From NCBI RefSeq assembly GCF_900100765.1, contig NZ_FNFO01000013.1, positions 1 through 64,000 of the forward strand: DNA of 64,000 nucleotides, read 5' to 3'. The notes beneath the pieces were generated by a model. It was not told where the DNA came from. It was given only the letters and a program-made list of their open reading frames with translations, and did no database searches. This document shows, piece after piece, positions 1 through 64,000 of this stretch (its first letter is position 1; the number at the start of each line of letters is the position of its first letter). This stretch comes from Catalinimonas alkaloidigena (GTDB lineage Bacteria > Bacteroidota > Bacteroidia > Cytophagales > Flexibacteraceae). A program made the position numbers and the translations under genes.

Positions 1-140
1 CAGCCACCAGCCACCAGCCACCAGCCACCAGCCACCAGCCACCAGCCACCAGCCACCAGCCACCAGCCACCAGCCACCAGCCACCAGCCACCAGCCACCA
101 GCCACCAGCCACCAGCCACCAGCCACCAGCTACCAACTAC
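1..140. repeat. 7-bp minisatellite, 18 perfect copies of CAGCCAC plus two variants
   Basis: Bases 1-126 are 18 exact tandem copies of CAGCCAC, followed by one CAGCTAC and one CAACTAC. The array begins at the window edge, so its true length is unknown. On the minus strand it is read in frame by the gene that starts at 758. Because 7 is not a multiple of 3, every frame of that strand gives the same heptapeptide cycle (V-A-G-G-W-W-L) with no stop codon. The variant unit CAACTAC also occurs twice in tandem at 31515-31528. Confidence 0.97.
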
Positions 141-758
141 GGGCCGCAGTTTGCGGGTGCTGAACGTATAGCGCTGCCAGGTCTGCGGTTCGTGGGCTTC
201 GTAGGTGCCGTTGCCGTTGGCATCTTCTCCAAATTTCACCAACAGCACGTCGGGGTCGGGCGTACGCTGGTACTGCAGGCACGAATGCCCCGGCAGTCGC
301 AGCGTATAGCGATGGGTCCGGTCGAGCGAGTGCACAAAAAGTTGTTGCAGATCGGTCGCGTTCAGCCGACCATCCTGGTTGCTATCCTGGTCGGTAGCGA
401 CGACGTAGAGCGTAGCGTCTTCCACCGCATAGCGCTGAATGCCCAGTGGCTCCTGAAAGACCCGCACGGCCTGATCGTCTTCCCAGGCGGGGTGCATGCG
501 GTACAGCACCAGGTTGCTGCATTGCTGTGCGGTGGTTTCCGGAATAAGAAACAGGTGCTGCGCCGAATCGAGTAGTTCGGCACGACCGAGGGAGGGGCCG
601 CTGGGCGACGGCCGTGGCGTAGACGGCGTGGGAAGGGTCACGTGCGGATGACGCCACGACTGGACGAGCCGCGAACCGCCTTTGGCGACGAGCCAGCCCG
701 AACAGGCCAGCAGGCAGGAGAGGAAACCGATGCGCAGGAAGTGACGTGCCTTTTTCAT
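1..758 (-). CDS. Partial lipoprotein with two EF-hand-like loops, C-terminus entering the minisatellite
   Basis: An open frame starts with ATG at 758 and stays open to the left edge, so the stop lies outside. The first residues give a lipoprotein signal with lipobox L-L-A-C (Cys19). Two calcium-loop-like motifs follow: D-S-N-Q-D-G-R-L-N-A-T-D at residues 125-136 and D-A-N-G-N-G-T-Y-E-A-H-E at 179-190. Both match the D-x-N-x-D/N-G pattern with an acidic residue at position 12. From about residue 207 the reading frame enters the 7-bp repeat and encodes a V-A-G-G-W-W-L heptad. Whether the repeat belongs to the protein or has invaded the end of the gene cannot be decided here. I recognise no named family. 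The divergent neighbour is the EVE-domain gene at 879. Confidence 0.6.
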   Translation of the reverse strand, partial: MKKARHFLRIGFLSCLLACSGWLVAKGGSRLVQSWRHPHVTLPTPSTPRPSPSGPSLGRAELLDSAQHLFLIPETTAQQCSNLVLYRMHPAWEDDQAVRVFQEPLGIQRYAVEDATLYVVATDQDSNQDGRLNATDLQQLFVHSLDRTHRYTLRLPGHSCLQYQRTPDPDVLLVKFGEDANGNGTYEAHEPQTWQRYTFSTRKLRPVVGSWWLVAGGWWLVAGGWWLVAGGWWLVAGGWWLVAGGWWLVAGG

Positions 759-843
759 GGGTGCAGGGGGATAAAGTGAAAAAAGGTAGAGGTCAGCGCA
801 TATAGTTCGTAACGACGCGGGGGCGTGGATATTGGGCGAACGA

Positions 844-874
844 TTGGAAGAAGGCCCCTGAGCCTTTACTTTCG
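844..874 (+). promoter_or_regulatory. Bacteroidota-type promoter for the EVE gene
   Basis: TTG at 844-846, 20 bp spacing, then TACTTTCG at 867-874. This fits the -33 TTG / -7 TAnnTTTG pattern, with a C at the seventh position. The -7 box ends only 4 bases before the ATG at 879, so the transcript would be leaderless or nearly so. This supports 879 over the upstream in-frame ATG at 825. Confidence 0.55.
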
Positions 875-878
875 TCCC

Positions 879-1295
879 ATGAATTATTGGTTAGTCAAGT
901 CCGAACCCGAGGCTTTCTCGTGGGATCAGTTTGTGCAGGATGGCAAGGCGATGTGGGATGGTGTTCGTAACTATCAGGCACGCAATCACTTAAAGGCGAT
1001 GCGTACCGGCGATCTGGTAATGTTCTACCACAGCGTGAGCGAGAAGGCCGTCCGGGGTGTCGGGCAGATCACGCGCGAATTTTATCCTGACCCTACCGTA
1101 AACGACGAGCGCTGGGTAGCGGTCGACCTCAAGCCGGTCTACCGACTGAAAAATCCCGTATCGCTGGCGACCATCAAACAGGACGAACGGCTGAGCGGCA
1201 CCGCCCTGATTCGGCAGTCGCGGCTGTCGGTGATGCCACTCACCCCCGACGAATTCAACCGGATGCTGGAGCTGGGCGAGGCGGTCGAGTTATAA
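879..1295 (+). CDS. EVE domain-containing protein (PUA-like fold)
   Basis: The 138-residue protein begins M-N-Y-W-L-V-K-S-E-P, the hallmark start of the EVE domain found in bacterial YciH/THYN1-type proteins, and contains the typical W-D-G-V-R-N-Y-Q-A-R-N and M-x-x-G-D-L-V-x-F-Y-H-S segments. EVE domains are PUA-related and are thought to bind modified bases in DNA or RNA. The exact ligand here is unknown. A start at 825 is possible, but the family N-terminus and the promoter both favour 879. The 3' end overlaps the convergent HAD gene by 6 bases, so the two transcripts must overlap. Confidence 0.9.
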   Translation: MNYWLVKSEPEAFSWDQFVQDGKAMWDGVRNYQARNHLKAMRTGDLVMFYHSVSEKAVRGVGQITREFYPDPTVNDERWVAVDLKPVYRLKNPVSLATIKQDERLSGTALIRQSRLSVMPLTPDEFNRMLELGEAVEL

Positions 1296-1928
1296 GCGAC
1301 CAAGCAGCCACGTGTGTAGTTCCTCTACCGAATGGACCAGCGCGTCGGGGCGGAGGGAGGCCAGCTTTTTAGGCTCGGCAAGGGGCGTAAGCGCCACCGA
1401 TACCACCGGAATCCCGACTTCCTGCGAGGCCAGAATGTCGCTCGGAGCATCGCCCACGTACACGGCCTGCGCCGGTTCCAGTCCCCACGCCGTCAGCATC
1501 GTGCGTATGCCGTCGACCTTGCGGGGCCCCTGGGGCGAGCCGGTTTCGATGTGCTCAAAGTAAGGGGCCAGCGCCAGGCGGTTGAGGGAAATTTCGGTGC
1601 TTTGCCGGCCTTTGCCCGTTACCAGCCCGATCCGGACATTTCGCGATTGCAAGGCTTCCAGCAGAGCGACAATGCCCTCAAACGGATGAGGGTATTCGTC
1701 GTGCAGCGTTTCGTAGTGCGTGAGGTAGGCACGCAGGCAGGTATCGTAGTGGGCGGGCGCCAGTGCCTGAATGGTGCCTTCTTCCGAAGGACCGAACGTC
1801 GCCACAATTTCTTCGTCCGAAAGGGAGCGCCCGGTGGCGGGTTCGATGGCGTTGCGGAACGCGGCGATGCACAGCGGAAGGGTATCGGCCAGCGTGCCGT
1901 CAAAATCAAAAATAACTGCCTGTAGCAT
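1290..1928 (-). CDS. HAD-superfamily phosphatase (phosphoglycolate phosphatase / PpaX-like)
   Basis: 212 residues with the HAD motif I D-F-D-G-T at residues 8-12 (both Asp present), a helical cap region at about 20-85, motif II in G-L-V-T-G-K, a motif III lysine in P-R-K-V-D-G, and motif IV Y-V-G-D-A-P-S-D-I. The subclass I cap and length fit phosphoglycolate phosphatase, PpaX-type pyrophosphatase or a related HAD-IA hydrolase. The substrate cannot be assigned from sequence alone. It probably acts in the cytoplasm, as there is no signal peptide. It is transcribed toward the EVE gene and away from ilvE, which lies 59 bases upstream on the same strand. Confidence 0.88.
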   Translation of the reverse strand: MLQAVIFDFDGTLADTLPLCIAAFRNAIEPATGRSLSDEEIVATFGPSEEGTIQALAPAHYDTCLRAYLTHYETLHDEYPHPFEGIVALLEALQSRNVRIGLVTGKGRQSTEISLNRLALAPYFEHIETGSPQGPRKVDGIRTMLTAWGLEPAQAVYVGDAPSDILASQEVGIPVVSVALTPLAEPKKLASLRPDALVHSVEELHTWLLGRL

Positions 1929-1987
1929 AGGGAAATAAAAAAGGAGATTGCGGTGGCAACCTCCTGGAAATACGTAGTAGAGAAACG

Positions 1988-3070
1988 TTATTCGATGGGC
2001 ATCAGCCAGCCGTGCGGATCTTCCGCGCGCCCGTAGCGCAGGTCGTCGAGTGCCTTGCGCAGTTGGTCGCCCACGGCGTTGTCGGTGGGACTGGGCAGGG
2101 GCAACTCTTCGCCCTGGTAGCTGATCATGGCAATCGGGGCCAGGGTGGCGGCCGTCCCGATTCCGAACGCTTCCTGCATTTTTCCGTCGCGCAGGGCCGT
2201 CACGACCTCATCGACCGTGACGCGGCGCTCTTCTACCGAGATGCCGAGGTCGCGGGCCATCTGCAACAGGCTGTTGCGCGTGATGCCGTGCAGAATGGTT
2301 TCGCTGGGCTGCGGGCTGATCAGCTTGCCGTCGATCACGAACGCCAGGTTCATGGTGCCGGCTTCTTCAATGTACTTGTGCTCCAGACCGTCGGTCCAGA
2401 TCAACTGATGGAAGCCTTGTTTCTGGGCTTTCACGGTAGGGTACAGCGCGCCTGCGTAGTTCCCGGCCGACTTGGCGTAGCCGGTGCCGCCCGGAAAGGC
2501 CCGTGTGTATTCCGTTTCGATTTTCACCCGCACCGGTTCGCTGTAGTACGCGCCTACCGGCGAAGTGAAAATCATGAACCGATACGTATCCGAAGGACGA
2601 ATGCCGATGTACTCGTCGGTAGCGAACATGAACGGACGGATGTAAAGCGACGACTGCGGGCGGTTGGGCACCCACGCTTCGTCGAGTTGTAACAGCTTTT
2701 TGAGGCCGCCTACAAAGATCTCTTCCGGAATGGTCGGCATGCACATGCGCTCGGCCGACAGGTTAAAACGCGCCCAGTTGGCCGACGGGCGGAACACCCG
2801 CACCTGCCCGGCATCGCTCCGATACGCCTTCAATCCCTCAAAAATGGTCTGACCGTAGTGAATCACCGCCAGGGCCGGATTGAATTCCATCGGGCCGAAG
2901 GGCACAATGCGCAGCTCCTGCCACTGTCCGTCGCGGTAGTCGGCAATGAACATATGATCGGAGAACTGACGGCCAAACTTCAGGTTGTCCTGATCCAACT
3001 CCGCCACACGCGACTGCGGAGTGTTTTCTATCGAGATATCAAGGGAAGTATCGATCATGATGGTATGCAT
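1988..3070 (-). CDS. ilvE: Branched-chain amino acid aminotransferase
   Basis: This 360-residue fold-type IV PLP enzyme transfers the amino group between Leu/Ile/Val and 2-oxoglutarate, the last step of their synthesis and the first of their breakdown. Features seen are G-Q-T-I-F-E-G-L-K-A-Y-R near residue 73, the PLP lysine Lys200 in G-Y-A-K-S-A-G-N-Y, and the G-T-A-A-T-L-A-P-I phosphate-binding region near the C-terminus. This is the longer eukaryote/Gram-positive-like BCAT type II arrangement. Starts at 3070 (M-H-T-I-M) and 3058 (M-I-D-T) are both possible. The gene is divergent from the sigma factor at 3557 across a 486-base gap that contains inverted repeats. Confidence 0.92.
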   Translation of the reverse strand: MHTIMIDTSLDISIENTPQSRVAELDQDNLKFGRQFSDHMFIADYRDGQWQELRIVPFGPMEFNPALAVIHYGQTIFEGLKAYRSDAGQVRVFRPSANWARFNLSAERMCMPTIPEEIFVGGLKKLLQLDEAWVPNRPQSSLYIRPFMFATDEYIGIRPSDTYRFMIFTSPVGAYYSEPVRVKIETEYTRAFPGGTGYAKSAGNYAGALYPTVKAQKQGFHQLIWTDGLEHKYIEEAGTMNLAFVIDGKLISPQPSETILHGITRNSLLQMARDLGISVEERRVTVDEVVTALRDGKMQEAFGIGTAATLAPIAMISYQGEELPLPSPTDNAVGDQLRKALDDLRYGRAEDPHGWLMPIE

Positions 3071-3556
3071 TCGTTGGAAGGGGCAAGATACGCAAATCAG
3101 TGCGAAAAAATGTGTGGCCGCCGCCGGTTTCTGCCGAGTTTTCTTCGCTTACAGGCTTCTGGAAACGGAAAAGGACACCGTTGGCGGGAGCTTCCCGCGG
3201 CGCAAAAACTATCCTGGTGCCCAAGCAGGATAGTACCTTATAGTACAGAAGAGTACAGTACGGATGCAGCACACCTCATCCATACTTTCGTGATACTGAA
3301 AGTTTCGAAGTGGCTACTTCCCCAACCACTCGTTTGAGTGCACCTCGGTAGCCGTTTTGAAGCGGACAAGTCTTGTCGAAATTTTGAGGATCTGCCTCCG
3401 TTCCGAACGCTTGTTTCGGAAGCCTGATTCGTATTGCTCTGAAAATTTTGATGGTTGCTTTTTGAGGCATGCCCGCGGCGTATGTGCGGGACCGGTATGC
3501 CTTGCTCAAAACACTGGCGAACTACTACCCTACATAATCTGATAAACAACGAACCT
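3071..3556. promoter_or_regulatory. Divergent intergenic region with two hairpins and a phased AGTAC repeat
   Basis: The gap holds three items. A 6-bp stem lies at 3184-3189/3193-3198. A 9-bp perfect stem lies at 3208-3216/3226-3234 with a 9-base loop. AGTAC then occurs at 3232, 3242 and 3252, exactly 10 bp apart, with a fourth AGTAC at 3257. TACTTTCG at 3293-3300 is a possible -7 box for the downstream sigma gene and would give a leader of roughly 250 bases. No ORF in the gap has convincing coding character. Confidence 0.5.
3243..3258. promoter_or_regulatory. 16-bp direct-repeat element, copy 1
   Basis: GTACAGAAGAGTACAG: the hexamer GTACAG twice with a 10-bp period. A copy with one difference lies at 8796-8811, upstream of the second ECF sigma gene. 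No other double copy was noticed in the window. The spacing of one helical turn suggests a protein-binding site, which is inference. Confidence 0.5.
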
Positions 3557-4150
3557 ATGCAAGCTACGCACGTCCGCTACGGAGGAACCAACGAAGAAGA
3601 AATCGCACTCTGGCGTCAGGTTGCCAAAGAAAACCAGGCCGCGTATGCGTCTCTTTTTAAGCGCTACAGCCAGATCCTCTACGGCTACGGATTGGGCATC
3701 TGTCCGGACGAAACCCTGGTCGAAGACTGCATTCAGGAGTTTTTTATGCGGTTGTGGGCGCGTCGTAAGTCCCTGTCCGAGCCGCGTTCCGTCAAAGCGT
3801 ACATGCTGGCGTCGGTCCGTCGCCTGATTTTGGAGGCGGTAGAAAGCGGCCACAAACGCACCCGCCGGTATCAGTCATCGTACTTCTATACCACCACCAC
3901 CGACCTGTCGTACGAACAGTTGCTGATTGAGAGCCAGCTGGTCGAACAGCGCAATCAAATGTTGCAGCAATACCTGGATCAGCTCACCAACCGGCAGCGC
4001 GAAGTAGTCTATTTGAGGTTTTTCCAGAACAGTAGTTTTAAAGAGATCAGCGAAACGCTCAACATCGATTTGCAGTCGGTGCGCAACCTCCTGTGCCGGG
4101 CCCTCAAAAAAATGCGTGAAGCGTCCGCCGTTATGGCCGAAGTCGCCTGA
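3557..4150 (+). CDS. ECF-type RNA polymerase sigma factor (sigma-70 family)
   Basis: 197 residues from the ATG at 3557. The in-frame start at 3455 adds a Cys-rich stretch unlike the family. Sigma region 2 spans about residues 25-95 (Y-A-S-L-F-K-R-Y, then D-C-I-Q-E-F-F-M-R-L-W) and region 4 spans about 130-190 with the helix-turn-helix F-K-E-I-S-E-T-L-N-I. The protein would redirect RNA polymerase to a specific promoter set. No FecR-type anti-sigma gene follows, unlike the second sigma gene at 8901. It sits just upstream of the GH31 gene with a terminator-like hairpin between, so it may control the locus without being cotranscribed. Confidence 0.88.
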   Translation: MQATHVRYGGTNEEEIALWRQVAKENQAAYASLFKRYSQILYGYGLGICPDETLVEDCIQEFFMRLWARRKSLSEPRSVKAYMLASVRRLILEAVESGHKRTRRYQSSYFYTTTTDLSYEQLLIESQLVEQRNQMLQQYLDQLTNRQREVVYLRFFQNSSFKEISETLNIDLQSVRNLLCRALKKMREASAVMAEVA

Positions 4151-4274
4151 CGTTTGAGGGCGCGTTGCGGGCCGCAGCGTCTCCGCATAACAGTAGACGT
4201 ACGCGGGTGGCGAGGCCCCATGCCGTGTCCCCGCACTACCGGATCGATCACGTACTTTCTTCTCTAACACTAAC

Positions 4275-4312
4275 ACGGGTGTGTTCTGGCGAAAGCGGAG
4301 CACACCCGTTTT
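4275..4312 (+). terminator. Rho-independent terminator after the ECF sigma gene
   Basis: A 12-bp stem (4275-4286 with 4298-4309, one G-T wobble) closes on an 11-base loop and is followed by TTTG. It lies 125 bases after the sigma stop codon and before the GH31 gene, so the two genes are probably separate transcription units. Confidence 0.75.
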
Positions 4313-4452
4313 GTAGGATGCCGCCGCGGTATGACCTCGCGCGAACCCCTTCTCTAATTTTAGTAAGCATCGCCTCGCCCGTAACCTTTTAGGGAGTGGG
4401 GGGCGGCGCGCTGTCGTGTTACTGGAAAGCATTACCCCACAAGTCCATCTGT

Positions 4453-6972
4453 ATGTATTTTGCCACTTCTCTTGTTTACACGTTGACACGATTCGTCGCG
4501 CCGCGCCGAGGGCGCCGACTGGGTTGCATCGGCCTTGTGCTGCTGTTGAGCACGGCGGGCGGGCCGGGAGCCCAGGCCCAAACTGCCGTGGGGGCCTACC
4601 GTTCTGGTTTCAAACACGAGGGCAACGTCGTCTCTTTTACCACTACCGAAGCCCGCGTCCGGCTGGAGTTCTGCACGCCCGGCGTGGTGCGCGTCCGCAC
4701 GAGTTGGAACGACACCTTTGCCGAGAACGAACCCTGGATGGTGGTGCGCTACGATTGGCCGCCCGTCGCCGTACAGGCTACGGAAGAAACGGAACGGTTT
4801 GTCCTGACCTCCGCCCAGTTACGCATCACCGTACAGAAAAGTCCGTTCCGCATCGACGTGGCCACTGCCGAGGGTTCGCCGCTGCTGCTGGAATCAGGCA
4901 CCGCGGGGGCCACGCAGGAAGCTGACACCGTCGCCTGTCGGAAGCAACTGGGCGCCGACGAACACTTTTTCGGCTTTGGTGAGCGGATGGATTTTCTGGA
5001 CCGGCGCGGCCGCAAAACGCGGCTGAACGTTGGGCGGGGGCAGGGGCTGCCGCACATCGTCGGTGCCTACAACGTATTGGAAGCCAACTATGCGCCGGTG
5101 CCGTTTTTTATGAGCACGCGTGGGTACGGCCTCTTTTTCCATACGGCTTACGCTACGAACTGGGACATGGGGGCGACCGATCCGAACCAGTTGCAATTCG
5201 GGGCCGAAGGGGGCGAACTGGACTACTACGTACTCTACGGCCCCACCTTTCCGCAACTCCTCGACCACTACACCGATCTGACGGGCAAAGCGCCGCTGCT
5301 GCCCAAGTTCGCGCTGGGGTTGCACGTCGGTACGTACAGCGGTGGCACCTGGGGGCACGAAGAGCTGACGTCCGATCAGTACGTGGTGGCCCTGGCGCGC
5401 CGGTTTCGGCAACTGGGGATTCCGATCGACGTGCTGCACCTCGATTCGACCTGGCGGCTGTTCGGGAAGAACGGGGGCAAGGGCGCTACGACGTTCGAGT
5501 GGCGCGAGACGTTCCAGCATCCGGAAGCGATGTTCGACAGTCTTTATGCCCTGCACCTGAACGCGGTCGGGCTTCACCTGCGGCCCCGTTTCGACAACGG
5601 CCGAACCATGAACCTGCTGGCGATGGCGCAGGAAAAAGGATTTACCTACCCCGAGGAAGACAACCCCGGCGAATTTGTCAATTTCTTTGATTCCAGCGCC
5701 GTCAACTGGTGGTGGGACCATGGCGTGATGAAGATCGCTTCGCAGGGCGCGATGTTCCTGAAAACCGACGAAGGCAGCGCGTTTGGCCACCTGGCGAACG
5801 AAAGCGAAAAGGTCGGCCCGACGGGCGAAGAAGTAAAGCGCCTGCACAACCTGTTTCCGCTGGCCTATGCCAAAGCCCCCTATGAAAAGTTTCAGGCCTA
5901 CAACGGCATCCGGGGCATGAACCACACGCGCGAGGGCTACGCCGGCATCCAGCGCTATCCGTTCATCTTCGCGGGCGACTGGCCCAGCGAGTGGCAGTAT
6001 TTCGAGCCGGTGATCAGAGCCGGGCTGAACATCGGGCTGTCGGGCGTGGGCCACTGGGCACACTGCATGGGCGGATTCGAGCACAACGCCGACCCCGAAC
6101 TCTACATCCGCTGGTGCCAGTTCGGGTTGCTGAGCCCCGTGGCGCACCTGTTCGGGATGGACCATCCGGGCTACAAAGAACCCTGGAACTACGGCGAAGA
6201 AGCGCTGCGGATTTTCAAGCAGTACGATGCCTTCCGCTACCGGCTGATTCCCTATCTCTACAGTTACACGTACGAGATGCACAAAACCGGTCTGCCGCTG
6301 ATGCGGGCGCTGGTGCTCGACTACCAGTACGACCCGAACGTGTACGAACTCACCGATCAGTACCTGCTGGGGCGCGACATGATGATCTGCCCCGTGACCG
6401 AGAAGGGCGCGCAAACCCGCGTGGTCTACCTGCCCGAAGGCACCTGGTTCAACTACTGGACCGGCCAGCGCTACGAAGGCAAGCGCTACCTCAACGTCGT
6501 TACGCCGCTCGATACGCTGCCGATTTTTGTGCGGGCCGGGGCCGTTATCCCCCAGCAGCCGGTGGTGCAGTACGTCGGCGAAAAACCGCTGGACGAACTG
6601 ACCGTCGAACTGTTTCCCGGCGAAGCGGCCTCCACCTTTACCCTTTACCAGGACGACGGCAAAAGCCTTGAGTATCAGAACGGGGCGTATGCACTTTCGA
6701 CCTTTCGCCTGGTGCCGGAAGGAGCGGGGTTGCGCCTAATCCTGGCATCGCCCGAGGGGGCGTACCGGCCGTCGCCTTTTGCGTACCGGGCGAAGATCCA
6801 CACGGACCGCGCACCGCAGGAACTCCGCGAAGGAAAAAAGAAACTGCCGTCTGTGGCGTCGCTGGGCGACCTCGACAACGGACCGGGCTGGTACTACGAT
6901 GCTGATCAACACGTGTTATGGATCAAACCCAAGGGCAAGAGCAACGCCACCGTCGAGGTGGTGGTCCGCTAA
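4453..6972 (+). CDS. Glycoside hydrolase family 31, secreted
   Basis: GH31 enzymes are retaining alpha-glycosidases (alpha-glucosidase, alpha-xylosidase, alpha-galactosidase types). The protein is about 839 residues from the ATG at 4453, with an arginine-rich n-region and a hydrophobic signal ending near A-Q-A-Q. The N-terminal beta domain contains F-F-G-F-G-E-R. The catalytic barrel has the probable nucleophile Asp439 in L-K-T-D-E-G and the acid/base Asp509 in F-A-G-D-W-P-S-E-W, followed by G-L-N-I-G-L-S-G-V-G-H-W. C-terminal beta domains carry P-I-F-V-R-A-G-A. An in-frame ATG at 4396 exists but would lengthen the signal region. The next gene starts 6 bases after the stop, indicating an operon. 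Substrate preference is not readable. The context suggests a pectin or hemicellulose side chain. Confidence 0.9.
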   Translation: MYFATSLVYTLTRFVAPRRGRRLGCIGLVLLLSTAGGPGAQAQTAVGAYRSGFKHEGNVVSFTTTEARVRLEFCTPGVVRVRTSWNDTFAENEPWMVVRYDWPPVAVQATEETERFVLTSAQLRITVQKSPFRIDVATAEGSPLLLESGTAGATQEADTVACRKQLGADEHFFGFGERMDFLDRRGRKTRLNVGRGQGLPHIVGAYNVLEANYAPVPFFMSTRGYGLFFHTAYATNWDMGATDPNQLQFGAEGGELDYYVLYGPTFPQLLDHYTDLTGKAPLLPKFALGLHVGTYSGGTWGHEELTSDQYVVALARRFRQLGIPIDVLHLDSTWRLFGKNGGKGATTFEWRETFQHPEAMFDSLYALHLNAVGLHLRPRFDNGRTMNLLAMAQEKGFTYPEEDNPGEFVNFFDSSAVNWWWDHGVMKIASQGAMFLKTDEGSAFGHLANESEKVGPTGEEVKRLHNLFPLAYAKAPYEKFQAYNGIRGMNHTREGYAGIQRYPFIFAGDWPSEWQYFEPVIRAGLNIGLSGVGHWAHCMGGFEHNADPELYIRWCQFGLLSPVAHLFGMDHPGYKEPWNYGEEALRIFKQYDAFRYRLIPYLYSYTYEMHKTGLPLMRALVLDYQYDPNVYELTDQYLLGRDMMICPVTEKGAQTRVVYLPEGTWFNYWTGQRYEGKRYLNVVTPLDTLPIFVRAGAVIPQQPVVQYVGEKPLDELTVELFPGEAASTFTLYQDDGKSLEYQNGAYALSTFRLVPEGAGLRLILASPEGAYRPSPFAYRAKIHTDRAPQELREGKKKLPSVASLGDLDNGPGWYYDADQHVLWIKPKGKSNATVEVVVR

Positions 6973-6977
6973 TCGTC

Positions 6978-8312
6978 ATGCCGATGCTGCACCGACTTTT
7001 GCTGTGGGGGGCGTGCGTGAGTGTTGCGCTAAGCAGCGCGGCGCAGCCGCTGACCCTGCCGCTTCAATTTGATTTCGGAAGTGGTCAGGCCGCTGCGGGC
7101 TACCGGCAGGTGCTGCCAACCACGACGTATTCTCCGGAACGGGGCTACGGCCTGGCGAGTGAGCAGCCGGTCAAGAGTCGCACCCGCAAGGGCAACAATC
7201 CCCTGACCGACGATTTTCTCACCTCAACGCAGCCGTTCTACTTCGTGGTGGATCTGCCCGAAGGGAATTACGAAGTTACGCTGACGCTGGGCGACCCCAA
7301 GGGCACGTCCACGACGACGGTGAAGGCTGAATCGCGACGGCTGATGCTCCACCACCTCCAAACCGCGCGGGGCGAGCAGGTGACGCGGACGTTTACAGTC
7401 AATGTCCGCACGCCCCGGATCAACGCGGAAGAGCGCATCCGTCTTAAGCCGCGCGAGCACGACTACCTGAACTGGGACGACAAACTCACGCTGGAGTTCA
7501 ACGATGCGCGTCCCTGCGTGGCGGCCCTGGAAATCCGCCGCGCCACTGCGCCTACCACGATATTCCTGGCCGGAAACTCCACGGTGGTCGATCAGGAGAC
7601 CGAACCCTGGGCGGCCTGGGGACAGATGTTGCCTTCTTTCCTGAAGCCCGATGCGGTTGTGGCAAACCTCGCCGAATCGGGCGAGACGCTGGCGGCTTTT
7701 CAAAGTGAGGGCAGGCTGGCCAAGGTGCTGAGTATGATCCAACCCGGCGATTTTCTTTTCATTGAGTTTGCGCACAACGATCAGAAGAACAGAGACCCCG
7801 CCGCCGGCGCTTACCGCGGCTACTCCGACCGGTTGCGCGAGTTTATCCGCGAGGCCCGCGCGAAACGGGCGCATCCGGTGCTGGTCACGTCGATGCACCG
7901 CCGCCGCTTCGACGAAGACGGCCACATCATCAATACGCTGGAGGACTATCCCGACGCGATGCGAAACGTCGCGCAGGAACTGGACGTGCCGCTGATCGAC
8001 CTGAATGCGATGAGCAAAACTCTATACGAAGCCATGGGCCCCGAAGACACTAAAAAAGCGTTTGTGCACTACCCGGCGGGCACGTTCCCCGGTCAGGACC
8101 AGGAGTTGAAAGACGACACACATTTCAACCCGTACGGCGCGTACGAAATGGCCCGCTGCATCGTGCAGGCGATTCAGGAGCAAGGCCTGGCCGTCGGGCA
8201 ACTGTTGCGTGACGCAATTCCCCCGTTCGATCCGGCGCATCCCGATCCGCTGGCGATGTGGCACTGGCCCGACAGTCCGAACGCCAGCCTCGTGAAACCG
8301 GACGGGAATTAA
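6978..8312 (+). CDS. Rhamnogalacturonan acetylesterase-like SGNH/GDSL hydrolase, secreted
   Basis: About 444 residues with a signal peptide ending near L-S-S-A-A-Q. An N-terminal beta-sandwich (about 25-180) begins with F-D-F-G-S-G, a pattern common in CE12-type esterases. The SGNH core has block I L-A-G-N-S-T (nucleophile Ser), block II N-L-A-E-S-G, block III F-A-H-N-D-Q and block V D-D-T-H-F-N-P with the catalytic Asp and His. CE12 enzymes remove acetyl groups from rhamnogalacturonan or xylan backbones. It starts 6 bases after the GH31 stop. ATG at 6978 and ATG at 6984 are both usable. The extension to 6918 would lie inside the GH31 gene. Confidence 0.88.
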   Translation: MPMLHRLLLWGACVSVALSSAAQPLTLPLQFDFGSGQAAAGYRQVLPTTTYSPERGYGLASEQPVKSRTRKGNNPLTDDFLTSTQPFYFVVDLPEGNYEVTLTLGDPKGTSTTTVKAESRRLMLHHLQTARGEQVTRTFTVNVRTPRINAEERIRLKPREHDYLNWDDKLTLEFNDARPCVAALEIRRATAPTTIFLAGNSTVVDQETEPWAAWGQMLPSFLKPDAVVANLAESGETLAAFQSEGRLAKVLSMIQPGDFLFIEFAHNDQKNRDPAAGAYRGYSDRLREFIREARAKRAHPVLVTSMHRRRFDEDGHIINTLEDYPDAMRNVAQELDVPLIDLNAMSKTLYEAMGPEDTKKAFVHYPAGTFPGQDQELKDDTHFNPYGAYEMARCIVQAIQEQGLAVGQLLRDAIPPFDPAHPDPLAMWHWPDSPNASLVKPDGN

Positions 8313-8326
8313 ATCGAAAGAATTGA

Positions 8327-8578
8327 TTAGCGTTTTTTCTTGAAAAAGAGAGGAGCCAAAAGAAGAACTATACTCCAACTGGCCAGTTGTGCCGTCGGCA
8401 CCAGCATGAGCGCAAGCATCGGATCGCCCCACCTGCCCACCAGACTGAAGGCCGCCCCCACTAAAAAAGACACGGCGAGCGTCAGCCCCAGACCCGTAAT
8501 TGCCCACAGCATGGGGTTACCCTTTGACTTGTAGCCGAGATAGCCGTATAACAGCGCAATGAGCAGGGCGATTATCAT
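8327..8578 (-). CDS. Small membrane protein of unknown function
   Basis: 83 residues, mostly hydrophobic, with three likely membrane segments: residues 1-15, about 24-46 and about 55-77. It ends in a run of basic residues (F-K-K-K-R), which would put the C-terminus in the cytoplasm under the positive-inside rule. It is convergent with the esterase gene, with a 14-base gap. I do not recognise the family. The regular hydrophobic pattern and lack of an overlapping gene make it likely to be real. Confidence 0.6.
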   Translation of the reverse strand: MIIALLIALLYGYLGYKSKGNPMLWAITGLGLTLAVSFLVGAAFSLVGRWGDPMLALMLVPTAQLASWSIVLLLAPLFFKKKR

Positions 8579-8900
8579 GTAGAATATAGCCAGGAAATAG
8601 GGTACCTCTCTTATCGTGCGAAGCTGGGGTGCCTACCTCAAAAGTATCTATAAGTACCTTCTTGTTATGCTCTCACCAGGTCGTATACGTTACAGTTCAG
8701 GCGTCATTTTTCCCTTAATTCTTACCGGCATAGGTTTACGAAACTTTTTAGGCGGTGCGAAATAAAAAAAGCTTGCTGGCTTGTGTAGTGTCAACGTACA
8801 GTAGAGTACAGCACACTAGCGCGCCAACTCCTGATTAATATTATACTCAACGTACGCGGTTGTAACCACCAATCCTTACCTACTAGCGCGCTCCCACCAC
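8579..8900. promoter_or_regulatory. Upstream region of the PUL sigma gene
   Basis: This 322-base gap is more AT-rich than its neighbours. It contains the GTACAG direct-repeat element at 8796-8811 and a 10-bp direct repeat ACTAGCGCGC at 8815-8824 and 8882-8891, the second copy lying only 10 bases before the sigma ATG. I could not assign a canonical -33/-7 pair with confidence. Confidence 0.45.
8796..8811. promoter_or_regulatory. 16-bp direct-repeat element, copy 2
   Basis: GTACAGTAGAGTACAG, identical to 3243-3258 except at position 7 (T for A). It lies 90 bases before the ATG of the FecI-type sigma gene. The GTACAG half-sites are 10 bp apart. Confidence 0.5.
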
Positions 8901-9482
8901 ATGACAGCCCATAGTACACAAATGACCGATTGGCTTACGCGGATTGCTCACCAGAGCGATCGGCAGGCGTTCAAACAACTTTTTGACCTGCACTTTCACG
9001 GGCTGCATGCGTTCGCCTTGCACCTGGTGAAAAACCGTGAGGTGGCCGAAGAAGTCGTTTCCGATGTATTTACCAAAGTATGGGTGAACCGCGCCACGCT
9101 CCTGCAAGTGCGCGACGTCAAAGCCTACCTCTACACGTCGGTGCGTAATCAGGGACTGAACCAACTGGCCCTGCGGCATCATCAGATGCAGACCCGCACC
9201 ACCGACCTGACGTTCGACCTGGCGGCCGACAAATCGCTGGGACCGGAGCGCACGCTGTTGTACCAGGAAATGGAGCAGGAGGTGCAAAAAGCCATCGGGC
9301 AATTGCCCGAACGGTGTCGCCTGATTTTTCAGATGGTCCGCCAGGAAGGCTTTAGCTACAAGGAAGCCGCCGAAATTCTGGGCATTTCCGTCAAAACGGT
9401 GGACAATCAACTCACCATCGCCACCCGAAAGCTGGCCGAATCGCTGCGACCGTACCTGGTGCAGCGGCAACTGGCGCACTAA
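8901..9482 (+). CDS. FecI-type ECF sigma factor of the polysaccharide-utilisation locus
   Basis: 193 residues. Region 2 (about 20-90) contains F-K-Q-L-F-D-L-H-F and E-V-V-S-D-V-F-T-K-V-W. Region 4 (about 125-180) contains L-P-E-R-C-R-L-I-F and Y-K-E-A-A-E-I-L-G-I-S-V-K-T-V. This is the Bacteroidetes-type sigma that partners FecR and SusC. When the SusC receptor senses its glycan, FecR would release or activate the sigma, which turns on the locus. ATG at 8901 and ATG at 8922 (M-T-D-W-L) are both possible. FecR follows after 81 bases, the usual order. Confidence 0.92.
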   Translation: MTAHSTQMTDWLTRIAHQSDRQAFKQLFDLHFHGLHAFALHLVKNREVAEEVVSDVFTKVWVNRATLLQVRDVKAYLYTSVRNQGLNQLALRHHQMQTRTTDLTFDLAADKSLGPERTLLYQEMEQEVQKAIGQLPERCRLIFQMVRQEGFSYKEAAEILGISVKTVDNQLTIATRKLAESLRPYLVQRQLAH

Positions 9483-9563
9483 AATTTTCCCACTCAAATT
9501 TTTTTAGTTCTTTTTAGGGGAACGTTCTACGCCTCCGGTCTATAGCCGTAGACCGATGATCTC

Positions 9564-10673
9564 ATGCTGGACGACTCTCACATGTGGACGTTAATTGCCC
9601 GGGCGCTGGCCGGCGAAGCAAGCGCAGACGAATTGCGTCGTCTGGATGCCTGGCGCTCGCAACATCCGGACAACCAGCATCTGTACGAAACGGTGCGTGA
9701 CGTCTGGACCCACCCGCCGTCGTCGTCGGCCGGGACCGGTGCCGCACAGCGCGTCTGGGAACGTACGCAAGCCCGCATGGAAGCTGCCGAACGGCAGAAA
9801 AAAGTCGTTTCGATGCCGTGGTGGCGCATGGCGGCCGCCGTTGCGTTGGTCGGTACCCTGGGACTGGCGGCCTATCAGTACGGCTGGCGCAGCGCTGAGG
9901 CGATTTCGCGCGTGGCTCAAACCGAACAGTTGGCGGCCACTCTGCCCCATGAAGCTCCGCAGTTTGAGGCGGCCGCTGTGCCCGTGACGTACCAGCAGGC
10001 GCAGAACCCGAAAGGGGTGCACACCGAATTGCAACTCGCCGACGGTACGAAAGTGTGGCTCAACGCCGACAGCCGACTGGCCTATCCCACCACCTTTGCG
10101 GACGACCGGCGCGATGTGTACCTGATTGGCGAAGGCTTTTTTGAGGTTGCGCCCGACAAGCAACGTCCGTTTACCGTCCACCTGGAAACTGGCGAAGTCA
10201 CTGTACTGGGAACGTCGTTTAATGTGCGGGCCTACCAGGACGAAACCGAAGTGACCACGACCGTGGCCGAAGGAAAAGTAGCGTTTAGTCCGGAACCGGA
10301 AGCCGATAAAAATGAACCCCTCGGCGAAAATCCGGCCACCCGGCGGACGCTTTTAACGCCTCATCAGCGGGCAGTCTATTCTAAAAAATCGGCGGAAGTG
10401 CGCAAGGAAACCTCGGTTGCCGACCTGGATTACGCCTGGGTAAACCGGAAGCTTGTTTTTGAGGAAACGCCGTTCGATCAGGTAGCCCGAACGCTGGAAC
10501 GGTGGTATGGCGTGCGGGTGCATCTGGAAACACCGCAACTGCGCAACTGCCGGTTGACCGGAACTTTTGAGAAGAAGGAGCTGAGGGAGATCATGCACCT
10601 GATTTCACTCACCCGAGACGTCGACTATAAATTCACACCGCAGGGACTGCTTATTACCGGAAGCGGGTGTTGA
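9564..10673 (+). CDS. FecR family anti-sigma factor
   Basis: 369 residues. A cytoplasmic N-terminal segment (1-85) would bind the sigma factor. One membrane helix lies at about 87-106. The periplasmic FecR domain (about 145-250) has T-E-L-Q-L-A-D-G-T-K-V-W-L-N-A and G-E-G-F-F-E-V. The C-terminal DUF4974 domain (about 290-365) has L-V-F-E-E-T-P-F-D-Q-V. DUF4974 resembles the STN fold that the downstream SusC-like receptor carries at its N-terminus, which fits a trans-envelope signalling pair. The stop is 141 bases before susC. Confidence 0.93.
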   Translation: MLDDSHMWTLIARALAGEASADELRRLDAWRSQHPDNQHLYETVRDVWTHPPSSSAGTGAAQRVWERTQARMEAAERQKKVVSMPWWRMAAAVALVGTLGLAAYQYGWRSAEAISRVAQTEQLAATLPHEAPQFEAAAVPVTYQQAQNPKGVHTELQLADGTKVWLNADSRLAYPTTFADDRRDVYLIGEGFFEVAPDKQRPFTVHLETGEVTVLGTSFNVRAYQDETEVTTTVAEGKVAFSPEPEADKNEPLGENPATRRTLLTPHQRAVYSKKSAEVRKETSVADLDYAWVNRKLVFEETPFDQVARTLERWYGVRVHLETPQLRNCRLTGTFEKKELREIMHLISLTRDVDYKFTPQGLLITGSGC

Positions 10674-10814
10674 GGAACTACACCTTCTTTTGAGCGGCCT
10701 GTAAGCTAACATAAATTTAGTACGGACTGGCTTTTTACTGCCCGATCTGCTTGCCACAAGCGGAGGGAGACCGGCTTTGCTATACGTCAATTTCACCCAA
10801 CTCAGAACGAACCT

Positions 10815-13800
10815 ATGATGAAGCATTTTCTACCACCTACCCGCCCCGGCAGACGCCTCCGCTTGCTCTGCGGGCGCCTTCTGATCCTGTGCACACTCCT
10901 GGGATGGGCCGCGCCTCCTACGCGAGCGCAGGCACTTCTCGCCCACAATACCCTGGCACAAGTCGAGAAAAGCCTTACCCTGGACTTCAAGGACGAAAGC
11001 CTCAAAACCATTCTCAAAAGAATTGAGAAACAGTCGGGCTACTCGTTCATTTATACCAGCAAAAGCCTCGATGCCTACCCGCGGCAATCGTTGCACATCG
11101 AAGGAGCGCCGTTGGAAGCAGTCCTCAAACAACTGTTTGAGCCGCTGGGCATCCATTTTCAGATCGTCGACGATCAGGTCGTGCTCAACACACGGCAAAG
11201 CGCCAACCGACATGCACTGACCCTGCCGGTGCTGCGGGTACCGGCTCCGTTGCTCGCTCAGGTGACGGTTGCGGGCCGCGTAACCGATGCGGTGGGGGAG
11301 GGCATCCCCGGGGTGAACGTCCTGGAAAAAGGCACCTCTACCGGCACCATTACCGACGTGGAAGGGCGGTATACCCTGAACGTGGTGGGGGAGTCGTCGG
11401 TGCTGGTTTTCAGCGCCGTAGGCTACATGCAGCGGGAAGTTACGGTGGGGAACCAGACGGCGATTGACCTCTCGCTGGAAGAAGACGTGCGCGCCCTGGA
11501 AGAGGTCGTCGTGGTCGGCTACGGCACACAACAAAAGAGCGACATCACGGGGGCCCTTTCGTCGGTATCGGCCAAAGAAATCGAAGAAATTCCCGTGCAG
11601 AACCTGACGCAGTCGTTGCAGGGACGTGCCGCCGGTGTCGACGTGGCCGCCGGGAGTTTCAGTCCCGGTTCGGTGCCTTCCATTCGCATCCGGGGCAACC
11701 GGTCCATTCTGGCCAGCAACGAGCCGCTGTATGTCGTCGACGGCATTCCGCTGGCACCGGGCACGGGCCTCAACGACTTCAATCCCCTCGATGTGCAATC
11801 GATCGAAGTGCTGAAAGATGCTTCGGCTACTGCCATTTACGGGTCGCGGGGCGCCAACGGCGTCATCCTGGTGACCACCAAACGCGGTAGCAAGGGCGGC
11901 TTTAAAGTAAGCTACGACGGATGGGTCAGCTTCGACTCGCCGCTCGTGAAACAGGACGTGATGGACGGCGGCCAGTTTGCGCAGTTGCGGCGCGATGCGC
12001 AGTACAACAAAGGAACGGAAGGATACGCTACGCCTTATCCCGATCCGGTGCAGGATTCGCTGATTTTCTCCGGCGTGCGGGGCTACGGCGACATTTACAG
12101 CTGGCAGTCGGTGGCGGCGGGCTATCAGTGGGCCGACCGCGCCAACCTCGTGCCGCAGATGCGCCCGACTACTCCGGAAGAGCAGGCCCGGTGGGGCGTG
12201 AGTGAAGTGCCCGTCTACAATCCCGATAACGTACGCACCACCGACTGGCAGGACATCGCCCTGCGCAACGCCATTACGCAGAACCACCAGGTCAGCATCG
12301 GCGGCGGCGGCGAAAACATCCAGGCGCTGTTTTCTGGCGGCTACCTGAACCAGGAGGGCGTGAACATCGGCCAGAATTTCACCCGCTACAACGCGCGCCT
12401 CAGCCTCGACATGAAAGCCAACGAAATAATCACGGTCGGCGGGGCCATCAACGCCAGCCTCGGTGTGCAGGAAAACGGTCCGGACATGTACGGTCGGGCT
12501 CTGGGGCAGTTGCCCATTTCTGTGCCTTACGACGCCAACGGCGAGTACATCCTGAATCCGGGCGGGGACATCAACATCGTAAACCCGGTGCTCGATCCGT
12601 CCAACGTCTTCAGTCAGAACCGCATTTCGCGCTTTTTCGGAAGCTTTTACGGCGAAATCCGCTTGTTAAAAGATTTGCGGTACCGCATCAACGTCGGGCC
12701 CGATTGCCGGCAGGATCGCTGGGGATTCTTCCAGGGGCAGTACTCGGCGGCACAACAGGGGAACGGCAACGAAGCCCGCTACGAACAGGGGCAGAACTTT
12801 ACCTACGTGGTGGAGAACCTCCTGTTCTACGATAAAAACTTCGGCGACCATACCCTGGGAGTGACGCTGCTGAACAGCATTCAGGAAGACCGCAGTGAAG
12901 GCAGCACCGTACGGGTACGTAACTTGCCTTACGATACGCAGAAGTGGTATAACGTCGGCACCACCGACGAAGGCGCTCCGGTGTCGTTCGGCAGTTCCTT
13001 TGCTATCCGTAGACTGAGATCGTATATGGGGCGGGTGAACTATTCGTTCAAAAACCGGTACCTGCTGACGGCCTCTGCCCGGTACGACGGCTCGTCGGTA
13101 CTGCCTTCCGGTAACAAGTGGGATGTATTTCCCTCCCTGGCCCTAGCGTGGAAAATGCAGGAAGAAGCTTTTCTGCGCAATGTCGATTTTGTGAACGAGC
13201 TGAAACTGCGCCTGGGGTACGGGACGGTGGGGCAGTCGAGTATTGCACCTTATCAGACCGGCGGCACACTGGAGCGGTCCATTTACCTCTGGAACGAAAC
13301 GGCCGCCTACGGGTACGTACCCGCCACGATCCGGACCCCGGGTCTGAGGTGGGAAAGATCCACCACCACGAACGTAGGGCTGGACTTCGGATTGTTCAAC
13401 AACCGTCTTTTCGGGACGGTGGAAGTCTATCGAATCAATACCAACAACCTGCTGCTGCCCCGCTCCATTCCCGAGGTGTCGGGCTTTCCCAGCGTGCTGC
13501 AAAACATCGGCGCTACCCGCAACACCGGCCTGGAGCTGTCGCTTTCGTCGGTCAACCTGCGGACGCTGGATGACTTTACCTGGGAGACAGACGTGATTTT
13601 TACCACCAACAAAGAAGAGATCGTGAGGCTGTCGTCGGGTGCGCAGGACGACATCGGGAACCTCTGGTTCATCGGGCAACCCATCAACCAGGACACCCGC
13701 AACCCTACCGTATACTACGACTATCAGTTCGACGGCGTCTGGCAGATCGGGCAGGAAGACGAAGCCGCGCTCTACAACAGCGTGCCGGGCGACATTCGGG

Positions 13801-14327
13801 TGGCGGACATCAACGGCGATACGACCATCGATGCCAACGACCGGGTCGTGATCGGTTCCAACCGCCCCAAGTGGTCGGGCAGCATCAACAACCGGTTCCG
13901 CTACAAAGGCTTCGAACTGTCGTTCATGCTCTACGCCCGCATCGGGCAGATGATCAGCAACAACGCCTACCGCATGGGGCTAGGCGGTCGCTACCAGTCG
14001 CTCGACCTCGACTACTGGACGCCCACCAATCCCACGAACGAATTTCCGCGCCCCATCGGCGACGTCGACATTCAAACTTACGGAACGGCCCTGCGCTACC
14101 GCAACGGCTCGTTCATGAAAGTGCGCAACATCTCGCTGACCTATGCGCTGCCCGCCAGCGTGGTGACGGCCCTGCGGGGCAGCAGCATCTCGGTCTACGC
14201 GAACTACGTGAACCCGCTGCTGTTCGTCTTCGACGGCTACAAGGCCGGTGATCCGGAGGTTACCAACCCGACCGACGCGACCCCGAGTGTGAAGAGTCTC
14301 ATCTTCGGCGTTCGTGCCAGCTTCTGA
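10815..14327 (+). CDS. SusC/RagA-family TonB-dependent outer membrane receptor with STN domain
   Basis: 1170 residues forming the outer-membrane barrel that imports glycan fragments together with the SusD lipoprotein. In order: basic signal peptide (to about residue 39); STN signalling domain (about 50-130, with F-K-D-E-S-L-K-T-I-L); a carboxypeptidase-regulatory-like beta domain (about 150-235, V-A-G-R-V-T-D-A); the SusC signature around E-E-V-V-V-V-G-Y-G-T; the plug with I-R-I-R-G and Y-V-V-D-G-I-P; and a long barrel ending in a terminal Phe. The STN domain marks it as a signal-transducing receptor working with the FecR and sigma factor just upstream. susD starts 25 bases after the stop. 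Confidence 0.96.
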   Translation: MMKHFLPPTRPGRRLRLLCGRLLILCTLLGWAAPPTRAQALLAHNTLAQVEKSLTLDFKDESLKTILKRIEKQSGYSFIYTSKSLDAYPRQSLHIEGAPLEAVLKQLFEPLGIHFQIVDDQVVLNTRQSANRHALTLPVLRVPAPLLAQVTVAGRVTDAVGEGIPGVNVLEKGTSTGTITDVEGRYTLNVVGESSVLVFSAVGYMQREVTVGNQTAIDLSLEEDVRALEEVVVVGYGTQQKSDITGALSSVSAKEIEEIPVQNLTQSLQGRAAGVDVAAGSFSPGSVPSIRIRGNRSILASNEPLYVVDGIPLAPGTGLNDFNPLDVQSIEVLKDASATAIYGSRGANGVILVTTKRGSKGGFKVSYDGWVSFDSPLVKQDVMDGGQFAQLRRDAQYNKGTEGYATPYPDPVQDSLIFSGVRGYGDIYSWQSVAAGYQWADRANLVPQMRPTTPEEQARWGVSEVPVYNPDNVRTTDWQDIALRNAITQNHQVSIGGGGENIQALFSGGYLNQEGVNIGQNFTRYNARLSLDMKANEIITVGGAINASLGVQENGPDMYGRALGQLPISVPYDANGEYILNPGGDINIVNPVLDPSNVFSQNRISRFFGSFYGEIRLLKDLRYRINVGPDCRQDRWGFFQGQYSAAQQGNGNEARYEQGQNFTYVVENLLFYDKNFGDHTLGVTLLNSIQEDRSEGSTVRVRNLPYDTQKWYNVGTTDEGAPVSFGSSFAIRRLRSYMGRVNYSFKNRYLLTASARYDGSSVLPSGNKWDVFPSLALAWKMQEEAFLRNVDFVNELKLRLGYGTVGQSSIAPYQTGGTLERSIYLWNETAAYGYVPATIRTPGLRWERSTTTNVGLDFGLFNNRLFGTVEVYRINTNNLLLPRSIPEVSGFPSVLQNIGATRNTGLELSLSSVNLRTLDDFTWETDVIFTTNKEEIVRLSSGAQDDIGNLWFIGQPINQDTRNPTVYYDYQFDGVWQIGQEDEAALYNSVPGDIRVADINGDTTIDANDRVVIGSNRPKWSGSINNRFRYKGFELSFMLYARIGQMISNNAYRMGLGGRYQSLDLDYWTPTNPTNEFPRPIGDVDIQTYGTALRYRNGSFMKVRNISLTYALPASVVTALRGSSISVYANYVNPLLFVFDGYKAGDPEVTNPTDATPSVKSLIFGVRASF

Positions 14328-14352
14328 TGTTCCATCCCCATTTCGCATCCTT

Positions 14353-16278
14353 ATGTTCAAGATAAAATTACTCCCTGTTGCTACCCTGCTGCTGTTCAGC
14401 GTCACGTCCTGTAAGGATTACCTGGAAGAAGAACTGGTCGGCACGCTCACGTACGATTATTACAACACCGAGCAAGGCCTCGAAGACCTCGTGGAAGGTT
14501 CGTACGAAGGCGTGCGCTTCAAGTACCAGTACGAGCAGGCCTACTGCCTCTATAACTTCGGTGTGGACGAGTTTACCAACGCCGACCAGATCAACTTCAA
14601 CTACTGGAACACGTACGACTCGCGTCTGAACGCCCTGCCGCCCGACGCGTACCTCGCCGATTTGTGGGGCACGTACTACAACAACATCAACCGCTGTAAC
14701 CTGGGCATCTCGCGCCTGGCCGACTTCGAGGGCGGCATCCAGCTCGCTACGGAAGCGCAGAAAAACCAGCGCATCGGCGAGTTGCGGTTCCTGCGCGGCT
14801 TCTACTATTTCGGGCTGGTGCAGCAGTTCGGGGCGGTGCCGCTCACCCTGGAACCCAGCGAAGGCGTGGAACTGGAATTTCCGCGCACGCCGGTGCCCGA
14901 CGTGTACCGCGCCATCATCAACGACCTGCGTTTTGCGTCCGAGCACCTGTCGGTGAACGAACCCGACGGCCAGTTCGGGCGGGCGACCAAAGGGGCCGCC
15001 GACCATTTTCTGGCGAAAGTTTACCTGACGCGCGGCAGTGCCGTGACGCAAGACCGGGGACAGCAGGCCACCGACATGGACAGCGCTGCCTACTACGCCG
15101 ATCAGGTGATCAACTCGGGCAAGTACGCGCTTCTGCCCGATTACGGCACGCTGTGGGACCTGTCCAGCTATTCGGCCAACGTGGCGGCCCAAACCAGCAG
15201 CGAGATCATTTTCTCGGCACAATGGAACAACGATCCGCTATTTTCGGGGCGCTTCGGCAACCAGACGCACCTCTACTTCATTATGGCCTACGACCAGTTG
15301 CCGGGCATGAACCGGGACATTGAGAACGGGCGTCCGTTCCGCCGGGCGATGATGACCGACTACGCGATGGATATCTACGACCGGAAGAACGACTCGCGGT
15401 TCTACAAGAGCCTGATCACGACCTACTACGCCAACGACGGGGGCGACGAGTCGATTCCGAAGTGGACCGCCCTGACCGCGCCTGACCCGTCGCTGATCGG
15501 GCAGCCCAAGTTTGCCCAGGGCGACACCGCCGTGCGAATCATCGTCAACGACGAAGCCACCGACCTGACGGCCGCCGACCTGGCAAAAATGCCGTACTCG
15601 GTGTTTGCGCGGTATTACCGGGACAGCACCGGGACGCTGGTATCGGATTTTTCGCCGACCGGTACGCTGGCACAGCGGAAGTTTTTCCCCACCCTGAAGA
15701 AGTACGTGGACCCGTTCCGTGCCACCATCTCGCAGCAGCAGGGCACAAAAGACGGCATCCTGGCCCGGTTTGCGGAGACGTATCTGATTGCCGCCGAGGC
15801 CTACGGACGGATGGGCAACTACGCGCAGGCCGTGGAATACGTAAACGTGTTGCGGCAGCGGGCGGCCTACAAAGAGGGCGAGCAGAAGCCGCCGCAGTTT
15901 TACCTGGAAGAGGGGGGGGATTTATCGGAACTCACGTCGAGCACCGAAGATGCCCTGCTGGTGACGGAAGACAAGTTCATGACCGACGATCCGGCCGAAC
16001 TGTATCCACCCAACGTCACTTCGACGCAGGATCGGTTCATCCACTTTATGTTGAACGAGCGCACCCGCGAAATGCTCGGGGAACTGCACCGCTGGGAAGA
16101 CCTGGCCCGCACGGAAACGCTGCTGGTGCGCGCGCCTTACTTTAATCCGGACGCCAGCGGCATCCAGGAGAAACACCGGCTGCGCCCCATCCCGCAGCAG
16201 CACATCGAACGGTTGTTCCAGGACGGCAACCCCCTCACCGCCGAAGAGCGGGCGGCCTACCAGAATCCGGGCTATTGA
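14353..16278 (+). CDS. SusD/RagB-family glycan-binding outer membrane lipoprotein
   Basis: About 641 residues from the ATG at 14353. The 14314 start lies inside the susC 3' end and lacks signal-peptide character. The signal peptide ends with lipobox-like V-T-S-C, which places the protein on the outer-membrane surface. SusD helical repeats are seen (A-E-L-R-F-L-R-G-F-Y-Y-F-type segment near residue 150), as is the C-terminal R-T-R-E-M-L-G-E-L-H-R-W, typical of the family's carbohydrate-facing lid. It forms the 'pedal-bin' importer with the SusC just upstream. Confidence 0.95.
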   Translation: MFKIKLLPVATLLLFSVTSCKDYLEEELVGTLTYDYYNTEQGLEDLVEGSYEGVRFKYQYEQAYCLYNFGVDEFTNADQINFNYWNTYDSRLNALPPDAYLADLWGTYYNNINRCNLGISRLADFEGGIQLATEAQKNQRIGELRFLRGFYYFGLVQQFGAVPLTLEPSEGVELEFPRTPVPDVYRAIINDLRFASEHLSVNEPDGQFGRATKGAADHFLAKVYLTRGSAVTQDRGQQATDMDSAAYYADQVINSGKYALLPDYGTLWDLSSYSANVAAQTSSEIIFSAQWNNDPLFSGRFGNQTHLYFIMAYDQLPGMNRDIENGRPFRRAMMTDYAMDIYDRKNDSRFYKSLITTYYANDGGDESIPKWTALTAPDPSLIGQPKFAQGDTAVRIIVNDEATDLTAADLAKMPYSVFARYYRDSTGTLVSDFSPTGTLAQRKFFPTLKKYVDPFRATISQQQGTKDGILARFAETYLIAAEAYGRMGNYAQAVEYVNVLRQRAAYKEGEQKPPQFYLEEGGDLSELTSSTEDALLVTEDKFMTDDPAELYPPNVTSTQDRFIHFMLNERTREMLGELHRWEDLARTETLLVRAPYFNPDASGIQEKHRLRPIPQQHIERLFQDGNPLTAEERAAYQNPGY

Positions 16279-16372
16279 GTTCCGCTGTCGGGCTTTCCGG
16301 GGCCGACTCAAGAGGGGGCGAGGGCGCTGCGCTACTCCGTAAATTTCCTCAGCGCTTAGTGAGTTAAGCAAC

Positions 16373-16406
16373 GCGGTCTGTCTAAGTCAAAGGCAGACCG
16401 CTTTTC
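16373..16406 (+). terminator. Rho-independent terminator after susD
   Basis: Stem GCGGTCTG at 16373-16380 pairs with CAGACCGC at 16394-16401, extendable by two pairs through a wobble, followed by TTTTCT. It separates susCD from the GH2 gene that begins at 16413, only a few bases downstream, so the enzyme genes may rely on read-through or their own promoter. Confidence 0.75.
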
Positions 16407-16412
16407 TATTGT

Positions 16413-19346
16413 ATGCATTCCCGATTATTCCTCCTCCGCGTTACGTGTATTGCTTTACTACTCAGCACATTCGGTTGGCTGAGGTGTACCCCGATTGCCT
16501 CCGATGAGCCCGAGAATGTGCTTTCCCTGGCGGGAGCGTGGCGCTTCCGGATCGATTCGCTCGACGAAGGAATGGACCGGCAATGGTTCGCCCAAACGCT
16601 GCCCGAAACGGTACAACTGCCCGGCTCGATGCAGGAAAACGGCAAAGGCAACGACGTAACCCTGGCGACGCAGTGGACCGGCAGCATCTACGACAGCTCG
16701 TGGTACTTCAATCCGCGGATGGAAAAGTACCGCCAGCCCGACTACCTCAAGTTTCCGTTCTGGCTCACGCCCGTCAACTACTACGTGGGGCCGGCGTGGT
16801 ACCAGAAACAGGTCACCGTGCCGGACCACTGGCAGGGCCAGCACCTTACGCTCCTGCTGGAACGGGCGCACATCGGGACGCACCTCTGGGTCGACAGCAC
16901 CGACGTCGGCACGCAGAACAGCCTGGTGGCACCGCACGTCTACGACCTCACCGACTACCTGACCCCCGGAACACATACGCTAACGATCCGCGTCGACAAC
17001 CGGCAAAGCGTGATGAACGTCGGACCCGACTCGCACAGCATCACCGACCACACGCAAGGCAACTGGAACGGACTGGTCGGACGGCTGGAACTCCGGGCTC
17101 GCGCGCCCGTCTGGCTCGACAGCCTCCAGGTGTATCCGGACCTCACCCACAAAAAAGCCCGCCTGACGCTGAAAATCCGCAACGCAACCGGACAACCCGC
17201 TACGGGGACGGTCCGCGTAGTGGCCCAGAGCTTCAACGTGGCGCAGTCGCACACCCCTGATCCGGTAACGGTCGATTTCCAGACGCAGGGCGAAACCACC
17301 GACCTGACCCTCGACCTGCCGATGGGCGACAGCCTCCTGACGTGGGACGAATTCAGCCCCGCCCTGTATCGCCTGACGGCCGAATTGACCACCGACGCCG
17401 GGCAGCGCGACCAGCAGCAGACCCAGTTCGGAATGCGGGAGTTTACCACGAACGGCACGCGTTTTTACGTGAACGGCCGGGAAACCTTTCTGCGCGGTAC
17501 GGTCGAAAACGCCACCTTTCCGCTGACCGGTTACGTGCCGATGGACGTGGCGGCGTGGGAGCGGGTGTTCCGGATCTGTAAAGAATACGGTCTCAACCAC
17601 ATGCGCTACCACTCGTACTGTCCGCCCGAAGCTGCGTTTCAGGCCGCCGACCGGGTGGGCATCTACCTGCAGCCCGAAGGGCCGAGCTGGGCCAACCACG
17701 GCTCCTCGCTGGGCGACGGTCGCCCGGTCGATCTGTACATTTACGACGAAACCAACCGCATGGGGCAGTGGTACGGCAACTATGCTTCGTTCTGCATGAT
17801 GGCCTACGGCAACGAGCCGCGCGGCGGGCACCAGGCCGACTACCTCGGCGACTTTGTCGAGTACTGGGAGGCCAAAGACCCGCGCCGGAAATACACCGGA
17901 GCTTCGGTCGGGATGAGCTGGCCGCTGGTGCCGCAAAACGAGTTCATGGTGAAGTCGGGGCCGCGTGGCCTGGCGTGGGACCAACGCCCCGAAACCGAGT
18001 CGGACTACCGGGAGCGGATTCAGGATTTCGACGTGCCGTACGTGGCGCACGAGATGGGGCAGTACTGCGTCTACCCGAACTTTAAGGAGATGCGCAAGTA
18101 CACCGGCGTGTACCAACCCAACAACTTCGAGCTGTTTCAGGAAGACCTCGCCGATCACCACATGGCCGACCAGGCCGACGACTTTCTGATGGCCTCCGGC
18201 CGCTTGCAGGTGCTGTGCTACAAACACGAAATCGAAAAGTCGCTGCGGACGCCCGGTGCGGCGGGTTTCCAGCTGCTGTCGCTGAATGATTACCCCGGGC
18301 AGGGCACCGCGCTGGTGGGCATGCTCGACGTTTTCTGGGACGAGAAAGGCTACTTCGATGCGGAGCAGATGCGACAGTTTTGCAACACCACCGTCCCGCT
18401 GATCCGCGTGCCCACGTTTGTCTACCAGAACGACGAAACCCTGACCGCCGCCGTGGAAGTAGCGCATTTCGGTCCCGCCCCGCTCCGGCAGGCCCGCCCC
18501 GAATGGCGGTTGCTCGGCGTCGACGGAAGCGTGGTGGCCGGAGGGATACTCAACCAACAGGACATTCCGATCGGGAGCAATACTTCGCTGGGTACGGTCG
18601 AGTTTCCGCTTGCTTCTCTGACCGAACCTACGAAACTACATCTAGAAGTGACGCTGGCGGGCACCGCGTTCCAGAACGGCTGGGACTTCTGGGTGTACCC
18701 CGCCCAAACGGAAGCCGCCCCGGAAGGGGTGTACATCACGACGCAACTGGACGCCCGCGCCGAACAAATCCTGCAACAGGGCGGCAACGTCTTCCTGGAT
18801 GCCTCGGGAAAAATCACGAAGGGCAAAGAAGTCGTGCAGCATTTCCGGCCCGTGTTCTGGAACACCTCCTGGTTCAAGATGCGTCCGCCCCACACGCTCG
18901 GCATCCTCGTCGATGCCGACCATCCGGCCTTTGCCGCATTCCCGACCGAGGCGCACAGCGATTTGCAGTGGTGGTCGATTCTGGAGCGGCAACAGGTCAT
19001 GCACCTCGAAGACTTTCCGCCCGACTTCCGGCCGCTCGTGCAGCCCATCGACACGTGGTTCCTGAACCGGCGGCTGGCCTCTGTGCTCGAAGCGCGGGTT
19101 GGCGCGGGGAAGTTGCTGATGACCAGCAGCGACCTGACCTCTGACCTGGCCAACCGTCCGGCGGCGCGGCAACTGCGGCAGAGTCTGCTGGCCTACATGG
19201 CGAGCGAGGAGTTCTCGCCCCAAGCAACGATTCCGCTGGCCACGATCCGGGCGCTGCTGACCGAGGAGTCGCGCGAGCAGTTCGATCCGTATACCCTGCA
19301 AAGCCCCGACGAACTGCAACCGAATCTGCACAAACCCACCAATTAA
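16413..19346 (+). CDS. Glycoside hydrolase family 2, secreted
   Basis: 977 residues with an N-terminal hydrophobic signal. A jelly-roll sugar-binding domain (about 40-225) is followed by an immunoglobulin-like domain (about 225-340) and a TIM barrel (about 345-620). The acid/base is probably Glu468 in M-A-Y-G-N-E-P and the nucleophile Glu547 in V-A-H-E-M-G-Q-Y, 79 residues apart as expected for GH2. GH2 members are beta-galactosidases, beta-mannosidases, beta-glucuronidases and pectin-side-chain enzymes. The sequence does not distinguish between these. The first of the enzyme block, it is followed after one base by the GH115 gene, a tight operon. Confidence 0.87.
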   Translation: MHSRLFLLRVTCIALLLSTFGWLRCTPIASDEPENVLSLAGAWRFRIDSLDEGMDRQWFAQTLPETVQLPGSMQENGKGNDVTLATQWTGSIYDSSWYFNPRMEKYRQPDYLKFPFWLTPVNYYVGPAWYQKQVTVPDHWQGQHLTLLLERAHIGTHLWVDSTDVGTQNSLVAPHVYDLTDYLTPGTHTLTIRVDNRQSVMNVGPDSHSITDHTQGNWNGLVGRLELRARAPVWLDSLQVYPDLTHKKARLTLKIRNATGQPATGTVRVVAQSFNVAQSHTPDPVTVDFQTQGETTDLTLDLPMGDSLLTWDEFSPALYRLTAELTTDAGQRDQQQTQFGMREFTTNGTRFYVNGRETFLRGTVENATFPLTGYVPMDVAAWERVFRICKEYGLNHMRYHSYCPPEAAFQAADRVGIYLQPEGPSWANHGSSLGDGRPVDLYIYDETNRMGQWYGNYASFCMMAYGNEPRGGHQADYLGDFVEYWEAKDPRRKYTGASVGMSWPLVPQNEFMVKSGPRGLAWDQRPETESDYRERIQDFDVPYVAHEMGQYCVYPNFKEMRKYTGVYQPNNFELFQEDLADHHMADQADDFLMASGRLQVLCYKHEIEKSLRTPGAAGFQLLSLNDYPGQGTALVGMLDVFWDEKGYFDAEQMRQFCNTTVPLIRVPTFVYQNDETLTAAVEVAHFGPAPLRQARPEWRLLGVDGSVVAGGILNQQDIPIGSNTSLGTVEFPLASLTEPTKLHLEVTLAGTAFQNGWDFWVYPAQTEAAPEGVYITTQLDARAEQILQQGGNVFLDASGKITKGKEVVQHFRPVFWNTSWFKMRPPHTLGILVDADHPAFAAFPTEAHSDLQWWSILERQQVMHLEDFPPDFRPLVQPIDTWFLNRRLASVLEARVGAGKLLMTSSDLTSDLANRPAARQLRQSLLAYMASEEFSPQATIPLATIRALLTEESREQFDPYTLQSPDELQPNLHKPTN

Positions 19347-19347
19347 G

Positions 19348-22300
19348 ATGATGGATGCGCGCTGCCCGCGTGAGGCGACGGGCCAACAGAAGAACGTCTC
19401 CCCGGGGAAGACGAACGGCGTGCGCAGGCAACTCTTCGGCTGGATGGGCGGGCTGCTCCTGATGGGGAGCCACGGACTCCATGCCCAAACGCCCCCGGAA
19501 GCACCCCTGCAGAGCACGTCTACCTTTACGGAAGCCGTTTTCCCGCTGGTCCACCGGTCGCAGGCCAGTCCGGTGTGGTGGGATGCGCAGGACGCCCCCG
19601 TCGTCGGGATTGCCGCACATGCCCTCGCCGACGACATCACGCGCCTCACCGGCCAGACGCCCGCCTTCGACAGCGTCGGCCGTGGCACGACCGACGCTCG
19701 CTTTCCGGTCATTGTCGGAACCCTGGGATCGTCTGCACTCATCAACCGACTTGTTGATCACCAGAAGCTCAACCTCACCCGAATCGCAGGACAATGGGAA
19801 AGTTACGTGCTGGCGGTGGTGCAGGAACCGATGGCCGGGGTCGAGAAAGCGCTGGTGATTGCCGGTAGCGACCCCAGGGGCACGGCCTTTGGCGTATTTG
19901 AAGTGAGTCGGCGGCTGGGCGTTTCTCCCTGGTACTGGTGGGCCGACGTCACCCCCCGGCCGCAGACGAACCTTTACCTGACTCCGGGGACGCTCACACA
20001 GGGACCTCCGTCTGTGAAATACCGGGGCATTTTTCTAAACGACGAAGACTGGGGACTACAGCCCTGGGCGGCGCAGACGTACGAGCCGGAGACCGGTGAC
20101 ATCGGTCCCAAGACCTACGCCCGGATGTTCGAACTCCTGCTCCGGTTGAAAGCCAACTTCCTCTGGCCCGCCATGCACCCGAGCACCCGCGCATTTTTTC
20201 ATTACCCGGGCAATCCGCAAACCGCCGCTGCCTACGCCATCGTGGTGGGTACTTCGCACGCCGAGCCGATGCTACGCAACAACGTTGACGAGTGGGAGGA
20301 AGCCACGCGGGGACCGTTCGATTACGTGCGTAACCCCCAGGCCGTTCACGACTACTGGGAGGCACGGGTGCGGGAAGCAAGTGGTCAGGAAGCGGTCTAT
20401 ACAGTGGGGATGCGGGGCGTCCACGACAGTGGGATGCAGGGCGTACACAATGCTTCGGAGGCGGCGGCGTTGCTGGAAACCATCATCGCCGATCAGCGGG
20501 CCATGCTGCAGACGCACGTGGATTCGAACCTACAACAAGTGCCACAAGCCTTTACCCCGTACAAAGAGGTGCTGGACATCTACGACCAGGGACTGTCGGT
20601 GCCGGAGGACATTACGCTGGTCTGGCCGGACGACAATTACGGCTACATCCATCGGTTGAGCGACCCGGACGAACGCACCCGCTCCGGGGGTTCCGGCGTC
20701 TACTACCATGCGTCTTACTGGGGGCGGCCCCACGATTACCTCTGGCTGAGTTCGACCCATCCGGCCCTGATCCGGGAGGAAATGACCAAGGCCTACACGT
20801 TGGGTGCGGAGCGGATCTGGGTGCTGAACGTGGGCGACCTTAAACCGCTGGAATACACCATAAGTTTGTTTCTGGACATGGCCTACGAGGTCCGGCCTTT
20901 CCTGGAAAAGACCGACATGAAGGGGCATCTGGAAGCGTGGGCGACGGAATTGTTCGGCACGGAACAGGGGCCTCCGGTGGCGAACGCACTGTGGGACTAT
21001 TACGATCTGGCGTTTGAGCGCCGACCGGAATTTATGGGGTGGAGCCGTACCGAGCCTACCACCGCAACGCAACTCACCGCGTACAACCATTTCCGCTACG
21101 GCGACGAAGCCCAGCGGCGGCTGGATCGGTACGATGCGCTCGTGCAGCGCGTAACACGTCTGCGTGCAGCAACACCGCCCGACCGGAAAGACGCGTTTTA
21201 CGAGCTGGTCTACTATCCGGTGGTGTGCGCGGCGCTGATGAACCAGAAGTTTCTGTACCGCGACAAGGCCCATTGGTACGCCCGGCAGCACCGCCTGAGC
21301 GCGCACAACTACGCCCAACGGTCGCAGCGGGCGTATGAGGCCATCGTGCGGGAGACAGCGTACTACAATCACGAGCTGGCTGGGGGCAAGTGGCGCGGCA
21401 TGATGTCGATGGAACCGCGGAAACTGCCCGTGTACCAGGCGCCGGTGTTGCCGGAACTCGTGCCGGAGCACGGGGGACGCTGGGCGGTAGTGCCGGAAGG
21501 CGATTCTGTCCAAAGTGCGACAGACCTGTCGCTTCCGACGTTTACCCCCTGGGGACAGCACGCCTACTTCGTGGACCTGTTTCTGACCCACAAGTCGACC
21601 GTAGCCTGGAAGGCCTCTGCCTCCGCGGCATGGCTACAGCTTTCGGAACGGAAAGGCGTCCTAACGAGCGACTCGGGGCGCACCGAGACAAGGCTCTGGG
21701 TCAGTGTCGACTGGAATAGCGTACGCGCCGATACGGTGACTGGTACGCTGCTGTTGAAAGGGAAGAACAAGCGGGTGCGGGTGGCGGTCCGTGCCTGTCG
21801 TCCACGTCTTCCCGCGGGCTACGAAGGCTTTGTGGAGAGCAACGGCTACGTCTCGCTGTTTGCTGAGCATTTCCAGCGCAGTTCCTCCACGCAAACCTGG
21901 CAGCGACTCGACGGGCTGGGGCACACCGGAGCGTCCGTACAGGCCCTGCCGCTGACCGCCTCCGCTCCTGCCGAGGTGACCGAGGCGGACTGGCTGGCGT
22001 ACGACTTTTACACGTTTACCGCCGCGGCGCCCGACTTTCACTTCTACACCCTGCCTACCCATCCGGTCACGCACGACGACAGCCTGCGGTTTGGCGTCTC
22101 CATCGACGACGGTCCCGTCCAGGTGGTCAATTTTCAGACCTTCGGGCGTAGCGAGACCTGGAAAGAAAACGTTCTCCGCAACAGTGCGGTGAGTAACATG
22201 AAGGGCCCTCCATTAGCCCCGGGGCCGCACACGCTGAAAATCTACCGGATCGATCCCGGCGTCATCCTGGACAGGATGGTCATCGACCTGCGCAAGGTTC

Positions 22301-22371
22301 CTCCGGCGTATTCGCCCGTTCCCGAAACCAGCTTGCGGGCTGAAGGTGATGCTTCCGGTTTGCGCAAGTAA
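19348..22371 (+). CDS. Glycoside hydrolase family 115 alpha-glucuronidase, secreted
   Basis: GH115 enzymes remove (4-O-methyl-)glucuronic acid from xylan or arabinogalactan side chains. Family segments seen include S-P-W-Y-W-W-A-D-V, K-Y-R-G-I-F-L-N-D-E-D-W-G, L-K-A-N-F-L-W-P-A-M-H, G-T-S-H-A-E-P-M-L-R-N and W-P-D-D-N-Y-G-Y-I. The C-terminal portion (about 700-1000) is beta-rich and fits the accessory domain of the family. ATG at 19348 is one base after the GH2 stop. A GTG at 19420 would give a more typical signal peptide (M-R-R-Q-L-F-G-W-M-G-G) and is a good alternative start. Confidence 0.9.
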   Translation: MMDARCPREATGQQKNVSPGKTNGVRRQLFGWMGGLLLMGSHGLHAQTPPEAPLQSTSTFTEAVFPLVHRSQASPVWWDAQDAPVVGIAAHALADDITRLTGQTPAFDSVGRGTTDARFPVIVGTLGSSALINRLVDHQKLNLTRIAGQWESYVLAVVQEPMAGVEKALVIAGSDPRGTAFGVFEVSRRLGVSPWYWWADVTPRPQTNLYLTPGTLTQGPPSVKYRGIFLNDEDWGLQPWAAQTYEPETGDIGPKTYARMFELLLRLKANFLWPAMHPSTRAFFHYPGNPQTAAAYAIVVGTSHAEPMLRNNVDEWEEATRGPFDYVRNPQAVHDYWEARVREASGQEAVYTVGMRGVHDSGMQGVHNASEAAALLETIIADQRAMLQTHVDSNLQQVPQAFTPYKEVLDIYDQGLSVPEDITLVWPDDNYGYIHRLSDPDERTRSGGSGVYYHASYWGRPHDYLWLSSTHPALIREEMTKAYTLGAERIWVLNVGDLKPLEYTISLFLDMAYEVRPFLEKTDMKGHLEAWATELFGTEQGPPVANALWDYYDLAFERRPEFMGWSRTEPTTATQLTAYNHFRYGDEAQRRLDRYDALVQRVTRLRAATPPDRKDAFYELVYYPVVCAALMNQKFLYRDKAHWYARQHRLSAHNYAQRSQRAYEAIVRETAYYNHELAGGKWRGMMSMEPRKLPVYQAPVLPELVPEHGGRWAVVPEGDSVQSATDLSLPTFTPWGQHAYFVDLFLTHKSTVAWKASASAAWLQLSERKGVLTSDSGRTETRLWVSVDWNSVRADTVTGTLLLKGKNKRVRVAVRACRPRLPAGYEGFVESNGYVSLFAEHFQRSSSTQTWQRLDGLGHTGASVQALPLTASAPAEVTEADWLAYDFYTFTAAAPDFHFYTLPTHPVTHDDSLRFGVSIDDGPVQVVNFQTFGRSETWKENVLRNSAVSNMKGPPLAPGPHTLKIYRIDPGVILDRMVIDLRKVPPAYSPVPETSLRAEGDASGLRK

Positions 22372-22410
22372 GTACCATGATTAGCTATGTAGGCAGTTGA
22401 GCCAAAAAAG

Positions 22411-23790
22411 ATGAAGATTGTGAGAATAACCAAAATCGTGTTGTCCCTGCTGATGCTTGTGAGCGGGGTGGCCTGTCAGAAGGAAAAAGGCAAGCTTACC
22501 GTTGCGGCATTACACGTAGAAGCCCCGTTTGCGATGCCAGCGATCCAAGTGCCCGATTTTTCCCGTTGTGAAACGTTGCGGATTACGGACTACGGCGCAA
22601 CGCCGGGCGATCAGCAGAAAACCTCCCGGGCGATTGCCCAGGCCATTGAAGCGGCGCACCAGCGGGGTGGGGGAACGGTGGTGGTGCCGGCTGGCGAGTG
22701 GCCCACGGGCGCAATTCACCTGAAAAGTCACGTGAACCTGCACCTGGAAAAGGATGCCGTGCTGCGCTTTTCCGACCAGCCCGCTGACTACCTGCCGCCC
22801 GTCATGACGACCTGGGAAGGCATGGAGTGCTACAACTACTCTCCGCTGATTTACGCGTTCGAGTGCCAGAACGTCGCCATCACCGGGGAGGGGGAACTCA
22901 ACGCCAAAATGGACGTGTGGGAGCGGTGGTTTGCCCGTCCGCCCGCGCATATGGCGGAACTGAAACGCCTCTACTACCTGTCCGCGGAAGACCGCCCGGT
23001 GGAAGAGCGGCAGATGGTGAACGACAGCGCCCATTTTCGTCCCCACTTTCTGCAGTTCAACCGGTGCGAAAATGTGCTGCTGGAAGGCGTCACCATCACC
23101 AACAGTCCTTTCTGGACCATCCATCCCTACCTGTGTACGAACGTGGTGATCCGCAACGTGCGGGTCTTCGCCCACGGCCATAACAACGACGGCGTGGACC
23201 CGGAGATGAGCCAACAGGTGCTGATCGAAGATTGCGTATTCGACCAGGGCGACGACGCCATCGCCATCAAATCGGGCCGGAACCAGGACGCCTGGCGTCT
23301 GAATACCCCCACCAAAAACGTGATCGTCCGGAACTGTTTGGTGAAAAACGGGCACCAACTGGTGGCCCTGGGCAGTGAATTGTCCGGCGGCATCGAAAAC
23401 GTACTGGTCGACAGCTGTCGCGTCCTCGACGGAGCCAAGCTCAACCACCTCCTGTTCATCAAAACCAACGAACGCCGGGGCGGCTACGTCAAAAACATCC
23501 ACGTACGGAACGTCACGGCCGGTAAAATCGACCAGGGCATCCTGGGCATCGAAACGGACGTGCTTTACCAGTGGCGCGACCTGGTGCCGACCCTGGAGCG
23601 GCGGCTCACCCCGATCAGCGAAGTCTACCTGACGAACGTGAAGGCGGCCGACGTGCAGTTCATTTCCCGCATGCAGGGGCAAGCGGAGCTGCCGATCGAT
23701 CGCATCCGGCTGGACCACGTCACCGCCGACACGCTCCGGAAAGAAGCCCACCTGCACGAAAACGTGACTAACTTTCACACGCAGAACTAA
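22411..23790 (+). CDS. Glycoside hydrolase family 28 (polygalacturonase-type), lipoprotein
   Basis: 459 residues with a signal ending at V-S-G-V-A-C, a likely lipobox. This is a right-handed parallel beta-helix. The GH28 catalytic set is present: Asp260 in H-N-N-D-G-V-D, Asp281 and Asp282 in Q-G-D-D-A-I-A-I-K-S-G, and His in N-G-H-Q-L-V-A-L-G-S-E. GH28 enzymes hydrolyse galacturonan or rhamnogalacturonan by inversion. The N-I-T-D-Y-G-A-type start (R-I-T-D-Y-G-A-T-P-G-D) is typical of bacterial exo-acting forms. The second GH28 gene starts 10 bases after the stop. Confidence 0.92.
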   Translation: MKIVRITKIVLSLLMLVSGVACQKEKGKLTVAALHVEAPFAMPAIQVPDFSRCETLRITDYGATPGDQQKTSRAIAQAIEAAHQRGGGTVVVPAGEWPTGAIHLKSHVNLHLEKDAVLRFSDQPADYLPPVMTTWEGMECYNYSPLIYAFECQNVAITGEGELNAKMDVWERWFARPPAHMAELKRLYYLSAEDRPVEERQMVNDSAHFRPHFLQFNRCENVLLEGVTITNSPFWTIHPYLCTNVVIRNVRVFAHGHNNDGVDPEMSQQVLIEDCVFDQGDDAIAIKSGRNQDAWRLNTPTKNVIVRNCLVKNGHQLVALGSELSGGIENVLVDSCRVLDGAKLNHLLFIKTNERRGGYVKNIHVRNVTAGKIDQGILGIETDVLYQWRDLVPTLERRLTPISEVYLTNVKAADVQFISRMQGQAELPIDRIRLDHVTADTLRKEAHLHENVTNFHTQN

Positions 23791-23800
23791 GCCCTCCGCT

Positions 23801-25273
23801 ATGGATTTACGGACACCACCTCTCTTTTTTCTCCTGCTTTGGTTTGGACTTTCGCAGTGCACCACAAAGACGGCTTCGGACCAGGCAGCCGCACCCGATA
23901 GCACTGTCGCCTTTACCCAGTCCTTGCGGCCCGCCTGGGCAGATTCGGTGGGGGCCACCGCCTTCCCCGAAGGCACGGCGGAGTTCTCGGTGAACGACTA
24001 CGGCGCCCGGGCCGACGGAACAACGCTGACGACCGAAGCCATCCAACGCGCCATCGACGCCTGCGCCGAACAGGGGGGCGGGCTGGTGACGTTTCGGCCG
24101 GGGCAGTACCTGACCGGTTCGCTCTTTCTGAAACAAGGCGTTCATCTGCGGCTCGACCGGGGCGTTACGTTGCTCGGCAGCCAGAACATTGCAGATTACC
24201 CCGAGATCGACACGCGGGTGGCTGGGCTGGAAATGCGCTGGCCCGCCGCGCTTCTCAACGTCCTTGACCAGACCCATGTCGCCATTACCGGCGACGGGAC
24301 CGTGCACGCCCAGGGCAAGCCGTTCTGGGACTACTACTGGAACTTGCGGCGGGAATACGAGGCGAAGGGGCTCCGCTGGATCGTCGACTACGACGCGAAG
24401 CGGCCGCGTACGCTGCTGGTGTCCAACGCCTCGGACGTGACGTTGCGCGGGCTGACCCTCCAACAGGCGGGCTTCTGGACGGTCCATGTTCTCTATTCCG
24501 ACCACGTGACGGTCGACGGGCTGGTGATTCGCAACAACGTCGACGGCCACGGCCCCAGCACCGACGGCATCGACATCGATTCGTCCCGGTGGATTCTGGT
24601 CGAAAACTGCGACATCGACTGCAACGACGACAACTTCTGCCTGAAGGCGGGCCGCGACTGGGACGGACTCCGCGTCAATCGCCCGACCGAGTACGTGGTC
24701 ATCCGTTACTGCCTGTCGCGAAAGGGGGGCGGGTTGATCACCTTCGGCAGCGAAACGTCGGGGGGCATCCGGCACGTGCTGGCCCACGATCTGCAAGCCA
24801 AGGGGACCGGCATCGGCCTGCGGTTCAAGTCGGCGATGACGCGGGGTGGCACCGTCGAAGACGTTCACTTGCAACGCATTACGATGGATAGCGTCGGGAC
24901 TGTATTGGAAGCAACCGTCAACTGGAATCCGTCCTACAGCTACTCCACGTTGCCCGAGGGCTACACCTACGAAACCCTGCCGCCCCACTGGAAGGCCATG
25001 CTGACGCCCGTCGAGCCTGCCGAGCGCGGCATTCCGCAGTTTCGGGACGTGTTTGTGTCGGACGTAGAAGCCTCGTACGCCGACAAGGCCCTGGTCGCCA
25101 TCGGCGCTGAAGCCACCCGGCTGGAAAACTTCCACCTGTGGAACCTGAACATCCGCGCCGAAGAGGCCGGTACGATCGACTATGCCACCGGATGGACCTT
25201 TCGGAACGTTGCCATTCGTACCGAGGAGGGCGACTCGCTCGTCGTCGACCACAGCGAAGCCATGGCGTGGTAA
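23801..25273 (+). CDS. Glycoside hydrolase family 28, second copy, lipoprotein
   Basis: 490 residues with a hydrophobic signal and a Cys after L-S-Q, a plausible Bacteroidota lipobox. The beta-helix start V-N-D-Y-G-A-R-A-D-G-T is followed by catalytic-region Asp255 in S-T-D-G-I-D and Asp276/Asp277 in C-N-D-D-N-F-C-L-K-A-G. The R-F-K-S motif that matches R-I-K is present. The usual G-H-G histidine is replaced: the aligned segment reads K-G-G-G-L-I-T-F-G-S-E. It may be an enzyme with altered mechanism or specificity (rhamnogalacturonan- or xylogalacturonan-active forms vary here), or have low activity. It is the last gene of the tight enzyme operon. Confidence 0.88.
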   Translation: MDLRTPPLFFLLLWFGLSQCTTKTASDQAAAPDSTVAFTQSLRPAWADSVGATAFPEGTAEFSVNDYGARADGTTLTTEAIQRAIDACAEQGGGLVTFRPGQYLTGSLFLKQGVHLRLDRGVTLLGSQNIADYPEIDTRVAGLEMRWPAALLNVLDQTHVAITGDGTVHAQGKPFWDYYWNLRREYEAKGLRWIVDYDAKRPRTLLVSNASDVTLRGLTLQQAGFWTVHVLYSDHVTVDGLVIRNNVDGHGPSTDGIDIDSSRWILVENCDIDCNDDNFCLKAGRDWDGLRVNRPTEYVVIRYCLSRKGGGLITFGSETSGGIRHVLAHDLQAKGTGIGLRFKSAMTRGGTVEDVHLQRITMDSVGTVLEATVNWNPSYSYSTLPEGYTYETLPPHWKAMLTPVEPAERGIPQFRDVFVSDVEASYADKALVAIGAEATRLENFHLWNLNIRAEEAGTIDYATGWTFRNVAIRTEEGDSLVVDHSEAMAW

Positions 25274-25569
25274 GCGCTTCGCAGACAGGCACTTTTCGCA
25301 GCGAAGGCAGGTGGCACCGCTTCTCAAAACGAAGCCGAGGGATGATCGTATGCTTACGTTTAAGGAAAATATAATCCTGTTAAAAGCATTTTCGTGTAGG
25401 TTGAAAGGATTTAGGAGGTAGGGTGTCGGGGAGTTTCTTACCTTAAGAAGACTTCCGGATTCGGGGTGGCCGACGCCGTCGTGTTCGTCTGAACCCAGCG
25501 CGCCGACCGCCCTCACGCCTTTGGTATTTTCGTTTGCTTCGCGCAATTCCCTTACTATTCCTCATACCT

Positions 25570-26595
25570 ATGGTCCGTACAACACTCCTTTCTCTTGGAT
25601 GCCTGGCCCTGTCTTTCTCCGCATCCGCCACCATTCTTCGGGTCAACAACACGCCCGGCAATTCTGCGCCCTACCAGGATCTGATCACCGCCCATGCTGC
25701 CGCCGCTACCGGGGACACGCTCTACATCGAGGGGTCCAACACGCCCTACGGTAGCCTCGACATCACCAAGCGGCTGGTCATTATCGGTCCCGGCTACTAC
25801 CTGACGGAAAATCCCGCGACACCGGCCAGCCTGCCGGCAGAAGTCAACCGACTGAACCTGAACCGCACCAGCGACAGTGATCCGCTGTCGGGCGCGGCCG
25901 GAACGCAGATCATGGGGCTCTCGTTCACCGAAAACAGCAATGCGGCCGAGGTCAACGTGCACGTGAGCAATGTCTTTATCTCTAAAAACCTGTTTATCAA
26001 CCCGGTCTATCTCGGCTCCAACGACATTGCGGGCGTACAGGTCTTTCAAAACTTTTTCCGGTTTGACGGACTGGGCTACAACGCCAACTCGAATCCGGGC
26101 TTCGTAGAGATTGGGTTTTACAACAACATCGTGGAGCGGAACCTGAGCCTGCCCGCCAATTCGACCGGCGCGATTGTACACAACCTGATCGCCGGGCGAT
26201 TGCTGGCCAACGCGTTCAACGGCGAAATCCGCAGCAACCTGTTTACGTCGCCTACCGACAACTTCAGTTATTCCACGGCCGGCGTGGGGCAGATTTCGCA
26301 CAACACGGCCGCCGCCGGGCAACTGGGCGCCGACAACAACAACAACGTTGCGGCAGCCAGCACCCTTTTTGTGGGGACTGGCAGCACCGACGGCAAGTAC
26401 CGACTGCGCAACGACGCCACCGCTGCGAAGAACAACGCCCACGACGGCACCGACCGCGGACCCTTCGGTGGACCCATGCCGTACGTCCTGTCGGGGCAGA
26501 GCGATATTCCGGTGATCATCTACCTGGAGGTGCCGCCGTCGGTCACACCCTCCGCCCCGTTCGAGGTGACGATCCGTGCCGTTTCCCGCGACTAA
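25570..26595 (+). CDS. Secreted right-handed beta-helix-like protein
   Basis: 341 residues from the ATG at 25570, with a signal peptide ending near F-S-A-S-A. The body has the layout of parallel beta-helix proteins: an opening segment (Y-Q-D-L-I-T-A-H-A-A-A-A-T-G-D-T-L-Y-I-E), then short repeating strands rich in Asn and hydrophobic residues (V-F-I-S-K-N-L-F-I, I-V-E-R-N-L-S, E-I-R-S-N-L-F). No catalytic motif is recognised. The protein ends in a Pro/Ser-containing tail without a clear sorting domain. It is followed 18 bases later by a T9SS cargo gene, so the two are probably cotranscribed and coexported. Confidence 0.7.
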   Translation: MVRTTLLSLGCLALSFSASATILRVNNTPGNSAPYQDLITAHAAAATGDTLYIEGSNTPYGSLDITKRLVIIGPGYYLTENPATPASLPAEVNRLNLNRTSDSDPLSGAAGTQIMGLSFTENSNAAEVNVHVSNVFISKNLFINPVYLGSNDIAGVQVFQNFFRFDGLGYNANSNPGFVEIGFYNNIVERNLSLPANSTGAIVHNLIAGRLLANAFNGEIRSNLFTSPTDNFSYSTAGVGQISHNTAAAGQLGADNNNNVAAASTLFVGTGSTDGKYRLRNDATAAKNNAHDGTDRGPFGGPMPYVLSGQSDIPVIIYLEVPPSVTPSAPFEVTIRAVSRD

Positions 26596-26613
26596 CCCGA
26601 AGGCGACGAACTG

Positions 26614-27609
26614 ATGAAACCTCTACTTCTGATCGTAGGCATGCTGTGGGCGGGAAATCTCATGGCGCAAGCCCGCATTGTACGGGCCGAGTGGTTTATC
26701 GGTGCCGATCCCGGCGTGGGGCAGGCGACCCCGTTTGCCGCGATTACGGCCGATACCCTGGTGCAGCTTGAGACCGCTTTGGCCGTCGATACCTACATGC
26801 CCGGTGTGTACCGCTGGCACGCACGCGTGCAGGACGACAGCAGCCGCTGGTCACACACCTTTTCGCGTTCCTTTCTGATTACGCACGAACCCGTGACGGC
26901 CCCGGTGACGACCCTGGAGTGGTTCTGGGACGAAGATCCCGGAATCGGACAAGCCACGACAGTTCCCGGAATTTCCGGCGATTCGGTTGCGGTGTCCTGG
27001 ATGATCGACGTGCATGCGCTGACGCCCGGCGTGCATGCGTTGTACACGCGGGTACGAAACGCCTCGGGTACCTGGAGCCACACCTACCGGCGCTCGACCC
27101 TGGTGCGGGCGGAGCCTCAGGCTCCCATCGCGCAGATCAATTATACGTACGCGACCGAGGAAGACACCCTTGCGTATACGTACACCTTTGCGGAGCCCCG
27201 GCATTATGTGGACCTGAATTTCGAACCGGAAACCACCCAGCTGGTGGATGCCGTCTACCGGATGTGTTTCACCGCCGTGCGGACCGACGGCGTGGCTAGT
27301 GCGCCGGAGTGCCGCACCTTCGAGTTTAACGATACGGCCACGGGTCTGGCCGCTCTGTCGGCCTCGGCCTTGCACGTGTATCCGAATCCGAGCGACGGCA
27401 CCTTCCGCCTGGAGTTGCCCGAGGGGCGCACCCAAACCACGTACCTGACGTTGCTGAACGCTCAGGGCGGCGAAGTCTACCGCCGGGAAGTTGCGCCGCA
27501 GGCCGACGCGACCGTGGCGCTCGACTTTCGTACCGAACGTGCCGGTGTTTACCTGCTGGTGCTGGAAACAGGGGCCTCGCTGCGCGTCCAGCGACTCGTG
27601 ATTCAATAA
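26614..27609 (+). CDS. T9SS type A sorting domain-containing secreted protein with D-P-G repeats
   Basis: 331 residues with a signal peptide ending M-A-Q. Two copies of an about 95-residue repeat are marked by E-W-F-I-G-A-D-P-G-V-G-Q-A-T and E-W-F-W-D-E-D-P-G-I-G-Q-A-T, each ending near W-S-H-T-F/Y-x-R-S. A linker region follows, then a typical type IX secretion C-terminal domain (about 258-331): Y-P-N-P-S-D-G-T-F, then a G-V-Y-L-L-V-L-type strand and a terminal basic-hydrophobic end. The sorting domain predicts export across the outer membrane and cell-surface attachment. Function of the repeats is unknown. Confidence 0.85.
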   Translation: MKPLLLIVGMLWAGNLMAQARIVRAEWFIGADPGVGQATPFAAITADTLVQLETALAVDTYMPGVYRWHARVQDDSSRWSHTFSRSFLITHEPVTAPVTTLEWFWDEDPGIGQATTVPGISGDSVAVSWMIDVHALTPGVHALYTRVRNASGTWSHTYRRSTLVRAEPQAPIAQINYTYATEEDTLAYTYTFAEPRHYVDLNFEPETTQLVDAVYRMCFTAVRTDGVASAPECRTFEFNDTATGLAALSASALHVYPNPSDGTFRLELPEGRTQTTYLTLLNAQGGEVYRREVAPQADATVALDFRTERAGVYLLVLETGASLRVQRLVIQ

Positions 27610-27688
27610 ACCCTGTCCAGCGGCTTCTGCCCGGTCAGAAGCATGAGATCGGGTTGGTAAACCCGGCGGTTTTGCGGAAACTTGGGGC

Positions 27689-28615
27689 ATGGCACGTCCT
27701 CTTGCGCCCTCCATTGTGGTGGTCGGCAGTTCCAACACCGACATGGTTGTGAAGGCGACTCGGTTGCCTGCACCCGGCGAAACCGTGGTGGGCGGTACGT
27801 TTTTGATGAACCCGGGCGGGAAAGGCGCGAACCAGGCGGTGGCCGCCGCGCGACTGGGCGGTGCCGTAACGTTCGTGGCCAAGGTAGGCGACGACGTGTT
27901 CGGGCAGCAGGCCCGGGAAGGGTTCCGGCAGGAAGGACTCGACACGTCGTGGGTCCTGACGGATGCCGAACATCCCTCCGGCGTCGCGCTGATCACCGTC
28001 GATGAACACGGAGAAAATTGCATCGTGGTCGCGCCCGGCGCCAACGGCACGCTGACCCCGGACGAGTTGCAACGTGCCCAATCCAGCATCGCGCAGGCAG
28101 CGCTGGTGTTGGTACAACTGGAAATTCCCCTCGAAACCGTGGCACGAGCCGTAGCCCTGGCGCAGGCGCATGGCGTGCGCGTCGTGCTCAATCCGGCCCC
28201 CGCCCGCACCCTTCCCGACGAACTGTTGCGGCACGTTTCCGTGATCACCCCCAACCAGACCGAGGCCAGCAGGCTGACCGGCATCACGGTGCACGACGAC
28301 ACTACGGCCGAATGGGCCGCGCGGGCGTTACATGCCAAAGGCATCGGCACCGTCATCTTGACGCTGGGCGCACAGGGTGCACTGGTACACCACGAGGGAC
28401 AGACGTGGCGCGTCGCCGCACCGCCCGTCGAAGCCGTCGACACCACCGCCGCGGGCGACGTGTTCAATGGTGCGCTCGTGGTAGGGCTGGCCGAAGGAAG
28501 GCCCCTGCGCGATGCGGTGGATTTTGCCTGCCGGGCAGCGGCGGTGTCGGTGACCCGCATGGGCGCACAGGCCTCGGCCCCCCGGCGTGCTGAAGTAGAC
28601 GCGTTGCAGTCGTGA
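27689..28615 (+). CDS. rbsK: Ribokinase (PfkB family)
   Basis: 308 residues. The enzyme phosphorylates D-ribose at O5 with ATP. PfkB signature 1 is N-P-G-G-K-G-A-N-Q-A-V-A-A-A-R-L-G near residue 45. Signature 2 is D-T-T-A-A-G-D-V-F-N-G-A-L near residue 255, with the catalytic Asp in A-A-G-D. The substrate pattern S-S-N-T-D-M at the N-terminus matches ribokinases rather than fructokinases. It stands between the secreted-protein pair and an unknown gene and is not in a tight operon. A GntR-type regulator lies 2 kb downstream on the other strand. Confidence 0.9.
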   Translation: MARPLAPSIVVVGSSNTDMVVKATRLPAPGETVVGGTFLMNPGGKGANQAVAAARLGGAVTFVAKVGDDVFGQQAREGFRQEGLDTSWVLTDAEHPSGVALITVDEHGENCIVVAPGANGTLTPDELQRAQSSIAQAALVLVQLEIPLETVARAVALAQAHGVRVVLNPAPARTLPDELLRHVSVITPNQTEASRLTGITVHDDTTAEWAARALHAKGIGTVILTLGAQGALVHHEGQTWRVAAPPVEAVDTTAAGDVFNGALVVGLAEGRPLRDAVDFACRAAAVSVTRMGAQASAPRRAEVDALQS

Positions 28616-28889
28616 ACTTGACCTTGCTAGTCCTGCTGCGCTTGTAGGAGGGAGCCTGTCCAGCAGTCTTGCCTGCGTGGCGACCGGAACGATGGGGATT
28701 CCCTGTAGCCCACGGTGCGAATAATACTGATTTTTCAGTATTGAGCTTCTCAGTTGGTTTGCGTTTCTTTAAGGCCTCTTGCACTTCGGCACTCGTACCG
28801 CGTCGCTCTTCTGCCTGTGCATCCGCACGACGCTGGCGCACCTTCGTATCCCACATTCCGCTTTCCTTCATTTCTTACCCCATCGTACC
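28616..28889. other. Intergenic region with a small hairpin and an unresolved antisense ORF
   Basis: An 8-bp perfect stem AATACTGA/TCAGTATT lies at 28723-28742 with a four-T loop. On the minus strand 28871-28740 is open and encodes a basic, charged peptide (starts M-K-E-S-G-M-W-D-T, then many Arg/Glu/Lys), continuing into the ribokinase 3' end. It may be a remnant or a small gene. I cannot choose. Confidence 0.3.
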
Positions 28890-29534
28890 ATGCTTTCTGT
28901 TGTATCGGCTTTGGAGAGCCTCGATAAATTCGTAGGCGTCGCGAAAGAGTTAGCCCGCCTGCCTGCCCTGCTGTTGCCCCAGTACCGGGAGGCCGCTCAG
29001 GATCTGTACGAAATCTGCCAGCGGCTGCTGGCGGCCAACGAAAATCTGTCGCGCTGGCTCTACCGGTTTCTGTACTTCGACTTCCGTCATCCGGACGCCC
29101 GTACCCGTTTTCTGACGCTGGTGCAGGAATACCGCACCATGAAACACGGTCCCGATTTTCAGAAGCTGAAGTTCAGTTGCGGCGATATCGGGGCGATTTA
29201 CTACCGCAACATCAGCGCCAAGCTGGGCAACTGGTTCACACGCAAGACCAGGCGCGAAGAGGTCGAAGGGATCTTCCAGATGCTGACCAACGCCGACAAC
29301 GACATGGTGGCTTTTACCTACGATCAGGTGATTGCGTGCCTCGACAAACTGCTCGGGGAGGCCGAAGCGCACATGGACACGGGGCGGGAAGAGGAGGCGG
29401 AAGCCGTCCGGCTGAAGGGCAAGGCCGAGCTACGCGCAGTGACGGAACGGCTGGAAAAATTCAGCGGCGAACTGGCCGATCTGGTCGTTTCGTTTGCCGC
29501 CATTGCGCAGGTGCCCGTCACGCTGGGCGGTTAG
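28890..29534 (+). CDS. Helical protein of unknown function
   Basis: 214 residues from the ATG at 28890. The in-frame start at 28779 adds an unlikely His/Leu-rich leader. There is no signal peptide or membrane segment. The composition is almost entirely helical, with heptad-like stretches at the C-terminus (about 150-205, rich in Glu, Ala and Leu). A central segment, L-K-F-S-C-G-D-I-G-A-I-Y-Y-R-N, is the most distinctive part. I do not recognise a family. It is convergent with the GntR-type regulator (4-base gap). No operon partner gives a clue. Confidence 0.65.
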   Translation: MLSVVSALESLDKFVGVAKELARLPALLLPQYREAAQDLYEICQRLLAANENLSRWLYRFLYFDFRHPDARTRFLTLVQEYRTMKHGPDFQKLKFSCGDIGAIYYRNISAKLGNWFTRKTRREEVEGIFQMLTNADNDMVAFTYDQVIACLDKLLGEAEAHMDTGREEEAEAVRLKGKAELRAVTERLEKFSGELADLVVSFAAIAQVPVTLGG

Positions 29535-29538
29535 GCCA

Positions 29539-30567
29539 CTAGAGCGAGTGGCGCCGGATGAGGGTATACGGGTTCTGAATTTTGTGCTGGCTTTTGTCCA
29601 GGATGAGTTCGGCCGCGATTTTGCCCATCCGCTCGTGGTCGGTCGAGATGACGGTGATGCCGTTGACCAGGATTTTTTTGAGCGGCGTGTCGTTGAAGGC
29701 GATGATCCCCACGTCCCGACCCAGTTCCAGGTGCTGCGTGCGGCTCTGGATGATGACGTTGGCCAGGTCCGATTCCTCAATCACGCAATACACCTCGCCT
29801 TTCGCCAGCGGCATGCCTTCTTCAAACTCGGTGATGACCTCGTGGTCGAAGCCCTTGTCCCGGCAAAAATCCTGGAAACCTTCCACCAGTTCGGGGGGGT
29901 ACGGGATGTTCTCCGGGAACACCATCACCAGTTTGCGGTAGCGGCTCAGCAGGTCCTGCCCCGAGGCCAGCGCGTCGTACAGGTCGCTGGCAAAATCCTG
30001 GAACACCGACGCATAGCCGGGTTTAAGGCCTTCGATGTCTTTGTCGAGCAACAGCAGCTGGTGGGGCGGAATTTTGCGCAGAATCTCCAGCGCCTTGGGC
30101 ATGTCGTCGTAGAAAAACGGCATAACCACAAAGTAGCCGTAGTTGCCCAGGTTGCCCTCGATGAAGCTGTGCAGCAGGTCGGCGTTGTGGTGATGGATGC
30201 GCAGGTCGATGGTGACCTCTGGCCCCATCGCCTGTTTAAAACCGTTGTAGACGCTCTTTTTGTACGCGCTGATCTTGTTGAAAATCATCAGGATTTTGAG
30301 CGACGTGTCGGTTTGCGTGCTGCACACGTAGTAGCCTTTCCCCCGTACCGATTTGATGATGCCCCGGCTCCGCAGTTCTTTGTACGCCTTCTCGACCGTG
30401 TCGCGCGCCAGCATGTACTCCATGCTCATCTCGTTGATGGACGGAATGCGCTGCCCCTGTTGCAACACGCCCGTTTCGACGTCCTGCAGAATCGAGTCGA
30501 TGATCTGTCGGTACTTCGGAACGGTAGAGTCTTCGTCGAGTGAGTTGAGCGGAAAGAAACGGTTCAT
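29539..30567 (-). CDS. GntR-family transcriptional regulator with a periplasmic-binding-like sensor domain
   Basis: 342 residues. The N-terminal winged helix (about 12-85) shows the GntR pattern K-Y-R-Q-I-I-D-S-I, G-Q-R-I-P-S-I-N-E-M-S, R-D-T-V-E-K-A-Y-K-E-L and R-G-K-G-Y-Y-V. The rest (about 90-335) resembles the LacI/GalR-type sugar-binding fold (L-I-M-I-F-N-K-I, D-V-G-I-I-A-F-N-D-T-P, I-S-T-D-H-E-R-M-G). The AraR-type combination of GntR HTH and PBP-like sensor is used for sugar control in Bacteroidota and Firmicutes. The effector is not known. Ribokinase and the PUL nearby make a pentose or pectic sugar plausible, as inference. Confidence 0.9.
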   Translation of the reverse strand: MNRFFPLNSLDEDSTVPKYRQIIDSILQDVETGVLQQGQRIPSINEMSMEYMLARDTVEKAYKELRSRGIIKSVRGKGYYVCSTQTDTSLKILMIFNKISAYKKSVYNGFKQAMGPEVTIDLRIHHHNADLLHSFIEGNLGNYGYFVVMPFFYDDMPKALEILRKIPPHQLLLLDKDIEGLKPGYASVFQDFASDLYDALASGQDLLSRYRKLVMVFPENIPYPPELVEGFQDFCRDKGFDHEVITEFEEGMPLAKGEVYCVIEESDLANVIIQSRTQHLELGRDVGIIAFNDTPLKKILVNGITVISTDHERMGKIAAELILDKSQHKIQNPYTLIRRHSL

Positions 30568-30786
30568 GCGAGCGGAAAGCTTGGGTGGATGACAAAAACG
30601 GGGGCATCATGCCTTGTGGCGTGCCTGCCGGTAGCGGGCGGGCGGGGTGGTGTGCAATCGGTTGTTCATGCAAAAAGAAGGGCTGCCCGGAAATTCATAC
30701 TGACTTCCCTGGAAATAGTGCCGGCATCTTTGCGCCTGTCAGATGGAGAAACCTGAGTCTCAGCAACTTGTTTCGAGACGAAACGA

Positions 30787-31332
30787 CTACTTGCGGGGAC
30801 GCCACGCCACCTCTTCGGCCTGCAACTCCTGTGCGACTTTCCGGCCCAGTACGAAAAAGTAGTCGGAGAGGCGGTTCAGGTAGGTGATGATCAGATCGGC
30901 CACGGTGTGGTGCATCTTCAACGCCACCACCCGCCGTTCGGCGCGGCGACAGACGGTCCGGGCCAGATGGCAGTGCGACACGAGCGGATGGCCGCCCGGC
31001 AGAATAAAGGCCCGCAGCTCCGGGAGTTGGGCATCCATCGCGTCCATCGCTTCTTCCAGCCGGGTCACGTCTTCGGCGTGCAGATCGGGGATGGAGGCGT
31101 TGGGCGAGGCAATGGCAGCGAGGGTCGAACCAATGGTGAACAGCCGGTCCTGAATTTCGCGCAGCAGCGTTCGTGTGGCTTCGTCGGTCAGTTGATCGCG
31201 CAGCAGCCCGACCCAGGCGTTGAGTTCGTCGACCGTCCCGTAGGCCTCAATCACCAGATCCGCCTTGGAGGCCTGGGTGCCTCCCAGTAAGGACGTAAAA
31301 CCTTGGTCGCCTTTGCGGGTGTAAATTTTCAT
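30787..31332 (-). CDS. Cob(I)alamin adenosyltransferase, PduO type
   Basis: 181 residues from the ATG at 31332. The start M-K-I-Y-T-R-K-G-D-Q-G-F-T-S-L is the family's ATP-binding N-terminus, so the upstream ATG at 31365 is rejected. Further motifs are A-Y-G-T-V-D-E-L-N-A-W and C-R-R-A-E-R-R-V-V-A-L, followed by Y-L-N-R-L-S-D-Y-F-F. The enzyme adds the adenosyl group to cob(I)alamin to make coenzyme B12, needed by methylmalonyl-CoA mutase, which is encoded at 43224 in this window. A 14-bp palindrome lies upstream at 31469-31482. Confidence 0.93.
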   Translation of the reverse strand: MKIYTRKGDQGFTSLLGGTQASKADLVIEAYGTVDELNAWVGLLRDQLTDEATRTLLREIQDRLFTIGSTLAAIASPNASIPDLHAEDVTRLEEAMDAMDAQLPELRAFILPGGHPLVSHCHLARTVCRRAERRVVALKMHHTVADLIITYLNRLSDYFFVLGRKVAQELQAEEVAWRPRK

Positions 31333-31468
31333 GAATGCAGGGAACAGATGGATTTCCGTCCGCAAGTTACGGGTTCCGGGGCAGTTGCGTGGGAAAGGGG
31401 ATCGGTGGCGAACGTTGTACCGGTGGGAGGTAGGAGTTCAGAGCTGAGAAGGAACGATTGCGGTGGTC

Positions 31469-31482
31469 GAAGAAGCTTCTTC
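31469..31482. repeat. 14-bp perfect palindrome upstream of the adenosyltransferase gene
   Basis: GAAGAAGCTTCTTC reads the same on both strands. It lies about 140 bases before the pduO-type start, in the gap after the ABC ATPase gene. It could be a regulator site. There is no T-run or other terminator sign. Confidence 0.4.
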
Positions 31483-31514
31483 ACACCTCAAACTTCGCTG
31501 ACCATACCTCTTAC

Positions 31515-31528
31515 CAACTACCAACTAC
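31515..31528. repeat. Two tandem CAACTAC units
   Basis: Two copies of the 7-mer that also ends the left-edge minisatellite (134-140). They lie just after the ABC ATPase stop codon, in an intergenic gap, which suggests that this 7-mer family normally lives between genes. Confidence 0.6.
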
Positions 31529-31533
31529 CCATT

Positions 31534-32256
31534 TCATCCCTGCACCGAACGGATGTGTTCGTTGAGGCGATCGGTTTCGATGAGGCCGTCGCGCAGGCGC
31601 ACCACGCGGTGGGCGTATTCGGCGATGTCCTCTTCGTGCGTCACCATGATGATCGTATTGCCCTGGCTGTAGAGTTTTTCGAACAGGTCCATGATGTCGT
31701 ACGACGTCTTGGTGTCGAGGTTCCCGGTCGGTTCATCAGCCAGAATGATGCTGGGGTCGTTCACCAGCGCCCGTGCAATGGCGACCCGCTGGCGCTGTCC
31801 GCCCGACAGTTCGTTGGGCTTGTGGTGCGCCCGGTCGCCGAGGCCGACGCTGGTCAGGGCCTGCATGGCGCGTTCGGTGCGGTCGGCCTTGTTGTATCCG
31901 GCGTAGATGAGCGGCAGGGCCACGTTTTCGAGCGAGGTAGAGCGGGGCAGGAGGTTGAACGTCTGGAACACGAACCCGATTTCCTTGTTGCGGATTTCGG
32001 CCAGTTCGTTTTCGGTCATGTTGCTTACGTCTTTCCCGTTCAGGATGTACTGCCCGCTGGTGGGGGTATCGAGCGCGCCGACGATGTTCATCAACGTAGA
32101 TTTCCCGGAACCCGACGGCCCCATAAAGGCGACGTATTCGCCGCGGTTGATCTGGATGGTGATCGACTTCAGCGCGTGGACCACTTCGCTGCCCATGACG
32201 TATTTCTTGGAAATTTCGCGGGTTTCGATAACGGTCGGGGAAGAGTTGCGTTGCAT
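31534..32256 (-). CDS. ABC transporter ATP-binding protein (MacB/LolD type)
   Basis: 240 residues. Walker [10 protein letters not shown] lies near residue 50, Q-loop [10 protein letters not shown] follows, then signature [15 protein letters not shown], Walker [13 protein letters not shown] and the switch His in V-T-H-E-E-D. The [14 protein letters not shown] segment is typical of the MacB/LolD branch, which powers mechanotransmission or lipoprotein release. No permease gene lies next to it, so its membrane partner is elsewhere. Confidence 0.92.
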
Positions 32257-32422
32257 AAGCGGAAGAAAGTCAGGTAGGCAAAATACGAAATCCTACCCAG
32301 GTTAGGGGGATTTTTACGCGAACGGATGGAATAGGGGATTGGTGGAATCAGGCCTGCATTACGTGCAGGCTACCGCTGCGGTTTGTGTCGCGTACAACCC
32401 CGGTGGCGGGGGCGAAAACACA

Positions 32423-33004
32423 TCAAGGATACAGGGTTTCGCCGCGTTCCAGCATGGTCACAAACTGCGCGATGCGCCGTGCGCGGGTCTCGGGTTTGCG
32501 GGCCGTTTGTATGCGGTGCAGCACGGCGTATCGGTTCTGGCGGTTGAGTGTCGCGAAAAAAGCTTTGGCCTTCGGGTGGGTCTGGAGCTGGGCCAGAAAG
32601 TCGGCCGGAACCGTGGCGGTCCGGTGCGAATCGTAGGCGGCCTCCCACTGGCCGTTCTGTTTCGCCGCTTCGATGGCGGCGAGTCCGGCGGGCTGCATGC
32701 GTCCCTGGGCAATCAGGGTCTGTACTTTTTCGCGGTTCACTTTCGACCAGAGGCTGCGGTGGCGCCGGGGCGTGAATTTTTGCACGAACGTGTCGGCATC
32801 GTATCGTCTGCGGAGGCCGTCGATCCAGCCGTAACACAGCGCTGCGTCGAGCGCTTCGGGGTAGCTGACCGAGGCGATCGCTGCCCCCTTTTTGGCAATC
32901 CGGAGCCAGATGCCGCCCGGCGTTACCGCGTGGTGGGCGTCCAGCCAGGTGGTAAATTCCTGCGGGTTGGCAAACTGCAAAACCGGTGGTTCCTGCGTCG
33001 GCAT
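32423..33004 (-). CDS. YdeI/OmpD-associated family protein
   Basis: 193 residues from the ATG at 33004. The longer frame to 33199 lies inside the Nif3-like gene. Family segments seen are F-T-T-W-L-D-A-H-H-A, G-I-W-L-R-I-A-K-K-G, A-L-C-Y-G-W-I-D-G and K-F-T-P-R-R-H-R-S-L-W-S-K-V-N. Members have been linked to resistance to cationic peptides or bacteriocins, but the biochemical role is unclear. It starts 8 bases after the stop of the Nif3-like gene and is probably cotranscribed with it. Confidence 0.88.
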   Translation of the reverse strand: MPTQEPPVLQFANPQEFTTWLDAHHAVTPGGIWLRIAKKGAAIASVSYPEALDAALCYGWIDGLRRRYDADTFVQKFTPRRHRSLWSKVNREKVQTLIAQGRMQPAGLAAIEAAKQNGQWEAAYDSHRTATVPADFLAQLQTHPKAKAFFATLNRQNRYAVLHRIQTARKPETRARRIAQFVTMLERGETLYP

Positions 33005-33012
33005 GGGAGCGT

Positions 33013-33873
33013 TTATTTTAGAAGCCAGAACGGTTCGGAAGCCGGTACGAACTGCACCGGCACTTCGGTCACGAATCCCTGCAGCCAGCGCGTTGCTTCT
33101 TCCATCCCGGCCTGTTCGGACGGAATGTGCCCCGGAATGATGAGCGCCTTGTGCAGGCGGGCGGTGACGGCATCGGCCGCGTATTCGATGGTTTCCCATT
33201 CGCGGGCTTCACCCATCACCAGTGCTTCCACGTCGTCGCGTTGCAGCAGGTGGCGTTGCGGGGGAAAGCCCGGTGCGCCCGGTGCCAGGGCCACGCGGGT
33301 AAGCGGCATGTCGGGGTCGCCCAGCACCCGCATGGCTTTGACGTGCAGGCGCTCTTCGACGGTTTGGGCCAGTTGGCGCACCGTGGTTTTCGGCAGCACA
33401 AACAGGTGCGGATCGTCGGGTTGCTGATACGCCTCCCACCCCAGGGCTTTTACCATGCCTACCATAATGCCGTCGGGCCTCCGCCGGTGCCAGTAGTCGT
33501 GAAAGCGCCAGACGACCAGATGATGGTCCTGAATAAATTTCTCTTTGGCCGCCAGCACCGGATCGTTTTCAGCGCGAAGGGGTTCCGTCGGGTCGAGGTG
33601 ATCGTAAAACGTCGGCTCGTGGGTGATGATCAGGTTCAGCCCCTGGTCGGCGGCGTGCTGCAGCACCTCCAGCGTCGCCATCATGGTGACCGCCACGCCG
33701 GTCACGGGCGTATTCGGGTCGCCGGCCTTGAACGTATCGACCGTAGGTTCTTCCCACGGTACACCCACGTGTTGCTGAATGCGGGCAATGACCTCGCGGG
33801 CGGTCAGCGTTTTCTGGGCGCAGGCAGCGAGGTGGAAGCTGGCGAGGAACAGGAGGAATAAAACACAACGCAT
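33013..33873 (-). CDS. Nif3-like dinuclear-metal-centre family protein with an export signal
   Basis: 286 residues from the ATG at 33873. The N-terminus is hydrophobic and ends in L-A-A-C-A-Q, a likely lipoprotein signal, unlike the cytosolic Nif3/YbgI proteins. Family-like segments are T-H-E-P-T-F-Y-D-H (where the canonical motif has two adjacent His), W-R-F-H-D-Y-W-H and G-H-I-P-S-E-Q-A-G-M near the C-terminus (His and Glu). Some metal ligands are therefore kept and others shifted. The natural substrate of the family is unknown. It is followed by the YdeI-type gene in the same operon. Confidence 0.75.
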   Translation of the reverse strand: MRCVLFLLFLASFHLAACAQKTLTAREVIARIQQHVGVPWEEPTVDTFKAGDPNTPVTGVAVTMMATLEVLQHAADQGLNLIITHEPTFYDHLDPTEPLRAENDPVLAAKEKFIQDHHLVVWRFHDYWHRRRPDGIMVGMVKALGWEAYQQPDDPHLFVLPKTTVRQLAQTVEERLHVKAMRVLGDPDMPLTRVALAPGAPGFPPQRHLLQRDDVEALVMGEAREWETIEYAADAVTARLHKALIIPGHIPSEQAGMEEATRWLQGFVTEVPVQFVPASEPFWLLK

Positions 33874-33952
33874 AAGACGTAGAGTTTGGGAGATGGGAGG
33901 GACGCGGCAGGGCACGGGCCACCGCCGTCGGCCTAACTTACGGCAAAAGCAA

Positions 33953-33985
33953 ACGAGGCACAACCAGCGGGTGGTCGTGCCTCGT
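33953..33985 (-). terminator. Rho-independent terminator after ppc
   Basis: A 14-bp stem (33953-33966 with 33972-33985, one mismatch) closes on a 5-base loop. On the minus strand it is followed by TTTGCTTTT. It lies 27 bases after the ppc stop codon and before the Nif3-like gene, so these are separate units. Confidence 0.75.
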
Positions 33986-34011
33986 GCGTATTCGATGGAT
34001 GATGGGCCGGT

Positions 34012-36783
34012 TTACCCCGTGGTGCCTAGAGCACTGGACAGGGCGTTGATCGTTGTGAGCAGATCGACGAGGCAATCGGGATTGCGGTCGTCGGGCTTCT
34101 CGGCCGACTGGCGCCACGACCGCAGCAGCGCAATCTGCTTGTGGTGCAGGTGCTCGATGATCGTGTTGCGGAGGTACGTAGAGTAATAGTGATTGGTCCG
34201 GCGTTCCTCGATGGGACGACCCAGCAGCTCGGCCAGAATGTCGCGTGTCTGCTCAAACTCCTGCAAAAAGAGCGAGAGGAACCGCTCGCGAATCTCTTCT
34301 TGCTGCACCAGCGACGCGTACGCTTTCATGATTCCCTCGTCCGTAGCCGAAAGGCTCGTGTCGATGTTGGTCAGCACGTAGCGGATGAACACGTCGTGTT
34401 TAACGGCCTTTTTTAGCTCCCCGAAGCCATCGGGATTGGTGTCCTTCAGCTTCTTGAGCGCGTGCCCCACGCCGTACCAGCCGGTCATGTTGTAGCGCGA
34501 CTGGCTCCAGGAAAATACCCACGGAATGGCCCGCAGGTCGTCGAGCGAGTTGGTGCCGGTCCGGCGCGACGGGCGCGAGCCGATCTTCGACATTTCGAGG
34601 GCGTCGATGGGTGTGGCCTGCCGGAAGAAAGGAATGAACCCTTCGCCTTCGATCAGGTTGCGGTAATGCCGCTGGCTTTCGCGCGCCAGGTATTCGACCA
34701 CATCGCTGAGCGGGTGCGCCTGCTTGGTGGTGAAGCGGTTCAGAATCGTGGTGCTGACTGCCGTTGCGGTGAGCAGCTCCAGGTTGTACGCCGCGTTGAT
34801 TTTGTTGGCGTACTTCTGTTCGATGGTTTCGCCCTGTTCGGTGAGGCGGATGTTGCCGTCGACGCTGCAATGGGGCAGTGCACGGATGAAGTAATGCGTC
34901 GGTCCGGCGCCGCGGCTGATGGAGCCGCCTTTGCCGTGGAAAAACTTGATGGTCACGCCGTGGTCTTCGCCGACCTGTTGCAGGCGCGCCTGGGCTTTGT
35001 AAAGGTGCCACTGGCTGGCCAGAATGCCACCGTCTTTGTTGCTGTCGCTGTAGCCGATCATGATCTGCTGCGTAGGCTTGGCGTAGCCGCGCAACTTCTG
35101 GATGGCCGCCAGGCTGCGTTTCGTAAACGGATGCGACAGGAAATCGTGCATCACGCCGGGGGCCTCTTCCAGGTCTTCGATGGTTTCGAACAACGGCACC
35201 ACCGGCAGCGGCAGGTACAGCCCTTCTTCCGTCTCCTGCGTCAATCCCGCTTCGCGGGCCAGCACGTATACGGCCAGCAGGTCGGACAGGCTACGCGTCA
35301 TGCTGATGATGAGCGCCCCGATGCCCAGCGTGCCGTACTGGCGGGTGTGTTTTTCCAGCACGTGGTAGCAGTCGAGCACGGCCCGTGCGTTGTCGCCTAG
35401 CTCTACGTTCCGGTGCGTAAAGGGTCGGTTGTACGCCAGCTCCTCGTTGAAGAAGGCGCGCCGTTGCTGCTCGTTCCACTCCATAAAGTCGCCGGATTCG
35501 AGGCGGGCCGCCTTCAAAAGCTGCTGGAGGGCTTTGTCGTGAAACGTGCTGTTCTGGCGGATGTCGAGGTGCGCCAGGTGAAAGCCGAAGCTTTTGACGA
35601 TGCGGAGGCACTGCACCACGTCGGTATGGGCGACCGACTGCGCCCCGAAGTCGAGCAGCGTCTGGCGCAGCAGCTCCAGGTCGTCGATCAGTTCCTGCGC
35701 CAGCTTGTAAGACCCCGCATGCTCCTCCAGTTCGGTGGCGTGTCCGCGCTTCATGTGCAGCGGAAGCTTGTAGAGCATCAGGTTGGTAAACTGCCGGAAC
35801 GCCTCGGTTTCGTTGCGCCGGAAGGCCTCCTCACCGCGCTCGCCCATCTCTTCGCGCATCGCCTGCATCCGCGCCTGGAACGGCTGCGAAAGCTCTGCGG
35901 GCGTTACGGCAAAGCTCAGCCAGCGGACCAGGTTGGTCAGGTGGCGGCGCAGCACCACGAACGCATACAGTCGCAATTGCGCCAGCACTTCGGCCGTGAG
36001 CGCCGCCGTTACAAACGGGTGTCCGTCGCGGTCGCCGCCCACCCAGTTGCCGAGGCGAATGGTCGGGTAGGCCTCTTGCTGTGCTAGGGCCTGTGGGTCC
36101 AGCCCAACGGCCTCCCAGGCCTGCATCAACCGCTGGTCCACCACGGGCACCACGTCGGGGAAGACGTTGATGAGGTAATGCAGAATGTTGCGGAACTCCG
36201 ACTGAATGTCGGGTTTGCTCAGGTAAATTTCGCCCGTTTTCCAGAGTCGGTAGAGGTTCAGCTTGATCTCACGACGAATCTGCGCCTGCTCCACTTCGGT
36301 GAACATCGTGTTCTCGCGCTGCACCATCAGCAGGTAAAAATCGCGGTGATGTTCCAGCACCGTGGTGCGTTTGGCTTCGGTCGGGTGTGCCGTCAGAACG
36401 GGCTCCACTTCCACACCGCGCATGTGCGCCATGATGTCTTCCTGCGAGATGCCCTGATCGAGGAGCAGTTGCAGGTTGTTGGCCCACAGACCGTTCACGC
36501 TGCGCATGTCCTCGTTTTCTTTTTCCCGGCGTTGTTGCACGGCCGCGTTGACTTCGGCGGTGTTGACCAACTGGAAAATAATGGAGTACAACTGGATGTG
36601 CCGGTTGGTGAAGGCCGCTTCCTGGAAGGGAGGCGTCTCCTGAATCCAGGGAATGTAGCGGGCAATTTCGGCTTCGCCGTTTTCCACCAGCACTTCTTTC
36701 AGGGCTTGCAGCAGAAATTCCAGGTCGTGATAAGGCTTACCTAGCTTTTGTTGTAAGAGGGTGAGTTGTTCGCTAATCATCAA
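34012..36783 (-). CDS. ppc: Phosphoenolpyruvate carboxylase
   Basis: 923 residues. The enzyme adds bicarbonate to PEP to form oxaloacetate and refills the TCA cycle. Family motifs are V-L-T-A-H-P-T-E-A-K-R (catalytic His), G-N-W-V-G-G-D-R-D-G-H-P, G-Y-S-D-S-N-K-D-G-G, F-H-G-K-G-G-S-I-S-R-G and G-S-R-P-S-R-R. The usual C-terminal Asn-Thr-Gly is represented by G-T-T-G. The two possible starts, 36783 and 36780, differ by one Met. The gene is flanked on its 3' side by a clear terminator. Confidence 0.96.
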   Translation of the reverse strand: MMISEQLTLLQQKLGKPYHDLEFLLQALKEVLVENGEAEIARYIPWIQETPPFQEAAFTNRHIQLYSIIFQLVNTAEVNAAVQQRREKENEDMRSVNGLWANNLQLLLDQGISQEDIMAHMRGVEVEPVLTAHPTEAKRTTVLEHHRDFYLLMVQRENTMFTEVEQAQIRREIKLNLYRLWKTGEIYLSKPDIQSEFRNILHYLINVFPDVVPVVDQRLMQAWEAVGLDPQALAQQEAYPTIRLGNWVGGDRDGHPFVTAALTAEVLAQLRLYAFVVLRRHLTNLVRWLSFAVTPAELSQPFQARMQAMREEMGERGEEAFRRNETEAFRQFTNLMLYKLPLHMKRGHATELEEHAGSYKLAQELIDDLELLRQTLLDFGAQSVAHTDVVQCLRIVKSFGFHLAHLDIRQNSTFHDKALQQLLKAARLESGDFMEWNEQQRRAFFNEELAYNRPFTHRNVELGDNARAVLDCYHVLEKHTRQYGTLGIGALIISMTRSLSDLLAVYVLAREAGLTQETEEGLYLPLPVVPLFETIEDLEEAPGVMHDFLSHPFTKRSLAAIQKLRGYAKPTQQIMIGYSDSNKDGGILASQWHLYKAQARLQQVGEDHGVTIKFFHGKGGSISRGAGPTHYFIRALPHCSVDGNIRLTEQGETIEQKYANKINAAYNLELLTATAVSTTILNRFTTKQAHPLSDVVEYLARESQRHYRNLIEGEGFIPFFRQATPIDALEMSKIGSRPSRRTGTNSLDDLRAIPWVFSWSQSRYNMTGWYGVGHALKKLKDTNPDGFGELKKAVKHDVFIRYVLTNIDTSLSATDEGIMKAYASLVQQEEIRERFLSLFLQEFEQTRDILAELLGRPIEERRTNHYYSTYLRNTIIEHLHHKQIALLRSWRQSAEKPDDRNPDCLVDLLTTINALSSALGTTG

Positions 36784-36912
36784 GAACGAATGAATGGTAC
36801 GTGTCGAAGATGGGTGGCAGAAAGCAGGTGTTTGGCTCGAAGCTAACCGAAAAAAAGAGCGCGACCAATAGAGGATTCGGTTCTTTGTCGATTTCGCAAA
36901 ATAAAAACAAGG

Positions 36913-37950
36913 TTATAAAGCAGTGTCAATGGCGTCGTCATTTTTACGGTCGCGCTCGGTCGAAACCGACCGGGCCTCGATAAAGATGCGCTGAACGTCA
37001 GGGTGTTGTGCGCGGATGTTGCGCTCGATCCGCTCCACGGCCTGTTCCACCTCAGCAGCCGAAAGCCCTTGTTTGAAGTTCACGTCCAGGGCCAGAAATA
37101 CTTCGTTCGGGCCGAAGTGCATCGTCAGGGGGCGTTTGGCATCGCGGATGGCCGGGTCGGTTTCGGCCAGGGCTTCGATCTGCTTCAGCACCTCCGGGTC
37201 GGCTCCTTCGCCGATCAACAGGCCTTTGCTCTCGTACGCCAGCAGCGTGGCGGTGGTCGAAAGAATCACGCCGATGACCAGCGAGGCGGCCCCGTCGAAG
37301 TAAGGGTTGTTGAGCTGATGTCCCAGATATACGCCCAGCGCCGCCACCACGAGGCCCAACAGTGCCGCCGAGTCCTCGAAAATCACGGCAAAGTTGGCCG
37401 GGTCTTTACTGGCGCGAATCGCCTCCCACACGCCTTTTGTGCCGCGGGTCGCGTTGAACTGCTTCAGGGCCAGGCCCAGCGCAATGCTCTCGAACAGCGC
37501 CGCCAGGCCCAGCACCACGTAGTTCCAGGTGGGGTCGGTCAGGGGGCTGGGGTGGCGCAGGTGGGCAATGCCTTCGTAGAACGACATGCCTCCGCCGATG
37601 GCGAAGATCAGAATGGCCACGATCAGCGACCAGAAATACAACTCCTTGCCGTAGCCGAAGGGGTGCGATGCGTCCGCGGCCTTCTGGCTTTTCCGGATGC
37701 CCAGCAGCAGCAGCAGTCCGTTGCCGGTGTCGACCACCGAGTGAATGCCTTCGGAAATCATGGCCGAACTGCCGGTAAAGTAGGCAGCAACAAATTTGGA
37801 GGCGGCAATGGCCAGGTTGGCGCCAATGGCGGCGTAGATCGCGAGTTTAGAGGCGTTTGCAGATGCCAAGAGAAACGTCGTTTGCGTGTGAAGGTTCGGG
37901 AAGCGTCCGTCGGCAGCGCAGGCTGGAGGCGACAGGACCAACTCTAGCAC
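36913..37950 (-). CDS. Cation diffusion facilitator (CDF) family efflux transporter
   Basis: CDF proteins export Zn2+, Fe2+, Co2+ or Mn2+ in exchange for protons. The membrane part (about 35-230) includes K-L-A-I-Y-A-A-I-G-A-N-L, the metal site H-S-V-V-D-T-G-N in helix 2, H-P-F-G-Y-G-K-E-L-Y-F-W after it, and further helices. The cytoplasmic ferredoxin-like domain (about 250-345) contains V-F-L-A-L-D-V-N-F-K. The reported start is GTG at 37950. The first 27 residues look unlike the family, and a TTG at 37869 giving a start just before K-L-A-I-Y is a good alternative. Confidence 0.88.
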   Translation of the reverse strand: MLELVLSPPACAADGRFPNLHTQTTFLLASANASKLAIYAAIGANLAIAASKFVAAYFTGSSAMISEGIHSVVDTGNGLLLLLGIRKSQKAADASHPFGYGKELYFWSLIVAILIFAIGGGMSFYEGIAHLRHPSPLTDPTWNYVVLGLAALFESIALGLALKQFNATRGTKGVWEAIRASKDPANFAVIFEDSAALLGLVVAALGVYLGHQLNNPYFDGAASLVIGVILSTTATLLAYESKGLLIGEGADPEVLKQIEALAETDPAIRDAKRPLTMHFGPNEVFLALDVNFKQGLSAAEVEQAVERIERNIRAQHPDVQRIFIEARSVSTERDRKNDDAIDTAL

Positions 37951-38057
37951 AACCTTACGACATCGGACGGAAACTTGTTGGGCAGAAGCCCGGCAAAATA
38001 ACCCCGGTTATGTAGAAGGGGCGCTGGGGGGAGCATACTCAGGGCACCCCATTTTCT

Positions 38058-41000
38058 TTACGAAGGCGTACGGAGCGGGTCTTCGTCACCCTTAAAAAAC
38101 GCAAACGCCCGCTCGCAGTTTTGCTTCAGGTAGCGAAACTGTTCTTCGAGGGATGCAGGGTCGATCGGGTCGGGTTTGTCCGATTCCAGCTCCGACAGCA
38201 GGGCCGAGGTGTGCTCCATGCCGAAAAAGCCGATGCTGCCTTTCAGCGTGTGGGCGTTCTGGCGGAACGTCTTCCAATCGTGCGTGTGGAGGGCGGTTTC
38301 CATTTTGGCCAGCAGAGCGGGCACGTGGCGCAGAAAAATCTGGATCATCTGGCTTTTGAGTTCCGCGCTGCCCCGCGTGTACTCGTCGATGCCCGCGCTG
38401 TCGATCCGGTCCAGCCGGGGGGCCGCCGCCCATGCGTCCGGCGGCGGGATTTCGGGGGGCGTGGTCGGGGCAAACTCGTCGTCGAACGCCTTGAGCAGAG
38501 CGATGTAGAGCGCCTCAGGTTTAAACGGTTTGGAGATGTAGCCGGTCATGCCGGCTTCCCAGTATTGCCTTTCTTCTTCGCGCAGCGCGTGGGCCGTCAT
38601 GGCCAGAATCGGAATGGCGTTGACCGGTGCTTCCATCGCACGGATGGCACGCGTGGCCGCCAGACCGTCCAGTTCGGGCATCTGAATGTCCATCAGGATC
38701 AGGTCGTACACCTTGTGCTGCACGCGGTAGAGAACTTTGCGGCCGTTTTCGGCGATGTCGACCGCACAGCCCGCGTCGAGCAGGTACTTTTGCGCTAGCA
38801 CCTGGTTGTTGAGGTTGTCTTCCGCCAGCAGAATGGTTTTGCCGTGGAGCTTTTCGAGGGGCAGCAGGCGTCCGCTCAGCAGGTCGTCGGACGGAATGCG
38901 CGCCACGTCGCCTTCCCGGAAGGGCAGTTCGATGCTGAAGGTCGAGCCGCGCCCCGGCTGGCTTTCGACCTGAATGGTGCCTTCCATCAGTTCGAGCAGT
39001 CGTTTCACGATGGTGAGGCCCAGGCCGGTGCCGCCGAAACGCCGGGTGGTGTCGCCTTCGGCCTGTTCGAAACTGTTGAAGATGGTCTGGAGCTTTTCTT
39101 CCGAAATGCCGATGCCGCTGTCGGCAATGGCAAAGCGCAGCCGGTACTGATCCTGCTGGTGCGATACGACCGAGGTCGTCACTTCCACAAACCCCTTTTC
39201 GGTGAATTTGATGGCGTTGCCCAACAGGTTGTTGAGGATTTGGGTGAGCCGCACGGGGTCGCCGATCAGGGCCGGGGGCAGTTGTGCATCGGTCTGGAAC
39301 AGCAGCCGCACGTAATGCTTGTCGACCTTGACCGAGAACAGCCGCTGCAGCGAGGCCAGCAGTTTCTGCGGGCTGAAGTGAATTTGTTCAATCGCCAGTT
39401 TCCCGGCTTCGATTTTCGAAAAGTCCAGCACATCGTTGATCACCACCAGCAGCGTCTCGGCCGATTCGTAGATCGACTGGGCACACTGGTGCTGTTCGGT
39501 CGGAAGTTCGCTCTGCAACAGCAGCCGGGCAAATCCCAGGATGGCGTTCATGGGGGTGCGGATTTCGTGGCTCATAAACGCCAGAAACTCCTGTTTGATG
39601 CGCGCTGCCTCTTCGGCCAGTTCCTTGCCGCGCACTGCTTCCTGGTGGGCTTCTACGGTCGCGGTGATGTCTTGCACGGCCCCGATCAGGCGCACCACCC
39701 GGCCCTGGGCGTCGACCACGGGGCGGGCAAGGGAGCGCAGGTAGCGGACGGAGTGGTCGGGAAGAACGATCTGGTATTCGAAGTCGTACGGTTCGTGGTG
39801 CTCGATGGCGCGGTTGATCAGCGCCTGCAACTGCTGGGCCGTGTAGGGGGGGATCAACTGCAAAAATTCTTCCAGCGACGGGGCACTGGCGCGCGGTTCC
39901 AGGCCGTAGAGCCGGTAGGTTTCTTCCGACCAGAACACCTTGTGCGACACCAAATCGTGCTCCCAACTGCCGATCCGGGCCAGTTCCTGCGCTTCTTTCA
40001 GGTTCTGTTCGCTTTCCTGGCGTTTGCGGTGCGCTTCCACCGTCTCGGTGATGTCTTGCACCGTACCGATAAGCCGCACGACCTTTCCTGAAGCGTCGGT
40101 GATGGGCCGGCCGATGCACTTGAGCCACAACGTTTCCTGATCGGAAAAAATAACCGGGTGTTCGATGGTATACGCCTCCTGATGGGCCACCGCCCGGTCC
40201 ATGGCTTCCCGAAATTGTGTGGCGGTGGCGGGGGGAAGCATCGCCAGGTATTCTTCCAGCATGGGGGGACCCAGCTGCGGGTCGCGGCGGTAAATGCGGT
40301 AGGTCTCTTCCGACCAGTAGGGCTGGCCCTGTGCGGTCAGCACGTACTGCCAACTGCCGATTTTGGCCACCTGTTGGGCCTCTTTCAGGTTCCGCTCGCT
40401 GTCCTGCAACTGCTGCCTGATCCGCGATTCGGTCGTGATGTCCTGGACGGTTCCCACCAGTGCCACCGGGTGCGCCTGCGCATTGGTCACCACGCGCACG
40501 TGCACTTCCAGGTGTTTGGTGGTGCCGCTCGGCAACGTAAACCGAAGTTCGTGGGTAAGGCTTTCGTGGGTGTGGAGGGCCTGCCGTACGTGTGCCTGAA
40601 ACGCCGCCGCATCGGCCGGGTGGATGCGTGCCAGAAAGTCTTCGGGGCGGTAGTGTGCGGAGGTGGAGTTCAGTTCAAAAAGGTGACAGAGAATTTCGGT
40701 ATAAGAGAACTTTTGGCTTTCGAGCATAAACTGCCAGCTCCCCAGCTTGGCCATCGACTGCACTTCCTGAAACGTCTGTCGGCTTTGCTTCAGCGCCTTT
40801 TTCGTACGAATCACCTCCGTAATGTCCTGTGCAAAACACAGCACCATGTCGTCTTTCATCTGGTTGCGATACGACCAGTGCCGCAGGTCCCCGTCCTGGG
40901 TCAGGAGCGTCATGACGCCCCGGTCGGTGCGGTGCCTGCGGAGGCGCTCCAGGTAACCTTCCACCTCGTGGGCGTAGGGAGAAGCAATAAAGCTACGCAG

Positions 41001-41624
41001 CGGCTGGCCGATCACCTGCGTGGGCGTATAGCCCAACTGTTGCAGCACGGCTTTGTTGATGTAGCGGAGGTACCCCTCAGAATCGTGTACGCCCAGCAGC
41101 GCAGGGCTGTCTTCGACCAGCGATTGGTAATACAACTGCTGAGGGCCAGGGGAGGATGGCTCCGCAAGCAAATGTCCCGCGCAGTGGGCCAGCATCTGGA
41201 CCAGCTCGACCTCGGCGGACGTAAACACCTTGGTAGGGGCGTGAGTACTGAAACTCAACACGCCCCAAAGCTTTCCTTTAACGTATACGGGGGCACCTGC
41301 AAACGCTGCCTGCTCGGCATCGGGCGTGAGGGGAAAGGCGGTGGCCGTTTGCTGACGGACGATCCCCGCAAGGGGCGTGTCGGCCAGCGGAAGCGTGTCT
41401 GCAGGGGGCGCGTGAGGATAGCTGCACCGCACGTGGTATCCCTCTGCCTGCACTTGCGCCAGTTGTCCGCTTTCCGCGCGAAAAAAAGTAGTACCCACTT
41501 GCAGAAGCATGGCAAGCTGGACGCTGGCCGGAGCCTTGTGTGCGTCTGCCAAGGCCCGTAGCATCTGCATGCCGTCTGTCCATTCTTCTGTCCCGGGGCG
41601 ATCAGAGGAGTTTGTTTTAGGCAT
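38058..41624 (-). CDS. Large hybrid sensor histidine kinase: GAF - PAS repeats - HisKA - HATPase - REC - Hpt
   Basis: 1188 residues with no membrane segment, so probably a cytosolic sensor. In order: a GAF-like domain (about 20-160); four PAS/PAC modules (about 170-285, 285-410, 410-535 and 535-660); HisKA with His686 in M-S-H-E-I-R-T-P; HATPase with N-box N-L-L-G-N-A-I-K-F and G-T-G-L-G-L-T-I; a receiver domain with Asp979 in L-I-L-M-D-I-Q-M-P; and an Hpt domain with His1125 in N-A-H-T-L-K-G-S. This is a full His-Asp-His relay on one chain that would hand phosphate to a separate regulator, not found nearby. The third PAS copies are very alike (E-E-T-Y-R-I/L-Y), suggesting recent duplication. 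Confidence 0.93.
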   Translation of the reverse strand: MPKTNSSDRPGTEEWTDGMQMLRALADAHKAPASVQLAMLLQVGTTFFRAESGQLAQVQAEGYHVRCSYPHAPPADTLPLADTPLAGIVRQQTATAFPLTPDAEQAAFAGAPVYVKGKLWGVLSFSTHAPTKVFTSAEVELVQMLAHCAGHLLAEPSSPGPQQLYYQSLVEDSPALLGVHDSEGYLRYINKAVLQQLGYTPTQVIGQPLRSFIASPYAHEVEGYLERLRRHRTDRGVMTLLTQDGDLRHWSYRNQMKDDMVLCFAQDITEVIRTKKALKQSRQTFQEVQSMAKLGSWQFMLESQKFSYTEILCHLFELNSTSAHYRPEDFLARIHPADAAAFQAHVRQALHTHESLTHELRFTLPSGTTKHLEVHVRVVTNAQAHPVALVGTVQDITTESRIRQQLQDSERNLKEAQQVAKIGSWQYVLTAQGQPYWSEETYRIYRRDPQLGPPMLEEYLAMLPPATATQFREAMDRAVAHQEAYTIEHPVIFSDQETLWLKCIGRPITDASGKVVRLIGTVQDITETVEAHRKRQESEQNLKEAQELARIGSWEHDLVSHKVFWSEETYRLYGLEPRASAPSLEEFLQLIPPYTAQQLQALINRAIEHHEPYDFEYQIVLPDHSVRYLRSLARPVVDAQGRVVRLIGAVQDITATVEAHQEAVRGKELAEEAARIKQEFLAFMSHEIRTPMNAILGFARLLLQSELPTEQHQCAQSIYESAETLLVVINDVLDFSKIEAGKLAIEQIHFSPQKLLASLQRLFSVKVDKHYVRLLFQTDAQLPPALIGDPVRLTQILNNLLGNAIKFTEKGFVEVTTSVVSHQQDQYRLRFAIADSGIGISEEKLQTIFNSFEQAEGDTTRRFGGTGLGLTIVKRLLELMEGTIQVESQPGRGSTFSIELPFREGDVARIPSDDLLSGRLLPLEKLHGKTILLAEDNLNNQVLAQKYLLDAGCAVDIAENGRKVLYRVQHKVYDLILMDIQMPELDGLAATRAIRAMEAPVNAIPILAMTAHALREEERQYWEAGMTGYISKPFKPEALYIALLKAFDDEFAPTTPPEIPPPDAWAAAPRLDRIDSAGIDEYTRGSAELKSQMIQIFLRHVPALLAKMETALHTHDWKTFRQNAHTLKGSIGFFGMEHTSALLSELESDKPDPIDPASLEEQFRYLKQNCERAFAFFKGDEDPLRTPS

Positions 41625-42025
41625 GAGAACGCTGGTGTGGTAAACGTTTTGAGAGTTACTTCGGCATTGGTTTTATCAAATTTAGTGAATTATCGGGGAG
41701 ATGATACGCCTGACGCGCCGTGTTCATCGAATAGTGGGATGACACACACACAAGCGAGAAATCTTGACTTAATAGTCTTATTTTTAATGAGATAAGTTCA
41801 ATGAAGAGTGGGCGTCAGATAGGAGATAAGCGCTTCGACGTAGCTCAAATTACTCATTTTCGGTTGCCTCCTAAGCGTCTTCGAGTACCACGCGCTGCCG
41901 AATTTGATGCGGCAAGACTCCCCGACATTTTAGTGAAATCAAGAACTGCCGGAAGCGAATCGCCTGCCGCCGCTGGTGCGAGGAAACGCTCGGAAGCGCA
42001 GACGGGCCATCCGTAGAAGACCTCG
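41625..42025. other. Intergenic region between GH43 and the hybrid kinase
   Basis: About 400 bases with an AT-rich core near 41750-41800. On the minus strand TAAATTTG (bases 41677-41684) matches the Bacteroidota -7 box and lies 53 bases before the kinase ATG, but no TTG stands at the right distance. A short ORF on the plus strand at 41801-42016 and the minus-strand open stretch down to 41871 do not look coding or are too short to judge. Confidence 0.4.
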
Positions 42026-43012
42026 TTACTTTTTCTTTAATGGATGGGCCTTCACCCCTTTGTTGGTGAGCACAACCGGTTTGATGAACCCTTGCTTGTC
42101 GAAATACATCCGCTCGATGCACGTTTCGCGTGAGTTGCCGTCGGTTTCGGTGAGGGGGCGGCGGTGGTAGACCATGTACCAGCGCTCTTCGTTCGGGATT
42201 TTGATGACCGAGTGGTGCCCCGCGCCGGTTGCGATCTTCGGGTCTTGTTGCAGCACCTTCGCGATACGCTTGAACGGCCCGAACGGCGAATCGGCCACGG
42301 CGTAGGCTACGCTGTAGTCGGGACCGGTCCAGCCGCCTTCCGACCACATGAAGTAGTACTTGCCGTCGCGGACGAACATGAACGGCCCTTCCACATAACC
42401 CTCCGGCGTAATTTCTTTGAACGTGGAGCCGTCCTCGAACGGTACAAAGCCGGTAAAATCGTCGTTCAGTTGGGCGATGTTGCAGTGCCGCCAGCCGCCA
42501 TAAATCAGGTAATACTTGCCGTTGGGATCGTGAAATACAAACTGGTCGATGGGCTGCGCACCGTGGTGAAATTTATCGACCAGCGGCTTGCCGAGGTGGT
42601 CTTTGAACGGCCCCGCCGGGTTGTCGGCCACCGCCACGCCGATGCCGCCCACTTCATCATCACTCTGAATGTCGTTCGCCCCGAACAGCAGAAAATACCG
42701 GTCGTCTTTCTGGAGGATGGCCGGCGCCCACATGGCCCGTTTTGCCCATTTGATCGAAGCCGTATCCAGGATGTGTTCGTGTTTGGTCCAGTGGACCAGA
42801 TCGGGAGAAGAGAACGCATCGAGAAACACCTGCTGTTCGTACGGAGCCGAATAGGTGGGGTAAATCCAGTATTCATCGTCGAAAATGATGCCTTCCGGAT
42901 CGGCGTACCACCCGGGAAAGACAGGATTACCGGCGTGCTTCGTCGGGGTAGATTGGGCGGAAAGCAAGCTGGTGTAGGCCAGCCACAGGCAAAGGAATAG
43001 GAATTGGCGCAT
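42026..43012 (-). CDS. Glycoside hydrolase family 43 protein, secreted
   Basis: 328 residues from the ATG at 43012, with a signal peptide ending L-S-A-Q. This is a five-bladed beta-propeller. G-N-P-V-F-P-G-W-Y-A-D-P-E-G carries the likely general base Asp, V-E-G-P-F-M-F-V-R-D-G-K-Y-Y-F carries the likely acid Glu, and a pKa-modulating Asp lies between. GH43 members are alpha-L-arabinofuranosidases, endo-arabinanases or beta-xylosidases. The exact activity cannot be assigned. It could complement the pectin-type PUL earlier in the window, but it is 17 kb away and stands alone. The promoter at 43017-43045 supports the start chosen over 43045. Confidence 0.9.
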   Translation of the reverse strand: MRQFLFLCLWLAYTSLLSAQSTPTKHAGNPVFPGWYADPEGIIFDDEYWIYPTYSAPYEQQVFLDAFSSPDLVHWTKHEHILDTASIKWAKRAMWAPAILQKDDRYFLLFGANDIQSDDEVGGIGVAVADNPAGPFKDHLGKPLVDKFHHGAQPIDQFVFHDPNGKYYLIYGGWRHCNIAQLNDDFTGFVPFEDGSTFKEITPEGYVEGPFMFVRDGKYYFMWSEGGWTGPDYSVAYAVADSPFGPFKRIAKVLQQDPKIATGAGHHSVIKIPNEERWYMVYHRRPLTETDGNSRETCIERMYFDKQGFIKPVVLTNKGVKAHPLKKK

Positions 43013-43016
43013 GAGC

Positions 43017-43045
43017 CAAAAGTAATAGAGTTCCTGAAATCTCAA
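43017..43045 (-). promoter_or_regulatory. Bacteroidota-type promoter for the GH43 gene
   Basis: On the minus strand TTG (43045-43043), 18 bp, then TACTTTTG (43024-43017), an exact match to TAnnTTTG. The -7 box ends 4 bases before the ATG at 43012, so the mRNA would be leaderless or nearly so. It overlaps the alternative start at 43045, which argues against that start. Confidence 0.6.
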
Positions 43046-43148
43046 CGGGAGCGAAGGGGAGACGTACCACCTTTAACGCTGATGTACAAACGTAAAAGTG
43101 ATACGTCTGGCCGTGCTAACGCCTTTTGAGGCTTCGGGACCGGTTCTG

Positions 43149-43178
43149 GTTCGCTCTGATGGAAAGCTCTTATCTTTG
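43149..43178 (+). promoter_or_regulatory. Candidate promoter for methylmalonyl-CoA mutase
   Basis: TATCTTTG at 43171-43178 is an exact TAnnTTTG box. GTTCG at 43149-43153 sits at the -33 distance but is a weak match. The expected transcript start near 43185 is downstream of the far in-frame start at 43098 and upstream of the ATG at 43224, which decides the start codon. Confidence 0.5.
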
Positions 43179-43223
43179 TTCAGACGACGTTACGGTTTTC
43201 GTCACGTACCCAACACCAAGCCC

Positions 43224-45371
43224 ATGCAACCTGATTTCGCCCGCATTGACCCGACCGCCCCGCTACCCGAACGTGCGCCTTCTGCCGGTCCGCCCACGCC
43301 CAAAACGCCGGCGTGGCTCACGGCCGAGGGGATCAAAGTAAAGCCTCGCTATGCGGCCGACGACCTGAAGCCGGTGCAGCATCTCGATTTCGGTGCGGGC
43401 GCGCCGCCGTACGTGCGCGGACCCTACGCCACGATGTACACGCAACGGCCCTGGACGATCCGGCAGTACGCGGGTTTTTCGACGGCCGAAGCGTCCAACG
43501 CCTTTTACCGGCGCAACCTGGCGGCAGGGCAGAAGGGGCTGTCCGTGGCATTTGACCTGGCGACCCACCGGGGCTACGATTCGGACCATCCGCGTGTGAC
43601 GGGCGACGTGGGCAAGGCGGGCGTGGCGATTGATTCCATCCTGGACATGGAAATCCTGTTCGACGGCATTCCGCTCGATCAGATGTCGGTGTCGATGACG
43701 ATGAACGGGGCGGTGCTGCCCATCATGGCGTTTTATATCGTGGCGGCCGAGCGGCAGGGGGTCTCACCCGCGCAACTGAGCGGCACGATCCAGAACGATA
43801 TCCTGAAGGAATTCATGGTGCGGAACACGTACATCTACCCGCCGGAAGCGTCGATGCGCATCGTGGCCGATATTTTTCGCTACACCTCGCAGCACATGCC
43901 GCGCTTCAACTCCATTTCGATCAGCGGCTACCACATGCACGAAGCCGGGGCACCCGCGCACCTGGAGCTGGCCTACACACTGGCCGACGGACTTGAGTAC
44001 GTGCGGGCCGGACTGGCGGCAGGCATTCCGATCGACGATTTTGCGCCGCGCCTGTCGTTTTTCTGGGCCATCGGGATGAACCACTTCATGGAAATCGCCA
44101 AGCTGCGGGCCGGGCGCATGCTCTGGGCCGCGCTACTCCAGCCGTTCGGACCGAAAAATGAGAAATCGATGGCGCTGCGGGCGCACTGCCAGACGTCGGG
44201 CTGGAGCCTGACCGAACAGGACCCGTTCAACAACGTGACGCGCACCTGCGTGGAAGCACTGGCCGCCGCCCTGGGTGGGACGCAATCGCTCCACACGAAC
44301 GCCCTCGACGAAGCCCTGGCCCTGCCGACCGATTTTTCGGCGCGCATCGCCCGCAACACGCAACTCTATCTACAACACGAAACCGGCATTACGCACGCCA
44401 TCGATCCGTGGGGCGGTTCCTACTACGTCGAACGGCTGACACACGACCTCGCCAATCGGGCCTGGGAACTAATCAAAGAGGTGGAAGACCTGGGCGGCAT
44501 GACCAAGGCCATCGAAACGGGCCTGCCCAAAATGCGCATCGAAGAGGCCGCCGCCCGCAAACAGGCGCGCATCGACAGTAACAAGGACGTGATCGTCGGG
44601 GTGAACCGCTACCGTCCCGAACAGGATGAAGAAATCGAATTATTGGAGGTCGACAACCGGGCGGTGCGGGCGTCGCAACTGGCGCGCCTGGAAAAACTAA
44701 AGGCCGAACGAAACCCCGAAGCGGTCGAAAAAGCGTTGACCGCCCTGGCCAACGCAGCGAAAACGGGCGAAGGCAATTTGCTGGCCCTGTCGGTGGAAGC
44801 GGCGCGTCACCACGCCACCCTCGGCGAAATTTCGTCGGCGCTGGAAACGGCCTTCGGGCGGCACCGGGCCGCGATTCGTTCCATCTCGGGCGTCTATTCC
44901 AGCGAATTGTCGGACGACGAAAACTTTCAGGCGGCGCGCCAACTGGCCGATCGGTTTGCGGAAGAGGAGGGACGTCGCCCCCGCATCATGGTCGCCAAAA
45001 TGGGGCAGGACGGACACGACCGGGGCGCGAAGGTGATCGCGACGGGCTTTGCTGACCTGGGCTTCGACGTCGACGTGGGGCCGCTGTTCCAGACGCCGGC
45101 CGAAGTGGCCCGCCAAGCCGCGGAGAACGACGTACACCTCGTGGGCATTTCGTCACTGGCCGGAGGGCACAAAACGCTCGTCCCGGAACTGATCGAAGAA
45201 CTCAAGAAAATCGGGCGGGACGACATCGGCGTGATCGTCGGGGGCGTCATTCCTCCCCGCGACTACGAACCCCTACGGCAGGCCGGCGTGCTGGGCATCT
45301 TCGGGCCGGGCACCATTCTGTCGGTCGCTGCCCAGCAAATCCTGAAAACCTTATTGGAGGAGGTCGAATGA
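43224..45371 (+). CDS. scpA: Methylmalonyl-CoA mutase, large (catalytic) subunit
   Basis: 715 residues from the ATG at 43224, close to the usual length of the catalytic subunit. It interconverts methylmalonyl-CoA and succinyl-CoA using adenosylcobalamin. The barrel domain (about 40-560) includes [19 protein letters not shown] and D-S-D-H-P-R-V. The C-terminal cobalamin domain (about 585-710) has G-Q-D-G-H-D-R-G with cobalt-ligand His598 and then G-I-S-S-L-A-G-G-H. Its cofactor would come from the adenosyltransferase at 30787. The small subunit is not next to it, so it may act as a homodimer or have a distant partner. Confidence 0.95.
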
Positions 45372-45457
45372 CTAGAGCGTAGCGGCGTCCTGGTCCTTCA
45401 CTACGGATACGCTTCGTCAAGCGGTTTCTAGACAGTCATTAATTTGAAAAAAGCGCT

Positions 45458-46087
45458 ATGACCTCACCACCTGTATATCGATACCACCGCATTCGAAACC
45501 TGGACCAGTGGGACGATCCTGTGATTCATCACGTGCTCTGGACCCCGGCCACCACAGGGGGCGTTTTTCACCGCACACACCGACTTGTGCAGTTTGATCA
45601 ACACCAGGCCGGGTTTCGGGCTTCAATGGAGGCGCAAGCGATCTGGGGTGGGCTTGTGGTGGTGGGCATCCTTGCGTGGATGGGGGGATTTTCGCCCGAC
45701 GCTTCTACGGAACTGTGGCAACGGCTTGGAGGGTTGGTGTTGATAGGATGGAGTCTCTGGCGCTTGTATCGCGCCCATGTACCGATTCGGTTCGATAAAC
45801 AGCACGGGTATTTTTCCTGCGGTTGGCGGGTCCGAAAAAAAGCGCCCGACGGGATGGAGGTGGATCGGGCGGTGGCGCTCAAGCGGATTTACGCCCTGCA
45901 ACTGGTCAGCAAACCCACCCGGCTTTTCCGCAACGAAGGACAGGAAATCGACAATTTCGAGTTGAATCTGGTTTTGACGCAGGGAATACGTATGCCCGTC
46001 GTCGCTCATAGTAACCTCTTGCGCCTGCGTGCCGATGCCGCCCAACTAGGGCAATTTTTGGACGTGCCCGTCTGGGATGCGGTGTAA
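45458..46087 (+). CDS. Membrane protein of unknown function
   Basis: 209 residues with two membrane segments, about 60-80 (A-I-W-G-G-L-V-V-V-G-I-L) and about 88-106 (L-G-G-L-V-L-I-G-W-S-L). A C-terminal domain of about 95 residues of alternating beta strands follows. This shape resembles bacterial PH-like membrane proteins, but I see no diagnostic motif. It follows methylmalonyl-CoA mutase after 86 bases. Confidence 0.65.
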   Translation: MTSPPVYRYHRIRNLDQWDDPVIHHVLWTPATTGGVFHRTHRLVQFDQHQAGFRASMEAQAIWGGLVVVGILAWMGGFSPDASTELWQRLGGLVLIGWSLWRLYRAHVPIRFDKQHGYFSCGWRVRKKAPDGMEVDRAVALKRIYALQLVSKPTRLFRNEGQEIDNFELNLVLTQGIRMPVVAHSNLLRLRADAAQLGQFLDVPVWDAV

Positions 46088-46150
46088 TGTCCCGAACTAG
46101 AAAAGACAAGTTCAACCTGTGCCGTTGGGTGGATCGGGAGTTAGGAGAGT

Positions 46151-46756
46151 ATGAAAAATTACCTACGCATTGCCTTAATTTTAGTGCATTTCTCCTTGCT
46201 AGTTCAAGGGTGTGCGCAAAAACAAGAACATGATCAGAGTACAGCGGACCCGGTAAAAAGCGAAGCTCCAAGACTTGCTTTACCCGCCTCTGACGAACTC
46301 TATGAATTGATTGAAGCGGTGCTCAGAGAAGATAGTACATGGCCTTGGAACGGGACCAGAGTGAGACTACTCGATAGCTTGCCTGCCGATTCATTTGCAT
46401 ATGACTTCTTGATAGACAAGTACTGGATTCCTGAAGAAGAGAGAATACTCCTTACTAGTCATTGGGCAGAATTACAGGATAACAGAGATCATCTCCGGTC
46501 GTATCGACTGGACTCAGCAAAGTTGTCCGGCCCTACACTACTGCATGTCAGAACTACAGATTTTTACGCTGAGGATGCAGAGGAAAATATGTTTCTCGTC
46601 ATTGCTTCTCCCTTGTTTTTTGACGATAACCAGCAAGCTGTGGTTGCTGTTGACTTCATATGTCAGGGCTTGTGCGGCGAAGGATGGAGTATAATTCTGA
46701 ACAGGGAACGTGGGAAATGGGTCAAAGTAGGAAGATTCATGAGGTGGATTTCGTAA
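46151..46756 (+). CDS. Putative lipoprotein, atypically AT-rich
   Basis: 201 residues with a lipoprotein signal ending L-V-Q-G-C. The mature protein is acidic and has no recognised domain. The segment D-L/F-Y-A-E-D-A-E-E-N-M-F-L-V and the ending K-V-G-R-F-M-R-W look like a small beta-rich fold. The gene is visibly more AT-rich than its neighbours and uses codons such as AGA and TTA that they avoid, a sign of recent acquisition. It sits just before a toxin-antitoxin pair. Confidence 0.65.
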   Translation: MKNYLRIALILVHFSLLVQGCAQKQEHDQSTADPVKSEAPRLALPASDELYELIEAVLREDSTWPWNGTRVRLLDSLPADSFAYDFLIDKYWIPEEERILLTSHWAELQDNRDHLRSYRLDSAKLSGPTLLHVRTTDFYAEDAEENMFLVIASPLFFDDNQQAVVAVDFICQGLCGEGWSIILNRERGKWVKVGRFMRWIS

Positions 46757-46799
46757 TTAGTATTGTAGGCATTGACTGGACCTTATTTTTTGAAGTCTG

Positions 46800-46869
46800 A
46801 ATCGAAAGTGCGACATTTGACGTTACTAGTATAGACAAATGTCATAAAGTTATGTCTGCACTTTCGATT
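46800..46869. promoter_or_regulatory. Nested inverted repeats over the toxin-antitoxin promoter and antitoxin start
   Basis: Outer perfect 12-bp inverted repeat AATCGAAAGTGC (46800-46811) with GCACTTTCGATT (46858-46869), whose right arm lies in the first codons of the antitoxin. Inner perfect 8-bp repeat GACATTTG (46812-46819) with CAAATGTC (46836-46843). Such operators are expected for Xre-type autoregulation. The RNA version would fold around the start codon at 46852. Confidence 0.7.
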
Positions 46870-47250
46870 TTACTGGAAATGCCTGAGCAGGCGACGCCCC
46901 ATCTGTTCATTCGCAAGGGGGTGCCGGCCAGTGCTATTCAACGCATTATGCTTTCTGCCGGGCTGTCGCAAAAGGAAATCGCCGATCTGTTGTACGTTTC
47001 TACACGGACGCTCAGCCGTCTGGACGAGCACGAACCGGTGAACCTGCAATTGTCGGATCGCCTCTACCAACTGGCCGACATCTGGGGATTTTTGACCGAA
47101 GGCTGGGGCGAGGACTACGCCCGGCGTTGGATCAGGAAACCGCTGCGAGCCCTGGGGGGGGAGACGCCCCTGCAAACCATGATGACCAGCGCGGGCATTG
47201 AGCGTCTGCGTCAGGTGGCCGGTCGTCTGCAACACGGCATCCCGGTCTAG
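46852..47250 (+). CDS. Xre-type antitoxin with DUF2384 (ParS/MbcA-like)
   Basis: 132 residues. A helix-turn-helix region spans about 30-65 (A-G-L-S-Q-K-E-I-A-D-L-L-Y-V-S). The C-terminal DUF2384 domain has R-K-P-L-R-A-L-G-G-E-T-P-L, the part that binds the RES toxin, and ends with a helix. Antitoxins of this class neutralise the toxin and repress their own promoter. The stop codon shares its last base with the toxin start. Confidence 0.92.
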   Translation: MSALSILLEMPEQATPHLFIRKGVPASAIQRIMLSAGLSQKEIADLLYVSTRTLSRLDEHEPVNLQLSDRLYQLADIWGFLTEGWGEDYARRWIRKPLRALGGETPLQTMMTSAGIERLRQVAGRLQHGIPV

Positions 47251-47726
47251 TGCGGCTCTACCGGCTTTGCAACCCCCGCTATACGTCGCTCGACGGGCAA
47301 GGGGCCTACCTGTACGGTGGCCGTTGGAATCCGCCGGGTGTGCGCGTGGTCTACCTCTCGGAAAGCATCTCGCTGGCCGCCCTGGAGATCGTTGTGCATC
47401 TTGATCTGGACGAGCAGGAACTGCCGCCCGCCTACCAACTCCTCATTCTGGACGTGCCCGACGATTCGATAGAAACCGTTGACCGGAGCGCGTTGCCCGC
47501 CGACTGGCAGGCTCCCGACCGGGACGTTCCCGCCATTCAGGCGATGGGCCAAGCCTGGGCCGAACGAGGAGAGACGTTGCTTTTAGAAGTTCCGTCCGTC
47601 ATCATTCCCCGCGAAGTCAACTACGTCCTGAATCCAATGCATCCGCGCTTCAAGGACGTGACGGTCGTTGAAGAGGAACCGTTCCGGCTGGAAGAGCGCC
47701 TCTGGAATCCGAACGTGAGGAAGTAG
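47250..47726 (+). CDS. RES-domain toxin
   Basis: 158 residues starting at GTG, whose G is the last base of the antitoxin stop TAG. Family residues are the Arg in Y-G-G-R-W-N-P-P-G, the Glu in A-L-E-I-V-V-H and the Ser in Y-L-S-E-S. RES toxins deplete NAD+ in their targets. The adjacent antitoxin is required to hold this in check. The one-base overlap indicates translational coupling. Confidence 0.92.
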   Translation: MRLYRLCNPRYTSLDGQGAYLYGGRWNPPGVRVVYLSESISLAALEIVVHLDLDEQELPPAYQLLILDVPDDSIETVDRSALPADWQAPDRDVPAIQAMGQAWAERGETLLLEVPSVIIPREVNYVLNPMHPRFKDVTVVEEEPFRLEERLWNPNVRK

Positions 47727-48064
47727 CGTAGCGCAATGAGTGAATGAGTGAATGAGTGAATGAGTGAATGAGTGAATGAGTGAATGAGTGAATGAGTGAA
47801 TGAGTGAATGAGTGAATGAGTGAAGTAGCATGCCTTGAGGCGTAGCGTAGAGGGTACGGTTAGCAGTTTTCAGTGGGCAGACGGCGAAGTGCGCGGTATG
47901 GAAATATGAAGTAGAAAAAGGCGGTCATCCTGCCAAGCTGAGGCCGGGGCGGCCCCGCCGTTGCCGGATCTTCCCACCACCCAAGCAAATGCTCCTTCCG
48001 AACTCATAACTCTAAAATCATAACCTTCACCTTTCTCAACCTGTAACTTTCTCAACCTCTCCCC
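47727..48064. other. Intergenic region with minisatellite and TTTCTCAACCT repeats
   Basis: Besides the 8-bp array, the gap contains a GC-rich self-complementary run near 47949-47962, a possible REP-like element. TTTCTCAACCT occurs twice just before the MEKHLA start. No ORF other than repeat readings is seen. Confidence 0.4.
47735..47822. repeat. 8-bp minisatellite, 11 copies of AATGAGTG
   Basis: Eleven exact tandem copies of AATGAGTG, 9 bases after the RES toxin stop. The flanks share AAGTAGC (before at 47721 and after at about 47824). It reads through open on the minus strand (47583-47831) as an H-S-F-T/H-S-L-I type peptide, which I take as a shadow. Confidence 0.97.
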
Positions 48065-48541
48065 ATGCTGACGCCCGCACCCCCGATTCTGGAAACCGAT
48101 TTTTACCTGCAACACGGACAGTTGCTGTGCGACAGTTACCGACGGTGGACGGGGAAATCGTTGCTGGACACAGAAGCCACGTCGGAAGAGCGAATCGAAT
48201 ACCTGTTTCATGCGCCTTACGCCCTGCTGTCACACGGCACGGAAGCCGACCCCATTTTCAACTTCGGGAGCCTGGTGGCGCTGCAACTGTTCGAGCTGGA
48301 CTGGGCGGCGTTTACCCGACTGCCGTCGCGGAAATCGGCCGAGCCGATGAACCGGGACGAGCGGGCGCGTCTGCTGGAGCGCGTCACCCGGTACGGCTAC
48401 ATCGACGATTACGAAGGCATCCGGATCTCGGCGACCGGCCAACGGTTCGTGATTCAACAGGCCACCGTCTGGAATCTGGTAGACGCGCACGGGGTGTACC
48501 GGGGGCAGGCTGCGCTGTTCGATCACTGGCAACCGCTGTAG
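48065..48541 (+). CDS. MEKHLA domain-containing protein
   Basis: 158 residues. The sequence matches the MEKHLA domain, a PAS-related fold named from plant HD-ZIP III proteins and also found as a stand-alone bacterial protein. Marks seen are L-F-H-A-P-Y-A-L-L-S-H-G-T-E, L-P-S-R-K-S-A-E-P-M-N-R and I-S-A-T-G-Q-R-F-V-I-Q-Q-A-T-V-W-N-L. The ligand is unknown. It is in operon with the lipoyl-like gene, which starts 3 bases after its stop. Confidence 0.88.
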   Translation: MLTPAPPILETDFYLQHGQLLCDSYRRWTGKSLLDTEATSEERIEYLFHAPYALLSHGTEADPIFNFGSLVALQLFELDWAAFTRLPSRKSAEPMNRDERARLLERVTRYGYIDDYEGIRISATGQRFVIQQATVWNLVDAHGVYRGQAALFDHWQPL

Positions 48542-48544
48542 GAG

Positions 48545-48916
48545 ATGCTAAAACGACTTTTACGACTGTTCACGGGAACGTCCGGTTCTCAACAATCGAG
48601 GCCCGCCGATCACCCAACGCGGCCGGACGACGTAGTACGGGCGCAACAGGCCTTGGCCGCGCCCCAGGACGTGCATGTTGTAACGGTGCCCATGGTAGGC
48701 GCGACGGTTACGCAAGTAAGCCTCAACAAGTGGCTGGTTCCGGAAGGGGGCTATGTGCGACGGGATCAGCCTCTCGCAGAACTGGCAACGGAGAAAGCTT
48801 CTTTTGAAGTGAATGCGGCGCGGGAAGGCTTCGTGTATTACCGGGTAAGTGCAGGCGAAACCGTACCGATGCGCTCCCCGATCTGCCTGATCAGCCCTAC
48901 TCGGATGAGGCGCTAG
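48545..48916 (+). CDS. Stand-alone lipoyl/biotinyl-attachment domain protein
   Basis: 123 residues. After a variable N-terminus (about 45 residues) it has the lipoyl domain with the lysine turn L-A-T-E-K-A-S-F-E-V, like the E2 dehydrogenase E-T-D-K-A motif, and the ending V-P-M-R-S-P-I-C-L-I. No dehydrogenase subunits lie next to it, so whether it is lipoylated or biotinylated is open. The 3' end overlaps the convergent gene at 48913 by 4 bases. Confidence 0.8.
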   Translation: MLKRLLRLFTGTSGSQQSRPADHPTRPDDVVRAQQALAAPQDVHVVTVPMVGATVTQVSLNKWLVPEGGYVRRDQPLAELATEKASFEVNAAREGFVYYRVSAGETVPMRSPICLISPTRMRR

Positions 48917-50220
48917 AAGTGCTCTTCAAAACGGATCAGGCCTTCGCTGTCGGTGAGGCGCACGTCGTCGAGTTCACCGGCGACGGCAAACTGAAAGCGC
49001 AACCCCACAACCTGCCCTGCCGAGGCGATGGAATCGACCGTGGCGGCCGGAACGTCGTTGAGAAAGATGCGGGCCTGTGCATCGGCCACTTCCAGACGAA
49101 AGCGCTGCCAGGCATCCGTAGCCACCCCCAGGGCCGACAAATCGGCCGTTTTTCCACTCACGTACTGATTGTTGAGCATTAGCGACAGATCGCCCACGCA
49201 ACCCGGTTGCGCAAGGGGCACCACAAAAGCACCGTCTGTGCAGAGCACCATCACCGCCACATACTGACACGGCGAATAGCCACTGCGGAAGGTATTGCGC
49301 AGCGAGGCTTCCAGCGTAAAATGCGCGGACGAGAGCCCTTCCCAGCGGTCGACGTAATGAAATTCCATGGGGCGAAGCGAACCTTCCGGGGGCTCGGGGA
49401 CCGCCTCGGGACGAACCGCGAGCGCCCCTTTTTTCGCTAATTCTTCCGGCAGGAAATAACGGATATCGTCGCGTTCCCCCCAGGTGGCAAGCCAGCCGTT
49501 GGAGGTGAGGTAGACGTCGTGTTCGCGAAGAATTTGCCCGTCGGCCACCAGCTTGGCGCGGTAGTAACCGGGAAGTTGGTACGTAGCGGTGATGACGTGG
49601 CCGGTCGGGTCCAGGTCGAGGCGGCGCGACTCGTCCCACGATTGCTGCAACTGCGCTTTCTGCACGGGCAGGCCGTGGTAATCGTACCGAAAAATGACCG
49701 TATTGGGCAGCCCCAGCGTCACTGTTTCGGCCTCAAAGGTGACGCCCGCTGGATCGTAAGCGGCGGTGATTGGAGCCTCTTCGAGGGCTGGTTCAGCCGG
49801 TTCCGGCCGACGCCAGGCCAGCAACCCGAGCACCACCACGGCCAGCAGCGCCACACTTCCCCAAAGGAGCCCGCGCCGCCGCGGCGGCGTAGTAACCGAC
49901 TTTTCCGTCAGTATTGGAGCGGGTTCGGGCGGTAGTTCCGCGCGGGTGTGCGTCAGGCGGAAGTCGCGCCAGTGTTCGTAGCCCGCGAACTGTGCCAGCG
50001 TATTCAGGGTGCTTTCCTGCGGTTGCGAAGCGTACTGAACGCGTCCCCACACCCGCTTCAGGGTCGTGGCACTGAGCGAAACGCCCGTGGCTTGCAGCAT
50101 CTCTTCGCTGAGGTTTTCAAAATCGCCGGTGCTCCATGCCTCTGCCGGTCCCCACCCCAGGCGGGACTCGATTTCCTGCAAACAGCGGGCGAGGAGCGTA
50201 GCATCAGCGGTGGGTACCAT
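48913..50220 (-). CDS. Membrane protein with predicted DNA-binding-like N-terminus and lectin-like C-terminus
   Basis: 435 residues from the ATG at 50220. The N-terminal about 90 residues (A-R-C-L-Q-E-I-E-S-R-L-G-W-G to L-A-Q-F-A-G-Y) include S-A-T-T-L-K-R-V-W-G-R-V, a module often fused to membrane or extracellular parts in Bacteroidota. A membrane helix lies at about 121-140. Outside are a PKD/Ig-like segment (about 155-270) and a C-terminal lectin-like beta-sandwich (about 280-435, with W-Q-R-F-R-L-E-V and I-F-L-N-D-V-P). A one-component transmembrane regulator or a sensor is plausible. The start at 50373 is rejected because its leader looks like untranslated DNA. Confidence 0.65.
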   Translation of the reverse strand: MVPTADATLLARCLQEIESRLGWGPAEAWSTGDFENLSEEMLQATGVSLSATTLKRVWGRVQYASQPQESTLNTLAQFAGYEHWRDFRLTHTRAELPPEPAPILTEKSVTTPPRRRGLLWGSVALLAVVVLGLLAWRRPEPAEPALEEAPITAAYDPAGVTFEAETVTLGLPNTVIFRYDYHGLPVQKAQLQQSWDESRRLDLDPTGHVITATYQLPGYYRAKLVADGQILREHDVYLTSNGWLATWGERDDIRYFLPEELAKKGALAVRPEAVPEPPEGSLRPMEFHYVDRWEGLSSAHFTLEASLRNTFRSGYSPCQYVAVMVLCTDGAFVVPLAQPGCVGDLSLMLNNQYVSGKTADLSALGVATDAWQRFRLEVADAQARIFLNDVPAATVDSIASAGQVVGLRFQFAVAGELDDVRLTDSEGLIRFEEHF

Positions 50221-50324
50221 AGCGGAATGGGGAAAATCAACTTGTGCAAGCTTGTACGGGTTTGAATGGCTTCGCTGGGCCGCACCCGTGAACTTGGAGG
50301 GAAAATACAAAAACGCTTTTTCGC

Positions 50325-51473
50325 ATGGAAATTTCCTCATTTCTTCCGCTACCCTTTTGTGACAAACGGACATTTTACGGGTTCGCTTTGTGTCTACTCC
50401 TGACTCTGGCGGGCTGGCCCGGTCATGCGCAGGCGCCGGTTCACATCGGTTTCGACGATCCCCGTTGGCAGGTCGACGCCCAGGTCCATCGCGTCGAACC
50501 GTTTCAGGGGCAGTCCAGTGTCTATCTGGACGGACAGATGCATCTGAACGACCTCGATCTGGGGAATGCCGTCATTGAAGTCGACGTCGCCCCGAACCCC
50601 AACCGCAGTTTTGCCGGGATTATGTTTCGGGTGCAGGAGGGCGGGCAGCACGAAGAGGTGTACATCCGTCTCCACAAATCGGGTTTGCCCGACGCGGTGC
50701 AGTACAACCCCGTATTCAACGGGTTCGGCGGGTGGCAGCTCTACCCTGAACACCAGGCCGCCGACGAGTTTCCGACCACGCGCTGGATTCACCTGCGGCT
50801 GGAAGTGCACGGGCCGCACGCCGCACTGTTCATCGACGGCAAAAAAGAGCCTACGCTCGTGGTCGAATCGCTACGTACGGGGGCAACGTCGGGCAGTGTG
50901 GGACTTTGGGGTTTGTTGGGGAATCGCTTCGCCAATTTTTGCTACACATTGCTACCGGACGGCAATCCGGTGGCCACCGCCGCCGCATCGGAACCGGTGC
51001 CGGGGCTGATCACCGCGTGGCAGTTGTCGCCGAACTTCCCCGCCGCCACGGTCGACCCGCTGCAGTATCCGAGCTTACCTCAAACGACGTGGGAGACGGT
51101 AGATGCCGAACCCAGCGGCCTGCTCAACCTTGCCAAATATCGGGGCAAAACGTCTGCGCCCGGCGAGGAGGAGATGGTCTGGATTCGGTTACCGATTCGG
51201 GCAGCACGCGCCCGACAAGTGCTGTTTACGTTCGATTTCAGCGACGAAACGGTACTCTACCTGAACGGGAAATTGCTGTTTGGGGGCGACAACCACTTCC
51301 TGGCGAAAGGACTGCTGTTCCGGGGCGATGTAGCGCTGGGTAGCAATTACCTGGCCCTTGACCTGAAGCGTGGGCAAAACGAACTGCTGGTGGGGGTCAG
51401 TGAACAGGGCAACGGCTGGGGCTGGATCGGCCAGTTCGTGGAAACCGACGGCCTGACCTGGGACGTGAAATGA
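50325..51473 (+). CDS. Secreted protein with DUF1080/laminin-G-like lectin domain
   Basis: 382 residues with a signal peptide ending H-A-Q. The first domain (about 40-215) is a concanavalin-type beta-sandwich like the 3-keto-disaccharide hydrolase (DUF1080) fold: A-G-I-M-F-R-V-Q, W-I-H-L-R-L-E-V and L-F-I-D-G-K. The second (about 235-380) has an Ig/jelly-roll pattern with V-L-Y-L-N-G-K. Catalytic residues are not evident. It is divergent from the membrane protein at 48913, which also has a lectin-like domain. Confidence 0.7.
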   Translation: MEISSFLPLPFCDKRTFYGFALCLLLTLAGWPGHAQAPVHIGFDDPRWQVDAQVHRVEPFQGQSSVYLDGQMHLNDLDLGNAVIEVDVAPNPNRSFAGIMFRVQEGGQHEEVYIRLHKSGLPDAVQYNPVFNGFGGWQLYPEHQAADEFPTTRWIHLRLEVHGPHAALFIDGKKEPTLVVESLRTGATSGSVGLWGLLGNRFANFCYTLLPDGNPVATAAASEPVPGLITAWQLSPNFPAATVDPLQYPSLPQTTWETVDAEPSGLLNLAKYRGKTSAPGEEEMVWIRLPIRAARARQVLFTFDFSDETVLYLNGKLLFGGDNHFLAKGLLFRGDVALGSNYLALDLKRGQNELLVGVSEQGNGWGWIGQFVETDGLTWDVK

Positions 51474-51630
51474 GGAAGATAAGCAGACCGCGTGGCAGCG
51501 TAACGTCGCTACCGTCCCGTATCGCCAGCCACCGGGCGTATTGGTGGCGTAGGGCCGGCTACTCCCGGTCAAACGCATACTTATTTTTCGAAAAGTGACG
51601 TTCGTGTCATAAAATCCCAATCCATTTTAG

Positions 51631-51668
51631 AAAATCTTCGTTCTTGATGAAAAGACGAAGATTTTTTT
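51631..51668 (+). terminator. Strong terminator-like hairpin ending on the next start codon
   Basis: AAAATCTTCG at 51631-51640 pairs with CGAAGATTTT at 51656-51665. The stem can grow inward by four more pairs around a 5-base loop. The T-run continues to 51668 and the next base is the A of the ATG at 51669. The hairpin would cover the ribosome-binding region of that gene. It could terminate the preceding unit or act as an attenuator. Confidence 0.7.
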
Positions 51669-52652
51669 ATGGGGTTCATACGCTTTTTCGCCTTCCTGAG
51701 TATCGGGGTCAGTCTTCTGTCCGCCGGCTGTGGCAGCGGCGGGCGGCAGGACGCCGCAACCGATTCGTTGCGGGTCAGTGGGACCATTTCGTACCGTCCG
51801 CGTGTCGAGCTGCCACCCCACGCGGTGGCGTACGTCCGGCTGGTGGATGCCAGTTTGCCCGAAAACGAAACGCCGCCTTTGCGGGAGGTTCGCATCAATT
51901 CGCCGCGCCACGTGCCCATCCGGTTTGAGTTTCAGGTGGCCGACGCCGATCTCAGTCCTACGCATACGTACGCGCTTCATGCGCGCATCACCGACGGCAA
52001 CCAGCAGGTGCTCTGGGCCACGACCGAGCCGGTCACGATTCCCCTCGTCGGGCACCACAGCCCGCTGACGGTGGAGGTGACACGCGTGCAGGCCGACAAA
52101 GCCCCGCAGGCGTTTGTCTTCAACTGCGATAGCGTGCAGATGACCGTCCGCATGGAAGGGGAAAACGCCCAACTGTTGTGGAACGACCAGACCATCCATC
52201 TTAAAAGGGCAGAGGCCGCTTCCGGTGCCAAGTACACCAACGATTCGGTCATGTTCTGGAACAAGGGGGAATCGGCTTCGTTAGTCATTCAGGACGCTGC
52301 TTACCAGAATTGCCAGCTGATGGAAGGCCCCTGGGAGGAGGCCGAGCGGCGGGGCGTAGCGTTTCGGGCGGTGGGGCAGGAGCCGGGCTGGAATCTGGAA
52401 ATCACGGACGACAGTCTCCATTTTCTGACCGATTATGGCGCGTCCGTTTACCATTTTTCGATTCAGGATCGGGAAAATAATGCGGATGCGGCCGTGAGCC
52501 GCTACCATTCGGCGCAGGCGGGGCATCGCCTGGAAGTGGTGCTGGAAGGGCTGCCGTGCCAGGATGCCATGAGCGGAGAAGAGTACAATACGTCGGTCAC
52601 CGTACGACTCGACGAGCGAGAGTTTAAAGGATGTGGACGGGCTTTGCTTTGA
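51669..52652 (+). CDS. Lipoprotein fusing YbaY-like, MliC-like and COG3650-like modules
   Basis: 327 residues with a lipobox L-S-A-G-C. The YbaY-like beta domain (about 30-140) starts R-V-S-G-T-I-S-Y-R-P and has L-P-P-H-A-V-A-Y-V-R-L-V-D. The MliC-type lysozyme-inhibitor-like domain (about 145-215) has F-N-C-D-S-V-Q-M-T-V and ends Y-Q-N-C with paired Cys. The COG3650-like C-terminus (about 225-327) has G-Q-E-P-G-W-N-L-E-I and ends F-K-G-C-G-R-A-L. MliC proteins protect the cell wall from lysozyme. The three modules together suggest an envelope-defence or stress lipoprotein. Confidence 0.8.
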   Translation: MGFIRFFAFLSIGVSLLSAGCGSGGRQDAATDSLRVSGTISYRPRVELPPHAVAYVRLVDASLPENETPPLREVRINSPRHVPIRFEFQVADADLSPTHTYALHARITDGNQQVLWATTEPVTIPLVGHHSPLTVEVTRVQADKAPQAFVFNCDSVQMTVRMEGENAQLLWNDQTIHLKRAEAASGAKYTNDSVMFWNKGESASLVIQDAAYQNCQLMEGPWEEAERRGVAFRAVGQEPGWNLEITDDSLHFLTDYGASVYHFSIQDRENNADAAVSRYHSAQAGHRLEVVLEGLPCQDAMSGEEYNTSVTVRLDEREFKGCGRALL

Positions 52653-52753
52653 GGGGCTTTGGTGCCACATCCATCGTTAAAAAATATTCACCAGTTATGC
52701 AAAATGGCGCTGGCTTTTACGGGCAACGCCTTTGCTGATGAGATACCTACAGC

Positions 52754-55645
52754 GTGCAAGAGATTCATGGCGTCGGACCGCAACCCGTTTCCGATGACCT
52801 AAAACGATATGCAGCTTGCCTTCGGGAACATCACTTGGACGAGACGACCACGGTGTATGAGCAGTTGCTACGTAAGTACCGGTTCCCAGTGCCGGCGGGA
52901 GGTATGCCCGTGCGGTCCTTTTCGCGTGTGCGGCAGCGAACCGATGCGCTGCTGAGGCAGGTCGCAGAAGGGCAGGCCTGGACCTACCTCACTACCTTGA
53001 TGCAACGCTGGCGGCGGACGCACCACCAGGGCAATGGCCAACTCTTGGCACTGTTCTGTAGCCTGGGACGCCAGGTACTGACGCAGCAGCTTTCGCGTTA
53101 CACCACCGCCGCCGAACCGACTTTGCGCCTGACGCAGGAACTGGACCGCTGGTATCAGGCCCTGGAACAGTACCTGTGGCAGTTGCACCATGCACCCGCG
53201 GGGGAGGAATCCCTGCAGTACAACCGACACCACGTGCTGGAAAAAATTCTGGCCTCCAGCCCGGCCATTCTGTTTATCTACGACCTGCAGGCACATCGTC
53301 TGGTGTACGCCAACCGGCAGGTGGAAGACACGCTGGGGTATGCGCTGCCCGACCTGATGGCGATGGAGCGGGCGCAATTGTCCGAATTTGTGCACCCCGA
53401 CGACCTGGAAGCCCTGTGGCAGGGCATGCACCACCGGCTTCAGCAACTCAACGGGGCCGTGCAGGTAAACGAATTTCGCATACGCGACCCGCACCAGCAA
53501 TGGCGCTGGTTTCGGGCGTACGTTACCCTCCTGCGTCCCGCTACGGCCGATACCAGCGGGCAACTGCTGGGGAACGTGCTGGAAATCACCGATCAGAAAA
53601 ACGCGCAGGAAGAGTTAATCCAGTCGCGTGACTATTACCTGACCCTGCTGGAAGACTTCCCCGCGTTGGTCTGGCGGATCGATGCCTCCGGCGAACTCAA
53701 TTACATCAACCGGGAGCTGAGGCGGTTCCGGGGGCAGGACCTCGAAGCCCTGCGGCACTCTTCCTGGGATGATGGCCTCCATCCCGACGACGTAGCGTCC
53801 TACGTTACGTCCTTTCGACGCGCGTATCAGCACCACGAACCCTTCCAGCTCGAATGCCGGGGGCGGCACCACAGCGGCGAGTACCGGTGGATGCTGGTGC
53901 TGGGGCGTCCACTCTTTTCGCAGCAAGGCACGTTTACCGGTTTTTTGGGCGTGGCCTACGACCTGAACCACCAAAAAGAACTACAGGTGGCCCTGGAGGC
54001 AGCCAACGAAGAATTGCGCAACGGCAACCGGGAGCTGCTGCGCACGCAACATGAACTCCAGGAACTGAACCAGCAGTTGGAGTGGCGTGTGCAAACGCGG
54101 ACCAAGGCTTATCAGGCCAACGAAGAGCGGTACCGGGCTTTTGTGCAGCAAAGTTCGGAAGGCATCTGGCGGTTCGAGTTCCGGTCTGGCGAAGGGGTGC
54201 CGACCCACTGGCCCGTCGAGCAGCAGATCGACTATTTCTACCAGCATGGCTACCTGGCCGAATGCAACGATGCCATGGCGCAGATGTATGGCTTCTCCAA
54301 AGCAGAAGAGATTACCGGACTTGGTCTGAGCGATCTGCTGATTCGGGAAGAGAAATCCAACCAGGACTATCTGCGGGCCTTTGTCGAGCACCAGTACCGG
54401 CTGGTGGATGCCGAGTCGGTCGAGCTGGACCGGCAGGGGCACGTACGCCATTTTCTGAACAACCTGGTGGGGTTTGTCGAAGCGGGCCGGTTGGTGAGAA
54501 CCTGGGGCATGCAGCGCGACATCACCGCCCGGAAGGTGGCGGAAGAGTCGCTCAAAGCGAGCGAAAAACAGCTTCGCCTGATCACAGACGCCTTGCCCGT
54601 GCTGATCACCTACGTCAACGCCGAAGGGCGGTACCGGTTCAACAACCGGGCGTACGAAGAGTGGTTCGGCATTACACGCGAACAGGCGTACGACAAGCGC
54701 GTGGAAGAGGTAATCGGCGAGGAAGCGTATCGCACCATTTCCCCGGCCATGGAGCGGGCTTTCCGGGGAGAGTCTGTCTACCTCGAAACCGAAATGCCCT
54801 ACCGGCACGGCGGGCGGCGGTTCGTCGGCATCAACTTCATTCCCGATCAGGCCCAGGGGTATTATGCGCTCATCACCGACATCTCGTCGCAGAAACGCAC
54901 GCAGGATGCGCTGGTGAAGGCCCTGCAGGCCACCAACCGGCAAAACCAGGAGCTGAACCGCATCAACACCGATCTGGACGGCTTTGTGTACGCGGCCTCG
55001 CACGATCTGCGCACGCCCATTGCCAACCTCGAAGCCTTGCTAAATGTGTTTGTGCGCCGGGTGGAAGGCCGGCTCGACATTTCGGAGCAGGAAATGCTGC
55101 GGATGATGAAGCGTTCGTCCGAAAAGCTGATTCGCACCATCGACGACCTGGCGCAGTTCATGCGCATGCAAAAAGAAGAGCGGTCGGCAGAGGTCGTCTT
55201 TTTTGGACAGGTGCTCCAGGCGGTGCGCGAAGACCTGGACTTCATGATTCACGAGGCAAACGTCGCGTTCGAGGTCCAGTTCGACGTGGATCGTATTCGT
55301 TTCGAGCCCAAGGTATTACGACGCGTGTTGTACAATCTGTTGAGCAACGCGGTAAAATACAGGTCGCCAGAGCGTCGCTTACGCGTAAAAATTCATACCT
55401 TTCAGTCCAAAAATAAAGTACACCTGACGTTCGTAGACAACGGATTGGGCATTCAGCCCCATCAGCTCTCGAAACTGTTTAAGCTCTTCAAACGCATCCA
55501 TACCCATGTGGAGGGGACGGGAATTGGACTTTACATGGTGAAACGCATGCTGGAAAACAGCGGTGCCACCATTGAAGTCGAGAGTGAAGCGGGGGTAGGA
55601 ACCACTTTTTTTCTGACTTTTAACGCTGAAGCAACCATATCCTAA
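52754..55645 (+). CDS. PAS-domain sensor histidine kinase
   Basis: 963 residues from GTG at 52754. The N-terminal about 140 residues form an all-helical domain of unknown identity. Four PAS modules follow (about 165-280, 290-405, 455-590 and 600-720), with a coiled coil at about 410-455. The HisKA has His750 in A-A-S-H-D-L-R-T-P, and the HATPase has N-L-L-S-N-A-V-K-Y, V-D-N-G-L-G-I and G-T-G-I-G-L-Y-M-V. There are no membrane segments. It is followed after 3 bases by a single-domain response regulator, a probable partner. Confidence 0.93.
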   Translation: MQEIHGVGPQPVSDDLKRYAACLREHHLDETTTVYEQLLRKYRFPVPAGGMPVRSFSRVRQRTDALLRQVAEGQAWTYLTTLMQRWRRTHHQGNGQLLALFCSLGRQVLTQQLSRYTTAAEPTLRLTQELDRWYQALEQYLWQLHHAPAGEESLQYNRHHVLEKILASSPAILFIYDLQAHRLVYANRQVEDTLGYALPDLMAMERAQLSEFVHPDDLEALWQGMHHRLQQLNGAVQVNEFRIRDPHQQWRWFRAYVTLLRPATADTSGQLLGNVLEITDQKNAQEELIQSRDYYLTLLEDFPALVWRIDASGELNYINRELRRFRGQDLEALRHSSWDDGLHPDDVASYVTSFRRAYQHHEPFQLECRGRHHSGEYRWMLVLGRPLFSQQGTFTGFLGVAYDLNHQKELQVALEAANEELRNGNRELLRTQHELQELNQQLEWRVQTRTKAYQANEERYRAFVQQSSEGIWRFEFRSGEGVPTHWPVEQQIDYFYQHGYLAECNDAMAQMYGFSKAEEITGLGLSDLLIREEKSNQDYLRAFVEHQYRLVDAESVELDRQGHVRHFLNNLVGFVEAGRLVRTWGMQRDITARKVAEESLKASEKQLRLITDALPVLITYVNAEGRYRFNNRAYEEWFGITREQAYDKRVEEVIGEEAYRTISPAMERAFRGESVYLETEMPYRHGGRRFVGINFIPDQAQGYYALITDISSQKRTQDALVKALQATNRQNQELNRINTDLDGFVYAASHDLRTPIANLEALLNVFVRRVEGRLDISEQEMLRMMKRSSEKLIRTIDDLAQFMRMQKEERSAEVVFFGQVLQAVREDLDFMIHEANVAFEVQFDVDRIRFEPKVLRRVLYNLLSNAVKYRSPERRLRVKIHTFQSKNKVHLTFVDNGLGIQPHQLSKLFKLFKRIHTHVEGTGIGLYMVKRMLENSGATIEVESEAGVGTTFFLTFNAEATIS

Positions 55646-55648
55646 ATT

Positions 55649-56050
55649 ATGAGTAAAGTACGGAGCATCCTGTTGGTCGACGACGATACGATCAGTTCTA
55701 TGATCATCGTCCTGCTGATGGAAGAACTCAATGTTAACGTAAAGATTTATACGGCCGCCAATGGCCAGGAGGCACTCGATTTCATCCAGAACTTTGAAGG
55801 AGACGACCAAACGGACAAAAAATTTCCGGAACTGATTCTGCTCGACATCAACATGCCCGTGATGGACGGTTTTGAGTTTCTTGACAAACTGGTGACGCTC
55901 AAAGATTTACCCGATTTCCGGATCATTATGCTGACGACGTCCAACTACCCCCTTGACCGGGAGCGGGCGAAAAAATACCCGATCAGTGGGTACGTCAACA
56001 AACCCCTGACGGAAGAGAAAATGAACGAAATTCTGGCGACGGCCTGGTAA
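55649..56050 (+). CDS. Single-domain response regulator (CheY/Rcp1-like receiver)
   Basis: 133 residues forming only a receiver domain. The acidic pair is in L-L-V-D-D-D near residue 10, the phosphorylated Asp in I-L-L-D-I-N-M-P-V-M-D-G, the Thr in M-L-T-T-S and the Lys in Y-V-N-K-P-L. It lies 3 bases after the histidine kinase gene, so it probably receives phosphate from it. With no output domain it must pass the signal by protein contact, as in the Rcp1 and CheY types. Confidence 0.93.
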   Translation: MSKVRSILLVDDDTISSMIIVLLMEELNVNVKIYTAANGQEALDFIQNFEGDDQTDKKFPELILLDINMPVMDGFEFLDKLVTLKDLPDFRIIMLTTSNYPLDRERAKKYPISGYVNKPLTEEKMNEILATAW

Positions 56051-56113
56051 GGCCATGCCGGGGGAGGTGGCGCCGGGCGGGGGGAATTCTACAGGAAGCA
56101 ACCTTTCAATTCT

Positions 56114-56503
56114 ATGCACATGCGTACACTCCCGTATTTGTTTCTGATGATGGTGTTTGCCGCCACGGCGCTGCAGGCCCAGTCTGCGACCATTCCCGCA
56201 TCGTTCGCCGGTACCTGGAATGGCACCTACCAGGGCGATGGTGCCGGGTCGTTCGTCCTTACCCTCGCCGACGATGGATCGAGCGTGCGGGTGAAGCAAA
56301 ACGACGGTAATTTCTACACCGTTCCCCTGACAGTCTCGTTCGAGCGCGACGCACTGACGGCCGAGGGCGTCATTCCGGGGTCGGCCAGCCAGGTATCGCT
56401 GGAAGGCACTTTATCGGACGACGGCTTGTCGGGGCACTGGTCCACGCAAGACTCGTCCGGGTCAGCCGCTCAGGGGACGTGGGTCGCCCAACCGACTCCC
56501 TGA
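56114..56503 (+). CDS. Small secreted protein of unknown function
   Basis: 129 residues with a signal peptide ending L-Q-A-Q. The mature part is a small beta-rich domain: F-A-G-T-W-N-G-T-Y-Q-G-D, F-V-L-T-L-A-D-D-G, L-T-A-E-G-V-I-P and G-L-S-G-H-W. This resembles small beta-barrel lipocalin-like or avidin-like folds by pattern only. ATG at 56114 and ATG at 56120 are both possible. A strong terminator follows. Confidence 0.7.
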   Translation: MHMRTLPYLFLMMVFAATALQAQSATIPASFAGTWNGTYQGDGAGSFVLTLADDGSSVRVKQNDGNFYTVPLTVSFERDALTAEGVIPGSASQVSLEGTLSDDGLSGHWSTQDSSGSAAQGTWVAQPTP

Positions 56504-56525
56504 ACACAGAACTTTTAAGGCAACA

Positions 56526-56567
56526 AAACCAAAAGGGGGCTCTTCCAGAAGAGCCCCCTTTTGGTTT
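56526..56567. terminator. Bidirectional terminator between the small secreted protein and lepB
   Basis: A perfect 19-bp stem (56526-56544 with 56549-56567) closes on the loop CCAG. T-rich arms lie on both strands. It sits between the convergent ends at 56503 and 56588 and can end both transcripts. Confidence 0.9.
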
Positions 56568-56587
56568 ATGGGTTGATCGGCAGGCGG

Positions 56588-57697
56588 TTAGTGAATGCCT
56601 GAGAAGATACGATTCCAACGAATTTTGTCTTTCGGATTGCCGTAGCTCTGGTATTTGTCAACCGACCACCAGACAAACAGCGCTTTACCCATAACGTGGT
56701 CTTCCGGTACAAATCCCCAGAAACGCGAGTCGGCCGAATTGTGGCGGTTGTCGCCCATCATGAAGTAATAGTTCTGCTGGAAGGTGTAGCTCGTAACCGG
56801 CTGTCCGTCAATAAGTAACTGATTGCCATCGATCCGAACGTCGTCGAGCCCTTCGTAGTGCTGAATGGTGTAGCCGTACTTGCCTACGGTTTCGGGCGTG
56901 ATGTCGATTTGCATCCCTTCGGCCGGAATGCGCAGCGGCCCAAACGCATCGATCGACCACTGGCCGGGCGTATCCTGCCCCCAGACCAGAATGTTGTTCG
57001 GCACCCGGTCGGTGTAGAACTCACGCGTTACCGACGTGATCGACTCCAGGCCTTCCATGGCCTTGGCATGGGCCGGGGTGGTTTTGATGATGTACTCGTT
57101 CTTGACGGGCTGTTGCCAGTCTTCCGGCACAATGTCGAACCGAGCCCAGAACCGTTCGTTCAACTGCTGCGTGGTGTTGAGACGGTAGGTAAACTCGGCT
57201 TCGGGCGGTTCCTGACCGGGTTCGCCGTTCAGGTAGACGGTCCCCTGCTTGATCTCCAGGTTGTCGCCGGGCATGCCGATGCACCGCTTGATGTAGTACG
57301 TGCGCATGTCGACCGGGCGCTCCAGTTCGGCCGGATAGTTGAACACGACCACGTCGTTCCGTTTGATCTCCGAAATGCCCGGCAGGCGGTATTGCGGCAA
57401 CTGGATCAACGTGGAGTAGGCCGGAATGTCGGTTCCCCAGATGGTCTGAAACGTCAGTGGAATTTGCAGTGGCGTTTGAGGTGTGCGGGCACCGTAGTGG
57501 ATTTTGCTGACGAACAGGTAGTCACCAACCAGCAGGGTTTTTTCCATCGACGGCGTGGGGATGTTGTAAGGCTCCAGAAAGAGCCACCGCAGCAGCACAG
57601 CCATCGCTACCGCAAACAGCAGGTCGTAGGCTCCTTTGCGGAAGCCACCTTTCGGCTGACGGTTTTTGGGTTTTCGTTCGAGCAGGGGCATGCTCAT
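56588..57697 (-). CDS. lepB: Signal peptidase I
   Basis: 369 residues. The enzyme cuts signal peptides from exported proteins at the cytoplasmic membrane. One membrane helix spans about 25-42. Catalytic Ser50 is in I-P-T-P-S-M and Lys137 in Y-Y-I-K-R-C-I-G-M-P-G-D. Box E, M-G-D-N-R-H-N-S-A-D-S-R, is near the C-terminus. The insertion between the Ser and Lys boxes and the length are typical of Bacteroidota forms. The promoter at 57745-57773 lies about 48 bases upstream. Confidence 0.95.
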   Translation of the reverse strand: MSMPLLERKPKNRQPKGGFRKGAYDLLFAVAMAVLLRWLFLEPYNIPTPSMEKTLLVGDYLFVSKIHYGARTPQTPLQIPLTFQTIWGTDIPAYSTLIQLPQYRLPGISEIKRNDVVVFNYPAELERPVDMRTYYIKRCIGMPGDNLEIKQGTVYLNGEPGQEPPEAEFTYRLNTTQQLNERFWARFDIVPEDWQQPVKNEYIIKTTPAHAKAMEGLESITSVTREFYTDRVPNNILVWGQDTPGQWSIDAFGPLRIPAEGMQIDITPETVGKYGYTIQHYEGLDDVRIDGNQLLIDGQPVTSYTFQQNYYFMMGDNRHNSADSRFWGFVPEDHVMGKALFVWWSVDKYQSYGNPKDKIRWNRIFSGIH

Positions 57698-57744
57698 AGG
57701 GCAGAAAATGAGATAAGGTGGTGATGAATCGGAATGTTCCTCGA

Positions 57745-57773
57745 CAAAGTTACGCAGATAATCGGCTCTACAA
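57745..57773 (-). promoter_or_regulatory. Bacteroidota-type promoter for lepB
   Basis: On the minus strand TTG (57773-57771), 18 bp, then TAACTTTG (57752-57745), an exact TAnnTTTG match. It would give a leader of about 40 bases before the lepB ATG at 57697. Confidence 0.6.
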
Positions 57774-57973
57774 CGTACGAAAGGTGACGGATAGTTCGAT
57801 TAAGGGCTGCGGAAAAGTTAGCACCCTGGGCAACCACTTGCTTTCCGAAAAAGGAACAAAGGGCCACTGCCGGGGTTGGCCGAACCAAAAACGGGCTAAG
57901 TGGTTGTCCAGGTGGGCGTTCGGGCACAACCGAGCTTGGAGAACTACGTATAGCCAAGAAACCCTTATTTCCT

Positions 57974-58312
57974 ATGGCGACACAAGAAAAAAACTATACG
58001 AAGCAGTTGGAGACCACCATCGAATCCCTGCGGAGCAACGACTTTTCCGAAAAAGCCCGGCCTTTCATCAACGAGTGGCTCGACGTGCTCAAAGAGAGCG
58101 ACGATGTTTTGCTAAAAACCCTGACGCGCGAACTGGAGTCGCTGAAGCAACTGCTAGGTTCCAAGCAGCCCGACAAGCAGGAACTGAGCCATCTGCTGCA
58201 CGACATCGGAGAACATACCCTCGAAATTGCGGCCACCACGCGCGGCGATCTAGGCAACGAACTACGCAAGCTGGGCGATGCCATCAAGCTGAGCAGCAGC
58301 AAAATCAAATAA
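57974..58312 (+). CDS. Small helical protein of unknown function
   Basis: 112 residues, nearly all helix-forming and highly charged, with heptad-like Leu spacing (L-E-T-T-I-E-S-L, L-D-V-L-K-E-S-D, L-T-R-E-L-E-S-L-K-Q-L-L). There is no signal peptide or membrane segment. It could be a small coiled-coil adaptor or stress protein. I do not recognise the family. The upstream in-frame start at 57718 is part of an unlikely ORF. It ends 26 bases before a terminator. Confidence 0.65.
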   Translation: MATQEKNYTKQLETTIESLRSNDFSEKARPFINEWLDVLKESDDVLLKTLTRELESLKQLLGSKQPDKQELSHLLHDIGEHTLEIAATTRGDLGNELRKLGDAIKLSSSKIK

Positions 58313-58338
58313 CGAATTGATCTAACGCACGAACGCAA

Positions 58339-58364
58339 AAGACCCGCCCACCGGCGGGTCTTCT
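58339..58364. terminator. Bidirectional terminator between 58312 and 58385
   Basis: A 10-bp perfect stem (58339-58348 with 58353-58362) closes on the loop CACC. It is followed by TT on the plus strand and by TTTT on the minus strand. It serves both the small helical gene and the convergent GAF gene. Confidence 0.85.
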
Positions 58365-58384
58365 TGTATAGAGGTAGACCTACG

Positions 58385-59779
58385 CTAATATTCCAGTACC
58401 AGTTCCGGTTCGGCCTTCTGGGCCAGTTGTGCTTCCAGCGTAGCGATGTGTTTCAGGAACTCCTCTTCTTTCCGTTGCATCTCCTCCTGCGTCGCGGCCA
58501 GTTCTTCCATGTTCTGACGCATCTCTTCTTCTTGTTCCTGCAATTGCTGCGTGCGCAGGGTGGCTTCCGAAAGCAGACGCGCCGTCTGGGTGTTGATGCG
58601 CTGGTTGCGCAATGCAACGGCTAAGCTTTCGCCCAGGCTGTGCAGAAACTGCATGACGTGTGGCGGAAACTCCCGGAACGACGCGACTTCGATCAAGCCT
58701 TCCACCTGGTCGTCGTGCATCAGCGGCATGATCAACAGCGCGCGGGGAAGTGCCTCGCCGAGTCCGGACGTGATGTTGATGTAGTCGGCCGGTACTTCGG
58801 TAAGGTAGGTCGGCATCTTTTCCAGAAACGTCTGGCCCAGCAGGCCCTCGCCAATTTCGATGCGCTGTTCCAGGTATTTTTTGCGATTGTAGGCATAACA
58901 GGACTGCAACGCGAGGTAGGCGCCTTCTTCGTCCTTTTCAAGGCTGTAGAAACCACCCTGGTTTGCTCCCAGGTAAGGCACAAGCTCGGCAATGAGTCGA
59001 TCGCCTAGCGTTTTCAGGTCGTGCTGTTCGCGCAGAAGGTGCGCGAAGCGCGCCATGCCTTCGGTCGCCCAGGTGCGCTGTTTCTCTTCCTGCGCAGAGT
59101 GGTGCAGCAGTTGAATGTTTTTCTCCAGCTCGTTTTGCGACGAGAGCAGCTCCTCATTGCGCTGCTCCATGGCCTGATACAACGCGTCGGCTTTGTTCTC
59201 GGCTTTGCGGTTGATGAGTGCGAGCGTCAGCACAATGGCCAGCCCCACCAGGAGGGCCAGCACGCTGGAAAGCGTCCCGAGAAATCCGGTGCGGATGATC
59301 TCCGTATCGAGGTCGATCTCCAGCCAGGCATTCAAGGTCGAAAACGCGCTCAGCAGCAGCAGCGAGAAAACCGTGGTGGCGATCAAAGGCGCTTTTTCGC
59401 GCAGGTCGTAAATGATGAACGGTACCAGCGTGAACGACAGGCTGATCATATGGATGCCCGTGACGGGTTCTTCCCCGGCTTTGGCCAGGTAGGCCTCGTA
59501 GATCAGGGCCAGGAGCAGCGGCAGGGTGGCCACCACAAACCGACCGATCTGAAAGGCACCGGCCGCGTTGAAGGCGATGATGCCCAGGCAAACCAATACG
59601 CCAACGATGGGAATGTGCACCAGGGGCGGGAAGAAGAAGTAGGAGAAGAATACGAAAGGAGTAGCGATACCAAACCCGATGATGAGAGCAATGGCGTTGC
59701 TGAGCTGAATTTTCCGTTGCGTAGGGGCATCATACTCGACACGACTGCCCAACTGAATAAGTGTGGTGATCCACATCAT
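58385..59779 (-). CDS. Membrane GAF-domain protein with coiled coils, no kinase domain
   Basis: 464 residues. About six membrane segments occupy the first 200 residues (F-G-I-A-T-P-F-V-F-F, I-V-G-V-L-V-C-L-G-I, A-T-L-P-L-L-L-A-L and others). A coiled coil spans about 200-235. A GAF domain spans about 245-390 (L-G-A-N-Q-G-G-F-Y-S-L, A-L-L-I-M-P-L-M). A long acidic coiled coil (about 400-450, Q-L-Q-E-Q-E-E-E-M-R-Q) ends the protein. It has the layout of a sensor kinase with the catalytic part missing, and may act by oligomerising with a partner. Confidence 0.85.
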   Translation of the reverse strand: MMWITTLIQLGSRVEYDAPTQRKIQLSNAIALIIGFGIATPFVFFSYFFFPPLVHIPIVGVLVCLGIIAFNAAGAFQIGRFVVATLPLLLALIYEAYLAKAGEEPVTGIHMISLSFTLVPFIIYDLREKAPLIATTVFSLLLLSAFSTLNAWLEIDLDTEIIRTGFLGTLSSVLALLVGLAIVLTLALINRKAENKADALYQAMEQRNEELLSSQNELEKNIQLLHHSAQEEKQRTWATEGMARFAHLLREQHDLKTLGDRLIAELVPYLGANQGGFYSLEKDEEGAYLALQSCYAYNRKKYLEQRIEIGEGLLGQTFLEKMPTYLTEVPADYINITSGLGEALPRALLIMPLMHDDQVEGLIEVASFREFPPHVMQFLHSLGESLAVALRNQRINTQTARLLSEATLRTQQLQEQEEEMRQNMEELAATQEEMQRKEEEFLKHIATLEAQLAQKAEPELVLEY

Positions 59780-60128
59780 AATAGCTTACTAATTTATTGG
59801 TACAATTATAATAAAAATTGTAACTAATTTTGTTTCGTTCGACTCGCCTACAGGCGGCGTGCTCTGTAATGAAGTAGCGTCGTTTCGAGGGAAGTACAAA
59901 GCGGAAGGCGGTTGCGTTGCCGAACCTTACGTATGGGCAGCCCAAGGCATTTGGATCGAATTAAATAGCCTAGTCGGATGACGGTGAGTGAGTTGCCGAC
60001 ACGGGAAATTCAGACAAAGGATTGCGCTAGGCCCCTACTAGTGCAGCGTAAGGACCAGGACCGCGAAAGTGCGTGTCGTTTCACACGGCGTACGTTTTCG
60101 GCGTGCAGGAGGAGGAGCGAGCTAGCGG
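59780..60128. other. Intergenic region between dacB and the GAF gene
   Basis: The first part, next to the GAF start, is strongly AT-rich (59780-59840) and is the likely promoter zone, but no clear TTG/TAnnTTTG pair was placed. The rest is GC-rich and I see no gene. Confidence 0.4.
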
Positions 60129-61478
60129 TCAGTAACGTTCCCACAGGGTACGAAGCACCTCCTGCATGGCGTGTCGGTAGTCGGACGAGGGCTGCACGAA
60201 GTTGTTGTGCATGAAGCTGAAAATCAGTTTTCGCCCATCCTGGGTAATCAGGTACCCACTCAGGCAATAGGTGTTGCTCAGCGAGCCGGTTTTGGCGAAG
60301 ACATAGGGCGGGCCGTCGGGGTTGCCGTACCAGTTGCGAAGCGTACCGGACTTGCCACCGGCCGGGAAGATCGTGTACAGCCGTTCGTCGCTGAGCTGTG
60401 CGTCGATTTTACGCAGAAGGGCGACCATGTTGCGTGGCGTTTGCAGGTTGTAGCGCGAAAGGCCGGAGCCGTCGACCCAACGGGGCGGGTCGGGCAAATC
60501 GGTCAGGTGCGTCCGCATCATGTACGCAATAGTAGAATCGACGCTTAGGGTATCCAGCCGTTGCGCTGAGCAGAGCATCAGCAGTTGTTCCGCAAAAAAA
60601 TTGTCGCTGACGTGCATCATCCAGCGGTAGGCGCTGTCGGCCGGCAGGCTGTACAGCGTTTGCGTGGGCAGTTCCTGAAACTGGGTGGAAAGCACCACCG
60701 GGCGGTGTAGTGTGTCGGCCAACAGGGCGGCGGTAAGCGACGCTGACGGTCGGAAGGGGACATCCTGCGTAAAGGCCAGGGTGTCGGGCCTGGCCGCGTA
60801 CGAAAAGTGGTTCTGGTCTACCTGACGACGCAGGTACGTGTGTCCTGGCAAGCTGGCAGAAGCTTTGTGCAGGTACTGCCCGAAAAACGCCGGGAACGGC
60901 AGCGGTTGGGATTCCTCGGCTACAAACTGAAAGCGCACGATGTTGCCGTACAAGGGCAAGGTGGAGCGTTCGGCCGAATAGTAATCGTTGTAGTCGTCCC
61001 AGGCCCACCCCGGTCCGAAGTGCGCCGCGGCGGTAGGACGGGGGACGTAGCACAGCGTCTGCGGGGCCGCGCGCAGCATCTGGAACACGTGTGCCTCGTA
61101 CGTGGTATCGATGTGAGGCAGATCGGGGTGCAACAGGGTCGGGTCGCCCGTGCCGGTAAAAAAGAGCGTGTCGTGACGCAGGTCGTACCGCAGGGCCGGC
61201 AGCGAGTCGCCGAGCAGTTGCAGGCACGTGTACAGCGTCAGGATTTTGGTATTGGAGGCGGGCGTAAAGTACTTGTCACTCTGGTATTCGTACACCATCC
61301 GGTCCAGAAGCGGATCGTACAGCGCAAAACCGGTAAACGCCTGCTGAAACACCGGCGATTCTGCAATGAGGTGCCGAAACTGACGGGAAGAAAGATGGGG
61401 CGAGTGGGTAGCACAGGCCGTTAGCAGCACCGCCAGACTACCAGCGCCGAGCCGATGAAACAAACGCGACAGGGTCAT
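60129..61478 (-). CDS. dacB: D-alanyl-D-alanine carboxypeptidase, PBP4 type (S13)
   Basis: 449 residues from the ATG at 61478. The leader to 61574 overlaps the divergent promoter region. A lipoprotein signal ends L-L-T-A-C. Penicillin-binding motifs: S-x-x-K as P-A-S-N-T-K (Ser75, Lys78), S-x-N as V-S-D-N-F-F, and K-T-G as A-K-T-G-S-L. Peptidase S13 enzymes trim peptidoglycan peptide stems in the periplasm. TATCTTTC (61491-61484 on the minus strand), just before the ATG, resembles a -7 box. Confidence 0.9.
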   Translation of the reverse strand: MTLSRLFHRLGAGSLAVLLTACATHSPHLSSRQFRHLIAESPVFQQAFTGFALYDPLLDRMVYEYQSDKYFTPASNTKILTLYTCLQLLGDSLPALRYDLRHDTLFFTGTGDPTLLHPDLPHIDTTYEAHVFQMLRAAPQTLCYVPRPTAAAHFGPGWAWDDYNDYYSAERSTLPLYGNIVRFQFVAEESQPLPFPAFFGQYLHKASASLPGHTYLRRQVDQNHFSYAARPDTLAFTQDVPFRPSASLTAALLADTLHRPVVLSTQFQELPTQTLYSLPADSAYRWMMHVSDNFFAEQLLMLCSAQRLDTLSVDSTIAYMMRTHLTDLPDPPRWVDGSGLSRYNLQTPRNMVALLRKIDAQLSDERLYTIFPAGGKSGTLRNWYGNPDGPPYVFAKTGSLSNTYCLSGYLITQDGRKLIFSFMHNNFVQPSSDYRHAMQEVLRTLWERY

Positions 61479-61581
61479 GCGGAGAAAGATACCGGCTTTC
61501 TGCCATTTTTGTAACCCCGGCCCCCGCCGTCGGCGTTGTAACAGGCAAAGCATACGCTCGTCATTAACCCTCACTTCCCTC

Positions 61582-62478
61582 GTGAACTACCCCTCTTTAG
61601 GCACCTCCGACCTGCGGGTCAGCGAAATCAGTTTCGGATGCATGTCGTTGCAGCGCGACGACCAGCAGAACCAACGCCTGTTGCACCAGGCCCTGGACCG
61701 GGGCATCACCTTGTTCGACACCGCCGATCTGTACGACAAAGGCCGAAACGAAGCGACCGTGGGACGGGCCTTCCGCGGCATGCGCCAGCGGGTCGTGCTG
61801 GCCAGCAAAGTGGGCAACCAGTGGCGTCCCGACGGGAGTGGCTGGGACTGGAATCCCCGCAAAGACTACATTCTGACCGCCGTCGAGCAAAGCCTGAAAC
61901 GCCTGCAAACCGATTACCTGGACCTGTACCAACTGCACGGCGGCACGCTCGACGATCCCATTGATGAAACCATCGAAGCTTTTGAACTGCTCAAAGAGCA
62001 GGGAAAGATTCGTGCCTACGGCATTTCGTCCATCCGGCCGAACGTAATCCGGGAGTGGGTACAACGCGCGCACCTGACCAGCGTCATGATGCAATACAGC
62101 CTGCTGGATCGCCGCCCCGAAGAGACGTGCCTTGCCTTGCTTCATCAGCACGGCATCGGGGTGTTGGCGCGCGGCAGTGTGGCGAAAGGGTTGTTACTGA
62201 ACAAGCCCGCGGAATCGTACCTGGGGCATGCTCCGGCAGACGTTACACGCGCGGCGCAGGGCGTCGCCCGCCTGACGACCCCACAGCGCCCCGCTGCGGC
62301 CGTGGCCACTCGGTTTGTGCTGCACCACCCGGCCGTGACCACCGCCGTTGTGGGAATCCGGACAGAAGTGCAGCTAAACGAGGCTTTGCAAGCGGGCGAT
62401 ACGCCGCCGTTGACGGCGGCAGACGTGGCGCAACTGGCCGCGTCCGCCCCGGCGCGTACGTACACCGACCACCGGTGA
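61582..62478 (+). CDS. Aldo/keto reductase
   Basis: 298 residues from GTG at 61582 (M-N-Y-P-S-L-G-T-S-D-L-R-V-S, the family's usual start). An upstream in-frame start at 61477 runs through the divergent dacB start and is rejected. The catalytic tetrad is Asp and Tyr in D-T-A-D-L-Y-D-K-G, Lys in L-A-S-K-V-G and His in L-Y-Q-L-H-G-G. The NADPH-binding end is I-R-T-E-V-Q-L-N-E-A. The substrate is unknown. Confidence 0.9.
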   Translation: MNYPSLGTSDLRVSEISFGCMSLQRDDQQNQRLLHQALDRGITLFDTADLYDKGRNEATVGRAFRGMRQRVVLASKVGNQWRPDGSGWDWNPRKDYILTAVEQSLKRLQTDYLDLYQLHGGTLDDPIDETIEAFELLKEQGKIRAYGISSIRPNVIREWVQRAHLTSVMMQYSLLDRRPEETCLALLHQHGIGVLARGSVAKGLLLNKPAESYLGHAPADVTRAAQGVARLTTPQRPAAAVATRFVLHHPAVTTAVVGIRTEVQLNEALQAGDTPPLTAADVAQLAASAPARTYTDHR

Positions 62479-62858
62479 GAAGGGCTAGCTCCTACATTTA
62501 ATCAACCAAACCTTAAAGATCGCGGGAATGCCTTCGGAAGCCTACCGTTTTGGCCTGATTTCTTACCTGCGTCGGGGCAGGGAAAGGGGGCGCATTTTAG
62601 TTGCGCTTTCGTGTGCCTGCGGTCGCCCTTCCGGCCCTCGTGACGGAGATTTTTAGGCGCCTTTCCTAACAAAATCCGGTCAGCCGAGTTGTGTTGAGCA
62701 CGGCCACGGCACAGGCATCGTGCGCATGTCGTTCGTGGGCCCGGCCGCCGACCGATTCGGCTATTACGTAAAAAAGAGTGGGATCACATCAAGTTCGTAT
62801 ATTGCGCAGACGACTTTTTTAACTCGAACATTACTAGCTCCTGAATCCCGACCTCTCT
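62479..62858. other. Intergenic region upstream of the phytochrome gene
   Basis: 380 bases without a supported gene. The 62720 ORF is out of frame with the phytochrome and has no family features. The last 110 bases are AT-rich and are the probable promoter. TATATTGC at 62801-62808 is an imperfect -7 candidate. Confidence 0.4.
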
Positions 62859-64000
62859 ATGTCTCAGTCACTTTCTACGCGTACGTCTCAAGGCCTTACC
62901 CCCTCTCAGGATTACGACTCAGAATTTTGCGGACGCATTCCCGTGCAGTACATCAACTCGACTCAGGCGTATGGTTTTTTGCTGGTGCTGTCGGTCGATA
63001 CGCTCAGCGTGCTGCAGGTCAGTGATACTTCTCGGCATTTGGGGGGACGAAAGCCCACCGAGCTGCTGGAGCGCCGGTTGGAGGAGTTGTTGCCCTCGCA
63101 TCAGTACGACGTGATCCGCGACAAAGTAAAGGCCGGCTTGCCCCCACGGTTCACAACGCCCCTGTCGCTGCAGTTGGACGATACGGAGCTGCGCTTCATG
63201 GTACAATGGCACACCACCAACCAGTATCTGCTGACCGAATGGGTACCGACGTCGCTGACCCGTGCGTCGGCCAGCCAGGGATTCCCGAGTTTGCAGCAGG
63301 AAGCACAGACCTTGCAACAGGCCGAAACCTTCGAAGCCCTGGCCCAGGAAACGGTCGAGATGGTGCGGACGCTGGCCGGTTTCGACAAAGTAATGTTGTA
63401 TCAGTTCGATCCGAAGTGGAACGGCGTCGTCATTGCCGAGACCAAGGCCGAAGGCATGGCGTCGTACCTGGGGCTGCGTTTTCCGGCATCGGACGTGCCA
63501 CGGCAGTCGCGCGAACTGTACCGCACCAATCCGTACCGCTTTATTCCCGACCGGACGTATACGCCGGCGCGGCTGTTGCCGCTGCTGAACCCCATTACAC
63601 AAAGCTTTACCGACCTGTCGCAATGCAACCTGCGGGGGGTCGCTCCGGTCCACATCGAATACCTGGGCAACATGGGCGTGACGGCGTCGCTTTCGCTGCC
63701 GATCCGGGTCAACGAAAAGCTGTGGGGCCTGATTTCGTGCCACCACCGGACCGCCCTGCAACCCGATGCCGACCTGCTGTCGTCACTCGAAGTGGCCTCT
63801 ACGCTGGTGGCGTTGCGCATCAGTGCGCTGGAGAAAGAGACACACCTGCAACAACAGTTGTCCCAACACCAACACCGGGTGCTGATGCTGGAGCGCTTTT
63901 ACAACGGCGATTCGCTTGAAAGCTGCCTGTTCGAACAGTCGCCCAACGTGCTGGAGCTGCTGGGCCTGAGCGGGGCTTCGCTGGTAGTGCGCAACGAAAT
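62859..64000 (+). CDS. Bacteriophytochrome, 5' part (PAS-GAF photosensory core)
   Basis: Starts at ATG 62859 and is open to the window end (380 full codons). Cys24, in E-F-C-G-R-I-P-V, occupies the place of the biliverdin-binding Cys of bacteriophytochromes. The PAS region (about 20-130) is followed by the GAF domain (about 150-320) with F-P-A-S-D-V-P, R-G-V-A-P-V-H-I-E-Y-L (chromophore His) and L-W-G-L-I-S-C-H-H. These are the family's bilin-pocket motifs. The PHY and output domains lie beyond the edge. The frame differs from the ORF at 62720. Confidence 0.9.
   Translation, partial: MSQSLSTRTSQGLTPSQDYDSEFCGRIPVQYINSTQAYGFLLVLSVDTLSVLQVSDTSRHLGGRKPTELLERRLEELLPSHQYDVIRDKVKAGLPPRFTTPLSLQLDDTELRFMVQWHTTNQYLLTEWVPTSLTRASASQGFPSLQQEAQTLQQAETFEALAQETVEMVRTLAGFDKVMLYQFDPKWNGVVIAETKAEGMASYLGLRFPASDVPRQSRELYRTNPYRFIPDRTYTPARLLPLLNPITQSFTDLSQCNLRGVAPVHIEYLGNMGVTASLSLPIRVNEKLWGLISCHHRTALQPDADLLSSLEVASTLVALRISALEKETHLQQQLSQHQHRVLMLERFYNGDSLESCLFEQSPNVLELLGLSGASLVVRNE

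What the first reader, a model, noticed from the sequence alone, without database searches (positions are those of the whole stretch)
3243..8811. A 16-bp phased direct-repeat element upstream of both ECF sigma genes
GTACAG(A/T)AGAGTACAG occurs at 3243-3258 and 8796-8811, 15 of 16 bases alike, each upstream of one of the two ECF sigma genes and nowhere else noticed in the window. The hexamer GTACAG repeats with a 10-bp period. At the first site AGTAC continues the same phase at 3232, 3242 and 3252. This spacing puts all copies on one face of the DNA, as expected for cooperative binding of a regulator that would coordinate the two sigma factors of the PUL.
Basis: partly seen in the sequence, partly recalled or inferred. 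Interest (0 to 1): 0.6.

Follow-up and report, generated by a model that had tools for sequence, protein, structure and literature searches.

The report
Sugar-repressor operator at two sigma genes
The repeated DNA element in front of the two sigma-factor genes is real, and it looks like a landing site for a sugar-sensing regulator (probably for rhamnose) that also marks rhamnose-breakdown genes elsewhere in the same genome, so the bacterium may tie its pectin-digesting machinery to a sugar it releases.

Summary
The 7.1-Mb genome holds one more place within one mismatch. The element is not sigma-specific. It is better read as tandem 5-bp units (SAGTA)n; the 10-bp period is two units. Five loci in the genome carry it within one mismatch (0.1-0.4 expected): the two sigma genes here; a rhamnulose-phosphate aldolase/dehydrogenase gene with a rhamnose-isomerase homologue; a run of a membrane protein, lut-type genes and gntR; and a lactonase gene. 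The GntR + periplasmic-binding-domain regulator ending that run (C6:220135) forms a clade with two regulators of other genomes that sit next to the same aldolase/dehydrogenase, with a looser array between. In a related clade, 13 of 14 loci have a SAGTA array within 1.5 kb. Best reading: operator of an L-rhamnose-responsive GntR repressor that gates two ECF sigma genes of a rhamnogalacturonan-type locus. No binding data exist. The effector, repression, and the choice between two paralogous regulators (one in the window, 29539-30567) are inferred.

The parts
3226..3265 (+). Site 1: pentamer array CAGGA TAGTA CCTTA TAGTA CAGAA GAGTA CAGTA CGGAT; core AGAAGAGTACAGTA at 3247-3260
3208..3234 (.). 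Inverted repeat ACTATCCTG-N9-CAGGATAGT overlapping the start of site 1; possible second operator (CAGGATA type) or hairpin; its significance was not tested
   Evidence: CAGGATANNNCAGGATA is repeated in genome G100, which holds the closest relative of the window's GntR
3557..4150 (+). ECF sigma factor 1 (ATG start assumed; longest ORF begins 3455)
   Evidence: PF08281 1e-15, PF04542 1.2e-9
8794..8818 (+). Site 2: pentamer array ACGTA CAGTA GAGTA CAGCA CACTA; core AGTAGAGTACAGCA at 8800-8813
8901..9482 (+). ECF sigma factor 2
9564..10673 (+). FecR-type anti-sigma factor
   Evidence: PF16344, PF04773
10815..14327 (+). SusC-like TonB-dependent transporter with STN signalling domain
   Evidence: PF07715, PF07660
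14314..16278 (+). SusD-like protein
   Evidence: PF07980, PF14322
16413..25273 (+). PUL enzymes: GH2, GH115, two GH28 (one resembling alpha-D-galacturonidase BT4155, 604 bits against a cut-off of 800)
29539..30567 (-). GntR-HTH + Peripla_BP_3 regulator encoded in the window (rival candidate for binding the sites)

Best explanation
The element is the operator of a GntR-family regulator with a periplasmic-binding-protein sensor domain, most likely the one at C6:220135 of the same genome. The operator is a run of tandem pentamers, consensus SAGTA, usually about four. Without sugar, dimers bind neighbouring pentamers (equivalent bases 10 bp apart lie on one face) and repress. When L-rhamnose or a rhamnose catabolite binds the sensor domain they let go. 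This raises rhamnose catabolism (aldolase/dehydrogenase, isomerase, FGGY kinase, lut genes) and the two ECF sigma genes of the rhamnogalacturonan-type locus in the window. Sigma 2 is further held by its FecR anti-sigma until the STN-bearing SusC signals substrate at the cell surface, so the locus would need an inside and an outside signal. Shown here: the sites, their genomic company, the conservation of such arrays beside such regulators. Inferred: binding, repression rather than activation, the effector, the choice of paralogue, the two-signal logic.
For: Own genome, AGTASAGTASAGTASAG with at most 1 mismatch: 5 loci (0.13-0.37 expected), none inside a convincing gene. They are: window 3242 and 8795; C6:272868, about 60 bp before an aldolase/dehydrogenase (969 bits to TIGR02632, rhamnulose-1-phosphate aldolase/SDR, cut-off 568) followed by a rhamnose-isomerase homologue; C6:225941, before a same-strand run of a membrane protein, lutA-like, lutB-like, lutC-like and gntR genes, facing an FGGY kinase and a class II aldolase protein, with a second weaker site at 226252; C6:15409, before an SMP-30-type lactonase gene. 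The GntR of that run groups with G203:C404 and G154:C489 at 100/99 support. In both, the next gene is the same aldolase/dehydrogenase (81% and 76% over the held part), and AGTATAGTACATAACAGC (3 mismatches to the pattern) lies between. In a related clade, 13 of 14 loci have an array within 1 mismatch inside the held 1.5-kb flanks; the 14th (G100:C206) has an exact one 1.6 kb away. Over 82 distinct regulator loci, AGNNNAGNNNAGNNNAG occurs in the 400-bp flanks of 20 (11 of them in that clade, 9 of the other 68) against 1.6 in shuffles for all 82; controls: AG at periods 4, 6, 7 in 1, 2, 4 loci; GA at period 5 in none; CA at 5 in 3; AC at 5 in 11, which partly counts the same arrays. A listed GntR of this family lies within 6 kb of the aldolase/dehydrogenase in 28 of 50 genomes that have it (194 searched).
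Against: No experiment. Upstream regions of the aldolase/dehydrogenase across the order show only a weak excess of phased AG (18 of 30 loci could be parsed; 4 of 5 in phase in 2 against 0.4 expected, 3 of 5 in 12 against 6.9), so the rhamnose operator as such is not well conserved. In this genome C6:220135 itself is about 50 kb from that gene and is not among the 28. The most regular arrays belong to a clade whose sugar is uncertain (one D-apionate-lactonase-like neighbour, 303 bits against a cut-off of 750), so the repeat alone does not name the sugar. The kinase is a poor match to rhamnulokinase (41.7 bits against 528) and the isomerase is below its cut-off (501 against 647). Site 1 is about 290 bp from the sigma-1 start and could instead act on the divergent gene at 1988-3070. 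I looked for arrays chiefly beside GntR genes, so their presence there is partly a matter of where I looked; the first lead (L005, L006) came from an unbiased pattern search.
Confidence: 0.66

Rival explanations
1. The cognate regulator is the window's own GntR/Peripla_BP_3 protein (29539-30567), alone or together with the C6 paralogue; the CAGGATAGT half at 3226-3234 would be its part of a composite site 1.
For: It is 21-26 kb from the sites, in the same window. Its closest relative (67%, G100:C570) is divergent from the aldolase/dehydrogenase gene, with SusC/SusD-type genes beyond it. G100 has 4 exact and 8 one-mismatch CAGGATANNNCAGGATA places; two of the one-mismatch places lie upstream of that SusC. 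Site 1 begins with CAGGATA.
Against: No SAGTA array with at most 4 mismatches in the 4-kb loci around the window GntR (L099, L100) or its G100 relative (L101). In this genome CAGGATANNNCAGGATA has no exact place and one one-mismatch place, inside a 485-aa ORF. The G100 total (31 places at up to 2 mismatches) stands against 14 in the reversed control, and some places fall in ORFs. Site 2 has no CAGGATA. It is in a different clade from C6:220135.
Confidence: 0.2
2. A regulator of another family (for example an OmpR/PhoB-type response regulator, whose sites are 10-11 bp direct repeats, or an ECF sigma promoter/auto-regulation element) binds the repeats.
For: Three AGTAC at exact 10-bp spacing at site 1 is an architecture known for response regulators such as CpxR (recalled, no call). 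Two of five sites precede sigma genes.
Against: Three of five strong sites are not at sigma genes. In the unbiased relatives' search the only two hits outside long open frames and tRNA-Gln genes lie in the same gap beside a GntR/Peripla_BP_3 gene. The spacing does not fit two ECF promoter boxes (recalled).
Confidence: 0.11
3. Chance or a non-regulatory repeat.
For: One-mismatch 16-mers do occur in relatives inside frames and tRNA-Gln genes: 26 of 28 places.
Against: Five strong sites where at most about 0.4 is expected, clustered on sugar genes and sigma genes, and arrays kept between genera where the flanking bases differ.
Confidence: 0.03

Closest known systems
AraR subfamily of the GntR family (Bacillus subtilis AraR)
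   Same: GntR winged HTH plus LacI/GalR-type C-terminal domain, controlling sugar and polysaccharide genes (PMC4494728, passages read; domains tested)
   Different: AraR operators are palindromic (recalled); here tandem pentamers
NanR (E. coli), FarR, NagQ: GntR-family regulators with direct-repeat operators
   Same: Repeats in one direction; [quoted passage not shown] PMC4494728, passages read)
   Different: NanR, FarR and NagQ are FadR- or HutC-type proteins (PMC4494728 passage) with other repeat units (TGGTATAW, TGTATTAWTT, TGGTATT)
L-rhamnose regulators (RhaR and others) of other bacteria
   Same: Regulons with the bifunctional aldolase/dehydrogenase RhaEW; DeoR-type RhaR sites are direct repeats of 10-11 bp period (PMC3870299, passages read)
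   Different: Those newly described there are LacI, DeoR and AraC proteins; the word GntR does not occur in its held text. Bacteroides RhaR is AraC-type; FucR and ManR are GntR-family regulators in B. thetaiotaomicron (PMC3878776, passages read)
HTCS and SusR regulators of Bacteroides PULs
   Same: Regulate PULs from direct-repeat sites (PMC3878776, passages read)
   Different: Mean spacing 21 bp (HTCS) or 67/77 bp (SusR), different proteins

Membership tests
GntR family, AraR-type (proposed binder C6:220135) | N-terminal GntR winged HTH | tested here: met
   PF00392 2.5e-12, residues 23-86
GntR family, AraR-type (proposed binder C6:220135) | C-terminal LacI/GalR-like periplasmic-binding domain | tested here: met
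   PF13377 8.1e-11, residues 219-333
GntR family, AraR-type (proposed binder C6:220135) | Palindromic GT..AC operator usual in the family | tested here: not met
   Conserved arrays read as direct pentamer repeats, e.g. CAGTAGAGTAGAGTAGAG, without twofold symmetry (by eye); direct-repeat exceptions are known in the family
L-rhamnose regulon | Site upstream of rhamnose catabolic genes | tested here: met
   C6:272868 before the aldolase/dehydrogenase (969 bits to TIGR02632, cut-off 568) with a rhamnose-isomerase homologue next (501 bits, cut-off 647)
L-rhamnose regulon | Response to rhamnose | not testable with these tools
   needs expression or binding data
RhaR of LacI, DeoR or AraC type | Regulator of one of these families beside the rhamnose genes | not tested
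   Only GntR relatives were sought: within 6 kb in 28 of 50 genomes; the other 22 and other families were not examined
HTCS or SusR site | Two half-sites about 21 or 67/77 bp apart | tested here: not met
   Period 5/10 bp

The most novel reading that the evidence does not exclude
A subfamily of GntR/Peripla_BP_3 regulators in this order reads arrays of tandem 5-bp units, with clade-specific unit sequences (SAGTA; CAGGA/TAGCA; CAGGA-GAGTT-CAGAA-CAG). It uses them to put ECF sigma/FecR/SusC circuits of PULs under the cytoplasmic level of the released monosaccharide, so that the locus needs an inside and an outside signal.
Probability: 0.45. Interest if true: 0.58.

Novelty: new variant of a known kind. 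Interest (0 to 1): 0.48.

Why it matters
PUL regulation in Bacteroides is described mostly through HTCS and SusR regulators (PMC3878776, passages read) and ECF/anti-sigma systems (recalled) that sense the polymer or its oligomers. A monosaccharide-sensing GntR operator in front of the sigma genes themselves would add a layer above them. It would explain how rhamnose catabolism and rhamnogalacturonan digestion, encoded on two contigs of this assembly, are switched together. The pentamer arrays also give a simple handle for predicting regulons of this protein family.

Tried and rejected
Sigma-specific element: rejected. Ten-bp unit: replaced by five after the relatives' arrays. Relatives' one-mismatch hits as evidence in themselves: rejected. 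Of 28 places outside this genome, 21 overlap a stop-free frame of at least 141 aa, 5 are tRNA-Gln genes and 2 are the GntR gap. The reversed-pattern control (3 places against 31 with this genome's) is not a fair one, since it contains CATG, and I do not lean on it. Three-mismatch sites in the own genome (35 places at up to 3 mismatches against 18 in the control): of 19 new ones given as loci, 14 lie in an ORF and 5 do not, and 5 more were not given as loci; not used, except the one beside 225941. The one two-mismatch place that is not part of a strong site lies in a 667-aa ORF. CAGGATANNNCAGGATA as this genome's second operator: no exact place. The sixth exact place of AGWAGAGTACAGNA (C4:529012) lies at the start of a 159-aa ORF and was dropped as chance (0.2-0.5 expected). 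A first parse of regulator ORFs (22 loci, 10 with hits, 0.46 expected) missed most loci through a too narrow search string and is superseded. One search took 89 locus ids; L118 gave no ORF and 6 duplicates were merged, leaving 82. These 82 are best hits of three searches, not a random sample. In one search, 12 of 30 loci were lost because a motif string was not found.

Literature (open-access library only): no paper held all of 'apiose', 'Bacteroides', 'GntR'; 'GntR', 'polysaccharide utilization loc', 'ECF sigma', 'rhamnose' gave only PMC3878776. Listings, and the passages read of PMC3878776, PMC4494728, PMC3870299 and PMC5507952, did not describe pentamer arrays. No paper was read whole.

Full report
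Observation. The two 16-mers exist at 3243-3258 and 8796-8811 and are unique in the window apart from an overlapping partial copy. In the whole 7.1-Mb genome the pattern with at most one mismatch occurs three times: the two in the window and C6:15410, against an expectation of 0.4-0.6 for one mismatch and about 0.01 for exact copies. The genes downstream are ECF-type sigma factors; the second is followed by FecR, a SusC-like protein with an STN domain, and a SusD-like protein. The enzymes that follow (GH2, GH115, two GH28, one resembling the alpha-D-galacturonidase model BT4155 at 604 bits, cut-off 800) point to a rhamnogalacturonan-type substrate. That is inference from families.

From the relatives to a regulator. 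Of 98 genomes searched (97 relatives and this one), 24 had hits within one mismatch. Of the 28 places outside this genome, 21 overlap long open frames and 5 are tRNA-Gln genes. The remaining two, L005 (G087) and L006 (G062), from different genera, lie in the same place: the divergent gap between a regulator with a GntR HTH and a Peripla_BP_3 domain and a Gfo/Idh/MocA dehydrogenase followed by a sugar ABC transporter ATPase (families were searched for L006 and L096 only). A search with that regulator gave a clade of 14 loci; 13 have an array of tandem pentamers SAGTA within one mismatch of AGTASAGTASAGTASAG in the held 1.5-kb flanks, up- or downstream of the gene, for example CAGTAGAGTACAGTAGAG and CAGTAGAGTAGAGTAGAG. 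The 14th (G100:C206) has an exact copy 1.6 kb from the gene. Other clades show other pentamers: CAGGA GAGTT CAGAA CAG or close variants downstream of the regulator in L127, L128 and L129, and AGAAC AGTAC AGAAC AG in L144. Over 82 distinct regulator loci, four AGs in 5-bp phase occur beside 20, against 1.6 expected from shuffles; 11 of the 20 are in the clade just named and 9 among the other 68. AG at periods 4, 6 and 7 gave 1, 2 and 4 loci, GA at 5 none, CA at 5 three; AC at period 5 gave 11, which partly counts the same arrays. The 82 are best hits of three searches, and related loci are not independent.

Back to this genome. AGTASAGTASAGTASAG with at most one mismatch occurs at five loci (0.13-0.37 expected). 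None lies in a convincing gene; two overlap ORFs of 77 and 90 aa that I do not count as genes. One is about 60 bp upstream of a bifunctional rhamnulose-phosphate aldolase/short-chain dehydrogenase (969 bits to TIGR02632, cut-off 568; 1366 bits to NF006191, cut-off 1240), followed by an L-rhamnose isomerase homologue (501 bits, cut-off 647). One heads a same-strand run: a 468-aa hydrophobic protein without Pfam or NCBIfam match (a permease by its look only), a lutA-like gene (CCG domain), a lutB-like gene (420 bits, cut-off 445), a lutC-like gene (LUD domain) and gntR. It faces an FGGY kinase (rhamnulokinase model only 41.7 bits, cut-off 528) and a class II aldolase-domain protein, and a weaker second site lies near the kinase. 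One is before an SMP-30-type lactonase gene. The remaining two are the sigma sites. The five share AGWAGAGTACAGNA; that 14-mer occurs at a sixth place, C4:529012, at the start of a 159-aa ORF, which I take as chance.

Which regulator. The genome has two such regulators: C6:220135, at the end of the run just named, and window 29539-30567. In a tree of 82 proteins, C6:220135 groups with G203:C404 and G154:C489 at 100/99. In both of those the next gene is the same aldolase/dehydrogenase (81% and 76% identical over the held part), and both have AGTATAGTACATAACAGC, three mismatches from the pattern, between the two genes. This makes C6:220135 the first candidate. The window protein belongs to another clade. 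Its closest relative (67%, G100:C570) is divergent from the aldolase/dehydrogenase, with SusC/SusD-type genes beyond. There the repeat is CAGGATANNNCAGGATA, with 4 exact and 8 one-mismatch places in G100 (31 at up to two mismatches against 14 in the reversed control; some places fall in ORFs), including an array upstream of SusC. Site 1 of the window begins with CAGGATAGT, and an inverted copy stands at 3208-3216. A composite site for both paralogues is possible, but the CAGGATA repeat has no exact copy in this genome and its single one-mismatch copy is inside an ORF. In 28 of 50 genomes with the aldolase/dehydrogenase (194 searched), a listed GntR of this family lies within 6 kb (a lower bound, since the lists were cut). 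This genome is not among the 28.

Mechanism. Most likely repression by a dimeric GntR protein over several adjacent pentamers, relieved by rhamnose or a product of it. Repression and effector are inferred from the family and from context. E. coli NanR, a GntR-type repressor, binds a (GGTATA)3-repeat operator with three dimers (PMC8012715, start of abstract in the listing), so multi-unit repeats are possible for this fold. Site 2 is 90 bp and site 1 about 290-300 bp before the sigma starts. The divergent gene at 1988-3070 (aminotransferase class IV) is the other possible target of site 1.

Against it. Upstream regions of the aldolase/dehydrogenase across the order show only a weak phased-AG excess (18 of 30 loci parsed: 4 of 5 in phase in 2 against 0.4 expected, 3 of 5 in 12 against 6.9). 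The most regular arrays belong to a clade whose sugar is uncertain. Conservation in front of orthologous sigma genes was not tested: relatives of sigma 2 found in named genomes were at most 42% identical and their upstream regions were not examined; sigma 1 was not searched. No binding or expression data exist.

Known and new. GntR proteins with LacI-type C-terminal domains form the AraR subfamily (PMC4494728, passages read). Direct-repeat operators in the family are known (NanR, FarR, NagQ; same paper). The new rhamnose regulators described in PMC3870299 are LacI, DeoR and AraC types, and GntR is not mentioned in its held text (passages read). The B. thetaiotaomicron survey lists RhaR as AraC and FucR and ManR as GntR (PMC3878776, passages read). 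So the kind is known; the pentamer arrays, the rhamnose assignment to a GntR, and the link to ECF sigma genes look new within the searches made.

Noticed in passing
window 3208-3234: Inverted repeat ACTATCCTG-N9-CAGGATAGT directly at the start of site 1; resembles the CAGGATA repeats of genome G100, which holds the closest relative of the window's GntR.
   Followed up: partly
G000:C14:82816-82832 (L189:10817): TTTACAGTAGAGCACAG (3 mismatches) lies at the end of a FecR gene just before SusC in another sigma-FecR-SusC locus.
   Followed up: partly
G000:C2:315702-315718 (L171): TCTACAGTAGAGTAGAA (3 mismatches) lies outside long ORFs, upstream of a 93-aa and a 349-aa ORF on the same strand; could be a sixth site.
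   Followed up: no
L096 (G062:C44) and L097 (G087:C143): The related-clade regulator sits with a sugar ABC transporter, Gfo/Idh/MocA dehydrogenase and, in L096, a D-apionate-lactonase-like protein (303 bits, cut-off 750), perhaps an apiose-type pathway.
   Followed up: partly
L187:10507-10543 (G100:C570): Long pentamer array (CAGGA CAGAG CAGGA TACCG CAGCA TACTA CAGGA, minus strand) upstream of SusC, next to the aldolase/dehydrogenase and the closest relative of the window's GntR.
   Followed up: partly
window 31303-32277 and other long antisense ORFs: Many long open frames opposite genes (this one lies opposite an ABC ATPase gene); the ORF list is not a gene list here.
   Followed up: no
G000 whole genome: 66 places match sigma-70 region 4 (62 over the Pfam cut-off), a large sigma set.
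   Followed up: no
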